DNA of 64,000 bases from Hwanghaeella grinnelliae (GTDB taxonomy: Bacteria; Pseudomonadota; Alphaproteobacteria; UBA8366; Aestuariispiraceae), in the NCBI RefSeq assembly GCF_004005845.1, contig NZ_SADE01000001.1:372001-436000 (forward strand), in the 5' to 3' direction. Positions within the stretch are counted from its first letter, which is position 1; each line of letters begins with the position of its first letter. The notes beneath the pieces were generated by a model. It was not told the DNA's origin, did no database searches, and saw only the letters and a list, made by a program, of their open reading frames with translations. A program made the translations under genes and the position numbers. This document shows positions 1 through 64,000 of this stretch, piece by piece.

Positions 1-654
1 AAGGCGAATCCCGGCCGAATAACCTATCCCGCGCCGCCGGACTTCACCGGCACGACCTTCCTGAAGCAGGCCTTGTACGAATTGGTCGAGAACCCTGTAG
101 ATCTCCTGAGCCCGGCCGGCGAAAATTTCGATGCGGTCACCGCGCCGCTCTGGAATTATCTGGATGCGCTATCGCCGCTGATGTGGCGCGAAGGCCGTGA
201 TTTTCCAAAAACCGGCACGGCCCAACGGCAATTGCTGAGCGATGGGGCGGTGGATCTCTCCTATTCGTTCAATATCGGGGAAGCCTCCTCGGCGATTGCC
301 GAAGGATTGCTGCCCGATACGGCGCGCACTTATGTCCTGGATGGGGGAACGATTGGAAACACCCATTTCGTGGCCATTCCGTTCAATGCGGCACATAAGG
401 ACGGTGCCATGGTTGTGGCGAATTTCCTGCTGTCGCCCGAAGCCCAGGCCCGGAAAGCGCATCCCGATATCTGGGGCGAACAGACGGTCCTGTCCATGGA
501 CCGTTTATCCGATGACGACCGGGCTTTGTTCGAAAACTTGCCACGCGGCGTCGCCACCCTGAGCGAAACGGATTTGGGCAAAACCCTGCCGGAACCGCAT
601 CCGAGTTGGATGGTGCGGATTGAGGAGGCTTGGCTCAAACGGTACGGCAGTTGA
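1..654 (+). CDS. ynjB: ABC transporter substrate-binding protein, YnjB-like (5' truncated)
   Basis: The reading frame is open from base 1, so the N-terminus and any signal peptide lie outside the window; about 217 C-terminal residues are present. The product would be the periplasmic solute receptor of an ABC importer. The assignment rests on residues such as WREGRDFPKTGTAQRQ and LSYSFNIGEASSAI, which resemble YnjB, and on the next two genes being clear YnjC- and YnjD-type partners. The substrate of YnjBCD systems is not established, and nothing here reveals it. The stop at 652-654 lies about 40 bases before the preferred start of the permease gene, so the three genes form an operon. Confidence 0.8.
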   Translation, partial: KANPGRITYPAPPDFTGTTFLKQALYELVENPVDLLSPAGENFDAVTAPLWNYLDALSPLMWREGRDFPKTGTAQRQLLSDGAVDLSYSFNIGEASSAIAEGLLPDTARTYVLDGGTIGNTHFVAIPFNAAHKDGAMVVANFLLSPEAQARKAHPDIWGEQTVLSMDRLSDDDRALFENLPRGVATLSETDLGKTLPEPHPSWMVRIEEAWLKRYGS

Positions 655-694
655 GGCATCGTGCCGGCAGCGTTGCGCCGTCAGGGTTGCAGCC

Positions 695-2383
695 GTGACC
701 TTCCTGCCCGCCGCGCCATGGGTCACGTTGGCCGTCTTCTTGCTTCCGGTATTGGCCGGTTTGGCGGGCGCCGTACTGCCGGCCTTCGGTTATCTGCCGG
801 CTCTTGACGGGACCGATGCCTCTTTAGATCCGTGGCGGCGGTTGCTCGATTATCCGGGCTTCGCAGGATCCCTGTGGATGAGCTTGTGGACTGGCTTTGC
901 GGCGACCATGATTTCCTTTGCCTTGGCCATCGGCTTCGCGGCGGCGTGGCGGGGAACCCGCGTCTTCCGAAGTTTGCAGCGTCTTATCGCACCGTTGCTG
1001 TCGGTACCGCATGCCGCCGTCGCGCTGGGTATGCTCTTTCTGCTGGCGCCCAGCGGCTGGCTGCTGCGCGCCGGCTCCCCCTGGGCCACGGGCTTCGTTC
1101 GTCCTCCGGATTGGGCGACGGCACCCGACCCGTACGGCATCGTTTTCATACTGGCGTTGGTGGTGAAGGAAACGCCTTTCCTCTTCCTGATGACCGTTGC
1201 GGCCCTGAACCAGGTGCGGGAACGAGAAATCGTGACCACCGCCCGGACATTGGGGTATGGGCCGGCGACGGCTTGGTTGAAATGCGTCCTGCCGTTGGTT
1301 TATCCGCAATTGCGTTTGCCGGTCTACGCGGTCCTGGCATTCTCCCTGTCGGTCATCGATGTCGCCCTGGTTCTAGCGCCTGCCACAAACCCGCCGCTTG
1401 GCGTGTTGATCCTGCGTTGGTTCAACGACCCGGATTTGGGATACCAATTCGTGGCCGCCGCCGGGGCCGTGACGCAATTGGCGGTCGTTGCCGCAGGCAT
1501 CGTGGTTTGGTGGGGGGTCGAGCGCCTTGTAGGCGCGATGGGCCGTCGATGGGCTTCTGCCGGGGACCGGGCCGTTCTGGACCGGCCTGTGGCGGTTTTC
1601 TCCCTGGCGGGAACGGGTGTTCTTTGGTTTCTCGGCGCGGGGAGCCTGTTGGGCATGGCGGTTTGGTCGATGGCGCGCCAGTGGCGCTTTCCCGATACCT
1701 TGCCCAGCGAATGGTCGCTGATGAATTGGATGCGGCGGGGGGAAACACTGATCGGGTTGGGTGGCACGACCGTAACGGTCGGTTTGATCAGCGCGGGAAT
1801 CGCGTTGGTCCTGGCCGTTGCTTGCTTGGAACATGAAAAGCGGGACGGTTTGAAGCCGACGGCCCGCGCCCTCTGGCTGCTCTATATCCCCTTGCTTGTG
1901 CCGCAAGTCGCCTTCCTGTTCGGGGCGCAGGTGCTGCTGGTGACGGCGGGAATCGACGGTGGCTGGACTGCTTTGATATGGGCGCATCTGCTGTTCGTTC
2001 TGCCTTATGTTTTTCTATCATTGTCGGATCCGTTCCGGTCGCTGGATGAACGGTATCGCACGACGGCTTTATGCCTCGGCCTGCGTCCTTCCGCGGTTTT
2101 CCGGCGCGTAACCTTGCCCTTGCTGCTGCGGCCGATCCTCGTTGCCTTCGCGGTCGGGTTCGCAGTAAGCGTCAGTCAATATCTGCCTACGGTTTTTGCA
2201 GGCGGTGGGCGGTTGGAAACTTTGACGACGGAGGCGGTTTCCCTGGCCGGCGGTGGGGATAGACGTTTGATCGGCATGCTCGTCTTCGCTCAATCGGTAT
2301 TGCCTTTCGTTGCATTTCTGCTTGCTGCCGCCTTACCTGCATGGGCGTTTCGAAACCGAGCAGGCTTGCGGGGACTGACATGA
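695..2383 (+). CDS. ynjC: Fused two-domain ABC transporter permease, YnjC-like
   Basis: This is an inner-membrane permease of about 562 residues in which two permease domains are joined in one chain, as in YnjC. Two EAA-type loops are visible: TARTLGYGPATAWLKCVLP in the first half and TALCLGLRPSAVFRRVTLP in the second. Each contacts the ATPase. Many hydrophobic segments flank both loops. I prefer the GTG at 695, which has an AGGG about eight bases upstream and leads straight into the first membrane segment. A TTG at 620 would add 25 polar residues and overlap ynjB. The stop overlaps the ynjD start (ATGA). Confidence 0.85.
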   Translation: MTFLPAAPWVTLAVFLLPVLAGLAGAVLPAFGYLPALDGTDASLDPWRRLLDYPGFAGSLWMSLWTGFAATMISFALAIGFAAAWRGTRVFRSLQRLIAPLLSVPHAAVALGMLFLLAPSGWLLRAGSPWATGFVRPPDWATAPDPYGIVFILALVVKETPFLFLMTVAALNQVREREIVTTARTLGYGPATAWLKCVLPLVYPQLRLPVYAVLAFSLSVIDVALVLAPATNPPLGVLILRWFNDPDLGYQFVAAAGAVTQLAVVAAGIVVWWGVERLVGAMGRRWASAGDRAVLDRPVAVFSLAGTGVLWFLGAGSLLGMAVWSMARQWRFPDTLPSEWSLMNWMRRGETLIGLGGTTVTVGLISAGIALVLAVACLEHEKRDGLKPTARALWLLYIPLLVPQVAFLFGAQVLLVTAGIDGGWTALIWAHLLFVLPYVFLSLSDPFRSLDERYRTTALCLGLRPSAVFRRVTLPLLLRPILVAFAVGFAVSVSQYLPTVFAGGGRLETLTTEAVSLAGGGDRRLIGMLVFAQSVLPFVAFLLAAALPAWAFRNRAGLRGLT

Positions 2384-3060
2384 TCGTTACGCAGCAGACC
2401 ATGGGGGCGATGGAGATTGCCGGTCTGACTGTCCGGATCGGGAATCGTGTGCTGTGCGAGAACCTTTCGGTTTCGATCCCGCCGGGTGAGATCGTGACCC
2501 TGATGGGCCCCAGCGGGTCGGGAAAATCGACGATCCTGTCCCATATTTGCGGCACGCTGGATCGGCAGTTCGAGGTGTCTGGCGCAATACGGCTGGCCGG
2601 AATGGATTTGGCCGCGCTGCGGCCGGAAGATCGCAAGCTGGGCATCTTATTTCAGGAAGCGCTGCTTTTTCCCCATCTCAGTGTCTGGGAGAATCTGGCT
2701 TTCGGCCTGCCGTCCGGGATTTCCAGGAAAGAACGCCGCCACCGTGTCGAAGCGGCCTTGGCCGATGCGGAACTGGATGGATTGGCGGACCGGGATCCGG
2801 CGACCCTTTCCGGCGGCCAAAAGGCCCGCGCCGCCCTGATGCGGACACTTTTGGCCGAACCGCGTGCCTTGCTGTTGGACGAGCCGTTTTCGAGGCTGGA
2901 TGCTGCGTTGCGGGATAAAATCCGGCAGTTTGTGTTCGATCATGCCCGCAAGGCAAGGTTGCCAACTTTGCTGGTGACACACGATATCGCGGATGCACAG
3001 TCTGCCGGTGGGCCGATTGTTGAGGTGGAAGTTGCTGGACAAGCCAGCCAGCAATCATAA
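2380..3060 (+). CDS. ynjD: ABC transporter ATP-binding protein, YnjD-like
   Basis: This is a cytoplasmic ATPase of about 226 residues that powers the YnjBC importer. It has a Walker A motif (GPSGSGKST), a Q-loop in [10 protein letters not shown], the ABC signature LSGGQKAR, Walker B ([12 protein letters not shown]) and an H-loop (LVTHD). The stretch [19 protein letters not shown] closely resembles YnjD. The ATG at 2380 is chosen because it overlaps the permease stop as ATGA, a typical coupled start; a longer start at 2341 would overlap by 43 bases. The protein lacks the C-terminal regulatory domain of sugar-type ATPases, as expected for this small family. Confidence 0.88.
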
Positions 3061-3122
3061 TATCCCCCGATAACGACAAGGAGGATGCGCCGCTTGGATC
3101 GCGAACGCGCATGGAGCATCTG

Positions 3123-3515
3123 ATGTACGAACAGGAAACCGATGGAATCAAAGTATCGGTTGAGCCGATCTATCTGGAGGATCAGTCACAACCCAGCGAA
3201 GACCACTATGTCTGGGCCTATCAGGTGACGATCGAAAACCGCAGCCCGAAGACCGTGCAGCTTCTCAACCGCCATTGGCGGATTACGGATGCGCAAGGCC
3301 GGACGGAAGAAGTGCGCGGCCCGGGCGTCGTCGGCGAGCAGCCTGTGCTGCGGCCGGGTGAATCTTTTGAATATACCAGCGGCACGCCGCTATCGACGCC
3401 TTCCGGTATCATGCTCGGCAGTTACGAAATGGAAGCGGAGGACGGGAGTGCGTTCGACGTGGCCATTCCGGCCTTTTCCCTGGACAGTCCGCACCAGCCG
3501 GTTCAGCTGCATTAG
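3123..3515 (+). CDS. apaG: ApaG family protein
   Basis: This is a small, all-beta cytoplasmic protein of 130 residues that matches ApaG over its full length: an early EPIYLEDQS, a central [20 protein letters not shown] and a C-terminal [11 protein letters not shown]. ApaG is linked genetically to Co2+/Mg2+ efflux and Ap4A metabolism in enterobacteria, but its biochemical role remains unclear. I choose the ATG at 3123, which gives the usual MYxxxT-type N-terminus and has a GGAG six bases upstream. The ATG at 3111 would add four residues. A perfect AAGGAGG at 3078-3084 lies too far upstream to serve either start. Confidence 0.9.
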
Positions 3516-3670
3516 CGGCATTGGGCCCCGTGGCGGGGGCCGGCGGGGGGCCGGCGCAGTGCTGGGCCGGATTCGGGCGGCGGAACGGCAAAAATGCCGC
3601 CGACCCGCAGGGGAGAAATGAATGAGCATGCCCGTCCCGGCCAAAGGCCGATAACCGTTGGATCCGGCCG
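3516..3670 (+). other. G-rich spacer with hairpins between apaG and trkH
   Basis: This 155-base spacer is very GC-rich. It holds a perfect GGCCCC/GGGGCC hairpin just after the apaG stop, runs of five and six G, and a further CGGCGG...CCGCCG inverted repeat. There is no U-tract, so it is not a typical intrinsic terminator, although it could impede polymerase or shape the trkH leader. A strong ribosome site (AGGGGAG, 3609-3615) follows and serves the short leader reading frames described separately. Confidence 0.4.
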
Positions 3671-3674
3671 GTGA
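3618..3674 (+). CDS. Possible trkH leader peptide (18 codons, stop coupled to trkH start)
   Basis: An ATG at 3618 opens an 18-codon frame whose TGA overlaps the trkH GTG start as GTGA. A second ATG at 3622, better spaced (six bases) from AGGGGAG, opens a 10-codon frame ending at 3654. The trkH GTG itself has only a weak upstream GGA, so its translation could depend on ribosomes ending at the leader stop. This is a reading of spacing only. The peptide has no recognisable motif, and the strong ribosome site could simply be fortuitous. Confidence 0.22.
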   Translation: MNEHARPGQRPITVGSGR

Positions 3675-5119
3675 CTGATTTTCGACCGATCTTTTTCGTT
3701 CTGGGCGTGCTGCTTTCTACCGTGGCAGTGGCGATGCTCGTGCCTGCCTTCGTGGATCTAGCTGTTAACAACGAGGATTGGCAGGTCTTTGCGGTCGCCA
3801 GTTCGCTGACTTTTTTCGTTGGGATGATGCTGGTCCTGACCTGTCGTGCACGGTCGCGGACGCTGTCGGTTCGGCAAGCCTTTGTTTTGACGACCCTGGT
3901 TTGGGTGGCCCTGCCGGCTTTTGCGGCTATTCCCTTCGCTTTTTCCAACCTGGACCTGACCTATACGGATGCGTTTTTCGAATCCATGTCCGGACTGACC
4001 ACGACGGGATCGACGGTGATCCTGGGCCTGGACCACGCGCCGCCGGGCATTTTGCTGTGGCGATCTTTGCTGCAATGGTTGGGGGGCGTTGGGATTGTCA
4101 TGATGGCCGTCTCCGTCCTGCCGATGCTGCAGGTCGGCGGTATGCAGTTGTTCCGTATGGAATTCGCCGAGCGGATGGAAAAGGCGCTACCGCGCGCGGC
4201 CCAGATCGCCGCTTGGATCGGCGGCATCTACCTGTTTCTGACCGTTTTGTGCGGGGTTCTGTACTTTGTTGCCGGCATGGCCGGATTCGAAGCGATTAAT
4301 CATGCCATGACCACGGTAGCCACAGGCGGCTATTCAACGCGCGATTCATCAATCGGTTTTTATCAAAGCGCTTGGGTCGACATCATCGCAACGGTATTCA
4401 TGGTCGCCGGATCTTTGCCCTTCCTGCTGTACTTCCAGGCGATCCGCGGAAAGATCACGGACTTGTTCCGGGACTCTCAAGTTCGGTGGTTTCTGTCGAT
4501 CCTGGGCTTCAGCATTCTGGTGATGATCGTCTATCTTTGGCGCGTCGAAGATTGGGAACTGGGGCGCGCTGTACGATTGGCGTTATTCAACATCACGTCG
4601 GTGATGACGGGAACCGGCTATGCGACCGACGATTTCGCCCTTTGGGGCGCCTTGGCGATGCCGATGTTCTTCATGCTGATGTTTATCGGCGGCTGCGCTG
4701 GGTCAACCACTTGCGGCATCAAGGTTTTCAGGTTCCAGGTTCTGCTTCAAACGGCGCGCATGCAGTTCCGGCGGCTTTTGCAGCCGCATGGCGTATTCAT
4801 CGCTTACTACAATGGAAAGCCGATACCGGAGACGGTGGCGGAGTCAGTGATGAGCTTTTTTTTCCTGTTCGTAACGTTGTTTGTGCTGCTTGCTTTGGTG
4901 TTGGGCCTGATCGGTCTGGACTTCATCACCGCGACCAGTGGCGCTGCGACCGCGATCGCCAATGTTGGGCCCGGGTTGGGTCCGATCATCGGGCCGGTGG
5001 GGAATTTTTCCACGCTGCCGGATCCGGCAAAATGGGTGTTGTCGTTCGGCATGTTGATCGGGCGGCTTGAAATCTTCACGGTGCTTATTCTGTTGTCACC
5101 GCGTTTCTGGAAAGTGTGA
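3671..5119 (+). CDS. trkH: TrkH/KtrB family potassium uptake protein
   Basis: This is an inner-membrane K+ channel-like transporter of 482 residues that works with a cytoplasmic TrkA-type gating subunit, which is not in this window. Four selectivity-filter repeats are visible: TTTGST near residue 117, TVATGGYST, SVMTGTGYAT and ANVGPGLG, each after a pore helix, together with about ten hydrophobic segments. The N-terminal LGVLLSTVAVAMLVPA is typical of the family, which supports the GTG start at 3671. The stop overlaps an upstream GTG of the argE frame, but the better argE start lies 30 bases further on. Confidence 0.93.
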   Translation: MTDFRPIFFVLGVLLSTVAVAMLVPAFVDLAVNNEDWQVFAVASSLTFFVGMMLVLTCRARSRTLSVRQAFVLTTLVWVALPAFAAIPFAFSNLDLTYTDAFFESMSGLTTTGSTVILGLDHAPPGILLWRSLLQWLGGVGIVMMAVSVLPMLQVGGMQLFRMEFAERMEKALPRAAQIAAWIGGIYLFLTVLCGVLYFVAGMAGFEAINHAMTTVATGGYSTRDSSIGFYQSAWVDIIATVFMVAGSLPFLLYFQAIRGKITDLFRDSQVRWFLSILGFSILVMIVYLWRVEDWELGRAVRLALFNITSVMTGTGYATDDFALWGALAMPMFFMLMFIGGCAGSTTCGIKVFRFQVLLQTARMQFRRLLQPHGVFIAYYNGKPIPETVAESVMSFFFLFVTLFVLLALVLGLIGLDFITATSGAATAIANVGPGLGPIIGPVGNFSTLPDPAKWVLSFGMLIGRLEIFTVLILLSPRFWKV

Positions 5120-5145
5120 TCACTATATTGGGGGTAGAGCCGACC

Positions 5146-6306
5146 ATGGCCGAGACATATACGCCGATCGAAATGCTTGGAAAGCTGGTGTCCTTCGACA
5201 CGACCTCGGCTTTCTCTAATATGGAACTCATCGATTTCGTTCGGGGATATCTCGCCGATTATGGGGTCGAGGCCCAAGTTCTGCCGAATGAGGACGGGAC
5301 GAAGGCGAACCTGTTTGCGACGATTGGACCGTCGAAGCCCGGCGGCGTTGCCTTGTCGGGGCATACAGATGTGGTGCCGGTGGTCGGACAGCCTTGGGAT
5401 ACCAACCCTTTCGAAGTGGTTGAAAAAGGGACTCGCCTTTATGGGCGCGGAACCTGTGACATGAAGGCGTTTTCGGCCACGGCGCTTGCCTTGGTGCCGG
5501 AAATGGTCGCAAAGCCGTTGCAGAGGCCGCTGCATTTCTGCTTGTCCTATGATGAGGAGGTCGGCTGTCTCGGTGCGCCGGGCATGATCGCCGAACTGGG
5601 CGCGGCACTGCCCAAGCCGGCGCTCGTCATCGTCGGTGAACCGACCGACATGAAGGTCGTCTCCGCCCATAAAGGAATGTGGTTCTTCCGCGTGACCGTC
5701 ACGGGCAAGGAAGCGCATTCCAGCCAAACCCATCGCGGTGTCAGCGCCGTGATGAACGGTGCGAGGATGATTGCCAAGCTGGATGAAATGGGCAAACGCC
5801 TGCGCGATAATGCGGATACGTCCAGCCGCTTCCCGCCACCCTATACGACGATCCATGTCGGCACGGCGAATGGCGGAACGGCCCCAAACATCATCAGCCG
5901 CAAGTTTGAATTCGTCTGCGATATCCGAAACCTGCCGACTGATGACCCGGCGGCTCTGCAGCAGGAGTTCGAGGATTGGGTCAACGCCGAGATCCTGCCG
6001 GATATGCATGCCGTCGATCCGTCGACGGGAATCGAGATCGAGAACCTGACCACGGTTCCCGGCTTGCGGGAGGAATTGGATTCCGAAGCCGAGGCATTCG
6101 TCCGCGCGATTACCGGTGACAATGACACGACCTATGTTCCTTACGGAACGGAAGCCGGCCAATTCCAGGAAGCGGGGATGTCCGTCGTGGTTTGCGGACC
6201 GGGTTCGATCGACCAGGCGCACCAGCCGAACGAGTTCATTGAGATCGACCAGGTCCACCAATGCGAGGCGTTCCTGCGCAAAGTGATTGTTCGCTGTCAG
6301 GGGTGA
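5146..6306 (+). CDS. argE: Acetylornithine deacetylase (M20 family)
   Basis: This zinc-dependent amidohydrolase removes acetate from N-acetylornithine in arginine biosynthesis. It has 386 residues, usual for ArgE. Metal and catalytic motifs are present: SGHTDVVPV, then GRGTCDMKAF, then the EE of YDEEVGCLGAPG. The dimerisation domain follows from about residue 185. The ATG at 5146 is chosen for its upstream GGGGTAGAG; a GTG at 5116 overlapping the trkH stop is the alternative. ArgE is one of two known routes; many bacteria use ArgJ, which I do not see here. Related M20 amidohydrolases are the main alternative identity. Confidence 0.87.
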   Translation: MAETYTPIEMLGKLVSFDTTSAFSNMELIDFVRGYLADYGVEAQVLPNEDGTKANLFATIGPSKPGGVALSGHTDVVPVVGQPWDTNPFEVVEKGTRLYGRGTCDMKAFSATALALVPEMVAKPLQRPLHFCLSYDEEVGCLGAPGMIAELGAALPKPALVIVGEPTDMKVVSAHKGMWFFRVTVTGKEAHSSQTHRGVSAVMNGARMIAKLDEMGKRLRDNADTSSRFPPPYTTIHVGTANGGTAPNIISRKFEFVCDIRNLPTDDPAALQQEFEDWVNAEILPDMHAVDPSTGIEIENLTTVPGLREELDSEAEAFVRAITGDNDTTYVPYGTEAGQFQEAGMSVVVCGPGSIDQAHQPNEFIEIDQVHQCEAFLRKVIVRCQG

Positions 6307-6322
6307 TGAAGCGGCCCGGGTG

Positions 6323-6808
6323 TCAGGTGTCGAGCCGCTTTTCATAAGTATTGTAAAGCGGCTCGAACCCCAGTGCCGGGTAAGTACCCGTTGCGCTAGG
6401 GTTGCTGGCCAGGCCGGTGACGAGAACGCGTTTCAGGCCCATTTCCTTGAAGCGATGGCAGGCTTCGTCAATCATCGCACGTGACAATCCCTGACAGCGC
6501 TTGCTTTCGGCGACGTAGATGTCGGTGATGCAGCCAAAGGCTCTTTGGTCTTTGACGACGAACTGTCCCGGTTCGATTTCTTCGATCCCGATGAGGAAGC
6601 CAGCCGGCTCTTTCGCGATCTCGCCGACCAGAACGAAGCCGCGCGAGTGTCGGATGTCTTCTTCAAGGGAGCGCAGATGCGCGGCCGCTCCCGCCAGCGT
6701 CGTATCCCGATCAGATCGCAACGCGTATTCATGGACGTTGAGCGCGAGGAGGAATGAGACGATGATGTCTCGGTCCCTTGGCCTTGCGTCGCGCACGGTC
6801 ACGCTCAT
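6323..6808 (-). CDS. GNAT family N-acetyltransferase
   Basis: This is a 161-residue acetyl-CoA-dependent acyltransferase of unknown substrate. The GNAT fold is indicated by the N-terminal VRDARPRDRDIIVSFL, the core strand ITDIYVAESKRCQGLSRAMIDEA (a slightly degenerate acetyl-CoA loop) and the C-terminal GFEPLYNTYEKRL. Its start overlaps the stop of the upstream methyltransferase gene as ATGA, so the two are co-translated. It ends tail to tail with argE, 16 bases away. Confidence 0.85.
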   Translation of the reverse strand: MSVTVRDARPRDRDIIVSFLLALNVHEYALRSDRDTTLAGAAAHLRSLEEDIRHSRGFVLVGEIAKEPAGFLIGIEEIEPGQFVVKDQRAFGCITDIYVAESKRCQGLSRAMIDEACHRFKEMGLKRVLVTGLASNPSATGTYPALGFEPLYNTYEKRLDT

Positions 6809-7893
6809 GCGGCGCGTCTCAATACCATCACACGGCTGAAGAAGGCGCGGTCGACGGATTCCACCGCGAAACCGGAATTGGCAAACAAGGCTTCCAAATC
6901 GTCTTCCAGGTAATTCGTGTAGTACGGCTCGTGGAAAGCCATCGGAAAGCGCTGCAACAAGGCGTCATAGGGCGGGTGATCGCCGCTCTGTATGGAATCG
7001 ACGAAGACAAGCCTGCCGCCCGGTTTCAGGATGCGTGCGATTTCCTTGGCGACGGTACGCCGCACTTTCTTCGGCAATTCATGGAAAAGATAGACGCAGG
7101 TGGCGATGTCATACGCGCCGTTCTCTGCTGGAACTTCTTCCGCGTTGGCTTCCATGAAATACGTTTCCGGAAACTCGGCGAGGGAACGCTGTGCCTTGCG
7201 CAAATACGGTTGGCTCAAGTCCAGCCCTGTTACCGAAATTTTGGGATTGTTCCGCAAAACCTCTTTCAAGAACCGGCCTGTACCGCAGGCGATGTCGATC
7301 AAATCGACGGGGGCGTTGCCGGCAAATTCCTCAACCGCGTCCCGTATTGCCGGCAACGCCTGTCGGCGCATGGCGTCCGCACCGCCGGTGAACAACACCT
7401 CGACCTGGTGGTCATAGGCTTCTGCGGACTCATCGGAAAACCAGCCATCGGTCTGGTAGTGGAAGTTCTGCAGATAATAGCGCGGATAGGTGCCCTTGGG
7501 CGTGTTCTTCAGGACTTCGCTGTTGTCGTCACGGCGACGTCGCTGAGCGACCTTTGGTAAGTCTTGAAGAAAGGCACGGGAATTCTTCAAGACCTTCCCG
7601 GGGCGAGGCACAAGGTCCGCCGGCGGCCGGTACAGACCCGCGCGGATGTTTGCCCAGTCCTGGCGGTATAGGGCGGATAGGTCCTTCAGGATGTATCCCC
7701 ATCCCGGAATCCGGTCCGTCGGGGCCGGTCCGTTCGGCGGCGGGCTGAGGCGGGCGGCCAGGACATACTGCCCCGCGAACCACGCGGTCCGTGCCGCATG
7801 GCTCAGCGCATAGGCCGGGCCCAATCCGCCCCGTCCCGAAATGCGGCGTGAGTGTGATCTATCGCGCAGGTTTTCAGCAAGCTGACGAAGCAT
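6805..7893 (-). CDS. Class I SAM-dependent methyltransferase with long N-terminal extension
   Basis: This is a 362-residue protein. The C-terminal half is a class I methyltransferase: LIDIACGTGRFLKEV (motif I, SAM binding), TGLDLSQPYL, then CVYLFHEL and LKPGGRLVFVDS. The first 150 or so residues form an extension rich in Arg and Pro, followed by YPRYYLQNFHYQTDGW just before the SAM domain. This segment looks conserved, but I cannot name a family. The ATG at 7893 has GAAGGAG directly upstream, so longer frames to 8010 are not used. It is coupled to the downstream GNAT gene by a 4-base overlap and lies 62 bases after pdxJ. The substrate is unknown. Confidence 0.82.
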   Translation of the reverse strand: MLRQLAENLRDRSHSRRISGRGGLGPAYALSHAARTAWFAGQYVLAARLSPPPNGPAPTDRIPGWGYILKDLSALYRQDWANIRAGLYRPPADLVPRPGKVLKNSRAFLQDLPKVAQRRRRDDNSEVLKNTPKGTYPRYYLQNFHYQTDGWFSDESAEAYDHQVEVLFTGGADAMRRQALPAIRDAVEEFAGNAPVDLIDIACGTGRFLKEVLRNNPKISVTGLDLSQPYLRKAQRSLAEFPETYFMEANAEEVPAENGAYDIATCVYLFHELPKKVRRTVAKEIARILKPGGRLVFVDSIQSGDHPPYDALLQRFPMAFHEPYYTNYLEDDLEALFANSGFAVESVDRAFFSRVMVLRRAA

Positions 7894-7955
7894 CGTGCTC
7901 TCCTTCTTCAAAGGATGGTACGCACGCGGGCCACATACAAGATCAGTTATGGGCG

Positions 7956-8687
7956 TCAGGCGCCAAGGGCTTTCAGAAAACCCTTCACGGATTCTTCCAT
8001 GCCGATCCACAAGGCGTCGGATGTGAAAGCGTGGCCGATCGAAACCTCGTCCAATTGGGGCAGTGCCGCCTTGAAAGCGGGCAGGTTTTCCGTCGTCAAA
8101 TCATGGCCCGCGTTGATCTCAAGCCCTTCAGCCACCGCGGCGGCGGCGCTTTCACTGTATTGCGCAAGGACTTCTTGCTCCGCGGGCGTACCGAAAGCAT
8201 CGGCCCAGGGACCGGTATAGAGTTCGATCCGCTTGGCGCCCAGATTGGCGACTTGCGCCATTGCGGCCGGATCGGGGTTCATGAACAGCGACACACGACA
8301 GCCCATTGACTGCAATTCGCCAATGATCGGGCGCAATCTTTCCGCTTCCGCAAAAACGTCCCATCCGTCATCGGAGGTCGCCACATCGGGGGCGTCCGGT
8401 ACAAGCGTTGCCTGGGTCGGGCGCACATCACGACACAATTGCATGTAATCCGGATAGGGATTGCCTTCGATATTGTACTCGATACCGGGATGCGACTTTA
8501 GAAGTTCGGACAATTCATACACGTCGGTCCGGCGAATGTGTCTTTCGTCCGGCCGCGGATGAACGGTGATACCGTGTGCGCCCGCCGCGATCACTGTCTC
8601 AGCCGCCTTGGTGACGCTCGGATAACCGACATGCCGCTGGTTCCGCAGCAAGGCGATTTTATTCAGATTGATGCTCAGATTTGTCAT
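7956..8687 (-). CDS. pdxJ: Pyridoxine 5'-phosphate synthase
   Basis: PdxJ condenses 1-deoxyxylulose 5-phosphate with 3-amino-2-oxopropyl phosphate, the last ring-forming step of DXP-dependent vitamin B6 synthesis. The 243-residue protein has the family's opening LSINLNKIALLRNQR, ITVHPRPDERHI, the EYNIEGNPYP strand, RIELYTGPWA and the closing EVSIGHAFTSDAL. The start at 8687 gives the usual N-terminus; an in-frame ATG at 8726 would add 13 polar residues. Neither has a strong ribosome site. The gene lies between methyltransferase genes with no obvious link to B6. Confidence 0.95.
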   Translation of the reverse strand: MTNLSINLNKIALLRNQRHVGYPSVTKAAETVIAAGAHGITVHPRPDERHIRRTDVYELSELLKSHPGIEYNIEGNPYPDYMQLCRDVRPTQATLVPDAPDVATSDDGWDVFAEAERLRPIIGELQSMGCRVSLFMNPDPAAMAQVANLGAKRIELYTGPWADAFGTPAEQEVLAQYSESAAAAVAEGLEINAGHDLTTENLPAFKAALPQLDEVSIGHAFTSDALWIGMEESVKGFLKALGA

Positions 8688-8780
8688 GATACGCGATGAT
8701 GGTTGTCCAGAATTGGACTTATTCATAGGCCGCCAAACCGATAAATGACAGGGCCAATTGAATTGGTCCCGCCTGGACCA

Positions 8781-9548
8781 TTAGGACCGCTTGGCTTTGC
8801 GTTTCTCCAACACAACCATCAACCGGAAGGCCAGGATCGGGCCTATGAAAGGCATCAGCACCTGTTCCAGACGGATCAAACTTTCCGCCGCGCTTGCGGA
8901 AAGCAGGGACCATGATTTGAAACCACCCGTCATTGGGTAGGCAAACAAGCTCAACCATTGCCGGTCGATCAAGGTAAAGCCCGGAAAGGTCTCCGCGAAG
9001 GCGATCCTGTGTTCCTGGCGCTTGAACAGCAAGGTCGGAATGCCTTGGTTCGAATCGAACGGGTCCTTGGTTGGATCGGGTGTCGACGCGACGGGCCCAA
9101 GCGGGTCGACAGACATATCGACCGGTTCCTCGTGCAGGTAGTTGTAAAACAGCCAACTGACCGGCGTGATGCCGGGTTCGATCAGGGCCACCCGGCCACC
9201 CGGCTTCAGCACGCGAAGCGCTTCCGCGAAAAAGGCCCGCGGATGTTCGATATGGTGAAGCACGTCCAGCATGGTGATGCCGTCGAATGTGTCATCCGCG
9301 AACGGTAGGGTTTGCGCGTCGGCACAGACATCGACCCAGGGGGTTGGCAGGATGTCGATGGTGGTGACATCCGCATCGGGCTTCGCATCCCGCAGATTGC
9401 CGGACCCTGAACCGACCTCCAGATATCGTCCTGCCGCCGGCAAGGCATTCAGCATGCGCCGGTGGTAGTCGCCATAGACCGCCCGCAACGCCGGTTTGCG
9501 TTCCCAGACACGACGGTGTTCCGCCAGCCGCGGGTCGATCGCGGTCAT
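8781..9548 (-). CDS. Class I SAM-dependent methyltransferase
   Basis: This is a 255-residue methyltransferase with LEVGSGSGNLRD (motif I), VTTIDILPTPWVDVCADA, then TLPFADDTFDGITMLDVLHHIEHP and LKPGGRVALIEPG. The C-terminal 100 residues include hydrophobic stretches (SWLFYNYL and the segment MPFIGPILAFRLMVVLE), suggesting membrane contact or a lipid-linked substrate. Its start lies three bases after the stop of the methyltransferase-glycosyltransferase gene, so they are one operon, and its function is probably in the same glycan or glycolipid pathway. Confidence 0.85.
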   Translation of the reverse strand: MTAIDPRLAEHRRVWERKPALRAVYGDYHRRMLNALPAAGRYLEVGSGSGNLRDAKPDADVTTIDILPTPWVDVCADAQTLPFADDTFDGITMLDVLHHIEHPRAFFAEALRVLKPGGRVALIEPGITPVSWLFYNYLHEEPVDMSVDPLGPVASTPDPTKDPFDSNQGIPTLLFKRQEHRIAFAETFPGFTLIDRQWLSLFAYPMTGGFKSWSLLSASAAESLIRLEQVLMPFIGPILAFRLMVVLEKRKAKRS

Positions 9549-9551
9549 CGA

Positions 9552-11006
9552 TCAGAAGGCTTTCAGCTTGCGCCAGGCGAAGACCACCATCTTCAGAAGC
9601 AGCCACCCGTCGCGGAACCGTGAAATCTGCGGCGACCCATAGGTCCGATCCGCGTAGCGCACCGGGATTTCCACGATCTTGAGGTTCAGCTTGGCGGCGC
9701 CGAAGATCAGGTCGAAATCGCCGAAAGGATCGAAATCGCCGAAATAGGACCTATTGGCGATCAGGTTTTCGTAATCCTTCTTCGTGATCACCTTGGTGCC
9801 GCACAAGGTGTCGGTGAAACGCTGGTTCAGAAGGTAGGAAAATATCAGCGCGAAGGTGCGGTTTGCCCAATAGTTCAGGAACCGCATGGCGCCGTGCTCC
9901 ATGGGGTAGACAAGGCGGGTGCCGTTTATGAACTCTCCCTTACCGCGCGCGATTGCGTCGTAGTATTTCGGTATTTCCTCCGGCGGCATGGTCAGGTCGG
10001 CGTCCAGGATCATCAACACATCGCCGCGCGCTTCATCGAAGCCTTTGCGCACCGCGTCTCCTTTGCCCTTGCCGGGCTGTTTGAAGACCTTGATGTCCCA
10101 TTCGTCCTTATAGGCATCGCGGACCCGTTCGCATTCTTCGTATGTTCCGTCGGAGGAATTACCCTCCACATAGAGGATTTCGATATCGTCGGCGAAACGC
10201 GGCAAGCGTTTCACGGCGTTCTCGATATTGCCTTTCTCGTTCCGGCAGGGAACCAGGACAGTGGCACTCAGATTGCGCCGTTTTGCATGCCGTTCCGACC
10301 GCGCAACCAGATAGTGGCGCAGGCAAAGGCGCCGAATGCCCGGAAGGGTGCCGATGAAGCGGTTCAGCGCGGTGCCGATACCGAACAGATGGTGCGGCAC
10401 CAATTGCCGCCATTCCTGCCGAATGACTTCGAAATCCGACAGGTTCAGCAGATTGGCGATGTCGTGATGGCCGAGGTAGTTCACCTCCGGCTGCGGCATT
10501 CTCAATCCCATCATTTCGGTCAGCTTCAGCGCCGGTTCCCAGAGATGAGAGTAGTAGGAGACGACGAGGCGCGTATTGGCGTCGCAGAAACGGTGCAGCG
10601 ATTTGAAGGTTTCCTCGCAGTCATCCAGATAACCGATCGTGTCGGAAAGCAGGATGAAATCGAATGTCCCCTTGATCTTTCTGTTGTTGGCGAGCGCTTC
10701 GATATCGGCCACATGGAAGGTCATGTCCGGGTGCTTCGACGAGGCGATCTCGATCATCTCTTCGGAAAAATCGACCCCGACCCCAACGGAGGGTTTCAAC
10801 CGCTCCAGTGTCCGCCCTGTGCCGCACCCCAGTTCGAGAACCCGCGACCCTTCGGGAATAACGAACTTCAGATAGGCCAGATCGGCGTTATGGAATGGGC
10901 TGTTCCGGTCGATCCAGTGATCGCGGATCTTGGCTATGTCGTCGGCATAGTCGCGAATGGCGCGTTTGCGCGGCGAAAGAGTCATGCCTGTCGTACCATT
11001 TGTCAT
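9552..11006 (-). CDS. Bifunctional methyltransferase / family 2 glycosyltransferase fusion
   Basis: This is a 484-residue two-domain protein. Residues about 1-230 are a class I methyltransferase (VLELGCGTGRTLERL at 56-70; FDFILLSDTIGYLDD). Residues about 246-484 are a GT-A glycosyltransferase of the polyprenyl-phosphate sugar transferase type: ATVLVPCRNEKGNIENAV, the sugar-nucleotide site LMILDADLTMPPEEIP (DAD near residue 335), and DTLCGTKVITKKDY. The ATG at 11006 overlaps the upstream stop as ATGA, which fixes the start. The neighbours are a flippase-like membrane protein and another methyltransferase. I infer synthesis of a methylated, lipid-linked sugar; acceptor and donor are unknown. 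Confidence 0.85.
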   Translation of the reverse strand: MTNGTTGMTLSPRKRAIRDYADDIAKIRDHWIDRNSPFHNADLAYLKFVIPEGSRVLELGCGTGRTLERLKPSVGVGVDFSEEMIEIASSKHPDMTFHVADIEALANNRKIKGTFDFILLSDTIGYLDDCEETFKSLHRFCDANTRLVVSYYSHLWEPALKLTEMMGLRMPQPEVNYLGHHDIANLLNLSDFEVIRQEWRQLVPHHLFGIGTALNRFIGTLPGIRRLCLRHYLVARSERHAKRRNLSATVLVPCRNEKGNIENAVKRLPRFADDIEILYVEGNSSDGTYEECERVRDAYKDEWDIKVFKQPGKGKGDAVRKGFDEARGDVLMILDADLTMPPEEIPKYYDAIARGKGEFINGTRLVYPMEHGAMRFLNYWANRTFALIFSYLLNQRFTDTLCGTKVITKKDYENLIANRSYFGDFDPFGDFDLIFGAAKLNLKIVEIPVRYADRTYGSPQISRFRDGWLLLKMVVFAWRKLKAF

Positions 11007-11977
11007 GCTGTCGGGCCTGGGGATTGCGTTTGTGGCAACTCGTATCGCCTGCGGGCCATAAGCCAAAACACACCGCCGGGCAAGCCTACTGCGACCTGGA
11101 CGAGGCCGAAAAGGACCGACAGGGCCAAGGCTTCCGGTTCAGAAACAGAGGCATAGGACAGCGCCAGTACCAGCACACCCTCTCGCAGGCCCCAGCCGGC
11201 GATGGTCACCGGAATGGTCGCGATCAGGATTGCAACGGGCAGCACCGCCATGGTGACACTGTAATCGACCTGGACGTCGATGCCGAGTGCGAGGACGTAG
11301 AATGAGGACAGGGCCAGGGTCTGGCCGATCAACGTGGCTAAACCGACCTTCAGCAGCATCGCTGGGGTCAGCAAAACTTCACGCGCCTGCTTGGACATAT
11401 TCAGAAACTCGGCGACCACTTTCCATCGGCGGAGGGAATGCGGCAGCGCGTCGAGCACGAGGAACAGGACAAACGCGGCCAAGGCTGCGGCCAGCAAAAA
11501 GACGACACCCTGTTGCATGACCGGATCTGTAATCAGGTGGAACATCGACGGCAGGAACGCTGCCGAAATTATCACGATGCCGAGCAAGCCGAAGGCTCGA
11601 TCCAATAACACACTGGACGTCGCGCGTGACAGTCTAAGACCGCCGTCCCGTGCCAATCGGAAAACCCGAATAGCGTCGCCACCAACTGAGGAGGGCAGGG
11701 CCTGATTGAAGAATAGCCCCTCCATCGTCCATCGGAAGAACCGACTGTAACGCGGCGACTCCCCTTGCATGTCCGACAGGAACTTCCAGCGCAGCGCGAT
11801 GATGAACTGCTGGGCCGTTACCATGCCGATAGCAATCAGGATTGGTCCCGGATGGGCCGAAGAGACAAGCCCCAAAGCTTGCCCCAGCTCGATCTCAAGG
11901 GCGAGATAGGAAAGCAGGCCGAGCGTGACCCCAACTTTTAGAAGGGTCCACAGGATTCGTTTGGCTTTATCGCTCAT
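11003..11977 (-). CDS. Flippase-like / LPG-synthase-type (UPF0104) integral membrane protein
   Basis: This is a 324-residue protein with about eight hydrophobic segments. It matches the lysylphosphatidylglycerol synthase transmembrane region / UPF0104 family: an early LKVGVTLGLLSYLALEIE, the conserved RWKFLSDMQ and FFNQALPSSVGGDAIRVFRLAR, and the C-terminal TIAGWGLREGVLVLAL. Members often sit beside GT2 glycosyltransferases and are thought to assist lipid-linked sugar synthesis or translocation. That fits here, where its stop overlaps the methyltransferase-glycosyltransferase start. It lacks the catalytic domain of MprF, so it is not a lysyl transferase. It is probably the first gene of the operon. 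Confidence 0.82.
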   Translation of the reverse strand: MSDKAKRILWTLLKVGVTLGLLSYLALEIELGQALGLVSSAHPGPILIAIGMVTAQQFIIALRWKFLSDMQGESPRYSRFFRWTMEGLFFNQALPSSVGGDAIRVFRLARDGGLRLSRATSSVLLDRAFGLLGIVIISAAFLPSMFHLITDPVMQQGVVFLLAAALAAFVLFLVLDALPHSLRRWKVVAEFLNMSKQAREVLLTPAMLLKVGLATLIGQTLALSSFYVLALGIDVQVDYSVTMAVLPVAILIATIPVTIAGWGLREGVLVLALSYASVSEPEALALSVLFGLVQVAVGLPGGVFWLMARRRYELPQTQSPGPTA

Positions 11978-12114
11978 GGTCCGTTTGGCCGCCCGCGTTC
12001 TCTGAACGCCGAATCTGTTCCCTTTATCGTGGCGGCCCGGTTGGTAGACGGTTCCGCGGCGTTGAGCAAGAAAAGCCTACGATCTTGCCGGGCGCGGTTC
12101 ATGCGCGGGACACA

Positions 12115-14088
12115 TCAATTCTGGATAACTTCGCTGGCAGTACCGCTGGATTCGGCTTCCATATCGGCATCGCCGGGGCCGGTTGTACCCACGCCCACCT
12201 CTTTCTCGGCGATGGCAACAGCGACCGCGGCCAGACCGGCGGCACGTGCCGGGGGATGTTCCATTTCACGGGCGGCACGGATGGCAAGGTCTATCTCTCC
12301 GGTCTTCGCTGCGGCGATAGCGACCCGTGTCAGGGAGGAAAATCGAGGGGCGCGGAAATTGCCGGACGGTGTTCTGTCGTTCAAGGCGTCCCCTTCGGGC
12401 ACGGGAATCCGCGCAGCGGTATCGAAGGCAGCGAGAATATCGCCAATTGCGATCTGGCCTTTCACGATATCGGCCAGGACACGCGGGAAATTCGGGTCGC
12501 TTCTATTGAGCCAGGCATTGCGCCACGCGCTGCTCAAGGTTCTGTTGGCGCGTTCATGCTCGCCGCGTAGGGCTTCCGCGGCGGCAAGGTGGGACATGGC
12601 TGCAACGCGTATCACGTCGTTGTCGATCAGATCCGCAAGCTTGCGCACTTCCCCGAACACCACTGGGTCGTTTTCTGGGTCACCGACTTCCAAATGGGCG
12701 TTCAAAACCAGTTCAATCGCTTCGGGGATATATTCCGTTTGGGTCTCGAAACCGGTCGGCTCGAAGGCTCTTGCGATCAAGTTCGCCGCTTCTTTCTCAT
12801 TGCCGGCTTTGGCGCGCATCACGGCGACTTTGGCGAAAATTTGCGAACGCATGCTGACATAGGGCACGTAATCCACAAGAACCAGCGCGGCGTCCGGGTT
12901 GTTCTGTTTCAACAACTCATCCGCCATGCCCATCAGCGCCCGGGCTTGGTCCAAACGGTCCTGGATTTGGCCCGCTGTCGTGAATGCATCCGCCAAACGG
13001 CCGACCCGCGTCTGTTCCCGCACCATGAAGGCAAGGGCGGAACTCCGGACCTCAGGGTTGTCGATGGTGCTGGCGGCTTCCATGGCAAGGGTGAACAGCG
13101 GCACGGCCGCGTCGTCATTTCCCTGATCCGCCAGGGCACGCGCGACTGAACTGACGCCGCGGACCTGCTCAGGCCCTTCCTCGACCTGCCGCATCACCTC
13201 CATAGCCTCTTCCAACTGACCGGCGAGGATCATCGACCCGGCCAGGCGGGCAAAGGCGCGGTCACGCCCATCGCGGCCGCCCTGTTCGATCAATTCGCGG
13301 GCGCGGCTGAACGTCTTCCGCGCACCCGCTTCGTCGGCGATAGCTGCTTGGGCCTCGCCGATATCGATGAACAGGTGTGACGTCTTGTTTGACGGGTTCG
13401 CGATCTTCTCCGCTTGTTCGAAGGCGGCGGCCAGAACTGCCTTGGCATTGCTCAAGGCTTTAGGGTTGTCGCCGGCATCGTCGAAAGAGGCTGAGGCGGC
13501 CTGCTGCAGGGCGCGGACCCGTTGCAACGGGTCGGGGATTTTTTCGGCCGACGCGATTGCTGCATTCAGCTGGCCGAGCTTTGCCTGTTTCTTGGCGATT
13601 ACACGAAGCAAGTCCGCGCCGCCAATGCCGATTTCGCCGCCGGAGGTAACCGTCTTCATCGCCTGGTTGAGGTAGTTCAGGGCCTTCTCGCGTTCACCCG
13701 CCGTTTCATAGTGGTCACCGATCGCACCCAAGGAACGCGCCCGCCACAGGACATCTTCGATCCGCCGCAATTCGGCCATGGCGTCTTCAATATTGCCGCG
13801 CGCGATCTGGGCCCGGACAATACCATTCAGGGCCTGGCCCTGTTCGTCGGGGGTTTCCAGCGACAAGGCGACGAAGCGCAGACGGATGAACGGATCTTGC
13901 TGGATCCGGCGGGTAACCTCATCGACCTGATTGACCAGCTCGTCCTGCTGCTGCTGCGCGAAGGCCGTTCCCGTATAGTGCGACCAGGATAGCGCTACCG
14001 CCGCCGATAGGGCGCCGGTCCGCAGAAGCCTTACCGTCGTGCGGATGCCCGATCTAGCCGAATACACGCTTGAAAATCGTTTCCACAT
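12115..14088 (-). CDS. Secreted TPR-repeat protein of unknown function
   Basis: This is a 657-residue, almost wholly helical protein. A signal-like N-terminus has a basic start, a hydrophobic run near TGALSAAVALSWS and an Ala-x-Ala before QQQQ, suggesting export to the periplasm. The rest is many degenerate TPR-like helical pairs (for example AQIARGNIEDAMAELRRIED, AFARLAGSMILAGQLEEAMEVM), with alternating helix lengths and no catalytic motif. The preferred ATG at 14088 lies inside the 3' end of purB, overlapping by 35 bases; a GTG at 14067 is also possible. Neither has a clear ribosome site, so expression may be coupled to purB. It resembles TPR lipoprotein-type scaffolds but I cannot name a family. 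Confidence 0.72.
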   Translation of the reverse strand: MWKRFSSVYSARSGIRTTVRLLRTGALSAAVALSWSHYTGTAFAQQQQDELVNQVDEVTRRIQQDPFIRLRFVALSLETPDEQGQALNGIVRAQIARGNIEDAMAELRRIEDVLWRARSLGAIGDHYETAGEREKALNYLNQAMKTVTSGGEIGIGGADLLRVIAKKQAKLGQLNAAIASAEKIPDPLQRVRALQQAASASFDDAGDNPKALSNAKAVLAAAFEQAEKIANPSNKTSHLFIDIGEAQAAIADEAGARKTFSRARELIEQGGRDGRDRAFARLAGSMILAGQLEEAMEVMRQVEEGPEQVRGVSSVARALADQGNDDAAVPLFTLAMEAASTIDNPEVRSSALAFMVREQTRVGRLADAFTTAGQIQDRLDQARALMGMADELLKQNNPDAALVLVDYVPYVSMRSQIFAKVAVMRAKAGNEKEAANLIARAFEPTGFETQTEYIPEAIELVLNAHLEVGDPENDPVVFGEVRKLADLIDNDVIRVAAMSHLAAAEALRGEHERANRTLSSAWRNAWLNRSDPNFPRVLADIVKGQIAIGDILAAFDTAARIPVPEGDALNDRTPSGNFRAPRFSSLTRVAIAAAKTGEIDLAIRAAREMEHPPARAAGLAAVAVAIAEKEVGVGTTGPGDADMEAESSGTASEVIQN

Positions 14089-15361
14089 GCTTGGTATGAT
14101 AATCCAGGTCAAAAAGCGCATTGACCTCATCTTCGCTCAAATACGCCCGGATGTCTGCATCTTCGACGGCGAGTTCCTGCAAGGGGCGGCCTTGGTGCCA
14201 GCTTTCCATCGCATTTTTCTGGACCAGTCGATACGCGTCTTCCCGGCTCGCGCCCGCTTGGGTCAGCGCCAGGAGGATACGTTGCGAATTATGCAAACCG
14301 CCCAAGGATTCAAGATTCGCATGCATTCGGTCGGAATAAACGACCATGTTTTCAATCATGCCGGCCATGCGGTTCAGCGCGAAGTCCAGCGTAACCGTCG
14401 CATCGGGACCGATCATCCGCTCGACGGAGGAATGGGAGATATCCCGCTCGTGCCACAGGGCGACGTTTTCCAACGCCGGGACAACGGCGGATCGGACGAT
14501 GCGCGCGAGGCCCGTCAGGTTTTCCGAAAGGACCGGGTTGCGCTTGTGCGGCATGGCGCTGGAGCCTTTCTGGCCCTTGGAGAAGAACTCTTCCGCTTCC
14601 CGCAATTCAGTGCGCTGCAGATGCCGGACTTCCACCGCCACGTTCTCCATGGAACTGGCGATGACGCCGAGAGCCGAGAAGAACGCCGCATGCCTGTCAC
14701 GCGGGATGACTTGCGTGGAGATCGGCTCCGGCTGAAGGCCCAGTTTTCCTGCCACATATTCCTCGACGAAGGGATCGATATTGGCGAAGGTGCCGACCGC
14801 GCCCGAAATGGCGCAGGTCGCGATTTCTTCCCGGGCACGCTCCAGGCGCTGCTTGCCGCGCGCGAATTCCGCATAATGTTTGGCGAGCTTAAGGCCAAAG
14901 GTCACCGGTTCCGCATGGATGCCATGGCTGCGGCCGATGGTGGGCGTGAACTTATGCTCGATCGCCCGGGTCTTGAGGGCGTTCAACACCCGGTCCATAT
15001 CCGCCAGCAGTAGGTCGGCGGCCTGCGTAAGCTGCAGGTTGAAGCAAGTGTCCAGCACATCCGACGACGTCATGCCCTGGTGCACGAAGCGGGACATCTC
15101 ACCCACTTGGTCGGCCAATTCCGTCGTAAAGGCGATGACGTCATGTTTCGTTTCGCGCTCAATGGCGTCGATACGGGCGATGCGATCTTCCGTATAGGGC
15201 TTGTCCCCACCGGCCCAGACGGCGGCGGCCGCGTCCTTCGGAATGACACCCAACTCGGCCTGTGCATCACAGGCATGTGCCTCTATCAGGAACCAAAGGC
15301 GGAACTTGTTGGCCGGCTCCCAGATCTGCGTCATTTCCGGGCGGGAGTAGCGAGGTATCAT
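14054..15361 (-). CDS. purB: Adenylosuccinate lyase
   Basis: PurB acts twice in purine synthesis, releasing fumarate from SAICAR and from adenylosuccinate. The 435-residue sequence starts MIPRYSRPEMTQIWEP, as in family members. It contains the signature loop GSSAMPHKRNP, the TSSDVLDTC region and GRSHGIHAEPVTFG with the catalytic His. The ATG at 15361 has GGAAAGG about nine bases upstream; a longer frame to 15403 would add an atypical N-terminus. The 3' end overlaps the following TPR gene. Confidence 0.96.
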   Translation of the reverse strand: MIPRYSRPEMTQIWEPANKFRLWFLIEAHACDAQAELGVIPKDAAAAVWAGGDKPYTEDRIARIDAIERETKHDVIAFTTELADQVGEMSRFVHQGMTSSDVLDTCFNLQLTQAADLLLADMDRVLNALKTRAIEHKFTPTIGRSHGIHAEPVTFGLKLAKHYAEFARGKQRLERAREEIATCAISGAVGTFANIDPFVEEYVAGKLGLQPEPISTQVIPRDRHAAFFSALGVIASSMENVAVEVRHLQRTELREAEEFFSKGQKGSSAMPHKRNPVLSENLTGLARIVRSAVVPALENVALWHERDISHSSVERMIGPDATVTLDFALNRMAGMIENMVVYSDRMHANLESLGGLHNSQRILLALTQAGASREDAYRLVQKNAMESWHQGRPLQELAVEDADIRAYLSEDEVNALFDLDYHTKHVETIFKRVFG

Positions 15362-15581
15362 TGTAGCGTGCCTTTCCGATGGGCCTGAACGTCTATGCGG
15401 CAATTGACCTGAGTCGGCGGCGTTATGCCATTGTGTTGCGGTGAAGGCAAAACGCTTGTGCCGGGCTGCAAGCCATATTGGCTAATTCGCGCGCCGGCCT
15501 TACGCTGCAACTGGATGGACGGATAGGGGCGATCGGCCGCTTAAGGCAAGATTGCCGTGTGATTATTGGAAGGGTAACGCG

Positions 15582-16301
15582 ATGCAGTATCAGGAAGAAC
15601 GGCAGAATCTCGCCGCGGCCCTGCGTTGGGCGGCGAAATACGACCTCCACGAAGGGATCGACAATCATTTCAGTGTTGAAGTGGGTGAAGACCGTTATCT
15701 GATCAACCCCTGGGAAGTGCATTGGTCCGAGGTGAAAGCCAGCGATGTCCTGGTCATCGACAGCAAGGGGAATGTTCTGGAAGGCGAGCACACGATCGAA
15801 GCCACGGCCTTCTACATCCATCTGGCGATGCACCGGATGAACCCGCATGCCAAGGTTATCCTGCATACCCATATGCCGTATATAACGGCGCTCGCGAGCA
15901 CCGAAGGCGGGCGGCTCGAAATGGTCAGTCAGAACGCGATCCGCTTCCACAATCGGATTTCCTATGACGATGAGTATAACGGGCTGGGCGACGACGATGA
16001 CGAAGGGGCGCGCATGGCTTCGAAGCTTGGCAACAATACGACGATGGTCATGGCCAATCATGGTGTGATCTGCGTCGGCCCGACGGTCGGCGCGGCTTTC
16101 GACGACCTGTATTTCCTGGAAAAGGCGGCGAAGATTCAGGTCATCGCGGAATCGACCGGCAGACCGTTGAAGCAGATTCCGGAGGATGTCGTGGAATCGA
16201 CCGCTCAGGCGATCCGTGAAATTCACACGGACTATTCCGGCAGCCATTGGAAGGTGCTGTGCCGCATGCTTGCAAAAGAAAGTCCGGAATACCTGCAGTA
16301 G
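15582..16301 (+). CDS. Class II aldolase/adducin family protein
   Basis: This is a 239-residue zinc-dependent aldolase-like protein. The metal-binding pattern is visible: NHFSVEVG near the start, LHTHMPY (two His) near residue 99 and MANHGVICVG near residue 161, typical of fuculose-phosphate aldolase and adducin-head proteins. The acidic stretch GLGDDDDEGARM is characteristic of the adducin-like subgroup, whose substrates are largely unknown. The ATG at 15582 has GGAAGG eight bases upstream. It stands alone between purB (divergent) and radC (convergent) and is followed by an intrinsic terminator. Confidence 0.85.
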   Translation: MQYQEERQNLAAALRWAAKYDLHEGIDNHFSVEVGEDRYLINPWEVHWSEVKASDVLVIDSKGNVLEGEHTIEATAFYIHLAMHRMNPHAKVILHTHMPYITALASTEGGRLEMVSQNAIRFHNRISYDDEYNGLGDDDDEGARMASKLGNNTTMVMANHGVICVGPTVGAAFDDLYFLEKAAKIQVIAESTGRPLKQIPEDVVESTAQAIREIHTDYSGSHWKVLCRMLAKESPEYLQ

Positions 16302-16339
16302 GGTATCCGCGTAAACAGGCATTGTTCCTGTTTTGTAGA

Positions 16340-16369
16340 GAGGTGGGCTCGCGCCCGCCTCTTTCTTTT
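16340..16369 (+). terminator. Intrinsic terminator after the aldolase-like gene
   Basis: A nine-pair stem GAGGTGGGC / GCCCGCCTC (one G-T pair), with loop TCGC, is followed by TTTCTTTT. It lies 38 bases after the aldolase stop and just before the convergent radC stop. The T-rich side is on the plus strand, so it acts mainly on rightward transcripts. Confidence 0.8.
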
Positions 16370-16370
16370 C

Positions 16371-17096
16371 CTACAGCAAGCCTTCCGCCTTGAAGCTGGT
16401 TTGCTCGTTTCGCCCGATGATGATGTGGTCGTGAAGGCGTATGCCTAGCTTTTCCGCGGCATCCCTGATTTCGTTGGTCATGTGGATGTCGTCCTTGCTG
16501 GGGGTAGGGTCGCCGCTTGGGTGATTGTGCACTAGGATAAGGGCCGATGCGTGCAGGTCCAAAGCCCGCTTCATCACTTCCCGCGGGTAGAGCGGCGTGT
16601 GATTGACTGTGCCCCGCTGCTGTACCTCATCAGCGATCAGACGGTTCTTGTTGTCCAGAAACAACAGGCGCAGGTGTTCGACCTTCTCCCGCGACATGGC
16701 AATGTGCAAATAACTGATCAGATTATCCCAGGAGGAAATCACCGGCTGTTCCATGACCTGTTGTTGGGCAAGGCGCAGAGCGGCCGTTTGCACCAGCTTA
16801 ATCGGCACCACGGCGGCGTCCTTGATCCCCTTTGTCTTGGCAAGGTCAACCGGGTCCGCTGAAATCACTGCGGCGAGGTTCCCGAACCGGGCGATCAGAT
16901 CCTTGGCGATCGGTTTCGTATCCACCCGCGGCAGCGCAAGGGCCAGCAGCATCTCCAGGATCTCATAATCTTCCATCGATGCGCCGAGATCCCGCAGAAA
17001 CCTCTCGCGCAATCGGCCGCGATGACCGGCATAGTGCGGCTTCGGCGGTGGTGTTTTGGCCTTTGAGCCATCGCCCGACGGTACGCTTCCGGTCAT
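16371..17096 (-). CDS. radC: RadC family JAB-domain protein (DNA repair-associated)
   Basis: This is a 241-residue protein with an N-terminal helix-hairpin-helix-like region (residues about 25-105: YAGHRGRLRERFL, ARFGNLAAVISA) and a C-terminal JAB/MPN metallopeptidase-like domain carrying the conserved HNHPSGDPTPSKDD. RadC was named from a repair phenotype later traced to recG, and its activity is unknown. In many alphaproteobacteria radC lies beside map; here 6.7 kb separates them. The frame opens at the ATG at 17096. Confidence 0.93.
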   Translation of the reverse strand: MTGSVPSGDGSKAKTPPPKPHYAGHRGRLRERFLRDLGASMEDYEILEMLLALALPRVDTKPIAKDLIARFGNLAAVISADPVDLAKTKGIKDAAVVPIKLVQTAALRLAQQQVMEQPVISSWDNLISYLHIAMSREKVEHLRLLFLDNKNRLIADEVQQRGTVNHTPLYPREVMKRALDLHASALILVHNHPSGDPTPSKDDIHMTNEIRDAAEKLGIRLHDHIIIGRNEQTSFKAEGLL

Positions 17097-17382
17097 TCTT
17101 TTGGCCCTGTCCCAGTGGCGCTCATCATCATCGACCCAATCCGTGCCGACGCGGTTGCAACTGAGGAATTCTGCGCGCGCGGCCCTCCCATAGTACCCGA
17201 CGCACCGGATGTGTCATCCGCGTCCATGGGCAAACCGACGTCGCGCAACAGGCGCGGTCTTAAAGATATATTAGTGAAAACGCACTTACAGATACACCTG
17301 CAACAGGATCTCCGTTGGTGGATGTAAGCCTCTTGCCGCAGTTTTGACCTTTCCGGAACCGGTGAAGCCCTAGGCAGTTAGT

Positions 17383-19632
17383 ATGAGCCAGATATCGAAG
17401 CGTTTGGTATATCAAATCGGCGGTGTCATTTTCGCCGGGCTGGTGGTCGTCAGCACCATATCCCTGTACATCGCTTTTTTGGACCGACAAATCGTCGAGA
17501 CGGAAAAGGCTTGGGTCCGCTACAACGACCAATCGGTGAAGTTGTCGCTTGCCTTTGCCGATCTCAAGGGATCCCTGGGGTATGGCGGGTTTATTCACCA
17601 GTTCAAGAATTTCGTGCTACGCGGGGATCCGGAATATGCGACCGCCGCCTTAGCAAGCCTGGCCAACGCAGCCGTGGCGATGTCCGATATGGAGCGCTTG
17701 GACCGTGAGGTCGCGGCCGACATCCGCCCGCATTTGCGCACCGTCGACGCCACTGTTCAAAAGTACCGTGCAAATCTTGGCACTGTTTTAGAGAAGAAGG
17801 ACAGCGTCAGCGTCGAAGAACTCGATGCGTTGGTTCGCGTGGACGATAGCGACGCGTTCGCTGCGTTGGAGAAAATCGAAGGAATTGTCAGTGGCTTGGC
17901 GACAGCCCGTGAGGCAATCAGCGCTCAAAAAATGCGGGACACCGTCAAGCAAATCGAACAGGGCCTGTGGTTGATCGCCGTCGTTGTTTTCGCTGTGGGA
18001 TACATGGTTTTCCACATCCGGAAGCTGGAAAGGGTCAGAGCGGCCGAACGCGTAGCGACGGAACAGACAAACGCCATTCTCAACAGCTCGCCTGAGGCCG
18101 TGCTGGTCGTGGACAACCAAGGCCGCATCAATCGTGCGAACGAGCAGGCCAGCGTTCTTTTCGGCTACATGCCGGAAGAAATGCTCAATTTATCCATCAA
18201 TAAGCTTGTTCCTGCTGATTTCCGCGAAGGCCACGGCAAGAATATCCGCGAGTTCTTTGCCAATGGAAGACGCCGGGTCATGAGTGACAGGAGTGATTTG
18301 GCGGCCCTGAAAAAGAATGGGGAACTGGTCGCCGTCGACATCTCATTGCAAGGCGTTGTCGTCGATGGCATGCCGCTGACTATTGCGGCAGTCCGTGATG
18401 TCACCGAACAGCGGGCCCTGGAACGTGCGCTGATCAGTGCGCGTGAGGCGGCTGAACACGCAAATGATATGAAGTCGGCATTCGTGGCGTCCATGAGTCA
18501 CGAAATCCGGACGCCGTTGACCGGTTTGCTCGGGATGGCCGATTTGCTTGAGGCGACTTCCCTTGACGACAAACAGGCCGAATTCGTCAATACGATCAAA
18601 AGTTCGGGACGTCACCTGCAGGAAGTGCTCAACGACATCCTGGACCTGTCGAAACTGCAAGCGGGGAAGATGAAGATCACCCCGGCGAAATTCGAAGCGA
18701 AGAATTTGGTCCGATTGGTCGATGCCATTTATAAGACCGTCGCCACGGACAAGGGATTGGATTTCCAGATTACCGTCAGCGAGCTGGCCCACTCGAAAGT
18801 CCTTGTTTCCGACGTCGTCCGGCTGCGCCAAGTTTTGCTCAATCTGGTAGGAAATGCGGTCAAGTTCACCGAGAAAGGGGCCATCGCCGTTTCTTTGGAT
18901 CTGTCTGTCCATTCGGATCACGATGCGGAACTCTCGCTGGTGGTGCAGGATTCCGGAATCGGCATTTCGGAAAACAAGATAAAGGCGATCTTCGATCCGT
19001 TCGTCCAGGTTGAGGATCATCGAACCAAGTCCTATGTCGGCACCGGCCTTGGATTGGCAATCTGCAATCGGATCGTCGAACTCATGGGTGGTTCGATTAC
19101 GATGGAAAGCGAACCAGGACGGGGCACGACCGTCACCGCCTTGTTTCCCATCAAATTCGAAGAAGACCGCCGCGCTGAGAAACGACGGGACGAAGAAGAT
19201 GGACGGAGTGAACCGTTGGTGCCGGTCCGCAAATCGAACAAGAAATCGGTCCTCGTCGCCGACGACAGCAACATAAATCGCAGGATTGTCCAGGGTGTGC
19301 TTTCCCGATGGGGACATGACATTGACTTCGCGGTCGATGGGCAGGAAGCGATCGAAAAGCTGTTGGAAAATACCTACGACTTGGTTCTTCTTGATATCCA
19401 TATGCCGAAATTCGACGGCGTTGAGGTTTTGGCCAGAGTCATCGATGCCGACCGGCGCGACGGCAAGTTCATCGCTTTCACGGCCGATGTCATGAGTACA
19501 AGCGTCGATGCATACCGCCAGAAGGGTTTCGACGATGTCCTGTCCAAGCCGATCGATTGGAATCGCTTGCAAGGCTTTTTGGATGACACCGTTGTGCATG
19601 AACGACAGTCGGCGAAGCCGCAGGCGGTTTAG
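17383..19632 (+). CDS. Membrane hybrid sensor histidine kinase (PAS-HisKA-HATPase-REC)
   Basis: This is a 749-residue sensor. A membrane segment at about 10-32 and another at about 194-212 enclose a helical periplasmic domain of roughly 160 residues, followed by a PAS domain (about 226-345; NSSPEAVLVVDNQGRINRANEQA). HisKA has the phosphoacceptor His373 in SHEIRTPLTG. HATPase has LVGNAVKFT, DSGIGI and GTGLGLAI. A C-terminal receiver has Asp671 (LLDIHMPKFDG) and the KPID lysine. No separate response regulator or Hpt gene is adjacent, so an Hpt partner elsewhere is expected. It converges on the SARP-like gene. The signal is unknown. Confidence 0.92.
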   Translation: MSQISKRLVYQIGGVIFAGLVVVSTISLYIAFLDRQIVETEKAWVRYNDQSVKLSLAFADLKGSLGYGGFIHQFKNFVLRGDPEYATAALASLANAAVAMSDMERLDREVAADIRPHLRTVDATVQKYRANLGTVLEKKDSVSVEELDALVRVDDSDAFAALEKIEGIVSGLATAREAISAQKMRDTVKQIEQGLWLIAVVVFAVGYMVFHIRKLERVRAAERVATEQTNAILNSSPEAVLVVDNQGRINRANEQASVLFGYMPEEMLNLSINKLVPADFREGHGKNIREFFANGRRRVMSDRSDLAALKKNGELVAVDISLQGVVVDGMPLTIAAVRDVTEQRALERALISAREAAEHANDMKSAFVASMSHEIRTPLTGLLGMADLLEATSLDDKQAEFVNTIKSSGRHLQEVLNDILDLSKLQAGKMKITPAKFEAKNLVRLVDAIYKTVATDKGLDFQITVSELAHSKVLVSDVVRLRQVLLNLVGNAVKFTEKGAIAVSLDLSVHSDHDAELSLVVQDSGIGISENKIKAIFDPFVQVEDHRTKSYVGTGLGLAICNRIVELMGGSITMESEPGRGTTVTALFPIKFEEDRRAEKRRDEEDGRSEPLVPVRKSNKKSVLVADDSNINRRIVQGVLSRWGHDIDFAVDGQEAIEKLLENTYDLVLLDIHMPKFDGVEVLARVIDADRRDGKFIAFTADVMSTSVDAYRQKGFDDVLSKPIDWNRLQGFLDDTVVHERQSAKPQAV

Positions 19633-19697
19633 AGGCGCGTTGCGAGGACTCCAAGGTCGCTGCGGAGGCTTTCCAACTCATGGCGGCGCCTGCCGGA

Positions 19698-21752
19698 TCA
19701 GACTGCTTTTCCGACACCGGCGGCGGACATCGCCTCTTCCATCAGGCGGGCATCTTTTTCCAAGCGGAACGGGTTCGCATGCCGGATCCATTCCAAGATC
19801 TCCCCCTCTACCGGTTGTCGTCCACCCAGGACTTGAGTGGAGAAGTCCTCATGGAAGCGCGCCGCATAAGTCCTGGCACGGGCCATGTCGCCTTCCATTG
19901 CGTAGTCGGCGGCAAGGAAAGCAAGGGTGTCCGGATAGGCTTTCGGCGATCTTTCCCGGATTTTACGGGCTTCCGCAGCTTTGCCGGTCATGAACAGGCT
20001 GAGAGCGATGCCGCCGTAGTACCAGTCGGGCGGTGAGGGATGCAGCTCTATCGCCCGCGACGCCAGGTCATGCGCTCTGCGGTGATCGCCCAGGAAACTC
20101 CAGGACAGCGCCGCGGTCGCCAACATGTCCGTCCCATACGGATTCAACGCGTAGGACCGCTCAAGATAGCGTTGGCCGCGGTCATATTCACGACGGTAGA
20201 TATGGGCCCGACCGAGAAGGGTTTGTCCGACATGGTCAGCCTCCGACAGTCTTACGGCTTCGTCGGCATGGGCATAGGCTTTTTCGATCGCCTCGTTCCA
20301 ATTCGGCCAGGCATGCGCGCCCCATTCATTGAAATAGGCTAGCGACATCCCGCAATGTCCCCTGGCATAGTAGGGATCCAATTCCAGGGCCCGTTCGAAC
20401 AGCTTTTTTGCGCGACGGGTATGGTCTTCCGTGCCGTTCAACACCAGCGAGAACCCGGTCAGCCAACAATCGTATGGTGTCATTTCGGCGCTGGTTTTCC
20501 GTTGCGCCAATGTCAGCATCTCATGCTTCAACTGGTTGGTCACCGCCACGACAATGCGTTGGGTGAGCCTGTCCTGTGTATCGAATATGTCCTCCATGTC
20601 CACCGTGTACCGGTCCGACCAAAGCTGGACACCGCTTGCGACTTCGACCAGCTGCGCGTTCACGCGAACACGGTTGCCGGATATACGGATACTTCCATCC
20701 ACCACATAGTTCGCCATGACGCTGGCGCCGATTTTATTGCGTGGGATGCCGCTTTCGATCGCGGACAAGGCAGCGTTTCGCGCCTTGCATTTAATCTGGT
20801 GGAATTTCGGCAGATCTGATGTCAGATCTTCGAACAAACCTTCGCCCAATTGCGCTGCCTCCGCCGCGTCGGAAAGCAGGGAAAACGGTAGGACGGCGAC
20901 CATAGGGTGGCTTGGGCTTGGCGGTTTCGCCTCTGTTTTGGCCGAGGGGCTTCGTGGCTGTTCCGCTGGTTGCCGCGCGGCAACTGACGGCGCCGGCACC
21001 GTGCCGGCCGACGTGGTTGACGCCCCGATGGAAATCGCTTGGAAGAGCGCTTGGGTTTCGAAATCGGGGTTCACACCCAGTTCCCGTTCCAGGACGGAAA
21101 CGCAATTTCGGTACTGACGCAGGGCAAGCGTTCGGTTGCCCGCCTCAAGATGTAGTCGCATCAGGGACCGGTGCACGTCTTCGCGGATCGGGTCCAGGGA
21201 CAGGACCCAGTCCAGCGCGTCTATCGCAGCGCTATGGTTGCCTGCTTCACGGTATAGAGCGGCCAGGTCAACACCGACGGCTTCGGCTGCCCGCAGCAAA
21301 GTTTCCCGTGTTTCCTCCACCCAGGCCGCGAATTCGGGATCGGGCAGGCGCACGGTACCCAGGAATGGGCCCTTGTACAGCCGGCGGGCATTCTCCAGAT
21401 CCTCTATCGTTGAACCCTGTGCCGCGTTCCGAAAATCAACAACGTCGCACACGGCCGTTTCCGGGGGCATGAATACCCGGTCCTGCTGCGTCACCGGTGC
21501 CGGTGCGCCAGCCCCGCGTAAGGTGGTGCGCATGGTGAAAATCGCTTGCCGTAGCGAGCCGCGCCCCTGTTGTTCTTGGCGATTGCTCCAGAATAGAGCG
21601 GCGAGTCGATCTCGAGACGGGGCGGGTTGTTCGATCACGATCGGGACAAGCAGAAGCGCCGACTTCTTGGTGGGAAAGTCGATTGGCAATCCATCCGGTC
21701 CCGCAGAGGCGCGATATCCGCCCAGCAGATCCAGATGCAAGACCGCGCTCAT
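19698..21752 (-). CDS. SARP/BTAD-type transcriptional activator with TolB-like and TPR domains
   Basis: This is a 684-residue cytoplasmic regulator. Residues about 5-95 form an OmpR-type winged helix (LHLDLLGGYRAS, LIDFPTKKSALL-type start; GRGSLRQAIFTMRTTL). Residues 100-242 are the BTAD helical domain (EDVHRSLMRLHLEAGNRTLALRQY). A Pro/Ser/Ala-rich linker at 243-283 leads to a TolB-like domain (PMVAVLPFSLLSD; ANYVVDGSIRISGNRVRVNAQL), then TPR repeats from about 430. This set matches alphaproteobacterial relatives that in some cases also carry a cyclase domain; none is present here. The ATG at 21752 has GGAGCTGGGG upstream; a GTG at 21803 lacks a ribosome site. It is divergent from the DUF1127-TTC38 pair, its likely target. 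Confidence 0.86.
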   Translation of the reverse strand: MSAVLHLDLLGGYRASAGPDGLPIDFPTKKSALLLVPIVIEQPAPSRDRLAALFWSNRQEQQGRGSLRQAIFTMRTTLRGAGAPAPVTQQDRVFMPPETAVCDVVDFRNAAQGSTIEDLENARRLYKGPFLGTVRLPDPEFAAWVEETRETLLRAAEAVGVDLAALYREAGNHSAAIDALDWVLSLDPIREDVHRSLMRLHLEAGNRTLALRQYRNCVSVLERELGVNPDFETQALFQAISIGASTTSAGTVPAPSVAARQPAEQPRSPSAKTEAKPPSPSHPMVAVLPFSLLSDAAEAAQLGEGLFEDLTSDLPKFHQIKCKARNAALSAIESGIPRNKIGASVMANYVVDGSIRISGNRVRVNAQLVEVASGVQLWSDRYTVDMEDIFDTQDRLTQRIVVAVTNQLKHEMLTLAQRKTSAEMTPYDCWLTGFSLVLNGTEDHTRRAKKLFERALELDPYYARGHCGMSLAYFNEWGAHAWPNWNEAIEKAYAHADEAVRLSEADHVGQTLLGRAHIYRREYDRGQRYLERSYALNPYGTDMLATAALSWSFLGDHRRAHDLASRAIELHPSPPDWYYGGIALSLFMTGKAAEARKIRERSPKAYPDTLAFLAADYAMEGDMARARTYAARFHEDFSTQVLGGRQPVEGEILEWIRHANPFRLEKDARLMEEAMSAAGVGKAV

Positions 21753-21815
21753 GCCCCCCAGCTCCAAATGACCGCCCCCAATAGGATTTTGTTCAGAATA
21801 CACGATTTACCGCAC

Positions 21816-21856
21816 TTTTGACGACTTTTTGACAGGTTTTCACGGTCCGATGAAAT
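21816..21856 (+). promoter_or_regulatory. Candidate SARP-controlled promoter with heptamer direct repeats
   Basis: Three heptamers, TTTTGAC at 21816, TTTTGAC at 21827 and TTTTCAC at 21837, start 11 and 10 bases apart. The middle one overlaps a consensus -35 TTGACA (21829-21834), and TGAAAT at 21851 is a plausible -10 after a 16-base spacer, about seven bases past the last repeat. SARP activators are known to bind heptameric direct repeats of about 11 bp period close to the -10. It would drive the DUF1127 gene with a leader of about 120 bases. This is inferred from spacing and context only. Confidence 0.5.
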
Positions 21857-21985
21857 TTTTGTGACGGTACCGCAGACGTTTGTCTAACGGGGCATGTGAA
21901 TAGTCGGCGCATCGAAACGATCAAGAAAAATTTCAAGTGGGCGGGGCCGGCTAACTGAGGCCGGATAACCGCAAGGAGGTTTAAA

Positions 21986-22303
21986 GTGCAGAAAACAGAA
22001 TTTGCAGAATGGATAAGACAGACATTGTTCCCCGCGCAGATTGTGGAACCAGTGGGCAATGTCTCCCTTCATTACAGGGTGCGTACCAATGCGTCGCTGC
22101 ATGTCGGAAGTCTTGTTTCTGGGACAGTCGTCAGTGTTTGGACCGAGGTTGTGCGCTGGCATCGCGCCCGCCGGGCCGCTGCGGCATTGATGGCGTGCAG
22201 CGACACGATGCTCCGGGACATCGGTATCGACCGTTCGGAAATCAAGTCGGTCGTATACGACGGCGACCAAGGGCGTCGTCGCGGCCCGTTCGATTTCGAC
22301 TAA
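21986..22303 (+). CDS. DUF1127 (YjiS-like) domain small protein
   Basis: This is a 105-residue protein whose C-terminal part (RWHRARRAAAALMACSDTMLRDIGIDRSEI) is the DUF1127 motif, an Arg-rich helix followed by LxDIGI. In alphaproteobacteria, DUF1127 proteins are associated with RNA metabolism, nutrient stress and small-RNA turnover. The N-terminal 50 residues are not part of the motif. The GTG start at 21986 has a near-perfect AAGGAGG six bases upstream, so strong translation is expected. It is divergent from the SARP-like regulator and upstream of the TTC38 gene. Confidence 0.85.
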   Translation: MQKTEFAEWIRQTLFPAQIVEPVGNVSLHYRVRTNASLHVGSLVSGTVVSVWTEVVRWHRARRAAAALMACSDTMLRDIGIDRSEIKSVVYDGDQGRRRGPFDFD

Positions 22304-22314
22304 GCAAAGAAACC

Positions 22315-22348
22315 GGTGGCGCTAACGGAAATACATCCGGGCGCCACC
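22315..22348 (+). other. Nested hairpin between the DUF1127 and TTC38 genes
   Basis: A perfect 8-pair stem GGTGGCGC / GCGCCACC encloses an inner CGGA / TCCG stem. It starts 11 bases after the DUF1127 stop and is followed by TCTTCCCG, not a U-tract. It may protect the upstream message end or lower read-through into the TTC38 gene, giving unequal expression of the two. It is a weak terminator at most. Confidence 0.55.
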
Positions 22349-22397
22349 TCTTCCCGAAAATAGATCAAATTAGACAATCAATTGAGAGGACAGACGG

Positions 22398-23753
22398 ATG
22401 AAAACGGATTGTTATGGTGCTCCCGTGTCTTTTGACGACCAAAACGCGGTAGATGGTTTAAACGCTGCGCAGCGCAAATTCAGAGGGTTCTTCGGTGATC
22501 CGGTGGCGATGATTGATGCCGTGCTGGCGGAATATCCGGATTTTGTCATGGCGCATTGCTTCCGGGGCGGTCTCTTCGCAACCAGTTCCGAGGCGGCTTG
22601 TGTGGACGAAATCCGTGCCGCGATGCAGGCCATCGAGGAAAACTGGGCTGTGGCCAATGATCGTGAACGGGGTCACCACGCAGCCCTTGCCGCGTGGTCG
22701 GTGGGCGATTTCCACCGCGCGGCGAATACCTATGGGCGGGTTGCCTCGGCCTATCCACGTGACGCCATCGCGCTGCAATTCGCCCATCTTTGCGACTTCT
22801 TGAACGGCCATGCGACGATGTTGCGTGATCGTGTGGCGGGAATCCTGCCGCAATGGACCCCCGCCGACGAGGGATATGGGTATCTTTTGGGCATGAAGGC
22901 CTTTGGCCTTGAAGAAAGCGGCGCCTATGCCAAGGCGGAAGAAGCCGGTCGCCAAGCGGTCGATGCCGAACCCGGTGACGCATGGGCGGTTCACGCTGTT
23001 GCCCATGTTCTGGAAATGGAAGGCCGCCATGCGGAAGGCGCGCGCTGGCTGGAAAGCTCGGCCGACCATTGGTCGCAGGACAATTTTTTCGCCTATCACA
23101 ATTGGTGGCACCTTTCGCTCTATCTGTTGGAAACTGCCGACTATCAGCGCGCGATAGACCTGTATGATCAGGTCATCCGCACCACGCATTCGCCGGTGGC
23201 AATGGAAATGGTCGACGCGGTTGCACTGCTGTGGCGGCTGACGCTGCGGGGCGTCAATGTCGGTGATCGCTGGCAAGAGCTGTCGAAAACCTACGAGCAG
23301 ATGGAAATGGGCGGCTATTATGCCTTCAACGACATGCATGCGGTCATTGCCCATTCGGCGGCGGATCGCGCTTTCGCGGCGGAACGGTGCCTTGAAAAGA
23401 TGCGCGACGCCCTGCGTGGCCACGACACCAATGCCATGATGACGGCCGATGTCGGGTTGCCGGCGGCGGAGGCAATGCAGGCCTTCCTGAACGGCGACTA
23501 TCGCCAAACCATCGACAAACTCTATGCGGTGCGTGCGGTCTCCCACCATTTCGGGGGCAGTAATGCGCAGCGCGATATCTTGGGTGTCACGCTCGTCGAG
23601 GCGGCGATCCGGGACGGTCAGCGCGGGCTTGCGGTTTCGCTCGCCAACGAACGGATGGGGGCCAAGTCCAGCAGCCCAACCAACAGGATGTTCCTGGACC
23701 GTGCCCGTGCGGCTGCCAAGCCGGATTTGACGGTCATTGCCGAGGTCGCGTGA
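22398..23753 (+). CDS. TTC38-family tetratricopeptide repeat protein
   Basis: This is a 451-residue cytoplasmic protein made of helical repeats. It matches the tetratricopeptide repeat protein 38 (TTC38) family: AWAVHAVAHVLEMEGRHAEGARWLE and FFAYHNWWHLSLYLLE are hallmark segments, with early HHAALAAWSVGDFHRAA. The family occurs from bacteria to animals and has no established biochemical role. Conserved His and Trp cluster in the central repeats, which could suggest a binding site. The ATG at 22398 is preceded by GAGAGGA. It lies 94 bases after DUF1127 and probably shares its promoter. Confidence 0.85.
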   Translation: MKTDCYGAPVSFDDQNAVDGLNAAQRKFRGFFGDPVAMIDAVLAEYPDFVMAHCFRGGLFATSSEAACVDEIRAAMQAIEENWAVANDRERGHHAALAAWSVGDFHRAANTYGRVASAYPRDAIALQFAHLCDFLNGHATMLRDRVAGILPQWTPADEGYGYLLGMKAFGLEESGAYAKAEEAGRQAVDAEPGDAWAVHAVAHVLEMEGRHAEGARWLESSADHWSQDNFFAYHNWWHLSLYLLETADYQRAIDLYDQVIRTTHSPVAMEMVDAVALLWRLTLRGVNVGDRWQELSKTYEQMEMGGYYAFNDMHAVIAHSAADRAFAAERCLEKMRDALRGHDTNAMMTADVGLPAAEAMQAFLNGDYRQTIDKLYAVRAVSHHFGGSNAQRDILGVTLVEAAIRDGQRGLAVSLANERMGAKSSSPTNRMFLDRARAAAKPDLTVIAEVA

Positions 23754-23796
23754 TCGTGGCCTGACCGCGCCTTGACCGAAGGCCGGTATAAAGAGA

Positions 23797-23827
23797 AAGG
23801 GCGGCTCAACAGGTTTGAGCCGCCCTT
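23797..23827 (-). terminator. Intrinsic terminator after map (possibly bidirectional)
   Basis: A perfect 13-pair stem AAGGGCGGCTCAA / TTGAGCCGCCCTT with a 5-base loop lies between the convergent TTC38 and map genes. On the minus strand the stem is followed by TCTCTTTAT, fitting a terminator for map; on the plus strand the tract is poor, though the stem is strong enough to affect both. Confidence 0.8.
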
Positions 23828-23852
23828 GTCATGTCCATGTGTTTGCCCGGCC

Positions 23853-24656
23853 TTAGCTATAGGGTGGCTGGTACCAGCCCTTGGGCGACTGCGTGAAGAT
23901 CTCGAACCCGTCCGCGGTAACGCCAATCGTATGCTCGAATTGGGCGGAAAGCTGGCGGTCTTTTGTGACGGCTGTCCAGCCGTCTTGCAGTATTTTCACG
24001 TCCCAGGTTCCGACATTGATCATCGGTTCGACAGTGAAGAACATGCCTTCTTCCAGAACGGCGCCCTGACCCGGTTCACCATAGTGAAGCACGCTCGGCG
24101 TATCGTGAAAGACCCGGCCGATGCCGTGGCCGCAGAAGTCACGAACGACGGAAAAGCGGTTGGCTTCCGCGTGCGACTGGATGGCATAACCGATATCGCC
24201 CAAGGTCGACCCCGGCTTTACCGTTTGAATGCCCAGCATCATGCATTCGTATGTAATTTGCGTCAGGCGCCGCGCCTTGACCGGAATCTTATCTCCGACA
24301 AGGAACATGCGGCTGGTATCCCCGTGCCACCCGTCGAGGATGACGGTGACATCGATATTGATGCTATCGCCTTCCTGAAGCTTTTTGGCGTCGTCGGGGA
24401 TGCCGTGGCAGACGACATGATTGATGCTGGTGCAGATCGACTTCGGAAACCCACGATAGTTTAGCGGGGCGGGGATGGCACCGTGCTCAACGATATAGTC
24501 ATGGCACAAGGTGTCCAAATGTCCCGTCGAGACGCCGGGGACAACATGCGGGGTGATGTAGTCCAGGACCTCGGCGGCGAGCCGGCCTGCCTTGCGCATC
24601 GCTTCGAATTCGGCGGCGCTGTGCAGCTTTATCTGGTTTCTAGCAGCGTGATTCAT
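23853..24656 (-). CDS. map: Type I methionine aminopeptidase
   Basis: This cytoplasmic dimetal enzyme removes the initiator Met. The 267-residue protein has the expected ligands and motifs: VCHGIPDD with the substrate His, INIDVTVILDGWHGDTSRMF with two metal Asp, FCGHGIGRVFHD, TVEPMIN and EHTIGV with the closing Glu. It lacks the N-terminal zinc-binding extension of some type Ic forms. An ATG at 24668 would add four residues; the one at 24656 has a weak GGA upstream. It follows sfsA by about 50 bases. Confidence 0.95.
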   Translation of the reverse strand: MNHAARNQIKLHSAAEFEAMRKAGRLAAEVLDYITPHVVPGVSTGHLDTLCHDYIVEHGAIPAPLNYRGFPKSICTSINHVVCHGIPDDAKKLQEGDSINIDVTVILDGWHGDTSRMFLVGDKIPVKARRLTQITYECMMLGIQTVKPGSTLGDIGYAIQSHAEANRFSVVRDFCGHGIGRVFHDTPSVLHYGEPGQGAVLEEGMFFTVEPMINVGTWDVKILQDGWTAVTKDRQLSAQFEHTIGVTADGFEIFTQSPKGWYQPPYS

Positions 24657-24707
24657 ATCAAATTCCATTGGTATCTTATGCCGGACATAGTGCGCCCAGT
24701 GAGTAAT

Positions 24708-25433
24708 TCAATCAAGATCGAGGGGCAATGAAGGGCCCAGGGTGATCCCGTCGATAGAGATTTGCGCCTTATAGCAGAGGACTTCCACGCCTTCCGCTAC
24801 CGCCCTCTTCAGCGCGGCCGAATAGACCGGGTCGATATCCGCAGCGGCGCGAAAATGCGTGCAGTCGCCGCGCTGAACAAGGAAGAACATGATCGCACGC
24901 GCGCCTGTCTTCCCAACCTCGATCAATTCGTCGAGATGTTTTGCGCCGCGCTTGGTGACGGAATCCGGAAATTCCGCCGCCTGCGGATCGTCGCCTTCCG
25001 GTCGCCGCAGCGTCACGCTTTTCACTTCGACATAGGCAGGGGGCAGGTTGTCTTCCTCCAGCAGGAAATCGATCCTGCTGGACTTGCCGTATTTCACCTC
25101 GGGCCGGACGGTTGAATAAGCCGAAAGCGCCGGGACTTCGCCCGCGTTCAAGGCTTCCCCGACGATCGTATTGGCACGTGATGTGTTGATGCAGACAAAG
25201 TCGCCGTCGGACTCAGTCAATTCCCAACGCCAATCCAGTTTCGCCGTGGGGTTCCTGTTTGGCAGCAGCCAGACGGTCGAACCAGGCTCGGCCAACCCCA
25301 ACATCGACCCCGGATTGGCGCAATGCGCCGTCACCTGGACGGTGCCGTCCGGTCCCGGGATTTCGATGTCCGACAGGAAACGTTTGTAGCGACGGACAAG
25401 GCGGCCGCGCACCAAGGAGTCGGGATACTGCAT
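24708..25433 (-). CDS. sfsA: SfsA family protein (sugar fermentation stimulation homologue)
   Basis: This is a 241-residue protein with all family blocks: RGRLVRRYKRFL, HCANPGSMLGL, NTSRANTIVGEAL, YGKSSRIDFLLE, YVEVKSVTLRR, FPDSVTKRGAKHLDEL and the C-terminal FFLVQRGDC. The EVK pattern resembles a nuclease active site, and nucleic-acid binding has been reported for E. coli SfsA, but its role is unclear. The ATG at 25433 gives the usual start; a frame to 25505 would overlap the thiol protein gene. It is probably co-transcribed with map. Confidence 0.94.
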   Translation of the reverse strand: MQYPDSLVRGRLVRRYKRFLSDIEIPGPDGTVQVTAHCANPGSMLGLAEPGSTVWLLPNRNPTAKLDWRWELTESDGDFVCINTSRANTIVGEALNAGEVPALSAYSTVRPEVKYGKSSRIDFLLEEDNLPPAYVEVKSVTLRRPEGDDPQAAEFPDSVTKRGAKHLDELIEVGKTGARAIMFFLVQRGDCTHFRAAADIDPVYSAALKRAVAEGVEVLCYKAQISIDGITLGPSLPLDLD

Positions 25434-25467
25434 GGTCTTTCGGGGAGTGTATGCGTCGGGGTTTGAC

Positions 25468-26235
25468 TTAGCCGGCCTTGCCGGCGGCTTTCCGTTCCTC
25501 GGCAATCAAATGGATCAGCGTCTGGCGATCGATCGCACCGGGGATGAATTGCTCACCAATAAACATGGCGGGCGTACCGGTTACCCCAATTTCCTGCGCC
25601 AGTTGCAGATTGGAGCGCAGATAATCATCGATTTCAGGCGACTCCATGTCTTTAACCAGCAAGTCAACGTCTAGCCCGGCCTCCGCCGCCGCTTGCAGGA
25701 TACGCTGTTCCGACAGTTTGCCGCGCAGATCCATCACCGCCTGATGATAGGCCATGTACTTGCCTTGTTTTTGGGCCGCCATGGCGCCACGGGCGGCGAT
25801 CACCGATTCCGGTCCCAAAATTGGCAGTTCCTTGAAAACGACGCGCAATTTCTTGTCGTCTTCCATCACCGCCATGATGTCGGGGAAAACCTTCTTGCAG
25901 TAGCCGCATTGATAATCGAAGAACTCGACCAAGGTGACATCCGCGTCCGTTACACCGTTGGTCGGGGCCATCGGATCCTCGAAGATCTGATCGCGCTTGG
26001 CTGCCAGGGCTTGTGCCGTTTGTGCTTCTTCGGCCAGTTTCTGCTGTGCTTGGTAGGTTTTGATCGCATCGATCACGACTTCGGGGTTTTCAAGCAAATA
26101 GTCCCGCACGATGGTGCGGATTTGGTCCTCGGTCAGACCCGCGGCGTCGTTCGACGATTGCGCAAAAGCGCCGGCGCCGGTGATCAGAAAGGCGATGACC
26201 GTTGTGGCCCGAAGAAGCGGCTTCAAGATCGGCAT
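25468..26235 (-). CDS. DsbA/ScsC-like periplasmic thiol-disulfide protein
   Basis: This is a 255-residue exported protein. A signal peptide (residues about 1-25, ending GAFAQ) is followed by a helical N-terminal segment (LTEDQIRTIVRDYLLENPEVV), as in ScsC or Com1-like proteins where it allows oligomerisation. The thioredoxin fold then has the redox centre CGYC (FFDYQCGYCKKVF) and cis-proline TGTPAMFIG. It probably acts as a disulfide isomerase or oxidase in the periplasm. No DsbB or DsbD partner is adjacent. Confidence 0.9.
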   Translation of the reverse strand: MPILKPLLRATTVIAFLITGAGAFAQSSNDAAGLTEDQIRTIVRDYLLENPEVVIDAIKTYQAQQKLAEEAQTAQALAAKRDQIFEDPMAPTNGVTDADVTLVEFFDYQCGYCKKVFPDIMAVMEDDKKLRVVFKELPILGPESVIAARGAMAAQKQGKYMAYHQAVMDLRGKLSEQRILQAAAEAGLDVDLLVKDMESPEIDDYLRSNLQLAQEIGVTGTPAMFIGEQFIPGAIDRQTLIHLIAEERKAAGKAG

Positions 26236-26380
26236 GCTAAGTTCCTGTCCCGTATTCTAAAGAATTTCAAGCTTGGTTAGACCGCTTCAAACCAGCGGAT
26301 GCAAATGTTACCTGCCGGAACTGTGCAATCTCACACAGAAATGAAGAGTGTGCCGAGCCGGTCCGCTAGGCCTGTCGGGT

Positions 26381-27769
26381 TCAATCCGTCTTCCGGCTGG
26401 CCTGGACTTCTATATCCTGTGCCCGCAACCAGCCGGGCGTACCGTTCGGCAGTTGATCTAAAGCCCGTTTGGCATGGCCGAGTGCGGCGTCCTTCCGGCC
26501 CTGGTTGATTGCTTCCTCCGCTTGCGCCAGGGCGGCTTCACCGAAATCGCCGCGGCGGCCATAGACGGTCGCCAACAAACGCCAAGCGCTCGACATCCAA
26601 GGTTCGTATCGCAGCGCTTCCCGCAGTTGTTTCTCGGCCTCATCGTCATAGTCGGGATTGTTTAGTTCGACCAAGGTTCGCGCAAGACTCGCGCGGATCA
26701 AGGCAGACCAGGGAAGGATCTCTATCGCCTTCCGGTAGGGTTCAATGGCCTCCTCCAGCCGGGCGCCGTCACGCAGGATATCGCCTTTCAGTTCAATAAA
26801 GAACGGGTCGTCCGGGTAGTCGGCGATCAAGCCGTTGACCGCATCCAATGCTTCGGGTGTCTGGCTTTCCTGCATCAGGGCGATGGCGCGGGCGTACCGT
26901 GCCGGTACGCTTTGGTCGGATTCCGGATAAAGCTGATAGGTTTGGTGCGGCGGCAGGATGAAACCCCGAAGCTTCGCGCGCATGCGTTCATGAAGTATCT
27001 TGTAACTCGGATCCAGTTTCGAGTTCTTGAACTTGGAGTTTTCCAGGTGGTTCCTGATGAAATCGACGCGTTCCCGCGACAAGGGGTGGGTGCGTGTGTA
27101 GGGGTTGGGGTTTTCCACATAAAGCTTCTCTTCCTGGGTCAGAAGCTCCATGAATTCGAGCATGCCTTGAGAACTGATCCCGGCCTGATCCAGGAAGCCG
27201 ACTGCGGCTTGGTCGGCCGCCTGTTCATTGGCGCGCGTATAGCTCAGAAACTTGCGGGTTCCGATTTGATTGCCCAGCGACAGGGCCGCTGCTGCGACGT
27301 CGCCCCGGCCGGTCAGCACGGCCGCGGGTATGCCAAGCAGCAGGGCAATAAGGTTCGCATTCTGGGCGTCGGCCAGGCCTTCGCCGAACCGCGCTAAGTG
27401 CCCGCCTGTAATGTGCCCGGTTTCGTGGGCGAGGACGCCAATAACCTCGCCGGGGTCTTCCGCGCGCATCAACAGGCCGGTGTGAATATAGATCCGTTGC
27501 CCGTTGGCAACGAAGGCGTTCAAGGACGGATCGTTGACCAAATGTATCCGCACCACACTGGGGTCCAGACCAGCGGCCTTGAAAATTGGGGCGGTATAGA
27601 CACGAATAGTGTTCTCTATCTCAGTGTCGCGGATCAGACCTTGGGCATTGGCGGGTGGGGCCGAAAGCGCGAAAAATACGGCCATGACCGTTGCCATGAC
27701 CGCTGACAGAGTGCAAATGCGGGTTACAAATGAAATTGGCCCAGAATGAAAGAGGCGAAAGCCGCCCAT
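26381..27769 (-). CDS. M48 family metalloprotease with C-terminal TPR repeats (BepA-like)
   Basis: This is a 462-residue exported zinc peptidase. A hydrophobic signal segment (ICTLSAVMATVMAVFFALSAP, ending ANAQG) is followed by an M48 domain with HETGH in VLAHETGHITGGHLARFGEG, and a second metal-ligand region RANEQAADQAAVGFL. TPR repeats fill residues about 280-460. This is the BepA/YfgC/LoiP layout, which serves outer-membrane protein quality control. ATG codons at 27802 and 27793 are alternative starts; 27769 has a GGA at suitable distance and a good signal-peptide length. It is divergent from the GGT-like gene by 79 bases. Confidence 0.88.
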   Translation of the reverse strand: MGGFRLFHSGPISFVTRICTLSAVMATVMAVFFALSAPPANAQGLIRDTEIENTIRVYTAPIFKAAGLDPSVVRIHLVNDPSLNAFVANGQRIYIHTGLLMRAEDPGEVIGVLAHETGHITGGHLARFGEGLADAQNANLIALLLGIPAAVLTGRGDVAAAALSLGNQIGTRKFLSYTRANEQAADQAAVGFLDQAGISSQGMLEFMELLTQEEKLYVENPNPYTRTHPLSRERVDFIRNHLENSKFKNSKLDPSYKILHERMRAKLRGFILPPHQTYQLYPESDQSVPARYARAIALMQESQTPEALDAVNGLIADYPDDPFFIELKGDILRDGARLEEAIEPYRKAIEILPWSALIRASLARTLVELNNPDYDDEAEKQLREALRYEPWMSSAWRLLATVYGRRGDFGEAALAQAEEAINQGRKDAALGHAKRALDQLPNGTPGWLRAQDIEVQASRKTD

Positions 27770-27848
27770 GGCGAAATCCAGTGCAAGTGCCATTAGAAAC
27801 ATGTGCTCAACGAACTTAGTGTCGCAGCATGCCCCGATCAATCGGCAG

Positions 27849-29450
27849 ATGACAGCTTCGTCCTTTCTGCGTTTGTTGCGGCGTGGGGGCGCCATCGCTG
27901 TTCTTGGTTCCGCCATGGTGCTCGCGGGATGTTCTTCCGGGGAAGCGCCGGGACTGGGCGAACAGGGATATGTCGGCGGATTCTTCGGCGGTGTTGCATC
28001 CGATGAACCGAACGCCTCCCTTGCTGCGCGGGAGGTGCTGACCGTTGGCGGAAGCGCCGCGGATGCGGCTGTATCGCTTGCTTTCGCGCTAGGGGTCACA
28101 ATGCCGGCCCGGGCGGGTATTGGCTCCCACGGGGTTTGCTTGGTGCATGACGCCAATTTGGGCCTGACGGAAGCGTTGGACTTCCTGCCGCCGAAAAATG
28201 CGGCCACGCCGCCGGGTTCGCCCGCAATGCCCACTTTCGCGCGCGGTATGGCCGCCCTGCATGCGCGGTACGGCCGCTTGGCTTGGGGCGGCTTGCTGGC
28301 GCCGGCAGAGCAATTGGCCCGATTAGGTCACCGGGCGTCGCGGGCGACCCGCAAGGATCTTGAAGAAAAATGGCGGCGCATCGCTTCCGATCCCATTGCA
28401 TTGGCCGCGCTGGGAACATCGCGCGGAACCGTTCCCGACGGGGTCTCGAAGTGGCAGCAAGTGGAGCTCTCCAGTGTTCTGGGACAATTGCGGTACAAGG
28501 GGGCCGGCGCACTTTATACAGGGACGCTGCTGAAATCAGTCTTTGACAGTTATGAAGCGCTGGGGGCGGGTTTCACCCTTGAGCAGTTTCAGAATTATGT
28601 GCCGGTGTGGCGCCGACCGCTGAGCCTGGAAGCTGGCGCGCATCGCGCTTTTGTGCTGCCGCCACCGATCGCCGGCGGTGTTCCTTTGGGCCAGTCCTTC
28701 GGTCTGTTGATGGCGGAAGAAAGTGGGCCGATCGGCGATAGCGCGGACCGTAGCGCCGAGGTGATCAAGGCCATGATCGCCGGTCTCGTGGATCGCGAAA
28801 AATGGGTCAAGGCCGGTGAAATGACCGCCGAACAGGCGGACGCCCTGCTTTCAGCGGAACATATCAACCTTCTTGCCGGGAACCGACAGGGACCGTCCAA
28901 GCCGATCCCGGGATTACCGCCGATCGACAGCGGGTCGACTGGGTTCGTTGTCGTGGATCGCGAAGGTTTGGCGGTTGCTTGCACGATTGGACTGACGGGC
29001 GGGGCCGGCTTGGGCAAAATGCCGCGCGGCATGGGGTTCTTCCCGGCACGGCAGCCCTATGACGATTATTGGGGCAGCCCGTTGATCATAGCGAATGACA
29101 GGACGTTCCAACTCTATCTCGCCGCCGCCGGCGATACGGGCGCGGCCGGGTTTGGCGCCTTGCTGACGACGACGTTGCGGGCTTACCGGGACGGGACGTC
29201 CTTGGAGGCGGCTATCTCCGAGCCGCGGCTGACCTTCGCGCCGTCGGTCGGGGTCATTGTTGAGGCGGATGCGCCTGAAGCCTATTCCCAGGGCGGATCG
29301 TCACTGGGGCTTCCTGTTCGTCGCACGGCCGCGCTTGGGCGAATCAACATTGCCTTTTGCCCGTCCGGCTTGCCGGTTCAGCCGGAGGAGCGGCGGTGTG
29401 CCGCGTCGGCGGACCCGCGGGGAGATGGGCTCGCCGCCTTGGCGAACTAA
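27849..29450 (+). CDS. Gamma-glutamyltransferase-like lipoprotein with altered active site
   Basis: This 533-residue protein begins with a lipoprotein signal (lipobox LAGC near residue 27). The body follows the gamma-glutamyltransferase fold: VGGSAADAAVSLAFALGVT, FLPPKNAATPPG, the autoprocessing region DSGSTGFVVVDREGLAVACTIGL and the late PRLTFAP. In true enzymes the processing site reads TTHxS, with the first Thr as nucleophile. Here that position aligns with Ser363, followed by Thr364, and the His and Ser are Gly and Val. The substrate loop rich in Gly is also changed (ARAGIGSHG). It may be inactive or altered in function. It is co-directional with the aminotransferase gene. Confidence 0.8.
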   Translation: MTASSFLRLLRRGGAIAVLGSAMVLAGCSSGEAPGLGEQGYVGGFFGGVASDEPNASLAAREVLTVGGSAADAAVSLAFALGVTMPARAGIGSHGVCLVHDANLGLTEALDFLPPKNAATPPGSPAMPTFARGMAALHARYGRLAWGGLLAPAEQLARLGHRASRATRKDLEEKWRRIASDPIALAALGTSRGTVPDGVSKWQQVELSSVLGQLRYKGAGALYTGTLLKSVFDSYEALGAGFTLEQFQNYVPVWRRPLSLEAGAHRAFVLPPPIAGGVPLGQSFGLLMAEESGPIGDSADRSAEVIKAMIAGLVDREKWVKAGEMTAEQADALLSAEHINLLAGNRQGPSKPIPGLPPIDSGSTGFVVVDREGLAVACTIGLTGGAGLGKMPRGMGFFPARQPYDDYWGSPLIIANDRTFQLYLAAAGDTGAAGFGALLTTTLRAYRDGTSLEAAISEPRLTFAPSVGVIVEADAPEAYSQGGSSLGLPVRRTAALGRINIAFCPSGLPVQPEERRCAASADPRGDGLAALAN

Positions 29451-29515
29451 ACCGTTTGGCAGACTTGGATGGGCTGGCGGCTTATGCCGGGCTATCGGCG
29501 ATAGGGAGGGCACGC

Positions 29516-30673
29516 GTGGCTTTGAAGACCTCAAAACGGGGCGAAATACCCGCCTTTATCGTTATGGAAGTGATGCGCGCCGCCGCTGAACGTGAGGCGC
29601 TGGGCGACCCTGTCTACCATCTCGAAGTCGGCCAACCCGGATCGACCGCGCCGAAAGGCGTGATCCAGGCCGCCAAGGACGCGCTGGATAACCACCGCCT
29701 AGGCTATACCGTCGCGCTGGGTATTCCTGAGCTTCGCGCGGCCATCGCGGACCATTATGCCCGGGAGTACGGCGTTTCGGTGCCGCAGGACCGTATTGTG
29801 GTGACCACGGGGTCGTCCGGCGGTTTCCTGCTGTCCTTCCTGGCTGCATTCGATCAAGGGGATAAGGTCGCCCTGGTCGCACCCGGATACCCTTGTTACC
29901 GGCATATTCTGACCGCGCTCGGCATCAAGCCGGTCATTATCGAGACCACCAAGGAAGACCGCTACCAGCCTTCTCCGGCTTTGTTGGAGAAGGCGCAGGC
30001 AGAACACGGCAAGATCGACGGGTTGATCGTCGCTTCGCCCTCCAACCCGACGGGTACCATGCTTTCGAAAGAGGACATGGCGGCGCTCGCAGAGTACTGC
30101 GGACAATCAGGCATACGGCTGATCTCGGACGAGATCTATCAGGGAATTTCCTACGGCCGTGGTTTCGAAACGGTCTTGTCGCACGCCGATCACGCGGTCG
30201 TCGTGAACAGTTTTTCGAAATATTTTTCCATGACCGGCTGGCGCTTGGGTTGGTTGGTCTTACCGGAAGATCTTTTGCGCCCGGTGGAATGTTTGGCCCA
30301 GAACCTTTTCATCTCGCCTCCGACTTTAAGTCAGGTTGCTGCGGTGGCCGCCTTCGACTGCCGGGAGGAGTTGGAGAGCAACGTCGCGCGCTACGCTGCG
30401 AACCGGGACTTGCTGCTTCGGGAATTGCCGCAATCCGGGTTCGGGGACTTGGCGCCCAGTGATGGTGCATTTTACCTCTATGCCGATGTCGGCCATATGA
30501 CGAATGACAGCCTGTCCTTTTGCAGCCGGATTCTGAAAGAGACCGGGGCAGCGGTGACGCCGGGGCTGGATTTCGACGAAGCGCGGGGGCACCGGACAAT
30601 GCGCTTCTCCTTTTCCGGCACGACGGAGGAGATCGCGGCCGCGGCTGCGGCGCTGAAAGACTGGCGGCCTTAG
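29516..30673 (+). CDS. Class I/II PLP-dependent aminotransferase
   Basis: This is a 385-residue fold-type I aminotransferase. It shows VYHLEVGQPGSTAP, the turn LGYTVALGIPELRAAIADHY, SPSNPTGTM, DEIYQGISYG, the PLP lysine in VVNSFSKYFSMTGWRLGW and the carboxylate Arg in TMRFSFSG. These match aspartate-family enzymes, but the amino acid substrate cannot be read from motifs. The GTG at 29516 has GGGAGGG five bases upstream and is clearly preferred over a TTG- or ATG-type frame starting within the GGT-like gene. A terminator follows. Confidence 0.92.
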   Translation: MALKTSKRGEIPAFIVMEVMRAAAEREALGDPVYHLEVGQPGSTAPKGVIQAAKDALDNHRLGYTVALGIPELRAAIADHYAREYGVSVPQDRIVVTTGSSGGFLLSFLAAFDQGDKVALVAPGYPCYRHILTALGIKPVIIETTKEDRYQPSPALLEKAQAEHGKIDGLIVASPSNPTGTMLSKEDMAALAEYCGQSGIRLISDEIYQGISYGRGFETVLSHADHAVVVNSFSKYFSMTGWRLGWLVLPEDLLRPVECLAQNLFISPPTLSQVAAVAAFDCREELESNVARYAANRDLLLRELPQSGFGDLAPSDGAFYLYADVGHMTNDSLSFCSRILKETGAAVTPGLDFDEARGHRTMRFSFSGTTEEIAAAAAALKDWRP

Positions 30674-30699
30674 AAACCTCCCAACTTGGAGATAAGAAA

Positions 30700-30736
30700 A
30701 AGCCCGGAAGCATTGCTGCATCCGGGCTTTGTCTTT
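30700..30736. terminator. Intrinsic terminator between aminotransferase and rne
   Basis: A 9-pair stem AAGCCCGGA / TCCGGGCTT with a 12-base loop is followed by TGTCTTTT on the plus strand; on the minus strand the same stem is followed by TTTTCTTATC. It therefore suits both the aminotransferase and the convergent rne transcript. Confidence 0.8.
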
Positions 30737-30765
30737 TGGCAGGCAAAGCTGCGTTCTCCGCTGTT

Positions 30766-33456
30766 TTAGGATCCGATCATACGGTTCCACCAGCCTTTGC
30801 GCTTCGGCTTGTTCGGGTCTTCGGCTTCCTCCGCATTGGCAGCGTCGTTTGCCGCTTCCTCGACAGAGGGTGCCGGTGCCGTGCTCTCCTGCATGGCCGG
30901 TTGAGGCGTTGCCGCGGCCGGTTCTTCCGCCGGTTCCGGAACAACGGCCTCTTTGGGCTGCGTTTCGGCACGGACCTCTGCGGCGGCCGCAGGTTCGGCA
31001 GGTTCGGCGGGCGTGACGTTTTCCGCTACGGCGTCCGCTGATTCCGGCCCCGCTGCTTCCGCCTCTGTTGCTTCCGCCTCTGCGGCCTTCTTGGCTGCTG
31101 CCGTCTTACGCGGTCGGCGTGTCCGTTTCGGTTTTGCCGGTTTTTCTTCCTCAGCGGTCTCGACCGACGCTTCGGCGGGCTGCTCTACAGCCTGTTCAGT
31201 CGAGGAGTCGGTGGATTGTTCGCTGACGGCGGATACGTCATCGCCTCCGGTTTCGACAGCATTCTCGGCATCGGCCTCACCCTTGTCCGCGCCGCGACGG
31301 CGGCGGGGACTGCGACGGCGGCGTGGCTTGTCGGCCTTACCGTCATCGCCGTCCGAGGCGGTGGAGTCTCCCGCGACTTGTTCGGATTGCGCAGTAGTCT
31401 CAGCCTGTTCACCGGACTGGTTCTCGGCACCGCTATTGTCCGAACCTGAGGCATCGGAACCGGCGTCTTCCGACGAACCATCCGCTGCCTGCGCATCGGT
31501 TTCCTGGTTGCGGCGCTTGCGGCCACCACGGCGACCGCGTTTGCGGCGCTTGCGCTGACCCTGTTCGCCGTCACCGTCGCCGGCAGCCTGGCGATCGCTT
31601 TGTTCGGCGTCGTCGCCGTCATCGCTATCGTCGCTGTCGTCGTTTTCGTCGGCATTGGCTTCCTGCGAAGCGTTCTGGTCCTCATCGCCCTCTTCGAAGC
31701 GCCGCTTGCGGCGACGGCCGCGTCCACGGCGGCGGCTGGACCGGCCTTGTTCCTCAGACTCTTCCGTCGCAGCCGTCGCAGCTGGGCGCTCGGCAGCAAC
31801 AACCTGTTGGGTTTCGGCAGTATCATCCGCTTCACCGGCAACGCGGCTGAGCAGGAAGTGAGGCGGAATGAAGCCGTCATCCGTTTCGATGACGACATTC
31901 ATGCCGTAATTCTCTTCCATTTCCGCCAATGTCGCGCGCTTGTGGTTCAGAACATACAGCGCCACGCTTGGCGGTACGCGTACGGTGATCTGGCGCGAAC
32001 GGCGACGAAGTCCTTCTTCTTCGACGGACCGCAACACCCGCAGGGCGGAAGACTCGGTCGACGGAATGTTGCCGACGCCGCCGCAAGTCGGGCAGGGAGC
32101 GGTCATTGCCTCCAACAGGCTCGGCCGCAGACGCTGCCTGGACATTTCCAGCAATCCGAAGGGGCTGATCCGGCCAACTTGAATGCGGGCCCGGTCACGC
32201 CGCAGCGCTTCCTTCAGCTTCCGTTCGACCGAATGGTCGTTGCGGTTTTCTTCCATATCGATGAAATCGATGACCACAAGACCGGCAAGGTCGCGCAGGC
32301 GAAGCTGGCGGGCGATTTCCTCGGCCGCTTCCAGGTTGGTCTTATGCGCCGTTTCTTCGATATGGCGTTCGCGGGTGGCCCGGCCCGAGTTGACGTCGAT
32401 TGCCACCAGCGCTTCTGTCTGGTGCATGACGATGGAGCCGCCGGAGCGCAGTTGAACAACCGGATCGAAAATCTGGTTCAGCTGGCTTTCGACCTGATAG
32501 CGCTGAAACATCGGGACGTTTTGATCGTCCTTATACGGCTGGACCTTCTTGGCGTGACTGGGGATCATCGCCTTCATGAAGTCCTTCGCGACGCGGTATC
32601 CCTCCTCGCCGGCGACGAGGATTTCGTCGATATCCTTGGTGTAAAGGTCGCGGATCGAGCGGCGAATCAGATTCGCCTCTTCATGGATCAACGCCGGTGC
32701 TGAAGAGCCCAAAGTCGTCTCACGGATCGTATCCCAGGTCCGCATGACGTATTCGTAATCGCGCTTGATCTCCGCCTTCGAGCGTTCCTGACCCGCGGTC
32801 CGCAGGATAACGGCCATGCCGTCCGGAATGCTAAGGTCCGTCAGTACGCTTTTCAGACGCTTGCGGTCCTGCGGGTTGGCGATCTTCCGGCTGACGCCGC
32901 CGCCACGTGACGTGTTCGGCATCAATACGCAATACCGGCCGGCCAGCGACAAATAGGTCGTCAAGGCCGCGCCCTTATTGCCGCGCTCTTCCTTGATCAC
33001 CTGGACCAGCAGAACCTGCCGACGCTTGATGACTTCTTGAATTTTGTACTGCCGTTTCAGGCGGGGACGGCGGCGCTGTGCCTCCTCGACGGCTTCATCG
33101 GCACCCTCGGTTCCACCGACTTCCTCGACACTATTGCCGTCGTCGCTGTTTTCCTCGACATCGATGGCATCGTCGTCGCCGTCGTCCTCTTCCTCAATCC
33201 GGTCGGCGACCGGAATGCGGTAGTAGTCAGGGTGAATTTCACTGAAGGCCAGGAAACCGTGACGGTTTCCGCCATATTCGACGAACGCGGCCTGCAACGA
33301 TGGCTCTACCCGGGTCACTTTCGCCAGGTAGATATTGCCTTTCAGTTGTTGCTTGGTCGCTGTTTCGTAGTCGAATTCCTCAAGCCTGTTACCATGTATC
33401 GCCACCACCCGCGTTTCTTCGGGATGTGTGGCGTCGATCAACATGCGTCGCGCCAT
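30766..33456 (-). CDS. rne: Ribonuclease E
   Basis: RNase E is the core endonuclease of the mRNA degradosome and of rRNA and tRNA processing. The 896-residue protein has an N-terminal S1 domain (GNIYLAKVTRVEPSLQAAFVEYG) split by an acidic insert of about 70 residues, as in alphaproteobacterial forms. It also has the DNase I-like catalytic core (DVNSGRATRERHIEET, VIDFIDMEE), and the zinc link CPTCGGVG. From about residue 545 the C-terminal half is disordered, with alternating Arg-rich (RRRGRGRRRKRR) and acidic or Ala/Glu/Pro stretches that serve as RNA and partner binding arms. The C-terminus KRKGWWNRMIG is a typical partner-binding end. Confidence 0.97.
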   Translation of the reverse strand: MARRMLIDATHPEETRVVAIHGNRLEEFDYETATKQQLKGNIYLAKVTRVEPSLQAAFVEYGGNRHGFLAFSEIHPDYYRIPVADRIEEEDDGDDDAIDVEENSDDGNSVEEVGGTEGADEAVEEAQRRRPRLKRQYKIQEVIKRRQVLLVQVIKEERGNKGAALTTYLSLAGRYCVLMPNTSRGGGVSRKIANPQDRKRLKSVLTDLSIPDGMAVILRTAGQERSKAEIKRDYEYVMRTWDTIRETTLGSSAPALIHEEANLIRRSIRDLYTKDIDEILVAGEEGYRVAKDFMKAMIPSHAKKVQPYKDDQNVPMFQRYQVESQLNQIFDPVVQLRSGGSIVMHQTEALVAIDVNSGRATRERHIEETAHKTNLEAAEEIARQLRLRDLAGLVVIDFIDMEENRNDHSVERKLKEALRRDRARIQVGRISPFGLLEMSRQRLRPSLLEAMTAPCPTCGGVGNIPSTESSALRVLRSVEEEGLRRRSRQITVRVPPSVALYVLNHKRATLAEMEENYGMNVVIETDDGFIPPHFLLSRVAGEADDTAETQQVVAAERPAATAATEESEEQGRSSRRRGRGRRRKRRFEEGDEDQNASQEANADENDDSDDSDDGDDAEQSDRQAAGDGDGEQGQRKRRKRGRRGGRKRRNQETDAQAADGSSEDAGSDASGSDNSGAENQSGEQAETTAQSEQVAGDSTASDGDDGKADKPRRRRSPRRRRGADKGEADAENAVETGGDDVSAVSEQSTDSSTEQAVEQPAEASVETAEEEKPAKPKRTRRPRKTAAAKKAAEAEATEAEAAGPESADAVAENVTPAEPAEPAAAAEVRAETQPKEAVVPEPAEEPAAATPQPAMQESTAPAPSVEEAANDAANAEEAEDPNKPKRKGWWNRMIGS

Positions 33457-34112
33457 TAATTTTAACTCCAGCCACCTTCATCCCGCGGTCTGAGCCCGGG
33501 TGCCGGCGGTGATTATTGCTGGGAGATCCGGCTGTGACGAAGTCCGCACCATGCGGATGGCTTCGTCTTTGGCGTCCTGCGCAGGCGTCGGCAACGCCGC
33601 ATCTCTGGCGCCGGACGGTTTCTTGCTGGATCTCCACGGTTTCAATCATTTGTACGTTCACTTGTCTGTTCGCTGCCGCGGGCAATGGCTTAGCGCCCAT
33701 TCCGAACAACCCTATGACGGGTCTCGACGGAACAAGCTGCTGAGCGCCATTGGATTGTTTCACCGGCGGCGGCGTGCCATCCCGGCGGCGTCAATCAAGG
33801 GAAAACCTTTCAGCGCGAACGGGATTGCGGCACTACCGCATCAGGAACCCTTGGCGGCGTAGAGTCGCAGATAGAAACTATCGAAAGCGAACCGGTAGGA
33901 AAACCGATTTTTCATAGATATGACAGACTTAATACCATTGTCGCAGTTTGCCGTATGGCAAATGGTCGTCGTGGGGGTGGGTTGGTTTGCCTGATTTGAA
34001 CGGACATAGCTGGATTTCCCTGGCGGTAAGACCGTCGGAACCATTGAAGAAACAAGGGAATCCCACCATAAACAAGAGCAGCGTTACCGTTATCGAATCG
34101 ATTTGAGACGCC
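33457..34112. promoter_or_regulatory. 656-base divergent spacer between rne and amiC (long rne leader)
   Basis: No convincing gene is present. The rne-proximal 400 bases are GC-rich and the amiC-proximal 250 bases more AT-rich, with GGAG ten bases before the rne ATG. In E. coli, rne has a long structured 5' untranslated leader through which RNase E controls its own message. A long leader here is consistent with that, but no homology is claimed. Open frames of 110-124 codons on both strands lack ribosome sites and family features. Confidence 0.45.
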
Positions 34113-35378
34113 ATGTCCGCACCCGTTCCAACGCTGTTTCGACGGATCGTCGTCGCCCTGACCGCTTTTCTGGCGGTTTTTGGCGTTGCGGTCACGGCGC
34201 ATGCTCAAAGCAAAGTGACGGACGTTCGGGTGGGGGTGCACCAAGGTTTCACCCGGTTTGTGTTGGAACTGGATGCGTCGGCACCTTATCGACTGCTGAC
34301 CTTGCGCGATCCCTATCGTGTGGTCATCGACCTGCCTGAAGTTGCCTGGGAAACCGGGGACGAATCAGCCGGAAAGGTCGCGAAAGGCGTGATCGGCAAG
34401 TTCCGCTTCGGCCTGTTCCAACATGGCGTCAGCCGGTTTGTCATCGACTTGCGTGAACCGGCCGTTGTGAAAGCGCATTTCCGGCTCGATCCCGAACCGG
34501 GCGCCGGCCACAGATTGGTTGTTGATCTTGAACCCAGCACAGATCAACAGTTCGCGGCCGCGATGGGTAGCGTGGAATCGAAAGATTGGGCATCCCGCCA
34601 ATCCGCTGTGGCGGCGGCTTCGCAGTCCCAGCAACAGTCCATTGTTCGTGCGCCCGTCAAACCGACGGAGCAGGCCGAAAAGCGTCTGAAGACAATTGTG
34701 ATCGACCCGGGCCATGGCGGTGTCGATCCTGGGGCAATCGGCGCTTCCGGGATCTATGAAAAGAAGATAACACTGGCCTTTGCGAGAGATCTGCGCGACC
34801 GGTTACAGGCATTGGGTGGATACCGGGTTATTATGACCCGTGACCGGGATATCTACATACCGCTCAGGCGGCGGTATGAAGTTGCCCATCGGAACGAGGC
34901 GGACCTGTTCATTTCGGTCCACGCCGATGCCCATCACACATCCGATTTGCGCGGCTTTTCAGTTTATACTTTGTCTGAGACGGCGTCGGACAAGGAAGCC
35001 GCCGCATTGGCGACGAAGGAAAACAAGTCCGACATTCTCGCCGGTTATGATCTGTCCGAATACGATGATCAGACATCGTTCATCCTGCTGGACCTGGCCC
35101 AACGCAAGACAAGCGAGGCGTCTTGGCAATTCGCCCAATCGCTGGTCAAGAATGTAGGCAGCAACGTCACTTTGCTGCGGCGGCCACATCGTTTCGCTGG
35201 CTTTGCCGTCCTAAAGTCGCCAACCGTGCCCTCAGTCCTGGTGGAGTTGGGGTATCTGTCGAACCGCCGGGAAGAGAAGGATCTGCGGACACCCGCATAC
35301 CGCGCAGGGCTCGCGGATGCCATCATCCGTGCGATTGATGTTTATTTTGAGCAACAGGACCGGCTTAGCCGTTCCTAG
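34113..35378 (+). CDS. amiC: N-acetylmuramoyl-L-alanine amidase (AMIN + amidase_3)
   Basis: This 421-residue exported enzyme cuts the amide between muramic acid and the stem peptide, mostly at division septa. A signal peptide ends at AHAQSK. An AMIN domain (about 35-145; VRVGVHQGFTRFVLEL) binds peptidoglycan. The amidase_3 domain from about 190 has the zinc set: IVIDPGHGGVDPGA (His), GIYEKKITLAFA (Glu) and FISVHADAH (His), then the catalytic Glu in PSVLVELGYLSN. It is followed by mrcA at about 170 bases. AmiC is the usual name, though AmiA/B-type naming cannot be excluded. Confidence 0.93.
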   Translation: MSAPVPTLFRRIVVALTAFLAVFGVAVTAHAQSKVTDVRVGVHQGFTRFVLELDASAPYRLLTLRDPYRVVIDLPEVAWETGDESAGKVAKGVIGKFRFGLFQHGVSRFVIDLREPAVVKAHFRLDPEPGAGHRLVVDLEPSTDQQFAAAMGSVESKDWASRQSAVAAASQSQQQSIVRAPVKPTEQAEKRLKTIVIDPGHGGVDPGAIGASGIYEKKITLAFARDLRDRLQALGGYRVIMTRDRDIYIPLRRRYEVAHRNEADLFISVHADAHHTSDLRGFSVYTLSETASDKEAAALATKENKSDILAGYDLSEYDDQTSFILLDLAQRKTSEASWQFAQSLVKNVGSNVTLLRRPHRFAGFAVLKSPTVPSVLVELGYLSNRREEKDLRTPAYRAGLADAIIRAIDVYFEQQDRLSRS

Positions 35379-35546
35379 TTCAACCGCAGTCGGCTAATAT
35401 TCCCAGGAACAGCGAGTTTTGTTCGGAATTTTGCCACATTCGCGCGGTATATCGGCGCGATGCGGTTGTATCGGCGTGGAACCCGTGGTTTTTGCGGGCC
35501 AAGCGGCCTAGCGTGCGGTGCAGGGTCTGACTTCATTGGGTGATAA

Positions 35547-38033
35547 ATGCGTTTGATCAGAGTATTGCTGGGCCTTCTGGGTATTGGCGTCTTCGTTTGC
35601 TTTCTGGGCGTGGCGGCGGTTGCGTATGGGTTTTGGCATTACGGTCAGGGATTGCCGGAATACAAGCAGCTGGTGGACTACGAACCGCCGACGGCTACGC
35701 GCGTGCATGCGGGTGACGGACGCCTGATTGCCGAATATGCCACGGAAAACCGCGTTTTCGTTCCAATCAAGTCGATACCGCGGCACGTTGTTCAAGCCTT
35801 CGTCTCGGCGGAGGATCAAAACTTCTTCAGCCATCCCGGCGTCGACTTCATTGCCTTGGCGCGCGCCGTGGTCACGAATATCCAGATCAAGCTGCGTGGC
35901 GGGGGACGTCCCGTGGGCGCGTCGACCATCACGCAACAGGTCGCGAAGAACTTTCTGCTCAGCAACGAAGTCTCGATCGAACGCAAGGCGAAAGAAGCGA
36001 TCCTTGCGCTCCGGATAGAACGTGTGCTCAGCAAAGAGCGCATTCTGGAACTCTATCTTAACGAGATCTATCTCGGTTACGGGTCCTACGGAGTGGCCGC
36101 GGCGGCGCTGAACTACTTCGATAAATCGCTGGCCGACCTGACGATCGAAGAGGCCGCCTATCTGGCCGGCTTGGCGAAAGGGCCGCGTAACTACCATCCC
36201 GTTTATCGCTATGACGACGCCATCGTGCGGCGGAACTATGTCATCGGCCGTATGGCGAAGGATAAGTTCATCAGCAACGAAGAGGCCCGTATGGCGATGG
36301 CAGCGCCGCTGACCGTTGTGCCGCCGCGCGATGTGCTCTCCGTCGAGGCGCGCTACTTCGTGGAAGAAGTGCGGCGTGAATTGGTCGACCAATTCGGCAT
36401 CGGCCGGGTAAACGAGGGCGGCCTTTCGGTTCGCTCTACACTCGACTCGGAATTGCAGGAAATCGCGCGCACGGTTCTTCGCGATGGGCTGGTTGCTTAT
36501 GATCGTCGCCACGGATATCGGGGGCCGGTCGCGCAGATCGGCATTGAGGGAAATTGGCAAGCGTCACTCGGCGAAGCTCAGATTCCACCTGACATCGACC
36601 CCTGGCAGCCTGCGGTCGTGCTCTCTTTGGACGGAAAAAAGGTCCAGCTGGGGTTCGCGGACGGCACCGAGGGGACCTTGCCGCTGGGCGAGATGCGGTG
36701 GGCGCGTAAAGCGTTGGACGATCAGGCGCGGGGCTCGGCGGTGAAAAAACCGGGCGACGTTGTCGCGCCCGGCGATGTCATCCTCGTGGAAGCCGTGCTG
36801 TTCAAGGAGCCGGATAAGGAAGGCGGCAATCCCGAACCTTATCCGCCGGGAACCTATGCGCTGCGGCAAGTGCCGGCGGTCAACGGCGGGATTGTCGCGA
36901 TCGATCCCCATACCGGGCGCGTTTTGGCGATGCAGGGCGGCTGGAGCTATGACGACAGCGAGTTCAACAGGGCGACGCAGGCGACGCGGCAGCCCGGATC
37001 CGCGATCAAGCCTTTCGTATACCTGACAGCGCTGGAAAATGGGTTCACGCCCGCGACCATGATCTTGGATGCCCCTTTTGTGCTGGATCAAGGGCCGGGC
37101 CTCAAGAAATGGAAACCGTCGAATTTTTCTCGAAAGTTCTATGGGCCCAGCCCCATGCGGGTAGGGATCGAACGGTCGCGCAACCTTATGACCGTCCGGT
37201 TGGCGCAAGCCGTTGGCATGGACGCGGTGGTCAAGACCGTCGAGGATTTCGGCATCATGCAGGACATGCCCAAGCAATTGTCCATGGCCTTGGGCGCGGG
37301 TGAAACCCGACTACTGAATATCACAACCGCTTACGCGATGTTGGTGAACGGTGGGAAGAAGCTAACCCCGACCCTGATAGACAGGGTCCAGGATCGTGAC
37401 GGGCGGACTGTTTTCCGTCACGACAATCGGGACTGTCCCGCTTGCCGTAATACCGAATGGACCGGGCAGGCGGTTCCGGCACCGCCGGACAATCGCCCTC
37501 AACTGGTCGATCCCATCAGCGCCTATCAGGTAACGAGCATGCTGGAAGGCGTCGTGCAGAGGGGTACCGGGCGGCGCATCCGGGCATTAGGCAAGCCGCT
37601 TGCCGGGAAGACCGGCACTACGAATGACAGCCGCGATACCTGGTTCGTCGGTTTCGCCCCTGATTTGGCGGTCGGTGTCTTCGTCGGGTTCGACAATCCC
37701 ATACCGCTCGGTAAACAGCCTTGGGGTGGGCAAGAGACGGGGTCATCCGTCGCTGCGCCGATCTTCAAAGCGTTCATGGGCGAAGCATTGAAAGACAAAC
37801 CGGCGATCCCCTTCCGCACGCCGCCCGGCGCCTTGTTGGTGCGGATCGATGCGGAAACGGGTCTCTCCGCAGGTCCGGGAACGAAGAACGTCATTATGGA
37901 AGCGTTCAAACCGGGTACCGCGCCTTCCACCTCGGGTTCCGGGATTTTCATCGACGGGTCCGATGTGGATGGCACCACGCCCGGGGCCGGCGGTGCCGCC
38001 GGCGGGTCGGGAAGCGCAACGGGTTTATACTGA
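35547..38033 (+). CDS. mrcA: Class A penicillin-binding protein 1A
   Basis: This is a bifunctional glycosyltransferase/transpeptidase of 828 residues. One membrane segment is at about 5-30. The GT51 domain has the catalytic Glu in SAEDQNFFSHPGVD, then GASTITQQVAKNF and RKAKEAILALRIE. The central OB-type insert precedes the transpeptidase domain: serine motif SAIK (QPGSAIKPFVYL), SRN (ERSRNLMTV) and KTGTT (AGKTGTTNDSRDTWF). The C-terminus ends in a Gly-rich tail (GAGGAAGGSGS). It follows the amidase gene, as in other alphaproteobacteria, giving a cell-wall pair. Confidence 0.96.
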   Translation: MRLIRVLLGLLGIGVFVCFLGVAAVAYGFWHYGQGLPEYKQLVDYEPPTATRVHAGDGRLIAEYATENRVFVPIKSIPRHVVQAFVSAEDQNFFSHPGVDFIALARAVVTNIQIKLRGGGRPVGASTITQQVAKNFLLSNEVSIERKAKEAILALRIERVLSKERILELYLNEIYLGYGSYGVAAAALNYFDKSLADLTIEEAAYLAGLAKGPRNYHPVYRYDDAIVRRNYVIGRMAKDKFISNEEARMAMAAPLTVVPPRDVLSVEARYFVEEVRRELVDQFGIGRVNEGGLSVRSTLDSELQEIARTVLRDGLVAYDRRHGYRGPVAQIGIEGNWQASLGEAQIPPDIDPWQPAVVLSLDGKKVQLGFADGTEGTLPLGEMRWARKALDDQARGSAVKKPGDVVAPGDVILVEAVLFKEPDKEGGNPEPYPPGTYALRQVPAVNGGIVAIDPHTGRVLAMQGGWSYDDSEFNRATQATRQPGSAIKPFVYLTALENGFTPATMILDAPFVLDQGPGLKKWKPSNFSRKFYGPSPMRVGIERSRNLMTVRLAQAVGMDAVVKTVEDFGIMQDMPKQLSMALGAGETRLLNITTAYAMLVNGGKKLTPTLIDRVQDRDGRTVFRHDNRDCPACRNTEWTGQAVPAPPDNRPQLVDPISAYQVTSMLEGVVQRGTGRRIRALGKPLAGKTGTTNDSRDTWFVGFAPDLAVGVFVGFDNPIPLGKQPWGGQETGSSVAAPIFKAFMGEALKDKPAIPFRTPPGALLVRIDAETGLSAGPGTKNVIMEAFKPGTAPSTSGSGIFIDGSDVDGTTPGAGGAAGGSGSATGLY

Positions 38034-38256
38034 TCGTGACTATTGTCTCGGCTCGGTTGAAAATCATCCACAATACGGTTGGAAATGCGGCGTGGCTTTG
38101 GTCCAGGTTCCAGCGAAGGACTATCGGTAACTAATATTTAACTCCTTCAACGCTAGACGTTAGCAGGCAACAGGGTGCTGTGAAGATACCCGACGCGTCT
38201 GTCAGGTAAGTCGTTTGGTGACGGTCGGGAAAATACCCGCCGGTTGGGAGAGTTTC

Positions 38257-39420
38257 ATGACGAGCCGCAAGCTCATCGTTCTGGATGACGATGATATCGC
38301 CCGCGAAATTGTCTCCGCGAGTGCGCAGCGCGCCGGCTTTGCCTGTGTCGGATACTCTTCGGCCGCCGAATTGCGCATGGAGGACAATCTCCATGATTTC
38401 GATTTGCTCGTTCTCGACCTGAATTTGCTGGATACAGACGGGGTAGAGGTCCTGCAGTATCTTAGCGGTCAGGAATTCAAGGCTCCCATCCTCTTGGTTA
38501 GCAGTCTCGAAGAACGAGTCCTCTATTCCACCCTGCGTGTCGGTTCCTCCCTTGGACTTCAATTGCTGGACCCCGTCCGCAAGCCGCTGCGGCCTTCCGA
38601 ATTGGGGAATATTCTCGCGTCGATTTCGACGGTTAGTGCGCCGTTGCGGCAGGAGGATCTAAAAAAGGGACTCCAGGAAAGTCAGTTCCGAGTCGCATAC
38701 CAGCCGAAAGTATCGTTGCAGGATGGACGCGTCGTCGGTGCGGAAGCCTTGGCCAGATGGACGCACCCGGACCGCGGCCCGATATCACCGGCGGATTTTA
38801 TTGCATTGGCGGAAGACGGCCCCCTGATTGCGGACCTCACCTATTTCGTGGCCGGGACGGCCTTTGAAGACTGCAGGTCGTGGTCCAATACGGGTTTTCA
38901 TCTGTCTGTCGCGGTCAACGTATCGGCAAAATCGCTGACCGACCGCTCCTTCAGCGACAAGTTGGCGGAGCTTGTTCGCGACAGCAGCCTGCAGACTGAT
39001 CAGATTACCCTGGAAATCACCGAAACCTCGGCCATGTCCGATGCCTCGGCGATGTTGGCGATGCTGACGCAATTGCGGATTCGTGGGTTCAACCTCAGCA
39101 TGGATGACTTCGGCACCGGTTATTCCAGCCTGATGCAATTGCACAGGCTGCCGTTCTCAGAGGTCAAAATCGATAGAACCTTCATCCACGGCATGGATAC
39201 AGATCAGGAGGCGCGGGTTATTTCCCGGGCGATGATCGGGCTTGGCCATAACCTGGGAATGCGCGTTGTGGCGGAAGGCATTGAGACCAAGGGCGTCATG
39301 CAGATGTTGCAGGAAGAAGGCTGCGATATCGGGCAGGGCTATTATCTGGGCAAACCTATGTGGCATCATGAGTTCCTGGATTGGTTGGGAGACTCTGCCG
39401 TCGCAGTTCCAGCGGAATGA
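38257..39420 (+). CDS. REC-EAL response regulator (c-di-GMP phosphodiesterase)
   Basis: This is a 387-residue protein. Residues 1-125 are a receiver with an acidic pocket (VLDDDDIAR), phosphoacceptor Asp54 (LLVLDLNLLDTDG) and Lys in VRKPLRP. Residues about 145-385 are an EAL domain with all catalytic signatures: EAL (Glu163), VNVSA, LEITET, MDDFGTGYSSL, VKIDRTF and EGIET. It should hydrolyse c-di-GMP when activated. The ATG at 38257 has GGGAG upstream. The stop overlaps the next kinase gene as ATGA, so the pair is co-translated, and the kinase is the likely input. Confidence 0.93.
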   Translation: MTSRKLIVLDDDDIAREIVSASAQRAGFACVGYSSAAELRMEDNLHDFDLLVLDLNLLDTDGVEVLQYLSGQEFKAPILLVSSLEERVLYSTLRVGSSLGLQLLDPVRKPLRPSELGNILASISTVSAPLRQEDLKKGLQESQFRVAYQPKVSLQDGRVVGAEALARWTHPDRGPISPADFIALAEDGPLIADLTYFVAGTAFEDCRSWSNTGFHLSVAVNVSAKSLTDRSFSDKLAELVRDSSLQTDQITLEITETSAMSDASAMLAMLTQLRIRGFNLSMDDFGTGYSSLMQLHRLPFSEVKIDRTFIHGMDTDQEARVISRAMIGLGHNLGMRVVAEGIETKGVMQMLQEEGCDIGQGYYLGKPMWHHEFLDWLGDSAVAVPAE

Positions 39421-42400
39421 ACACTGTCCGAAACGACACAGACCAGACTATCGAAACCGTTCCCCGGAACGAGGTGAGCGAGGGTCAACTCGCCGGCCTC
39501 GAACTGTCCAAACGGCCGATCTGGATCTGGGACTTGAAAAGTGAACGGATCGAATGGGCGAACACGGCCGCTCTTGAATTCTGGCAAGTTCCCGATATCG
39601 AAACCTTGCGGCCCAAAAGTGAGCTGAAGTCCACCGCGGCCAGAATGCGTGTTGCTGGCTATGGCGACCGGACCGCGGCTGGTGAAGTCGTCGACGAAGA
39701 TTGGACCATGTATCCCGGCGGCAAGCCGGTTTCCGTCCGTATCATCGCGTCCGGCTGTCGTTTTCGCGGTGACGATGCCTTGATATGCGAGGCGGTCGAA
39801 GGTGTCACTGCGACCAAGGAAGCCGGCGCCTACGCGCTGCGGGCCTTTGCCGAAACCTTCCACGTGTCGCCAATCGCGGAAATCGTCTGCAACATCGACG
39901 GCCGGATACGTTTTCTGAATACGGCGGCGATGAACGCGTTCAGTGTCATGGCCGGTGCCCGATTGGCCGATATAGCCGACGACAACACCGCAGCGGAATT
40001 AGAGCAGTTTCTGGATGTGCACCTGGGCGAATCCTACCTGACGAGGGATGTGAAGTTTGGGGACGACCACGACGCGCGCTGGTGGCGGATCATCGCGCAG
40101 GCCGGCAAAGATACGACAACCGGCGAGGATGCGGTCTATCTCTATTTGCTCGACGTGACGGTCGAACGGGAGGCCGCCCAAGCGCTTTCCGCCCAGGAAA
40201 AGATGTTCGCAATGGCGTTCAACGCCCTGCCTCTTGGCTTTGCGCTGAAAGACAGTGAAGCCCGATACATTTTTGCCAACAAGTTCTTGGAACGGCAATT
40301 CGGCAAGCCTCACATGGAACTTATAGGCAAAACGATTGCCGAAGTCTCTGACTTCGATGGCGTGTACAACGCGCTAGAGTTCGATTTAGAGGCTTTGAGA
40401 ACCGGAGAATCCAGCCGAATTCATGAAGTTCATCCCATTGGTGATCAGATGCGCCACATTTTGCGTGGCCGGGAAGTCGTCGATGGTTTGGACGGAAACA
40501 ATTGGCTGCTGAGTTTCGGCCTCGACGTTACAGACCAAGTGCTGGCGCAAGAAGATTTGCAGTCGGAAAAGGATTTCATCCAGGCCGTTTTGGACACGGC
40601 GCCGATACTTGTCTTCACGCGCAAGCAGAACGGCGATTTCGGTTTCATGAACCGGGCAGCGAGTCAGTTCCTGGAGGATAAGCCGAGCCTCGTTCTCGGT
40701 CTTGATCCATTGGGAAGGGGACGAAGTGACGGCCAGAGTGACGCGGAGGCCAGCGTTTATACTCTGGTTGAGCAGCGCCAGGACCGTGTGACCACGGAAA
40801 CGGTCTACCGCACGGCCGCCGGCGAGGAGCGGTCCTTCCGCACCACCAGTCTGCCCCTGAACCGGTCGAAAGGTGATCTGGAGGTGTTGTCCGTCTCCGT
40901 CGACATCACAGAGTTGCGGCGGGCGCGGATGTCAGCCGAACGATCGAATGAAGCCAAGAATGGTTTCCTGGCGGCTATCAGTCACGAGATCCGGACGCCG
41001 TTGAACGGCGTTCTGGGTATCGCGCGTTTGCTCGAAGATACGCGCCTCGACCGCGACCAGGCGCAGATGGTGCGGACGGTGCAGGAATCCGGTCAGCATC
41101 TATTGTCGCTGATCAACGACATTCTGGATTTTTCCAAGATCGAGGCGGGTGCTGTCACATTGGAAGAAGAGTCTTTCGACCTTCATTCCTCGCTCACCTA
41201 CATCGCCGACATTCTATCGCCGCGCGCGCAGCAGGCGGGCATCGATGTCGTCTTTACCGTCGATGGATCCGTTCCCCGGGGGCTGACTGGTGATCTGGGC
41301 CGGGTCCGACAAATCCTGGTGAACTTGATCGGGAATTCGATCAAATTCACGAAGCAGGGCGGTGTTCATCTCGCTGTTGATGTCGCTAAACGGAACGGCG
41401 AATTGGTGACGCTAAGCTTCGCGGTTACTGACACCGGAATCGGTATTCCGGAACAGGCGCTGCCGACATTGTTCGATCCGTTCACACAGGTCGATTCCAG
41501 CGCGGCCCGGCGGTATGAGGGCGCGGGTCTTGGGCTCGCGATTTGCATGCGGCTGGCCACTTTGATGAACGGCGAATTGGATGTGGCCAGCAAGCTCGGC
41601 TCCGGCAGTACCTTTACCGTGACCATTCCGTTCATCGTAACGGAAGGTGCCGCCGAAAACGATTTGAACCTGTCGAACCCCCTTGAAAAGCTGCAGGTCA
41701 GCCTGGTCGGATTTTCACCTCTGGTCACCAATGCATTGGCGAAGCAGGTCCGGGGGTGGGGTGGGACGCCTTCCGTCTTCGGGGCGATTTCCGATATCCC
41801 CGATCCGTCCGCATCAGATTTAATGATCATGCCGGAACATGCGGCGCGGAACGGTGGGACTTCATCCGCTGCGGATATTTGCCCGACATTGCTTCTGCTC
41901 GAATGGACGGAATCACAAGCCAAGATTTCGGATTCAAGGTATGAGACGATGCGCCAACCCGTCTCGGCGATGAAACTTGCCGGTGCGATCAAGCGCTTGT
42001 TGTCGGGAGGCGGCGGGGGCGATCTGCCGGAGGAAGAGGCGCTTCAAGCACAAGAGAATGCGGAACAGCTTGCCAGCGACACGGCCTCCGCGTTGCAGAT
42101 ACTTGCCCAGAAGAAAGCCAAATCAATGCGGATCCTCATTGCCGAGGATAACAACGTCAACCAATACGTCATCGGACAGATGGTGCGGAATGTCGGGCAT
42201 ACGGCGGACATCGTCGGGAATGGATTGGAAGCGGTTCAGGCAGCCTCCTCGCTGCCCTACGATGTCATTCTGATGGATGTTCGGATGCCGGAAATGGACG
42301 GGATCGTCGCGACCGGAAAAATCAGGGAACTTCCGGGGGCGGCCGGGAAGATTCCGATCATCGCGATGACCGGCGATGTTCTGCAAGACACGGTCGACGC

Positions 42401-42869
42401 CTGTTTCAAGGCCGGAATGGACGGCTATATCGCCAAACCGTTCGACCGCGACGTGTTGATGGCGGAACTGGCGAACCTGGTCGGGAGTGGACGTGTTTCG
42501 GATGCCCAGACGATGAGCGCCACCCTGCCGTTGGCCGACGAGATCGACGAGGAAATGGTCTTTGAAATGTTGCAGGTCCTCGGCAGTGCCGATTACATGA
42601 GGCTACTGGACCAAACCGTGACGCGCACCAAAACGGTGATTGAGGAAATGCTGCAGGCAGCCGCTGTCCGCGGAACCGACGATTTGGTTCAGAAGGCCCA
42701 TGCGTTGCAATCCTCGCTAGGCCATCTTGGCCTCAAACATGCGCGGGATGTTTGCCTTTTCATCGAACAGAATGCCCCGAAGCGCGAGATGTCGGAAATT
42801 ACCGCCGAAATCAATAAATTGGGCGAGGTCGTGGAACGCGGCGTTGCGCGCATTAAGTCGGACCAATAA
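39417..42869 (+). CDS. Cytoplasmic hybrid histidine kinase (multi-PAS, pseudo-receiver, REC, Hpt)
   Basis: This is an 1150-residue sensor kinase without membrane segments. About four PAS-like domains occupy 1-505. HisKA carries His523 (SHEIRTPLNG). HATPase has LIGNSIKFT, DTGIGI and GAGLGLAI. A region at about 760-865 has receiver-like hydrophobic spacing but lacks the phosphoacceptor Asp (DLMIMPEH). It is followed by a true receiver with Asp954 (LMDVRMPEMDG) and an Hpt domain with His1095 (KAHALQSSLGHLG). The chain therefore has a complete His-Asp-His relay that could pass phosphate to the co-translated REC-EAL protein. Confidence 0.92.
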   Translation: MNTVRNDTDQTIETVPRNEVSEGQLAGLELSKRPIWIWDLKSERIEWANTAALEFWQVPDIETLRPKSELKSTAARMRVAGYGDRTAAGEVVDEDWTMYPGGKPVSVRIIASGCRFRGDDALICEAVEGVTATKEAGAYALRAFAETFHVSPIAEIVCNIDGRIRFLNTAAMNAFSVMAGARLADIADDNTAAELEQFLDVHLGESYLTRDVKFGDDHDARWWRIIAQAGKDTTTGEDAVYLYLLDVTVEREAAQALSAQEKMFAMAFNALPLGFALKDSEARYIFANKFLERQFGKPHMELIGKTIAEVSDFDGVYNALEFDLEALRTGESSRIHEVHPIGDQMRHILRGREVVDGLDGNNWLLSFGLDVTDQVLAQEDLQSEKDFIQAVLDTAPILVFTRKQNGDFGFMNRAASQFLEDKPSLVLGLDPLGRGRSDGQSDAEASVYTLVEQRQDRVTTETVYRTAAGEERSFRTTSLPLNRSKGDLEVLSVSVDITELRRARMSAERSNEAKNGFLAAISHEIRTPLNGVLGIARLLEDTRLDRDQAQMVRTVQESGQHLLSLINDILDFSKIEAGAVTLEEESFDLHSSLTYIADILSPRAQQAGIDVVFTVDGSVPRGLTGDLGRVRQILVNLIGNSIKFTKQGGVHLAVDVAKRNGELVTLSFAVTDTGIGIPEQALPTLFDPFTQVDSSAARRYEGAGLGLAICMRLATLMNGELDVASKLGSGSTFTVTIPFIVTEGAAENDLNLSNPLEKLQVSLVGFSPLVTNALAKQVRGWGGTPSVFGAISDIPDPSASDLMIMPEHAARNGGTSSAADICPTLLLLEWTESQAKISDSRYETMRQPVSAMKLAGAIKRLLSGGGGGDLPEEEALQAQENAEQLASDTASALQILAQKKAKSMRILIAEDNNVNQYVIGQMVRNVGHTADIVGNGLEAVQAASSLPYDVILMDVRMPEMDGIVATGKIRELPGAAGKIPIIAMTGDVLQDTVDACFKAGMDGYIAKPFDRDVLMAELANLVGSGRVSDAQTMSATLPLADEIDEEMVFEMLQVLGSADYMRLLDQTVTRTKTVIEEMLQAAAVRGTDDLVQKAHALQSSLGHLGLKHARDVCLFIEQNAPKREMSEITAEINKLGEVVERGVARIKSDQ

Positions 42870-42998
42870 GGCTCTCCGAAAGGGGCACCTCACCGACATG
42901 GTGGGGCTTGTCACGCTTGGCGCTATCTTCTAAACGCCTTTGGTAATGATGAGTGGGCGCGCGCCCATGCGATCTATCGGCAACGAGGAAACGTTTTC

Positions 42999-44130
42999 AT
43001 GCGGGCTGAAATTCAGACTGTCGTCGACGAACTCAAGCAGTCATTGGAACTGCTGAGGAGGCATCTTTGACTTGGAGAATTCCAAGAAACGCCTGCTTGA
43101 ACTGAATGCCAGGGTCGAAGACCCGACCCTTTGGGACAATGCCGCCGAAGCGCAGAAACTGATGCGTGAACGGTCCTCCCTCGATAGCCGGATCAGCGGA
43201 TTCGAGGAACTTGAGAACGGTCTGAACGACAATGTCGAACTGATCGAAATGGGGGAGGCCGAAGGCGATGCGGATGTCGTCACCGAGGCCGAGGACGCGC
43301 TGATCGCATTGGGCGACAATGCGCGCAAACTTCAGATCGCAAGCATGTTGTCGGGTGAAGCGGACGGCAACAATTGCTTCCTTGAAGTTCATGCAGGCGC
43401 AGGCGGCACCGAGTCCCAGGACTGGGCCAGCATGCTGTTGCGGATGTATAGCCGCTGGTGCGATCAAAACGGCTACAAAACCCAGATCATCGAAGAAAGC
43501 CCCGGTGAAGAAGCGGGCATCAAATCCGCAACGCTGAAGATCGAAGGACCGGACGCCTATGGCTGGCTGAAAACGGAAACAGGGGTTCATCGCTTGGTCC
43601 GTATTTCGCCCTTCGACTCAAACGCGCGGCGACATACAAGCTTCTCCTCCGTCACGGTCTATCCCGAGATCGACGATTCAATCGAAATCGAGATTGAGGA
43701 TAAGGATCTGCGGGTCGACACCTATCGCGCCTCGGGCGCCGGCGGGCAGCATGTCAACAAGACCGACAGTGCGATCCGCCTGACCCATATCCCCACGGGT
43801 ATTGTCGTCCAGTGTCAGAACGATCGTTCGCAGCATAAAAACCGTGCGCAGGCCATGAAAATGATGGAAGCGCGCCTTTATGAAAGAGAACTGCGCGAAC
43901 GGGAAGAGGCCGCCCAAGCGGAGCACGAGGCAAAGACCGATATCGGTTGGGGCCATCAGCTTCGCTCATACGTCTTGCAGCCCTATCAGATGGTGAAGGA
44001 CCTTCGCACAGGGGTCGAAAAGGGGAACGCCCAAGGCGTCCTGGACGGCGACCTGTCGGAATATCTGGAAGCGGCGCTTGCGATGAAGGTGGAAGGGGGC
44101 CCGAGCGGCCCGGTCGAAGATATCGACTAG
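42999..44130 (+). CDS. prfB: Peptide chain release factor 2 (programmed +1 frameshift)
   Basis: RF2 releases peptides at UGA and UAA stops. The ATG at 42999 opens a 23-codon frame ending in an in-frame TGA at 43068. Reading continues in the +1 frame (GAC at 43069) to 44130, giving a 376-residue protein. The codon recognition motif SPF (RISPFDSNARR) and the GGQ motif (RASGAGGQHVNKTDSA) are present. A ribosome site GAGGAA lies about ten bases before the ATG. Without the shift only 23 residues are made, so RF2 level controls its own synthesis. Confidence 0.96.
43056..43071 (+). promoter_or_regulatory. prfB +1 frameshift element
   Basis: AGGAGG (43056-43061) lies three bases before CTT TGA C, the slippery leucine codon, stop codon and following C. 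This is the canonical RF2 autoregulation site: the internal Shine-Dalgarno sequence, slow decoding of UGA and slippage from CUU to UUU move the ribosome forward one base. Confidence 0.97.
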
Positions 44131-44133
44131 AGC

Positions 44134-45018
44134 CTATTCCTCCAGGAAGAAATCGAGCAAGAGCCGGGCGGTTTCGTCCGGCTTTTCTTCCGCCAGAAAG
44201 TGGCCGCAATCGGGGATCGCCTGTCCGCGAACATCGGCTGCGCGGTCGCGCCAGCAGGCCAGCACGTCGTATTGCGCTTCCATCACCGCGGCCCCACCCC
44301 AGATCGCGAGAAGAGGACAAGCGATCTTGGTCGCCAAATCCGCCTCATCATGTTCCAGATCGATGGTGGCCGCCGCGCGATAGTCTTCACAGGACGCAAG
44401 GATCATCGCGGGGTTGTTCCAGCAGCGCTGATACTCCGCATAGGCTTCCGGATCGAAATAGCTGTTGCCTTGAGGGGACAGGCTGCCGGTTTTGAAACCG
44501 TAGTAGAAATCCGGGTCTCGGCCGATCAGCGTTTCCGGCAGCGGGTTGGGCTGCGCCAGGAAGAACCAATGGTAATAGGCCATCGCGATTCCCTGATGCG
44601 AGTCGGAAAAGATCTTGTGGGTCGGCACGATGTCGAGCACCGCAAGACGCCGGACCCGGTCCGGATGGTCCAGCGTTAGCCGGTGCGCGACACGCCCACC
44701 GCGGTCATGCCCGGCCAGCAAAAATTCCTCGAATCCAAGGGCCTGCATCACAGCGACCAGATCGGCGGCGCTTGCGCGCTTGGAATAGGGGTAATGGTCG
44801 GGCGTTGTTTCGGGCTTACCGCTGTCGCCATAGCCCCGCAGGTCAGGTGTGACGACGGTGAAGTGTTCAGCCAGTTTCGGCGCCACCTTGTGCCACATTG
44901 CATGGGTCTGAGGGTAGCCGTGCAACAGCAATAAGGGCGGCCCGTCGCCGCCGATACGCAAATTGATTTCCGTTTCTGGTGCTTCGATACGCTTTTGCTC
45001 GAAACCGTTGAACAGCAT
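44134..45018 (-). CDS. Haloacetate/fluoroacetate dehalogenase-like alpha/beta hydrolase
   Basis: This is a 294-residue alpha/beta hydrolase. It has the nucleophile Asp105 in AGHDRGGR, with Arg106 and Arg109 placed as carboxylate binders; Asp129 in LDIVPT; His150-Trp151 (YYHWFF), the halide pocket; Tyr213 in CEDYRAA; and His273 in DCGHFLAEE. These match the fluoroacetate dehalogenase set in order and spacing. It would hydrolyse haloacetates to glycolate, although epoxide hydrolase-type relatives share the fold. The ATG at 45018 has GGGGAGG upstream. It is tail to tail with prfB, three bases apart. Confidence 0.82.
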   Translation of the reverse strand: MLFNGFEQKRIEAPETEINLRIGGDGPPLLLLHGYPQTHAMWHKVAPKLAEHFTVVTPDLRGYGDSGKPETTPDHYPYSKRASAADLVAVMQALGFEEFLLAGHDRGGRVAHRLTLDHPDRVRRLAVLDIVPTHKIFSDSHQGIAMAYYHWFFLAQPNPLPETLIGRDPDFYYGFKTGSLSPQGNSYFDPEAYAEYQRCWNNPAMILASCEDYRAAATIDLEHDEADLATKIACPLLAIWGGAAVMEAQYDVLACWRDRAADVRGQAIPDCGHFLAEEKPDETARLLLDFFLEE

Positions 45019-45066
45019 GGTGAACCTCCCCTTGCGGTGTCGCCGGTTTGCCTTTCGGCCCGGCTA

Positions 45067-46017
45067 TTATGATTTGGGTCGCCGGTTGGCCAGGTAAATC
45101 CCCGGCAGGACAAGCGCAGCACCGATCAGATGATAACTCTGCAAGGTCTCCCCCAAAAAGAACCAAGCGAGAAAGGCGACATAAACCGGTCCCATATACA
45201 GGATCAGGCTGCCGCGTGCGGCACCCAGGACCGCTTGTGCCTTGGCATAGGCCTGATATGCACCGAAACCCGGCAACAGGATCAGCAAGACAATCGCCGT
45301 GATACCGTCCTGCGTCATAGGCATCGGTTTGATGGTCAGCGTTTCCCAAACATAGAACGGTGCCAAAAGAAGTGTGCCGGCGCCGCAGATCGCGGTGAAC
45401 CGGGTCATCATGCCCATCGCGCTTGGCCGGTACTTCATCATGATCGCGTAGATTGCCCATCCGGCGACCGCCCCCATGATCCAAAGGTCGCCGATGGTGA
45501 ATTGCAGGTTCTTGAAAGCGCTCAAGTCTCCGCGTGCGATAATCCAAAGCACCCCCGCAAGGGAGATCAGCCCGCCGACCACCTGAACGGCCGTCAGGCG
45601 TTCGCCGTAAAACCTCCACGCCAGAAAAACGATCATCACCGGGGCTGAAGCATAGAGTAGACCGATATTGGTAGCCGTCGTCGTTTCCGCGCCGATATAG
45701 ACGAAAGCGCCACAGATCCCCATCCCCAAGGCGCCAAGAACTAACAGATCCTTCCATTCCCGCCTAACGTCATGGCGATGCTGCCATAGTTTCGGGCCGC
45801 GGATCATCAGCATCAGGATCAGCACGCCGAACCACCGCCAGAAGGCCAAGGCGACAGGGGGCGCGGTATCGGCCATCCAACGCGCGACAAGCATGTTGGC
45901 GCCGAACATCGCGGGCGCGGTCAGCAAAAGAGCATAGGCGACCTGACGTTCGCTGAACCCGGCAAAGCCGTGCTCCTGCGGGGCTTGGTCACCGCCGGAA
46001 ATGGGGGCGTTTGACAT
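45067..46017 (-). CDS. DMT/EamA family transporter
   Basis: This is a 316-residue membrane protein with ten hydrophobic segments in two EamA repeats: APAMFGANMLVARWMADTAPP and WRFYGERLTAVQVVGG in the first, and SLILYMGPVYVAFLAWFFLGETLQSYHLIG in the second. The family exports metabolites such as amino acids or their analogues; the substrate here is unknown. It lies 48 bases upstream of the dehalogenase-like gene on the same strand, so co-transcription is possible. Confidence 0.9.
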   Translation of the reverse strand: MSNAPISGGDQAPQEHGFAGFSERQVAYALLLTAPAMFGANMLVARWMADTAPPVALAFWRWFGVLILMLMIRGPKLWQHRHDVRREWKDLLVLGALGMGICGAFVYIGAETTTATNIGLLYASAPVMIVFLAWRFYGERLTAVQVVGGLISLAGVLWIIARGDLSAFKNLQFTIGDLWIMGAVAGWAIYAIMMKYRPSAMGMMTRFTAICGAGTLLLAPFYVWETLTIKPMPMTQDGITAIVLLILLPGFGAYQAYAKAQAVLGAARGSLILYMGPVYVAFLAWFFLGETLQSYHLIGAALVLPGIYLANRRPKS

Positions 46018-46186
46018 GATGCTCTTGATATAGTGGCAACGGGGATACCGCCAGCGCAGGGGCGGGAAAAAGCTTTATGATACGATTCCAGTTAAATGCT
46101 CGTGACCAAGTGTGGACGGGTCGTCATTTATCACTATTGTTTAACCTGTCTCTGGTATGGATAGCGTGGCGTAGGGGCCTAACCGC

Positions 46187-46846
46187 GTGTTCTCTTTCCG
46201 AGACTGGGAGCAATGTGGTGTCTGTCCAGGTACGGTTTCCGTGAATAGAAGTTGGCTAGGTCGTAAAAGCAGGAACTTCGCGCGAATGCTGCGACGTCGC
46301 CTGGTCGTGCCTATGTTCTCCAACAAACGCCCGCCTGAATTCGCGGCGCGCGGTGTATTGTTCGGTATCTTCTTCGCGTTCACGCCCTTGGTCGGCGTAC
46401 AATTGGCCGTGATCCTGGCTTTCTGGTCCTTCGTCCGTGCGTTCGTTCCGCGCTGGGACTTCAATCTGATCGTGGCCATGGCCTGGATCTGGACCACCAA
46501 TGTCTTCACGCTGGGGCCGATCTATTACGGCTTCGTTCTGACCGGCCAGATCATGTTGGGCCGTTGGGACGAACCGCTGGGTTACGAAGCCTTCACCACA
46601 CGGCTGCATGAACTGCTCGCGGCACATACCGATGCCAGCGCGTTGCAGGAATTCTGGTACGGCACGATCAGTGTCTTGGATGCGTTCGGCCTGCCGCTGT
46701 TTCTGGGATGTGTGCCTTGGGCCGTGGGCTTGGCTGTCGCGGGGTATTTCTGGTCGCTGCGCTTTGTGCGTCGTCGGCATGAAACCCGGGCTGCCCGCCG
46801 CGCAAGCCGCCGCGAACGCAGCCGTTTCGCCCGGCAAGGTGCCTGA
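46187..46846 (+). CDS. DUF2062 domain membrane protein
   Basis: This is a 219-residue protein with the DUF2062 pattern: FAARGVLFGIFFAFTPLVGVQLAVILAFW near 50-80, TTNVFTLGPIYYGFVLTGQ, and a final hydrophobic segment near 175-195. The C-terminus is Arg-rich (RRHETRAARRASRRERSRF) and probably cytoplasmic. DUF2062 proteins are often linked to envelope glycan genes, but no function is established. The GTG at 46187 is preceded by GGGG; a start at 46286 (MLRRRLVV) would also give the full domain. It is divergent from the DMT gene. Confidence 0.8.
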   Translation: MFSFRDWEQCGVCPGTVSVNRSWLGRKSRNFARMLRRRLVVPMFSNKRPPEFAARGVLFGIFFAFTPLVGVQLAVILAFWSFVRAFVPRWDFNLIVAMAWIWTTNVFTLGPIYYGFVLTGQIMLGRWDEPLGYEAFTTRLHELLAAHTDASALQEFWYGTISVLDAFGLPLFLGCVPWAVGLAVAGYFWSLRFVRRRHETRAARRASRRERSRFARQGA

Positions 46847-46876
46847 CGCCCCAGCGGTTTTCGGTTTTCAGATTTT

Positions 46877-47683
46877 TCAGACCAGGGCGCCGTAGAAGTC
46901 GGGCGGCATGCCGGCTTTTGTCCGGCTGTCTTCATTGAAAGGCGGCTTCAGCATGCCCTTGAAATTGGCGCTGACAAGGTCCCGCCAAGTCTCTGCGGGG
47001 TCCTGGCCCCGATGCAGGCACAACCAATCGAACCACCGCTTGCCCGCGGCCACGTGGGTGATTTCGTCATCATGGATGATCTGCAAACGGTCCGCGCTGT
47101 CGTCGTCGCCCGCGGCCCGCAATTTCGCGATCATTGCCGGGGTGACGTCCAACCCACGCGCTTCCAATACCAGCGGCACGATGGCCAGCCGTGTCAGCAG
47201 ATCATGGGCCGTGTCCCTGGAGGCCTGCCACAAACCGTCATGCGCCGGCAGGTCGCCATAGGCGCTGCCCAGTTCTTCCAGCCGTTCGGCTAGAAGCAAG
47301 AAATGCTTCGCTTCGTCATCCGCCACTTGAACCCAATCGTCCAGGAACGCTTTGGGAGGTTCCGGCCTGCTTGGGGCGAAACGCGCGACGATGTCCCAGG
47401 CCAGATCGATGGCGTTCAACTCAATATGGGCAAGCGCGTGCAGAAGGGCCGCGCGCCCGGCCGTGCCCTGGTTGATCTTGCGCTTTTTTACCTTGCCGGG
47501 ATTGACCAAATCCGGCTTTGCCGGGCGCCCCGGCCGGTCCGGCGGCGGTGCCGATCCGACCTCAGTAACCGCCCCATCACGCCACATGGCCGCATAGCGG
47601 CGCGTCAGGCCCGCCTTCTCCGCCGGGTCCGTCGTTTCAAGTGCGGATACCGCCAAGGCGGTCAGGCTTTGGTGTTCAGGCAA
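46877..47683 (-). CDS. DUF455 family ferritin-like protein
   Basis: This is a 268-residue helical protein with ferritin-like metal motifs: HALAHIELNAIDLAWDI, VQVADDEAKHFLLLAERLEELG and IIHDDEITHVAAGKRWFDW, each giving an E...E-x-x-H ligand set. This is DUF455, seen in bacteria and plants with no settled role. The start is a TTG at 47683 with GAGAGG close upstream, 13 bases after the bcp stop, so it is translated from the bcp transcript. Confidence 0.87.
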   Translation of the reverse strand: MPEHQSLTALAVSALETTDPAEKAGLTRRYAAMWRDGAVTEVGSAPPPDRPGRPAKPDLVNPGKVKKRKINQGTAGRAALLHALAHIELNAIDLAWDIVARFAPSRPEPPKAFLDDWVQVADDEAKHFLLLAERLEELGSAYGDLPAHDGLWQASRDTAHDLLTRLAIVPLVLEARGLDVTPAMIAKLRAAGDDDSADRLQIIHDDEITHVAAGKRWFDWLCLHRGQDPAETWRDLVSANFKGMLKPPFNEDSRTKAGMPPDFYGALV

Positions 47684-47696
47684 AAGGCCTCTCGCC

Positions 47697-48161
47697 TCAA
47701 AGTGTTTTGGCGGCGTCCAGCACTTCCTGTGCGTGGCCGTTGACCTTTACCTTGGGCCAAGCCTTTGCGACCTTGCCGTCGGGCCCGATCAGGTAGGTGG
47801 ACCGGATAATTCCTTCGAATTCCTTGCCGTACATCTTCTTCACGCCCCAAGCGCCGAACTTTTCGCAGACATCCGAGCCTTCGTCGGAGGCGAGGGCAAA
47901 GTTCAATTCCTGCTTGGCCTTGAAGTTGTCGTGCTTTTTTACGGAGTCCTTGCTGATCCCGATGATCGTTGCGCCGATTTTGTCGAAATCACCTTTCAGA
48001 TCTCGGAAGTCCTTCGCTTCGGTTGTGCAGCCCGGTGTGTTGTCCTTGGGATAGAAATAGACGACGACCGGCGATCCTTTGAGATCGGCCAGCGTGACGG
48101 ACCCACCGCCATCGGTCGGCAGGGTGAAATTCGGGGCGGTGTCGCCTTCTTGCAGCGCCAT
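47697..48161 (-). CDS. bcp: Thiol peroxidase of the Bcp/PrxQ family
   Basis: This is a 154-residue peroxiredoxin that reduces peroxides. The peroxidatic Cys45 is in DNTPGCTTEA, and VVVYFYPKDNT and the closing KVKVNGHAQEVL are typical. Position 50, a resolving Cys in E. coli Bcp, is Lys here (TEAKDFRD), while a Cys99 (SDVCEKFGAWG) remains, so resolution must use Cys99 or an external thiol. The ATG has GGAG upstream. It is first of a two-gene unit with DUF455. Confidence 0.95.
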   Translation of the reverse strand: MALQEGDTAPNFTLPTDGGGSVTLADLKGSPVVVYFYPKDNTPGCTTEAKDFRDLKGDFDKIGATIIGISKDSVKKHDNFKAKQELNFALASDEGSDVCEKFGAWGVKKMYGKEFEGIIRSTYLIGPDGKVAKAWPKVKVNGHAQEVLDAAKTL

Positions 48162-48384
48162 GGCGGGTCTCCTGTCGGTGTTTATGTTTTCGCATACAGA
48201 GTTACAGGATTGATACGCCGTCGATCAATCATCGGATCGGCACTAGGGCGTATCAGTTGGGCATATTCGGCCAGGGTGCTTTTCGCTGCGGGACCTTTCC
48301 GGGGTTCCGACGAAGGCTTAGTCTAGCCGCAAAGATCATGGCGGCCGCAATTTGCGGGTATAAGACGAGAAGAGGGAAAATCGC

Positions 48385-49368
48385 ATGACAGTCTTGCTGG
48401 TAGGGTCGGTGGCACAGGCCGGACAATCCGTCGTTGAGCGCGAGTTGGGCGGGAAGATCCCGGTCGATGCTGTAATGCTGAACGATCCCGACAAGGAAGC
48501 GGTTGCCGCTAAATTCGCCGCGGCCCGGATGATTGTCTCTCCCGCCTATCGTGCGGAATTCCCCTCGTCCCCCAAGCTGGAAATGTTGCATGCGCCGAAT
48601 GCGGGGCTCGATTCGATCGAATTCGATGCCCTGCCGCCTGGGACGCGTGTCTGCAATGTCTTCGAACACCATATCGGGATCGGCGAATACGTGCTGGCCG
48701 GGATGCTGCGCTCGGTGATCGACCTCGATGCCCGCAGCCGCAAGTTCAAGGACGGTTTGAACTGGGAAGACACCCCGCGTCTTGGCGCGCCGACACGTGG
48801 CGAGTTGAGCGGCAAGACCCTGCTGAGCATCGGCTATGGCACGATCGGTCAAGCGGTTGCGGAACGGGCCCGGCCTTTTGGTGTCCGGATTGAAGCGGTG
48901 ACGCGGACCCCGCGCGCGATGACCCCCAAACCGGACAAAATGGCCGGCTATGACAGCATGAAGCAAATGATCGGCGATGCCGATTTCGTGCTGATCGCCT
49001 GTCCCCTCAATGACGAAACCGAAGCCATGTTCGATGTGGACCTGATTGGGGCGATGAAGCCTTCGGCCATCCTGATCAATGTGGCACGCGGCAAGATCGT
49101 GGCGGAAAAGCCGCTTTACGATGCCTTGGCCCAGGGACGGATCGGCGGTGCGGTGCTGGATACGTGGTGGGACTATCCGACGACCGAAAACCAGAACGTC
49201 AAACCGTCGGCCTGCCCCTTCTGGGACTTGGACAACGTCGTGATGACGCCCCATTGCTCCGGCTGGACGGATGGTTTGATCGAGCGCCGATTCAAGATCG
49301 TTGCCGAGAACGCCCGCCGGCTTTTTGCCGGCGAGGATCTGATCAATCAGGTTTTTCCCGAGCTGTGA
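48385..49368 (+). CDS. D-2-hydroxyacid dehydrogenase
   Basis: This is a 327-residue NAD(P)-dependent oxidoreductase. It shows an N-terminal catalytic half, the nucleotide loop LSIGYGTIGQAVAER, the catalytic Arg in LINVARGKIV and the catalytic His in TPHCSGWTDGL. The closing helix follows. The 2-oxo acid substrate is not determinable. The ATG at 48385 has AGAGGG upstream. It is divergent from bcp and its 3' end overlaps that of glnE by 22 bases. Confidence 0.88.
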   Translation: MTVLLVGSVAQAGQSVVERELGGKIPVDAVMLNDPDKEAVAAKFAAARMIVSPAYRAEFPSSPKLEMLHAPNAGLDSIEFDALPPGTRVCNVFEHHIGIGEYVLAGMLRSVIDLDARSRKFKDGLNWEDTPRLGAPTRGELSGKTLLSIGYGTIGQAVAERARPFGVRIEAVTRTPRAMTPKPDKMAGYDSMKQMIGDADFVLIACPLNDETEAMFDVDLIGAMKPSAILINVARGKIVAEKPLYDALAQGRIGGAVLDTWWDYPTTENQNVKPSACPFWDLDNVVMTPHCSGWTDGLIERRFKIVAENARRLFAGEDLINQVFPEL

Positions 49369-52300
49369 CCCGGATCGCCGAACTCGCCCTGGGACCCGTC
49401 GCCGGCCCCTAATTCCACCCGTGCCTGTTCGGCCGGCTCGGCGATGATCTCCTGGTAACGTTGCTGAACTGTCTCCGCCACCTCGGCGATATGGGCTCGC
49501 AAGGAAGGGAAGTCCTCAAAACCGCCGCAATGGGCCAACAGCGCTTTTTGCCCGTCGGGTGCTTTTTCTTCGTCCAATCCTTCTTGTGCGGTCAGGCGAA
49601 TAGCCGCCTGAAGGTTCCGCCATAATCGCAAGGCGGATCGAAGCTCTTCCGCGACCGTATCGTCCAGATAGCCGGCATCCGCCAACTTTACCAAGGCAGT
49701 GCCGGTATTGGTGGAAAGTATGTCCTTCCCCTCCGCTGCGTACCGCAATTGCAGATACTGGGAGATGAATTCGATATCGACCAAGCCACCGTGCCGGTGT
49801 TTGATTTCCCAAGGTTTGTCACCGGGATACTGTTTGCGGATCCGCTGGCGCATGGTGTCGACATCGCGGACAAGTGCCTTTGCGTCACGCGGCTGCCGGA
49901 TGGCGTCTTCGATGATCCGGGTTAGTACCGTTTGCAAACCGGCTGGGCCGTAAATCGTCCGCGCGCGTGTCAGTGCCATGAATTCCCAGGTCCAGGCCTC
50001 GCCCTGATAGTAGTTCTTGAATCCATCGAATTGGGTGCATACCGGCCCCGACCGACCATTGGGCCGAAGTCTTGTGTCGACTTCGTAGAGGTTCCCTTCG
50101 CCGGTTTGTGAGGTGATAGCCGTGACCAAGCGTTGGCCGAGGCGTGAGAAATAGACCATGGGGGTCAGCGCGCGTGTCCCGTCGGACCCGTCAATATCCG
50201 CGGGCACGTTGTAGACGAAAACCAAGTCCAAGTCGGACATTGGCGCCATTTCCCGCCCGCCCAACTTGCCGAAGGCAAGAACAGCCAGTCCCGTTTCGCC
50301 CTCAGCGCTTTCGCCAGGCCAGCCGCCATGGGGGTCGCGGAATTCCCGGGTCACGGATTCTGTCAGGGCACCGACCGCCGTTTCCGCCACTGATGTCAGA
50401 ATTGGACCGGCCTCTTCACCCGTGCGGCGCCCTTGCAGCAATTCGACACCGGTCTGGAACCGGCGGTCGTTTGCCCAACGGATGACGATATCGAGTATGT
50501 CCTGGAAGTCCCGGGCCTGCCCCAATGCATGGTCCAGCGTTTGTTTCATTTCGCGTCGGTCTGCTTCATCCGTGGACCAGTCGTCGCTGATCACCCCATC
50601 GAGAAGGGAGGGATGCCGCGATAACCAGATCGCCAAACGCGGAGCGTTGCCCATGATTTCGGAAACCATGTCCAGAAGTGACGGGTTGGAATGAAAAAGT
50701 GAAAGCAGCTGCACACCCGACGGCAACTCACCCAGGAAATCGTCAAACCTGTTGAACGCTTGCATCGGGTTCGTCGTGGCGGCGAGGCTTTCCAGCAGGC
50801 GCGGCATCAGTTCGGTCAGAAGCTGCCGGGCACGTTCGCTTCTGGTAGAGCGATAGCGCCCATGGTGCCAGACGCGGATGCGCCCAATCACATGGGATGC
50901 GTCCTCGAACCCCATATCGGTTAAAGTTTCCACCGTTTCCGGGTCGTCCTCGACACCGGTGAAGACCAGCGACCGTCCGCCGCTGCCCAGGTCCGGCTCG
51001 TCTTCGAAAAGTTGGGAATATTCCTGCTCTACCTGACGCAGATGGCGAAGAAGATCGGCGCGGAAGGCATCGGCGTCGTCGTAGCCCATGAAAACGCCGA
51101 TGGCGTCAACGCCCTCCCATGTCGCGGGCATTTTCTGGGTCTGTTCATCCATCACCATTTGCAAGCGATGTTCCAAGGTACGCAGGAAATCATAGCTTTC
51201 TCGCAGCCGGGCGGCGGCCTCATGGGTGGTGTGGCCTTCCTCCGCCAATTGATCAATGGCCTCAAGTGTCTTGCGCATGCGCAAGCTGGGTGTACGCCCG
51301 CCCCAGATCAGTTGTTGGGTCTGGGCGAAAAACTCGATCTCCCGAATGCCGCCGCGGCCGAGCTTCACGTTGTGCCCTTCGATGGCGACCTGCCCACCGC
51401 CGCGATGGGCATTGATCTGGCGTTTGATGGAATGGATGTCCGCAACGGCGGCAAAATCCAGGTGCTTCCGCCAGACGAACGGTCGGATATGTTCCAGGAA
51501 ACGGTATCCCAGGTCGCAATCGCCCGCGACCGGTCGCGCCTTGATCATGGCCGCGCGTTCCCAATTCTGGCCGATTGTTTCGTAATAGGATTCCGCAGCG
51601 CCCACGGTCATGGCCAGTGGCGTCATCCCGGGGTCCGGGCGCAATCGAAGATCTGTTCTGAAGACGTACCCGTTCGCGGTGCGCTCATGCATCAGGTTGA
51701 CGATGGTCTGGGTGGCGCGGACCATGTCTTGGCGCAAACGGTCGGAATCCTTGGGCTTCAGCCGTTCGGGCTCGTACAAGGCGATGATGTCGATATCGCT
51801 GGAATAGTTCAGCTCACCGGCTCCCAATTTCCCCATGCCAAGAAGCATGTAGCCGCAATTGTCGAGCGTATCGCCATCCAACTCGACGTCGATTTTACCG
51901 CTCGCAACGAGGGAACCGAGTGCATGCCGAACACTGGCATTCAGACAATGTTCCGCCAGGAGGGACAGGGTTCCCGTAATCTCGTGCAGTTTCCATGCGC
52001 CCGTCAGGTCCGCCAAGGCGATCAACAAGGCTGCCTGACGCTTGGCGATACGCAGGGCCTTGGACGTGGCCGCCTGCGGCTCGGCGGGATTTATTTGCCG
52101 GATGCCCTCGAATATGGCGTCCCGCGCGCCTACATATCCGGTGTCGGGAAGGTCCAGCAGAAAACCGACCTCCTTGACCGCGAGTTGCGTCAGAAAGGGA
52201 CTGTTACCGAACAGCGCATCCAATATCTGCTTGCCGCCGGGCGCGGCCAGGAAGGCTTCGGCCTCCGCCGCTCTCTCCGCGGATTGGGCGGCTTCCAACC

Positions 52301-52385
52301 ATCTTTCCAGGCCAACGGTCGCGGCATGGTCGTCGCCGGCCCGCGGCGGGCGGTCCGGCTCGGGAACAATTGCGGATAGATCCAT
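49347..52385 (-). CDS. glnE: Bifunctional glutamine synthetase adenylyltransferase/adenylyl-removing enzyme
   Basis: GlnE sets glutamine synthetase activity by adding or removing AMP in response to PII and glutamine. The 1012-residue chain has two nucleotidyltransferase domains: the N-terminal adenylyl-removing half (GMGKLGAGELNYSSDIDIIALY) and the C-terminal adenylyltransferase half (AFGKLGGREMAPMSDLDLVFVY), each with its D-x-D, plus HRHGGLVDIEFI near the end. The ATG at 52385 has AGGA upstream. The end overlaps the convergent dehydrogenase gene by 22 bases. Confidence 0.97.
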   Translation of the reverse strand: MDLSAIVPEPDRPPRAGDDHAATVGLERWLEAAQSAERAAEAEAFLAAPGGKQILDALFGNSPFLTQLAVKEVGFLLDLPDTGYVGARDAIFEGIRQINPAEPQAATSKALRIAKRQAALLIALADLTGAWKLHEITGTLSLLAEHCLNASVRHALGSLVASGKIDVELDGDTLDNCGYMLLGMGKLGAGELNYSSDIDIIALYEPERLKPKDSDRLRQDMVRATQTIVNLMHERTANGYVFRTDLRLRPDPGMTPLAMTVGAAESYYETIGQNWERAAMIKARPVAGDCDLGYRFLEHIRPFVWRKHLDFAAVADIHSIKRQINAHRGGGQVAIEGHNVKLGRGGIREIEFFAQTQQLIWGGRTPSLRMRKTLEAIDQLAEEGHTTHEAAARLRESYDFLRTLEHRLQMVMDEQTQKMPATWEGVDAIGVFMGYDDADAFRADLLRHLRQVEQEYSQLFEDEPDLGSGGRSLVFTGVEDDPETVETLTDMGFEDASHVIGRIRVWHHGRYRSTRSERARQLLTELMPRLLESLAATTNPMQAFNRFDDFLGELPSGVQLLSLFHSNPSLLDMVSEIMGNAPRLAIWLSRHPSLLDGVISDDWSTDEADRREMKQTLDHALGQARDFQDILDIVIRWANDRRFQTGVELLQGRRTGEEAGPILTSVAETAVGALTESVTREFRDPHGGWPGESAEGETGLAVLAFGKLGGREMAPMSDLDLVFVYNVPADIDGSDGTRALTPMVYFSRLGQRLVTAITSQTGEGNLYEVDTRLRPNGRSGPVCTQFDGFKNYYQGEAWTWEFMALTRARTIYGPAGLQTVLTRIIEDAIRQPRDAKALVRDVDTMRQRIRKQYPGDKPWEIKHRHGGLVDIEFISQYLQLRYAAEGKDILSTNTGTALVKLADAGYLDDTVAEELRSALRLWRNLQAAIRLTAQEGLDEEKAPDGQKALLAHCGGFEDFPSLRAHIAEVAETVQQRYQEIIAEPAEQARVELGAGDGSQGEFGDPGHSSGKT

Positions 52386-52627
52386 CAATGCGTCCTGTTC
52401 ACGTCAGAAAATCTAGGCTAACCCATTGGTCATTCCCAATGGGCGGCAGACTAGGGGAAGTTCGGCCGCTCTCCAAGGTTCGGCAGGTATAGGCCTTACG
52501 GCTTGTTCTTGGCGTTTTCCCCGGTGTGTCCTTGGCGCTTCCATTTGGAGTGCGGGCGCGAACATGCTCTATTGCGGCGGAAATCCGTTTCCTTTCCGCA
52601 ATCATAGAAGAACGGTTCTTGTACTAA

Positions 52628-55600
52628 GTGCGACGACGCAGCCTACGCATAACTTTAGAAATCGCCGCTGGGCTAATAGCCGGACTGGCTTTCCTTGTGG
52701 GCATCGGCTTTTGGCGGTTGTCGCAGGGACCCGTTTCGCTCGCCTTTTTGACGCCCGCCGTGCAGCAGGCCTTGTCGCAGTTCGAAAGCCCGATGGAGAT
52801 AGAGGTACAGGATACTGTCCTGTCCTGGGGCGGTTGGGACCGGGCGGTCGATATCCTGATCAAGAATGTCACGTTACGGCAGCCCGGTGAGCGCCCGGCG
52901 ATTGTCTTGCCGGAAGTGTCGGTAGGACTTTCGATCCGTGCGCTTGGCCGTGGGTTGATCGCACCGACCAGTCTGGAGATCTCTTCACCTGAAATCTTGG
53001 TGCAGAGGGATGCGGATGGGCGCTTTTCCTTCGGTTTGTCCGCTCAAGACCTTGAGGCGGGAGACAACGAAACGCCAGTCTCCATGTCGGTGCTGGATGC
53101 ATTTATGCGCCCGCCGGACCCGGACAGCCGATTGGCCTATCTCACCAAGGTCGGCATTCTGAACGCGACCGTCACGGTCAGCGATCAAGTTGCAGGACTG
53201 ACTTGGCGGATGCCACAGTCCAACATCATCCTCGTCCGGGAAGGGAACGAGCTGCGCGGCAATGTCAGTTCCATTTTGACCGCGGTAGGCCAGGAAACGC
53301 CGATATCCGCCGTGATGCTGCGATCCCTGGATACGAGGGCGATGTCCTTCACCCTGAGTTTCGAAGAATTAGATCCAGCATTGGTCGCCAGGGCGATCCC
53401 GGAAGCTTCTTTCCTGAAGGATGTTCAAACGTCCCTGACAGGGTCGGTGAAGGCGAGCCTTCTGTTGGACGGCAGACCGCGAGACGCCGAAATCAATTTG
53501 CGCGGCGATTTCGGCCGCATGGTCCTCAACCTGGATTTGGACGAGGAAACGCCTGTCCTGACCGCTGGGCTGAAACTGTTCGACGTCGATACGAAGAGGT
53601 TGGCGGCGATCAGCCCGCTGTTGGCGGATTTGAAGCCGCTGGCGACACGGCTGGACGGGACCGCCGCGCTGACGACGACGACCGCGGGCGATATCATTGC
53701 CGCCGATTTCGCCGTGACGGGCGGGCAGGGTGAGCTTGATCTTTCGGACTTCGACATTGAGCCGCTTGCGCTTCGGGGGTTGGCCCTGTCCGGCCGTGTC
53801 GACGCGGATCTTATGTCGATCGTGCTTGAAGAAGCGCGTGTCGACTTTCTAGAGGAGACCTCACTTGCCGTGCGAGGGGCCGCGGTGAAGGACGGCAACG
53901 CCTATGCGGTCGACCTTGCTGGCGATGTTACGTCGTTTTCGGCAAATGCACTTGAATTGCTTTGGCCGGAGACGATCAAAGGCGGTGCGCGCAGTTGGGT
54001 TCTTCCCAATATCCCAAAAGCGCTGGTGCCGTCCGCGACGATCGAAGTGCGCGGGCGCGTGCCTTTGGATGACCCGGCGGCGATAGAGCTGGATCAATTC
54101 GGTGGATCGATGGAAATCCGTGACGCCACGGTTCATTATTTTCGGCCCTTGCCGCCGGTCGTCGGCATCTCAGGCCGGGCGGAATTCGGCCCCGGCTATT
54201 TCAATATCACGACGGAAGGCGGGCAGGTCGGCAAGAATATTAAGCTGGGGGCCGGCCGGGTTGATTTGACGGAACTCGATACGCTCGAAAACGCCAGCGT
54301 GTCCGTTGCCCTGGAAACACCCCTCAGGGATGCGCTTCAACTGCTTGACCAGAAGCCGCTCGGTTTGATCACCAAGCTTGATATCGATCCAAACGACTTG
54401 GCTGGGGAAGGAAATGTCGAGACGTCCTTCAAGTTCAGGCTGTTGAACTCTCTAAAAGCGGATGACGTGATTTATGCCGCGCGGGCTTCGATGCGGAATG
54501 TGTCGATGAAGAACGCGCCGCTGGATTCGACGATTTCCAATGGCGTGCTCAATTTGGATTTGAACACTTCCGGGATGACGATTTCCGGCAATGCCGAAAT
54601 GAACGGTGAACCGGTGCTGATCGACTGGCAGGAGAATTTCAAGGACACACAGGACCTGCGCTCGCGCTATGACGTGACCGGTATCGTCGATGACGAGTTC
54701 CTGCGCGGCGTGGGTATCGATTTCGATCCTTATATCAAGGGATCCGCCAAAATAGACCTGACTTATCAATCCTTCCGCCGCCACCCGGCCATGCTCGACA
54801 TTGCCGCAGAGGTGACGGAGTCGGTGATTACCGCGGACGTCTTGAATTGGGCGAAACCCAAGGGTGTTCCGGGGGACCTTTCGTTGCGGATGGTCTTCCT
54901 GCCGGAAGGCGGTGCGCGGTTGGAGGATGTCGTCCTGAAGACCGACGAATTGGATGGGACGGGTACGGTTCTATTAGGGCAGGACTTTTCCACGATCATG
55001 CGGGTCGATATCGATCACCTGAGTTATCGGGGGAACGATGCCAAGGGCGTCATCAAGCGCCGGACGGACGGCGGGTTGAGTATCGATGCTGAAGGCAAAC
55101 GCTTCGACATCAATCATTTTCTTGAACCCGATCGTGGCGATCCCACTGAAGAGGAACCCGGCCTGCCATTCGACCTGATGGCGAGTTTTGACGAGATTGT
55201 GGCCGGCGCGCAGAGGCGCCTTCAGGATGTCGCGGTCACTATGGCGCATGATGGTGACGATGTCCTGGCCCTTCGGTTGGATGCAAGGGTATCGGATGGC
55301 AGCGCGCTCTTGATCCGGCTGGAACCGGCGGGGCCGGGGCAGACCTTGAATGTATCGGCCGATAACGCCGGCGCTGCGCTGGATGCCTTTAACTGGACGA
55401 ACCGGATCCGTGGCGGTCAGCTTTCCGTCCAGGCACAGCGAAAGACGTTGGATGCACCGATGACCGGCACCGTTCTGGTCGAGGATTTTTCGCTAAGCAA
55501 TGCGCCGGCAATCGCCAAGTTGTTGGAGTTCATGTCGCTTACCGGAATTCTTTCCGCCTTTTCTGAAGCCGGTTTGGCATTTGACGAGATGGCGGCGAAT

Positions 55601-55993
55601 TTCAGTTTCGACGACGGCTTTTTGGAGTTCGAAGACGCCCGCGCTTACGGAAGTTCCATAGGGATCACGGGAACCGGCCATATCGACACGGATGCCGAAT
55701 TCGTCGCTGTGGAAGGCACCGTGGTGCCCGCCTATTCGGTCAACCGTGTCCTGGGTGCGATCCCGCTGATCGGTCCCTTGGTTGTCGGCGGGGAAGGTCA
55801 GGGGCTGTTTGCGGCGAACTACAAAATCGACGGTCCACTCGAAGATCCCGAGGTTGCGGTCAATCCGCTCTCCGCACTGGCACCGAGTTTCCTGCGGCGT
55901 TTGTTCAAGGCGGATACGGAGCCGGTTGAGCCGCTTGATACCGGACGCGACGATTCCGGCGGGACGACGGGACCGGCGATCGGCGGCAATTGA
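52628..55993 (+). CDS. YhdP/AsmA-like large envelope protein (DUF3971)
   Basis: This is a 1121-residue protein with a single N-terminal membrane segment (about 8-28), and the rest is expected in the periplasm. It shares with the AsmA/YhdP/TamB group long beta-rich repeats and the closing block GRILSAF-type EFMSLTGILSAFSEAG...FDDGFLEFEDARAYGSSIGITGTGHIDTD, followed by a short disordered tail. Such proteins form lipid-conducting bridges that move phospholipids toward the outer membrane. The start is a GTG at 52628. It is divergent from glnE. Confidence 0.84.
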   Translation: MRRRSLRITLEIAAGLIAGLAFLVGIGFWRLSQGPVSLAFLTPAVQQALSQFESPMEIEVQDTVLSWGGWDRAVDILIKNVTLRQPGERPAIVLPEVSVGLSIRALGRGLIAPTSLEISSPEILVQRDADGRFSFGLSAQDLEAGDNETPVSMSVLDAFMRPPDPDSRLAYLTKVGILNATVTVSDQVAGLTWRMPQSNIILVREGNELRGNVSSILTAVGQETPISAVMLRSLDTRAMSFTLSFEELDPALVARAIPEASFLKDVQTSLTGSVKASLLLDGRPRDAEINLRGDFGRMVLNLDLDEETPVLTAGLKLFDVDTKRLAAISPLLADLKPLATRLDGTAALTTTTAGDIIAADFAVTGGQGELDLSDFDIEPLALRGLALSGRVDADLMSIVLEEARVDFLEETSLAVRGAAVKDGNAYAVDLAGDVTSFSANALELLWPETIKGGARSWVLPNIPKALVPSATIEVRGRVPLDDPAAIELDQFGGSMEIRDATVHYFRPLPPVVGISGRAEFGPGYFNITTEGGQVGKNIKLGAGRVDLTELDTLENASVSVALETPLRDALQLLDQKPLGLITKLDIDPNDLAGEGNVETSFKFRLLNSLKADDVIYAARASMRNVSMKNAPLDSTISNGVLNLDLNTSGMTISGNAEMNGEPVLIDWQENFKDTQDLRSRYDVTGIVDDEFLRGVGIDFDPYIKGSAKIDLTYQSFRRHPAMLDIAAEVTESVITADVLNWAKPKGVPGDLSLRMVFLPEGGARLEDVVLKTDELDGTGTVLLGQDFSTIMRVDIDHLSYRGNDAKGVIKRRTDGGLSIDAEGKRFDINHFLEPDRGDPTEEEPGLPFDLMASFDEIVAGAQRRLQDVAVTMAHDGDDVLALRLDARVSDGSALLIRLEPAGPGQTLNVSADNAGAALDAFNWTNRIRGGQLSVQAQRKTLDAPMTGTVLVEDFSLSNAPAIAKLLEFMSLTGILSAFSEAGLAFDEMAANFSFDDGFLEFEDARAYGSSIGITGTGHIDTDAEFVAVEGTVVPAYSVNRVLGAIPLIGPLVVGGEGQGLFAANYKIDGPLEDPEVAVNPLSALAPSFLRRLFKADTEPVEPLDTGRDDSGGTTGPAIGGN

Positions 55994-55994
55994 C

Positions 55995-56021
55995 GGGCAG
56001 GCGCCGATCGACGGCGCGCCC
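55995..56021. terminator. GC-rich hairpin between convergent yhdP-like and tyrS genes
   Basis: GCGCCG / CGGCGC with a 5-base loop is extended by GGGC / GCCC across a two-base bulge, between two convergent stops. It lacks a U-tract on either strand, so it is a possible terminator or message-end stabiliser rather than a standard intrinsic terminator. Confidence 0.4.
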
Positions 56022-56025
56022 GCTG

Positions 56026-57279
56026 TTAAGCGGGACGCACCAAGATATGACGTTTCTTCCCAGAAGACAGTTTGATCACGCCCTCATCCATAAGATCGGA
56101 AAGCGTGACCGTCATGCTGTCGCTGGCGATCTTCTCGTCATTCAGACGGGCGCCACCGTTCTTGATCAACCGGCGCGCTTCCCCGTTGCTGGCCGCGAGG
56201 CCCGCGCGGTTCAGAATATCGAGAATGCCGATGCCGGCCTCAAGGTCCCCACGCGGGATCTCGACCGTGGGCAGGTCGTTTGCAATTTGACCGGCGTCGA
56301 AGGTCTTGCGCGCCGTTTCGGCCGCGGCTTCGGCTGCCGCTGCACCGTGAAGCAAACTGGTCGCTTCGTGCGCTAGAATCTTCTTTGCCTCGTTTATTTC
56401 GGAGCCCTCCAGGGCTTCCAGCTTGGCGATCTCCGCAATGTCCATATCCGTGAACAGACGCAGGAAGCGGCCGACATCGGCGTCGTCCGTATTTCGCCAG
56501 AACTGCCAATAATCGTAGGGCGACAATTGATCCCCATCCAGCCAGATCGCGCCGGAGGCGGTCTTGCCCATCTTTGCGCCACCGGACGTGGTCAGCAACG
56601 GTACCGTCAAGCCGAAGACTTCATTGCCTGAAACCCGGCGGGTCAATTCGATCCCATTGACGATATTGCCCCATTGATCCGAACCGCCCATCTGCATTTT
56701 GCAGCCGACCCGTTTGTTCAACTCCATGAAGTCGTAGGCCTGCAGGATCATGTAGTTGAATTCCAGGAAGGTCAGCGGCTGTTCGCGGTCCAAGCGCAGC
56801 TTCACTGAATCGAAGGATAGCATGCGGTTGATGGTGAAATGCCGGCCGATGTCGCGCAGGAAATCGATGTAGTTAAGCCCGCGGAGCCAATCGTCGTTGT
56901 TCACCATGACGGCGTCCGTCGGCCCGTCCCCGAAAGTCAGGAACTTGGCGAAGACGCGTTTGATGCCCGCAATATTGTCGGCGATCTGTTCGTCGGTCAG
57001 CAGTTTCCGGCTTTCGTCCTTGCCGCTGGGATCGCCGACCCGGGTGGTCCCGCCGCCCATGAGCACGATGGGTTTGTTGCCGGTCTTCTGCAGCCACCGC
57101 AGCAACATGATCGGCAAAAGGCTGCCGGCATGCAGGGACGTCGCCGTTGCATCGAAACCGATATATGCCGGCATAGGACCCTTCGCGGTTTCCGCATCGA
57201 TACCGTCGGCATCGGTGCATTGATGGACAAAACCGCGCTCGGTGACGATGCGCAGGAAGTCTGATTTCGGATTCGCCAT
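56026..57279 (-). CDS. tyrS: Tyrosyl-tRNA synthetase
   Basis: This is a 417-residue class Ic synthetase. The HIGH-like motif reads [24 protein letters not shown] and [14 protein letters not shown] bind substrate; the KMSKS-like motif is KMGKTASG. An S4 RNA-binding domain ends the chain ([18 protein letters not shown]). The ATG at 57279 gives the normal N-terminus [11 protein letters not shown]; the open frame upstream is not coding-like. Confidence 0.96.
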
Positions 57280-57452
57280 GGGTCGGATACTCGGTGAAAG
57301 GTTATCGGGTCGTGTTGTTTGTTGTCGGTTGCCGTGCGGTTTGGCTTGCACGGCGGCGCGGTTTAGCATGTGCCCGCGTAAGCGGCAATGTAGACGGCGG
57401 GACAAGGAAGGACCTTTAAATGGCGGTTCCCCTGTTGCGCAAGGGAGGACGA

Positions 57453-58586
57453 ATGGCGGACGGACCGGTATGGGCCCTTGGCCTGATGAGCGGAACCAGC
57501 ATGGATGGTGTGGACGCCGCATTGATCAGGACGGACGGCGATACGGTGACGGCGGTCGGCCCGTCGGTCATGGAATCCTACGACGAGGGCTTCCGGGATA
57601 AGCTCCGCGCCATCCTCGGCGCACGCCAGGGAACCCCAGAAATCGAAGCCGTCGAACGGGAGTTGACCCTGCGCCATGCCGATGCGGTTCGGGCTTTGTT
57701 GGCGTTGGCGTCTATCCCGATGTCGGAGGTTGCTGTCATTGGTTTTCATGGTCAGACGATCGCCCATGATCCCGCCAAACGGTTCACTTGGCAGATCGGT
57801 GATGGCGATCTGCTTGCGTGTGAAACCGGCTTGCCCGTCGTTTGCGATTTTCGTTCGGCCGATGTGGCCGCGGGCGGGGAAGGCGCGCCTTTCGCGCCCG
57901 CCTATCACCAGGCGATCATGATGGGACAGGCAAAACCCGCCGTGGTTCTGAATCTGGGCGGGGTCGGAAACGTTACCTGGATGGACGATGATGCCCTGCC
58001 GATTGCGTTCGATACCGGGCCGGGAAATGCCCTGATTGACGATTGGCTGATGACGGAAGCCGGCATTGCCTTCGACGAGGGCGGAAAAATCGCGTCGGCT
58101 GGCAAGGTCGTCCCGGATGTCCTGGCGCGTTTGTTGGACCATCCCTATTTCGACCGATTGCCGCCAAAATCCCTCGACCGAAACGATTTCTCCGCCGATG
58201 CGGTGTCCAACCTGTCGCTTGAGGATGGCGCCGCGACCTTGGCGGCGTTCACGGTGGAAAGTGTTGCCAAAGCCCCCTATCCAAAACCACCCGTGTCGGT
58301 CTTTGTCACAGGCGGGGGACGGAAAAACGCCACCTTGATGCGGGGGTTGTCGGAAAGGCTCGGTGTGCCTGTCTTGCCAATCGAAGAAGCCGGTTATGAC
58401 GGCGACGCACTGGAAGCCCAGGCTTTCGCGTTCCTGGCCGTCCGCCATTTGCGCGGACTACCCACAAGTTTCCCATCCACAACCGCGGTCCCTGCGCCGA
58501 TATGCGGCGGCAAGTTATGTCATCCCCCGCAGGATATGCAGAGGCCGTCCGAGGGCAAGCCGGCCAAAAATCAGTCCGCGGCCTGA
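57453..58586 (+). CDS. anmK: Anhydro-N-acetylmuramic acid kinase
   Basis: AnmK phosphorylates and opens 1,6-anhydro-MurNAc for cell-wall recycling. The 377-residue protein has the phosphate loop [25 protein letters not shown], the block [45 protein letters not shown] and [14 protein letters not shown]. The ATG at 57453 has GGGAGG five bases upstream. A start at 57420 also has AAGGAAGG, so a longer form is possible. The 3' end overlaps the convergent hydrolase gene by 16 bases. Confidence 0.95.
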
Positions 58587-59236
58587 CCCTTGGGGTGCCC
58601 TGCATTGTTTTCGTCGAGATAGGACTCGGTCAGTTCCGCGATATCGTCCAATTGGTTGGCGAAGAAGTGGTTGGCGCCTTCCAGTACCTTTTCCGTGACC
58701 GTGATGGTCTTCTGGGAATTGATCTTCTGCACCAGTTTCGTCACCGAATCCGGCGGCACGATCGTATCTTCCGAGCCATGGATAACCAAACCGGATGACG
58801 GGCATGGGGCTAGGAAGGTGAAGTCGTAGATATTCGCCGGCGGGGCAACCGAGATGAAGCTGGTGATTTCCGGACGGCGCATCAGCAATTGCATGCCGAT
58901 CCATGCCCCGAAGGAGAAGCCGGCGATCCAACATTGCTTGGCGTTCTCATTGAAGCTTTGCAGCCAGTCCAGGGCGGAAGCCGCATCGGACAATTCGCCT
59001 TCGCCTTTCGCGAAGATGCCCTGACTTCTTCCAACGCCGCGGAAATTGAACCGCAGGCAGGAAAAGCCCCTATCCGCGAACGTATTGTACATGGTGTAGA
59101 CCACGCGGTTGTTCATCGTTCCGCCATGCTGCGGATGCGGATGAAGAAACAGCGCAATTGGTGCATCCGGCTCGGCGCCATGCGTATAGCGGCCCTCGAG
59201 ACGTCCTTCCGGTCCGTTGATTATGACTTCAGGCAT
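58571..59236 (-). CDS. Alpha/beta hydrolase
   Basis: This is a 221-residue hydrolase with the oxyanion region FLHPHPQHGGTMNNRVV, the FNFRGVGRSQG strand, the nucleophile elbow AGFSFGAWIG (serine), the acid in IHGSEDTIVPP and His in GANHFF. This short type is commonly found upstream of suf/isc clusters in alphaproteobacteria, divergent from the Rrf2 regulator as here. The substrate is unknown. Confidence 0.88.
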   Translation of the reverse strand: MPEVIINGPEGRLEGRYTHGAEPDAPIALFLHPHPQHGGTMNNRVVYTMYNTFADRGFSCLRFNFRGVGRSQGIFAKGEGELSDAASALDWLQSFNENAKQCWIAGFSFGAWIGMQLLMRRPEITSFISVAPPANIYDFTFLAPCPSSGLVIHGSEDTIVPPDSVTKLVQKINSQKTITVTEKVLEGANHFFANQLDDIAELTESYLDENNAGHPKGQAAD

Positions 59237-59568
59237 ACGCTTCCAATCCTAGTCCACAATTATGCAATGACCCGAAGGGGTCAGCCGGTATCGCAATAGC
59301 GTCGTTCATGCAAAAAGGGCACACATCCACAGGGGAAGGAGTTTCCCTCAAGGACGTGAACCCCATGTCGGATGCACGTTACGTATTGTACCACTCTTTT
59401 TTGGGCGTTCTTGGGCAACTCTGCAATACCCGATCAATAAGGATCGCGACTTTCCGGGGCAAAGGTAAGGCTGCTTCGGCCGACAATAAGACCAATGTCG
59501 AATGTATTTTTTCCTGAATGATAATTGATTGTCGCTTCAACCCTATTATATCTTCCGGAGAGTTAACA
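59237..59568. promoter_or_regulatory. 332-base divergent spacer before cysE
   Basis: It separates the hydrolase gene from cysE and must hold both promoters. The cysE-proximal 60 bases are AT-rich (ATGATAATTGATT at 59518-59530). I see no tRNA, clear hairpin or named riboswitch. A 69-codon frame at 59308 has no features of a gene. Confidence 0.4.
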
Positions 59569-60435
59569 ATGAGCCGGATTCTTCTTGACCGGCGATATCG
59601 TGCTCGGCTAGGCGAGGGGTTCGCCGGGATGGGCACTACGGGTCCACAGCAGCGGGTGGGGACGGAAATGACGGTACTACGAACGATTATCGATGAAATC
59701 GATGGCATGATTGCACGCGATCCCGCCGCGCGATCGCGGCTGGAAGTCGTGCTTTGTTATCCCGCATTTCACGCCATCATGGCCTATCGAATGGCACACC
59801 CGTTGTGGCGGCGCGGCTGGCATTTGCTTCCGCGGATGATATGCCAGACGGCGCGTTGGCTGACCGGGATCGAAATCCACCCAGGTGCGAAGATCGGCAA
59901 GAAATTCTTCATCGACCACGGCATGGGCGTCGTGATCGGGGAAACTGCCGAAATCGGCGATAATGTGACCCTCTATCAAGACGTCACCCTGGGCGGTGTT
60001 TCACCTGCCGAGGAAAGCGAAAAGCAGCGCAGCGTCAAACGTCACCCAACATTGGAAGATGGCGTTATCATCGGTTGCGGGGCGCAGATCTTGGGCCCGA
60101 TCACGGTCGGAAAATGCGCGCGCGTCGGTGCCAACTCGGTTGTTGTGAAAGACGTTCCCTACGGTGTTACTGTCGTGGGCATACCGGCGAAGGTCGTCGT
60201 TGCACGTCAACAGGCGCAGGAAACCGTCTTCTCGCCCTACGGCACGCCGATGGGCGATTTGCCCGATCCGGTCGCGCGTGCACTTGAAGGCCTGATGCAG
60301 GAAGTCACGATCCTGCGGAACCAGGTTCAAGTGTTGGAAGGGCGATTGGAAGAGTCCGAAAATCGTGCTGCCACGCCGGGGGCAACCGGGTCGTCGGGTG
60401 ACATGGACTACCGCGTATCGGACTCGAAGCAATAG
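59569..60435 (+). CDS. cysE: Serine O-acetyltransferase
   Basis: CysE makes O-acetylserine, the committed step of cysteine synthesis. The 288-residue protein is the short form: a helical N-terminal part ([23 protein letters not shown]) and a left-handed beta-helix with [27 protein letters not shown] and the catalytic His. The C-terminal tail is longer than usual, ending in a probable coiled coil ([23 protein letters not shown]). The ATG at 59569 has CGGAGAG upstream. Its place next to iscR links cysteine supply to Fe-S assembly. Confidence 0.92.
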
Positions 60436-60554
60436 GCTTTCCAGTTCCGAGGGAGTTGCGAATTAGGCTAAGGCTGGCAGCGATGCCGGCCTTAACTTTT
60501 ATTCGCCAGCCGTAAAGCCATTCATTATGATCACCGAGTTTTGTGCCGGTACTG

Positions 60555-60621
60555 GACTTGATCCTTGCCCGATCTAAGTCTAATCGCACCAATATGCTTA
60601 TTCGGTTCGCGAAACGAACCG
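60555..60621 (+). promoter_or_regulatory. Inverted repeats upstream of iscR (candidate operator)
   Basis: Two repeats precede iscR: GACTTGATC...GATCTAAGTC (60555-60580, imperfect) and CGGTTCG / CGAACCG with a 5-base spacer (60603-60621, perfect). IscR-type proteins usually control their own promoter, so one may be the operator; the second could also form an RNA hairpin 23 bases before the start codon. The promoter position is not certain. Confidence 0.4.
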
Positions 60622-60643
60622 TGAATAATGGGAGATCGAACCT

Positions 60644-61111
60644 GTGCGCTTGAGTACGAAAGGCCGCTATGCGGTAATGGCGCTGGTCGATTTGGCGAAT
60701 ATGGGGGCCGATCGACCTGTGGCGCTGGCGGATATCGCCCGGCGGCAGGAAATTTCTCTATCCTATTTGGAACAGTTGTTCGCGAAGCTCCGCAAAGGCG
60801 GGGCCGTGCGTAGCGTGCGCGGTCCGGGTGGCGGTTACATGCTGGCGCGGCCGGCGGATCAACTGCGGATCTCCGATATTGTGGTCGCGGTTGATGAGCC
60901 GATCCGCGCGACGCGCTGCACCCCGACCTCGCCGGAAGGGTGCATGAACAACAAGACCCGCTGCATCACCCACCACTTGTGGGAAGGGCTTAGCTTGCAA
61001 ATCTTTGAATATCTCAGCTCCGTTACGGTCGCTGATGTTCTTAGCGGCAATATTGCCGGCATGGATAACAGCCCCGAGGCATTGGAAGAGCGGCGCGCCG
61101 CCGCGGAATAG
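60644..61111 (+). CDS. iscR: IscR-type Rrf2 family transcriptional regulator
   Basis: This is a 155-residue regulator with an N-terminal winged helix (STKGRYAVMALVDLA, ISLSYLEQLFAKLRKGG) and the wing RGPGGGYMLAR. Cluster ligands are Cys92, Cys100, Cys107 and His110 (spacing as in IscR, slightly wider between the first two), suggesting [2Fe-2S] sensing of Fe-S status. The start is a GTG at 60644 with GGGAGA upstream. It leads the desulfurase and ferredoxin genes. Confidence 0.93.
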   Translation: MRLSTKGRYAVMALVDLANMGADRPVALADIARRQEISLSYLEQLFAKLRKGGAVRSVRGPGGGYMLARPADQLRISDIVVAVDEPIRATRCTPTSPEGCMNNKTRCITHHLWEGLSLQIFEYLSSVTVADVLSGNIAGMDNSPEALEERRAAAE

Positions 61112-61177
61112 CCACAACGCGTACCGAGGCGCTTACGGATATTCCCTATTGGCGCGACATGCTCTAGAAACGCGGCC

Positions 61178-62296
61178 ATGCCTGATAAGATCTACCTTGA
61201 TTACAACGCGAGTGCGCCTTTGAAACCGGAGGCGCGCGACACGGCTGTTGCCGCGCTCGGCATCGGCGGAAATCCGTCTTCCGTCCATCAATCGGGTCGG
61301 GAGGCGCGCGCGATCATCGAGCGCGCCCGGGAGGATGTGGCCATCCTGGTTGGCGGGCGTACCCAGGACGTGATCTTCACCAGCGGTGCTACCGAAGCGA
61401 ATAATTTGGCCATCCGCGGTTTTGTGCCGGAAGGAGAACCGCGCCGGGTCATCGTCAATGGGACCGAACATCCCTCTGTGTTGGAAGCCGTCGGCGATGC
61501 TGAACATTTGCCCGTGAAGGCGGATGGAGTGGTCGATATCGGTTTCCTTCAACGCATGCTCGCGGACCGGGATTGGCGCAACTGTCTGGTCTCGGTGATG
61601 GCGGTGAACAATGAAACCGGTGTTGTCCAACCGATCGATGAGGTCGTCGCCGTTGCCCATGCCGCCGGCGCAAAGGTCCATTGCGACGCCGTACAGGCGG
61701 CAGGTCACATGCCCATCGACATGCTGGAGCGGGGCATCGATATCGTGACAATTTCAGCCCACAAGATGGGCGGTCCGCGCGGCGTTGGCGCCGTGGCAAC
61801 AGGACCGGGGGTGGCGTTGAACGCTATCATCCGGGGCGGCGGGCAGGAACGGGGCATGCGCTCAGGCACGGAAAACCCGGCCGGCATTGCCGGGATGGGC
61901 GCTGTCTGTGCATCCGCGCCCTCTTACGGGCCGAATGTGGCGAAGGCGCGGGAATTGCGCGACCGGCTTGAGGTCGCTTTGCGCGAAACCATTCCGGCGT
62001 CGGTGATTGTCGCCGCCAACAGCCCCCGGGTAGGCCATGTCTGTTGTGTTGCCCTTCCCGGTGTCCCCGCGGAAACGCAGGTCATGATGATGGATCTGGA
62101 AGGCATTGCCGTCAGTGCGGGGGCAGCGTGCTCGTCCGGGAAGATCAAGACGAGCCATGTTTTGCGGGAGATGGGGCTGGGCGACGACATATCTGGTTCT
62201 GCAATCCGGGTCAGTTTTGGCTGGAACAGCCGGGACGAGGATGTTGACGGTTTCCTGGAAGCCTTTCACCGCATGGCCGCCCGTATCGGCTCATAA
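61178..62296 (+). CDS. Cysteine desulfurase (NifS/IscS family)
   Basis: This is a 372-residue PLP enzyme that mobilises sulfur from cysteine. The opening IYLDYNASAPLKPEA, TSGATEANNLAI, EHPSVLE, CDAVQAAGH, the PLP Lys196 (SAHKMGGPRGVG) and the catalytic Cys318 in AACSSGKIKTSHVL are all present. The short catalytic loop places it with group I enzymes (IscS/NifS). It follows iscR by 66 bases. Confidence 0.93.
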   Translation: MPDKIYLDYNASAPLKPEARDTAVAALGIGGNPSSVHQSGREARAIIERAREDVAILVGGRTQDVIFTSGATEANNLAIRGFVPEGEPRRVIVNGTEHPSVLEAVGDAEHLPVKADGVVDIGFLQRMLADRDWRNCLVSVMAVNNETGVVQPIDEVVAVAHAAGAKVHCDAVQAAGHMPIDMLERGIDIVTISAHKMGGPRGVGAVATGPGVALNAIIRGGGQERGMRSGTENPAGIAGMGAVCASAPSYGPNVAKARELRDRLEVALRETIPASVIVAANSPRVGHVCCVALPGVPAETQVMMMDLEGIAVSAGAACSSGKIKTSHVLREMGLGDDISGSAIRVSFGWNSRDEDVDGFLEAFHRMAARIGS

Positions 62297-62393
62297 TCGT
62301 TAACGGTTTGGACGGATTTTTTCTTTACAGTCAGGGCCTCAAGGAACAAAAACCCAGCCCGAAAGCGTGTCTTGTGAAGTGTGGCGGTCAAAA

Positions 62394-62705
62394 ATGGCGA
62401 AAATTACTTTTGTAAACCGAGACGGCAGTGAAACAGTCGTGGACGCCCGCGACGGCCTGTCGGTCATGGAAGTCGCGATCGACAATGATGTCGATATTGA
62501 GGCCGCCTGCGAAGGGTCTCTGGCTTGTGCGACCTGCCATATGGTTGTGGACTCTGATTGGTACGACAAACTGGATCCGCCGAGCGACGAAGAAGAAGAC
62601 ATGCTCGATTTGGCCTTCGGATTGACCAGAACGTCCCGGCTTACCTGCCAAATCCGCGTCAGCGGCGCAATCGACGGTCTTCGGGTGAAACTGCCTGACG
62701 AATAG
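62394..62705 (+). CDS. ISC-type [2Fe-2S] ferredoxin
   Basis: This is a 103-residue adrenodoxin-type ferredoxin with ligands Cys39, Cys45, Cys48 (ACEGSLACATCHM) and Cys85 (SRLTCQIR). It donates electrons during Fe-S cluster assembly. The ATG at 62394 gives the normal MAKITFVNRDG start; a GTG at 62367 would add nine residues. It is the last gene of the iscR group before gdhA. I see no IscU, IscA, HscB or HscA. Confidence 0.93.
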   Translation: MAKITFVNRDGSETVVDARDGLSVMEVAIDNDVDIEAACEGSLACATCHMVVDSDWYDKLDPPSDEEEDMLDLAFGLTRTSRLTCQIRVSGAIDGLRVKLPDE

Positions 62706-62991
62706 GGGCCCCTCGCGCTGCAGGCGGGATTTTTCATGTCATTCCAACGCTTAGACCGATAACCCGGATCCTGGAAAATGACTCCAAGGTCAAAGGTGTC
62801 ATTGTAAGCGATGCAAAAAGCCTGCTAGGCTTTGTCCCGTAGATCGTTTTCCGGTGGCGGGTCCCGCAAGTTTCCTACCTCCGGTCACGTCACGAAATGG
62901 GTTTTGAACCCGGATCTCAAGGGTCCGGGTATTGTCGTCGTTACAATAACATACCGCCCAAACGGGCGTGCAGCTGGGGAAGGATACATCC
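62706..62991 (+). promoter_or_regulatory. gdhA upstream region with hairpins
   Basis: A weak terminator-like stem (CTCGC / GCGGG, then ATTTTT, 62714-62735) follows the ferredoxin stop. Closer to gdhA, ACCCGGA / TCCGGGT (62908-62930) and CGCCC / GGGCG (62955-62968) could form two hairpins in the message leader. The ribosome site is GGGGAAGGA, about nine bases before the gdhA ATG. No named riboswitch is recognised. Confidence 0.4.
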
Positions 62992-64000
62992 ATGTCGGAA
63001 GTAGAGCAGAGACTTGAGAATTTTATGGACGGTCTCAAAAAACGGAATCCAGGGGAGCCTGAATTCCATCAGGCGGTTTTCGAGGTCGCCGCATCTTTGA
63101 TGCCGTATATCGTCGCGAATCCGACCTATGAAGATATGCAGATTCTGGAACGTATGACCGAGCCGGATCGTACGATTTCCTTCCGAGTCTGCTGGGAAGA
63201 CGATGAGGGCAATATCCGCGTTAACCGTGGTTTCCGTGTTCAGTTCAACAACGCGATCGGCCCTTATAAGGGCGGTTGCCGCTTCCACCCGACGGTGACG
63301 CAAAGCGTTTTGAAGTTCCTCGGCTTCGAACAGCAGTTCAAGAACTCGCTGACCGGTTTGCCGATGGGCGGCGGCAAGGGCGGCGCGAACTTCAACCCGA
63401 AGGGCAAGTCGGATCGGGAAGTGATGCGCTTCTGCCAGTCCTTCATGCACGAGCTTTTCCGTCACATCGGTCCGGATACGGATGTGCCGGCGGGGGATAT
63501 CGGGGTCGGTTCGCGCGAAATCGGCTATATGTTCGGTGCCTATAAGCAGCTGACCAACCGCTTCGAAGGCGTGTTGACCGGTAAGGGCCTGGAATTCGGC
63601 GGCTCGCTGATCCGGACCGAAGCCACCGGTTACGGCGCGGTTTATTTCCTGCAGAACATGCTGGATCAGAAAGGCGTCGACATGTCCGGCGCGAATGTCG
63701 TCCTGTCCGGTTCCGGGAACGTCGCGACGCATGCGGCTGAAAAGGTCAACCAGTTGGGCGGCAAGGTTCTGACAATGTCGGATTCGGCCGGTTTCATTCA
63801 CGACCCGGACGGGATCTCCGAGGAAAAGGTCAACTGGATCAAAAACCTCAAGAACGTCCGCCGCGGCCGGATCTCGGAGTATGCGGACCACTTCACCAAC
63901 GCGTCCTATCATGAAGGCAAGCGCCCGTGGAGCGTCTCCTGCGATTTCGCGCTGCCCTGCGCGACGCAAAACGAGATCGATATCTCGGATGCGAACGAGT
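62992..64000 (+). CDS. gdhA: NADP-type glutamate dehydrogenase (3' truncated)
   Basis: The first 336 residues are in the window; the gene runs past the right edge. It is a hexameric-type enzyme making glutamate from 2-oxoglutarate and ammonium: FRVQFNNAIGPYKGGCRFHP, LPMGGGKGGANFNPKG with catalytic Lys, DVPAGDIGVG, RTEATGYGAVYF and the nucleotide loop VLSGSGNVATHAAEK. With glnE in the same window, ammonium assimilation is represented twice, but the genes are 10 kb apart. Confidence 0.96.
   Translation, partial: MSEVEQRLENFMDGLKKRNPGEPEFHQAVFEVAASLMPYIVANPTYEDMQILERMTEPDRTISFRVCWEDDEGNIRVNRGFRVQFNNAIGPYKGGCRFHPTVTQSVLKFLGFEQQFKNSLTGLPMGGGKGGANFNPKGKSDREVMRFCQSFMHELFRHIGPDTDVPAGDIGVGSREIGYMFGAYKQLTNRFEGVLTGKGLEFGGSLIRTEATGYGAVYFLQNMLDQKGVDMSGANVVLSGSGNVATHAAEKVNQLGGKVLTMSDSAGFIHDPDGISEEKVNWIKNLKNVRRGRISEYADHFTNASYHEGKRPWSVSCDFALPCATQNEIDISDANE

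Follow-up and report, generated by a model that had tools for sequence, protein, structure and literature searches.

Organization of the locus

The window – the whole 64,000-nucleotide stretch of Hwanghaeella grinnelliae DNA that was analyzed – encodes on its minus strand a SARP-like regulator (19698–21752) in which a winged helix and a BTAD domain (residues 1–245) are followed by a part weakly resembling TolB/FlgO and by TPR repeats. A sequence-only reading of this DNA had called the gene a SARP/BTAD-type regulator, and a domain search agrees (PF03704, E 1.8e-21); the protein is the sole PF03704 match in the genome at E 0.001. Matches to C-terminal domains fell under the cut-off (FlgO, E 0.0088; TolB_N, E 0.12). 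A profile built from 25 homologues matched AfsR (8hvr) at positions 3–242, across the winged helix and BTAD domain (E 4.1e-22), and also matched EmbR over these two domains. The arrangement characteristic of the SARP protein family – an N-terminal OmpR-type winged helix and then BTAD – is present.

Divergent from the regulator, on the plus strand, lie a gene for a small DUF1127 protein (21986–22303; PF06568, E 1.7e-11), which has a GTG start with AAGGAGG upstream, and a gene for a 451-amino acid TPR protein (22398–23753), which we take to be, and call, TPR38. Beyond this operon is a gene (23853–24668) whose product is presumably a methionine aminopeptidase. SARPs of Streptomyces regulate antibiotic gene clusters; among the neighbors of the regulator here, the domain scan identified a DUF1127 gene and a TPR gene, and the other open reading frames were only read by eye.

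The start codon of the regulator gene is very probably ATG 21752. A start at GTG 21803 was considered and rejected because similarity to the protein of a congener begins at the ATG and because the −10 element proposed below (21795–21800) lies downstream of 21803 on the regulator strand. The spacer between the regulator and the divergent operon therefore spans 21753–21985.

A row of phased heptamers in the spacer

Three direct repeats lie in this spacer – TTTTGAC (21816–21822), TTTTGAC (21827–21833), and TTTTCAC (21837–21843) on the plus strand – and their starts are 11 and 10 bp apart, so that the repeat row first noticed by the sequence-only reading is confirmed. On the regulator strand, the distal unit 1 (21837–21843) reads GTGAAAA with a C just before it (CGTGAAAA), unit 2 (21827–21833) reads GTCAAAA, and the proximal unit 3 (21816–21822) reads CGTCAAAA, which gives GTCAAA the place of a −35 hexamer. 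It is followed after 16 nt by a −10-like TATTCT (21795–21800, minus strand) that we regard as a candidate promoter element of the regulator. A possible fourth unit, the weak and degenerate CGGTAAA (21806–21812, minus strand), was read from the sequence and by the extension rule of our script; it keeps the 11-bp phase and separates the box from the −10. The minus-strand order is CGTGAAAACC-TGTCAAAAAGT-CGTCAAAAGTG, the weak unit CGGTAAA, and then TATTCT, which makes the box on the regulator strand CGTNAAA with a period of 10–11 bp. Two features of a SARP-type box are present: heptameric direct repeats with an 11-bp period and, as predicted in silico, a position that overlaps the −35 of the promoter to be controlled.

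No heptamer triple in the 233-bp spacer scores higher than 19 of 21 pairwise matches, a score reached in 2 of 3000 dinucleotide-preserving shuffles and in 1 of 274 tiles of the window. A search that tolerated ±1 base in each gap found the triple at a single place in the 5.3-Mb genome and nowhere in a backwards control. On the plus strand, TTGACA (21829–21834) and TGAAAT (21851–21856), the latter 7 bases past the last repeat and 16 past TTGACA, are located where they had been reported as a proposed −35 and −10 of the divergent operon. There was no Rfam match up to E 1 in 21000–23000. Neither strand of 21600–22100 yielded a terminator or a sigma-70 promoter at scan thresholds, and the promoter scan consequently favors neither side.

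Conservation in a congener

A search for related loci returned a single locus, apparently on a contig of G001 – the single congener compared, a MAG with 7% contamination in which the regulator gene is split over two contigs. Its regulator is 57% identical over residues 43–680 and 65% identical over residues 1–52. Upstream of the regulator start we found TTTTGAC-N4-TTTTGAC-N3-ACCTCAC, with the 11/10 bp spacing retained and GCGTGAG as the counterpart of unit 1. On the regulator strand, TATACT stands 16 nt from the last unit, the same distance as TATTCT in the window.

The surroundings differ. The DUF1127–TPR operon is absent at this regulator, and the next gene (485–1342, minus strand) is the counterpart of the window gene at 23853–24668 beyond the operon; four matches to TPR38-like genes lie elsewhere in the congener. 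TGAAAT is not kept, and TTGACA is outside any conserved plus-strand promoter. The proposal that the repeats serve a plus-strand TTGACA..TGAAAT promoter of the neighboring operon is not supported here: the hexamer pair is not kept, and the box is kept where the operon is missing.

Among the best matches listed from a search of 79 genomes, a BTAD regulator, DUF1127, and TPR38 occur in this order only in the source genome, and no other genome among the loci compared has a BTAD regulator divergent from a DUF1127–TPR operon. H. grinnelliae itself has three TPR38-type genes (22398–23753 of the window; G000:C4:700717–702042 and C4:750518–751783). In genome G011 (L036:2296–5697), a TolB/TPR regulator without BTAD and a TPR38 gene are transcribed divergently, which looks as though the gene pair had been retained while its DNA-binding half was lost or exchanged; no phased pair was seen by eye in that spacer. 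In genome G223 (L100:1–2190), a TPR38 gene converges on the gene of a BTAD regulator whose two halves both align at about 35% identity; this regulator gene has no box.

Phased GTNAAA pairs upstream of other BTAD genes

We compared the upstream DNA, at most 220 bp each, of genes that encode the same N-terminal part. Duplicates, fragments without the N-terminus, and loci with less than 60 bp upstream were dropped before counting (the rows dropped include L003, L017, L032, L035, L074, L076, L080, L087, L107, and L111), which left 40 distinct regions, the window and the congener included. In a count of 3072 five-base patterns, made with no motif chosen beforehand, each pattern was scored by how many regions had a pair of it spaced by 10 or 11 bp. 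GTNAAA ranked first (10 of 40 regions at 11 bp) and CGTNAA second (7). By distance, there were ten GTNAAA pairs at 11 bp, two at 10 bp, two at 20 bp, and four at 21 bp, with none at 6–9, 12–19, or 22–30 bp and zero to two at 31–34 bp. Of the 40 regions, only 7 had plain triples that beat their own shuffles (p ≤0.02), and in one of these the sequence was unrelated. The signal resides in the shared sequence.

A held-out set of 71 regions was drawn from a phylum sample of 398 genomes (28 new loci; 34 places listed, 4 without a locus), from one order of 61 genomes (29 loci; 46 places listed, 16 without a locus there), and from plasmids (14 of 24 records, the other ten being apparent near copies or Deinococcus/Herpetosiphon); the order of G225, with two genomes, contributed no new regions. 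GTNAAA pairs at 11 bp were present in 6 of the 71. Any other distance gave 0–2; the opposite strand had none, and neither did 140 control stretches taken far upstream or within genes. The top patterns were again GTNAAA and CGTNAA, with six regions each. These data support two points of the sequence-only reading: relatives keep the repeats, as a triple with 11/10 spacing in the congener and as phased pairs upstream of other BTAD genes, and 11-bp-phased repeats of the SARP type accompany BTAD regulators outside Actinobacteria.

A matrix trained on the 40 regions alone, seeded with a consensus from them and applied at a threshold of 10 bits, identified boxes in 22 of the 71 held-out regions, compared with 0.6 in shuffles, 1 in reverse complements, and 7 in reversed sequences. 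It identified none in 49 control upstream regions, which comprised those of 27 TPR38 genes and of 22 TolB/TPR open reading frames without BTAD. Retraining on all 111 regions gave the consensus GCGTNAAAANNGCGTNAAA, in which position 4 of the unit is free and positions 5–7 favor AAA. This matrix matched 59 of 111 regions at 10 bits (reversed, 13; reverse complement, 3; shuffled, 1.0) and 39 of 111 at 14 bits (4, 0, and 0, respectively), with one match among the 49 controls at 10 bits; the remaining 52 of the 111 BTAD genes fell below 10 bits despite being in the training set.

The 39 strongest boxes come from 19 family codes and from plasmids of Rhizobium, Sinorhizobium, Pararhizobium, Azospirillum, Salipiger, and Paraburkholderia, the last being the only betaproteobacterium among them. 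None of the nine phylum-sample regions from outside the class of H. grinnelliae reached 14 bits, and one (L135) reached 10 bits. When 109 of the proteins are placed on a quick tree, presence of the box switches 20 times, compared with 36.5 for shuffled labels: the box is inherited in part and often lost or gained. Among the matches listed in a search of open-licence literature, we found no published binding motif for alphaproteobacterial BTAD/SARP regulators. An operator shared by alphaproteobacterial BTAD genes would give these little-studied regulators a testable motif for finding their targets.

We also considered a wider regulon within the source genome. This was rejected: GTNAAA-N5-GTNAAA occurs six times, compared with five in the backwards control, and the five other places, judged from the list of open reading frames only, show no clear promoter of a related gene. 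Besides that of the window, GTNAAA pairs at 11 bp in this genome lie at L121:1501–1517 and L124:1501–1517.

Orientation of the box

Towards the regulator, TANNNT lies 16 or 17 nt past the last unit in 8 of the 39 boxes, three of the eight being related rhizobial plasmids, and every other position from 4 to 30 has zero to two matches. On the divergent side, TANNNT has two matches in total over 27 positions and 39 boxes. The looser T(A/G)NNNT occurs towards the regulator seven times at 17 nt and five times at 14 nt; on the divergent side its maximum is 3 of 39, at 7 nt, and the window is among these three by geometry. The window is not among the eight because our script counted from the weak fourth unit; counted from unit 3, its distance is 16 nt.

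The spacing of about 8 bp between the last repeat and the −10 reported for several SARPs is not matched towards the regulator, where it is 16–17 nt, and the 7 nt spacing exists only on the plus strand, where the hexamer is not kept in the congener. Retention of the repeats in the congener without the operon and the polarity of TANNNT towards the regulator together indicate that the promoter of the regulator itself is the primary site of these repeats. A plus-strand promoter as their main function was rejected on these same grounds: the congener has neither the operon nor the hexamer there, and TANNNT is nearly absent from the divergent side. What stands of the original suggestion of a SARP-type box in an alphaproteobacterium is the phased, BTAD-linked, conserved repeat row; the direction and target given there are not supported and are probably wrong, the −10-like hexamer pointing into the regulator gene.

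A candidate self-regulatory operator

Our preferred reading is that the repeats are a SARP-type operator for the adjacent BTAD regulator, placed in the regulator's own minus-strand promoter and likely mediating self-activation, with self-repression as the alternative; we put its probability at about 0.78. Similar repeat rows before related switch genes suggest that these regulators control their own genes, and the regulator encoded here presumably binds the repeats. Each 11-bp unit CGTNAAA(A)NNN would hold one protomer, with two or three neighboring protomers in all, and the recognition helices of their winged helices would enter consecutive major grooves along the same face of the DNA. The last unit would replace the −35 hexamer 16–17 nt before the −10 TATTCT, and the bound regulator could aid sigma region 4 or RNA polymerase where the promoter's −35 is poor, resulting in self-activation. 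This would be in the manner of the 'sigma adaptation' that the sections of the SARP literature drawn on here describe for AfsR (PMC10936776, PMC3367932, PMC10972967, PMC7040171, PMC4069834). The C-terminal part of the regulator may act as a signal sensor.

The sign of control is the less certain part of this reading. Self-activation appears the most likely because the last unit occupies the place of the −35 hexamer, and we lean towards activation over repression. The same overlap with the −35 position could instead allow the regulator to cover its own promoter and hold its level low. Many local regulators repress themselves, and self-repression is a possible, if less likely, outcome here. However, GTCAAA makes a poor −35, as expected where an activator is needed, and the cited sections describe SARPs that bind over the −35 as activators.

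That the repeats activate the divergent DUF1127–TPR operon, with TGAAAT (21851–21856) as its −10, seems unlikely, though such control could coexist with self-regulation if the repeats form a shared divergent operator. The 7 nt spacing comes near the 8 bp reported in those sections for several Streptomyces SARPs, a T(A/G)NNNT at this distance is the top count on the divergent side (3 of 39), and the arrangements in G011 and G223 hint at a link between the gene types. These points are outweighed by the congener, which keeps the repeats without the operon there and does not keep the plus-strand −10; by the two divergent-side TANNNT matches over 27 positions of 39 boxes; and by the other TPR38 genes, none of whose 27 upstream regions has the box.

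Another winged-helix regulator that prefers 11-bp repeats of the GTCA type, such as PhoB, might bind the box in place of the BTAD regulator. In Pho boxes, direct repeats of 11 bp built on a TGTCA core overlap the −35, and in period and position they resemble the row found here. According to the sections cited, PhoP and AfsR share one site in Streptomyces. PhoB and PhoP, however, are response regulators without BTAD, whereas the box goes with BTAD genes and does not occur in the 49 control regions upstream of TPR38 and TolB/TPR genes or in the 140 control stretches. Its free position 4 and the preference for AAA at positions 5–7, together with the lack of a general excess in the source genome (6 vs. 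5 in the backwards control), make a PhoB-type binder improbable. Finally, chance repeats without function, of the kind that A/T-rich patches near promoters give at random, are very improbable in view of the 2 in 3000 shuffles, the conservation in the congener, and the replication in held-out regions.

Comparison with known systems

As far as we know, work on SARPs has been almost confined to Actinobacteria. A proteobacterial comparison is the HilA box of Salmonella, a set of direct repeats with an 11-bp period and the hexamer TTKHAT, bound by a winged-helix protein with a BTAD-like part. The period and the type of binder are shared with the box described here, whereas the hexamer differs from CGTNAAA and the targets of HilA lie in a pathogenicity island. 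A survey, as far as the cited part goes, cautions that proteobacterial matches to SARP profiles may not be typical SARPs.

The systems below are compared as described in the sections of the literature cited above. AfsR of Streptomyces coelicolor, like the regulator here, combines a winged helix with BTAD, and its afs box likewise consists of 11-bp direct repeats that begin with CGT and overlap the −35 region. The repeat differs, CGTT(T/C)ATCGNN compared with CGTNAAA here, as do the C-terminal parts: AfsR has NOD and TPR, and the regulator here has TPR and a part weakly like TolB/FlgO. Centered at −29.5, the afs box acts on afsS, whereas the last unit here ends 16 nt before the regulator's own −10. 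If this −10 is set at −12 to −7, two units would be centered near −36; given this difference in register, contacts with the polymerase could not be identical to those of AfsR.

PimR, SanG, and PolR, of the SARP-LAL type, recognize two or three CGGCAAG heptamers with 4-bp spacers (3-bp in a secondary site), in which CG..AA is common with CGTNAAA; their C-terminal parts are unlike that of the regulator here. The PimR site lies between divergent regulator genes, much as the row here lies between divergent genes, but PimR acts on the neighboring pimM without touching its −35 region. The PieR box, in a Streptomyces antibiotic cluster, is upstream of the SARP's own gene pieR, as is the case here. 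The best reading is an operator that is SARP-like, self-regulatory, and widespread in Alphaproteobacteria, with a sequence, CGTNAAA, that would be new relative to the CGTT(T/C)AT of AfsR.

Recognition helix and repeat sequence

In the AfsR repeat CGTT(T/C)ATCGNN, R92 contacts the T of CGT and T88 contacts position 5, according to the same sources. A profile alignment places Q69 and T73 of the regulator at the positions of T88 and R92, and repeat position 5 is A in 94–97% of the matrix. A glutamine reading adenine at position 5 would fit this pairing. At 10 bits, R, K, or V occupies the T88 position in 0 of 57 boxed proteins and in 15 of 52 unboxed ones (Fisher, 4.4e-6; two gapped rows set aside), and at 14 bits in 0 of 37 and 15 of 72 (p 0.002).

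The shared operator also suggests a simple rule between a recognition-helix residue and a repeat base. On the quick protein tree, which has long branches, the residue changes only four times and there are two independent pairs on supported branches, so the link between residue and box is suggestive only; for the same reason we rejected the residue as an independent test of the box. We consider it somewhat probable that alphaproteobacterial BTAD regulators as a group share a self-regulatory, 11-bp-phased CGTNAAA operator at the −35. Such an operator would correspond, from ancient times, to the SARP boxes of Streptomyces, its sequence having shifted as the recognition helix did (T88 to Q; position 5 from pyrimidine to A).

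On three Microvirga plasmids (L190, L191, and L192), F replaces Q in the recognition helix, and the units, about 70–95 bp upstream of the regulator start, read GCGTTAG/GCGTGAG in place of GCGTNAAA.
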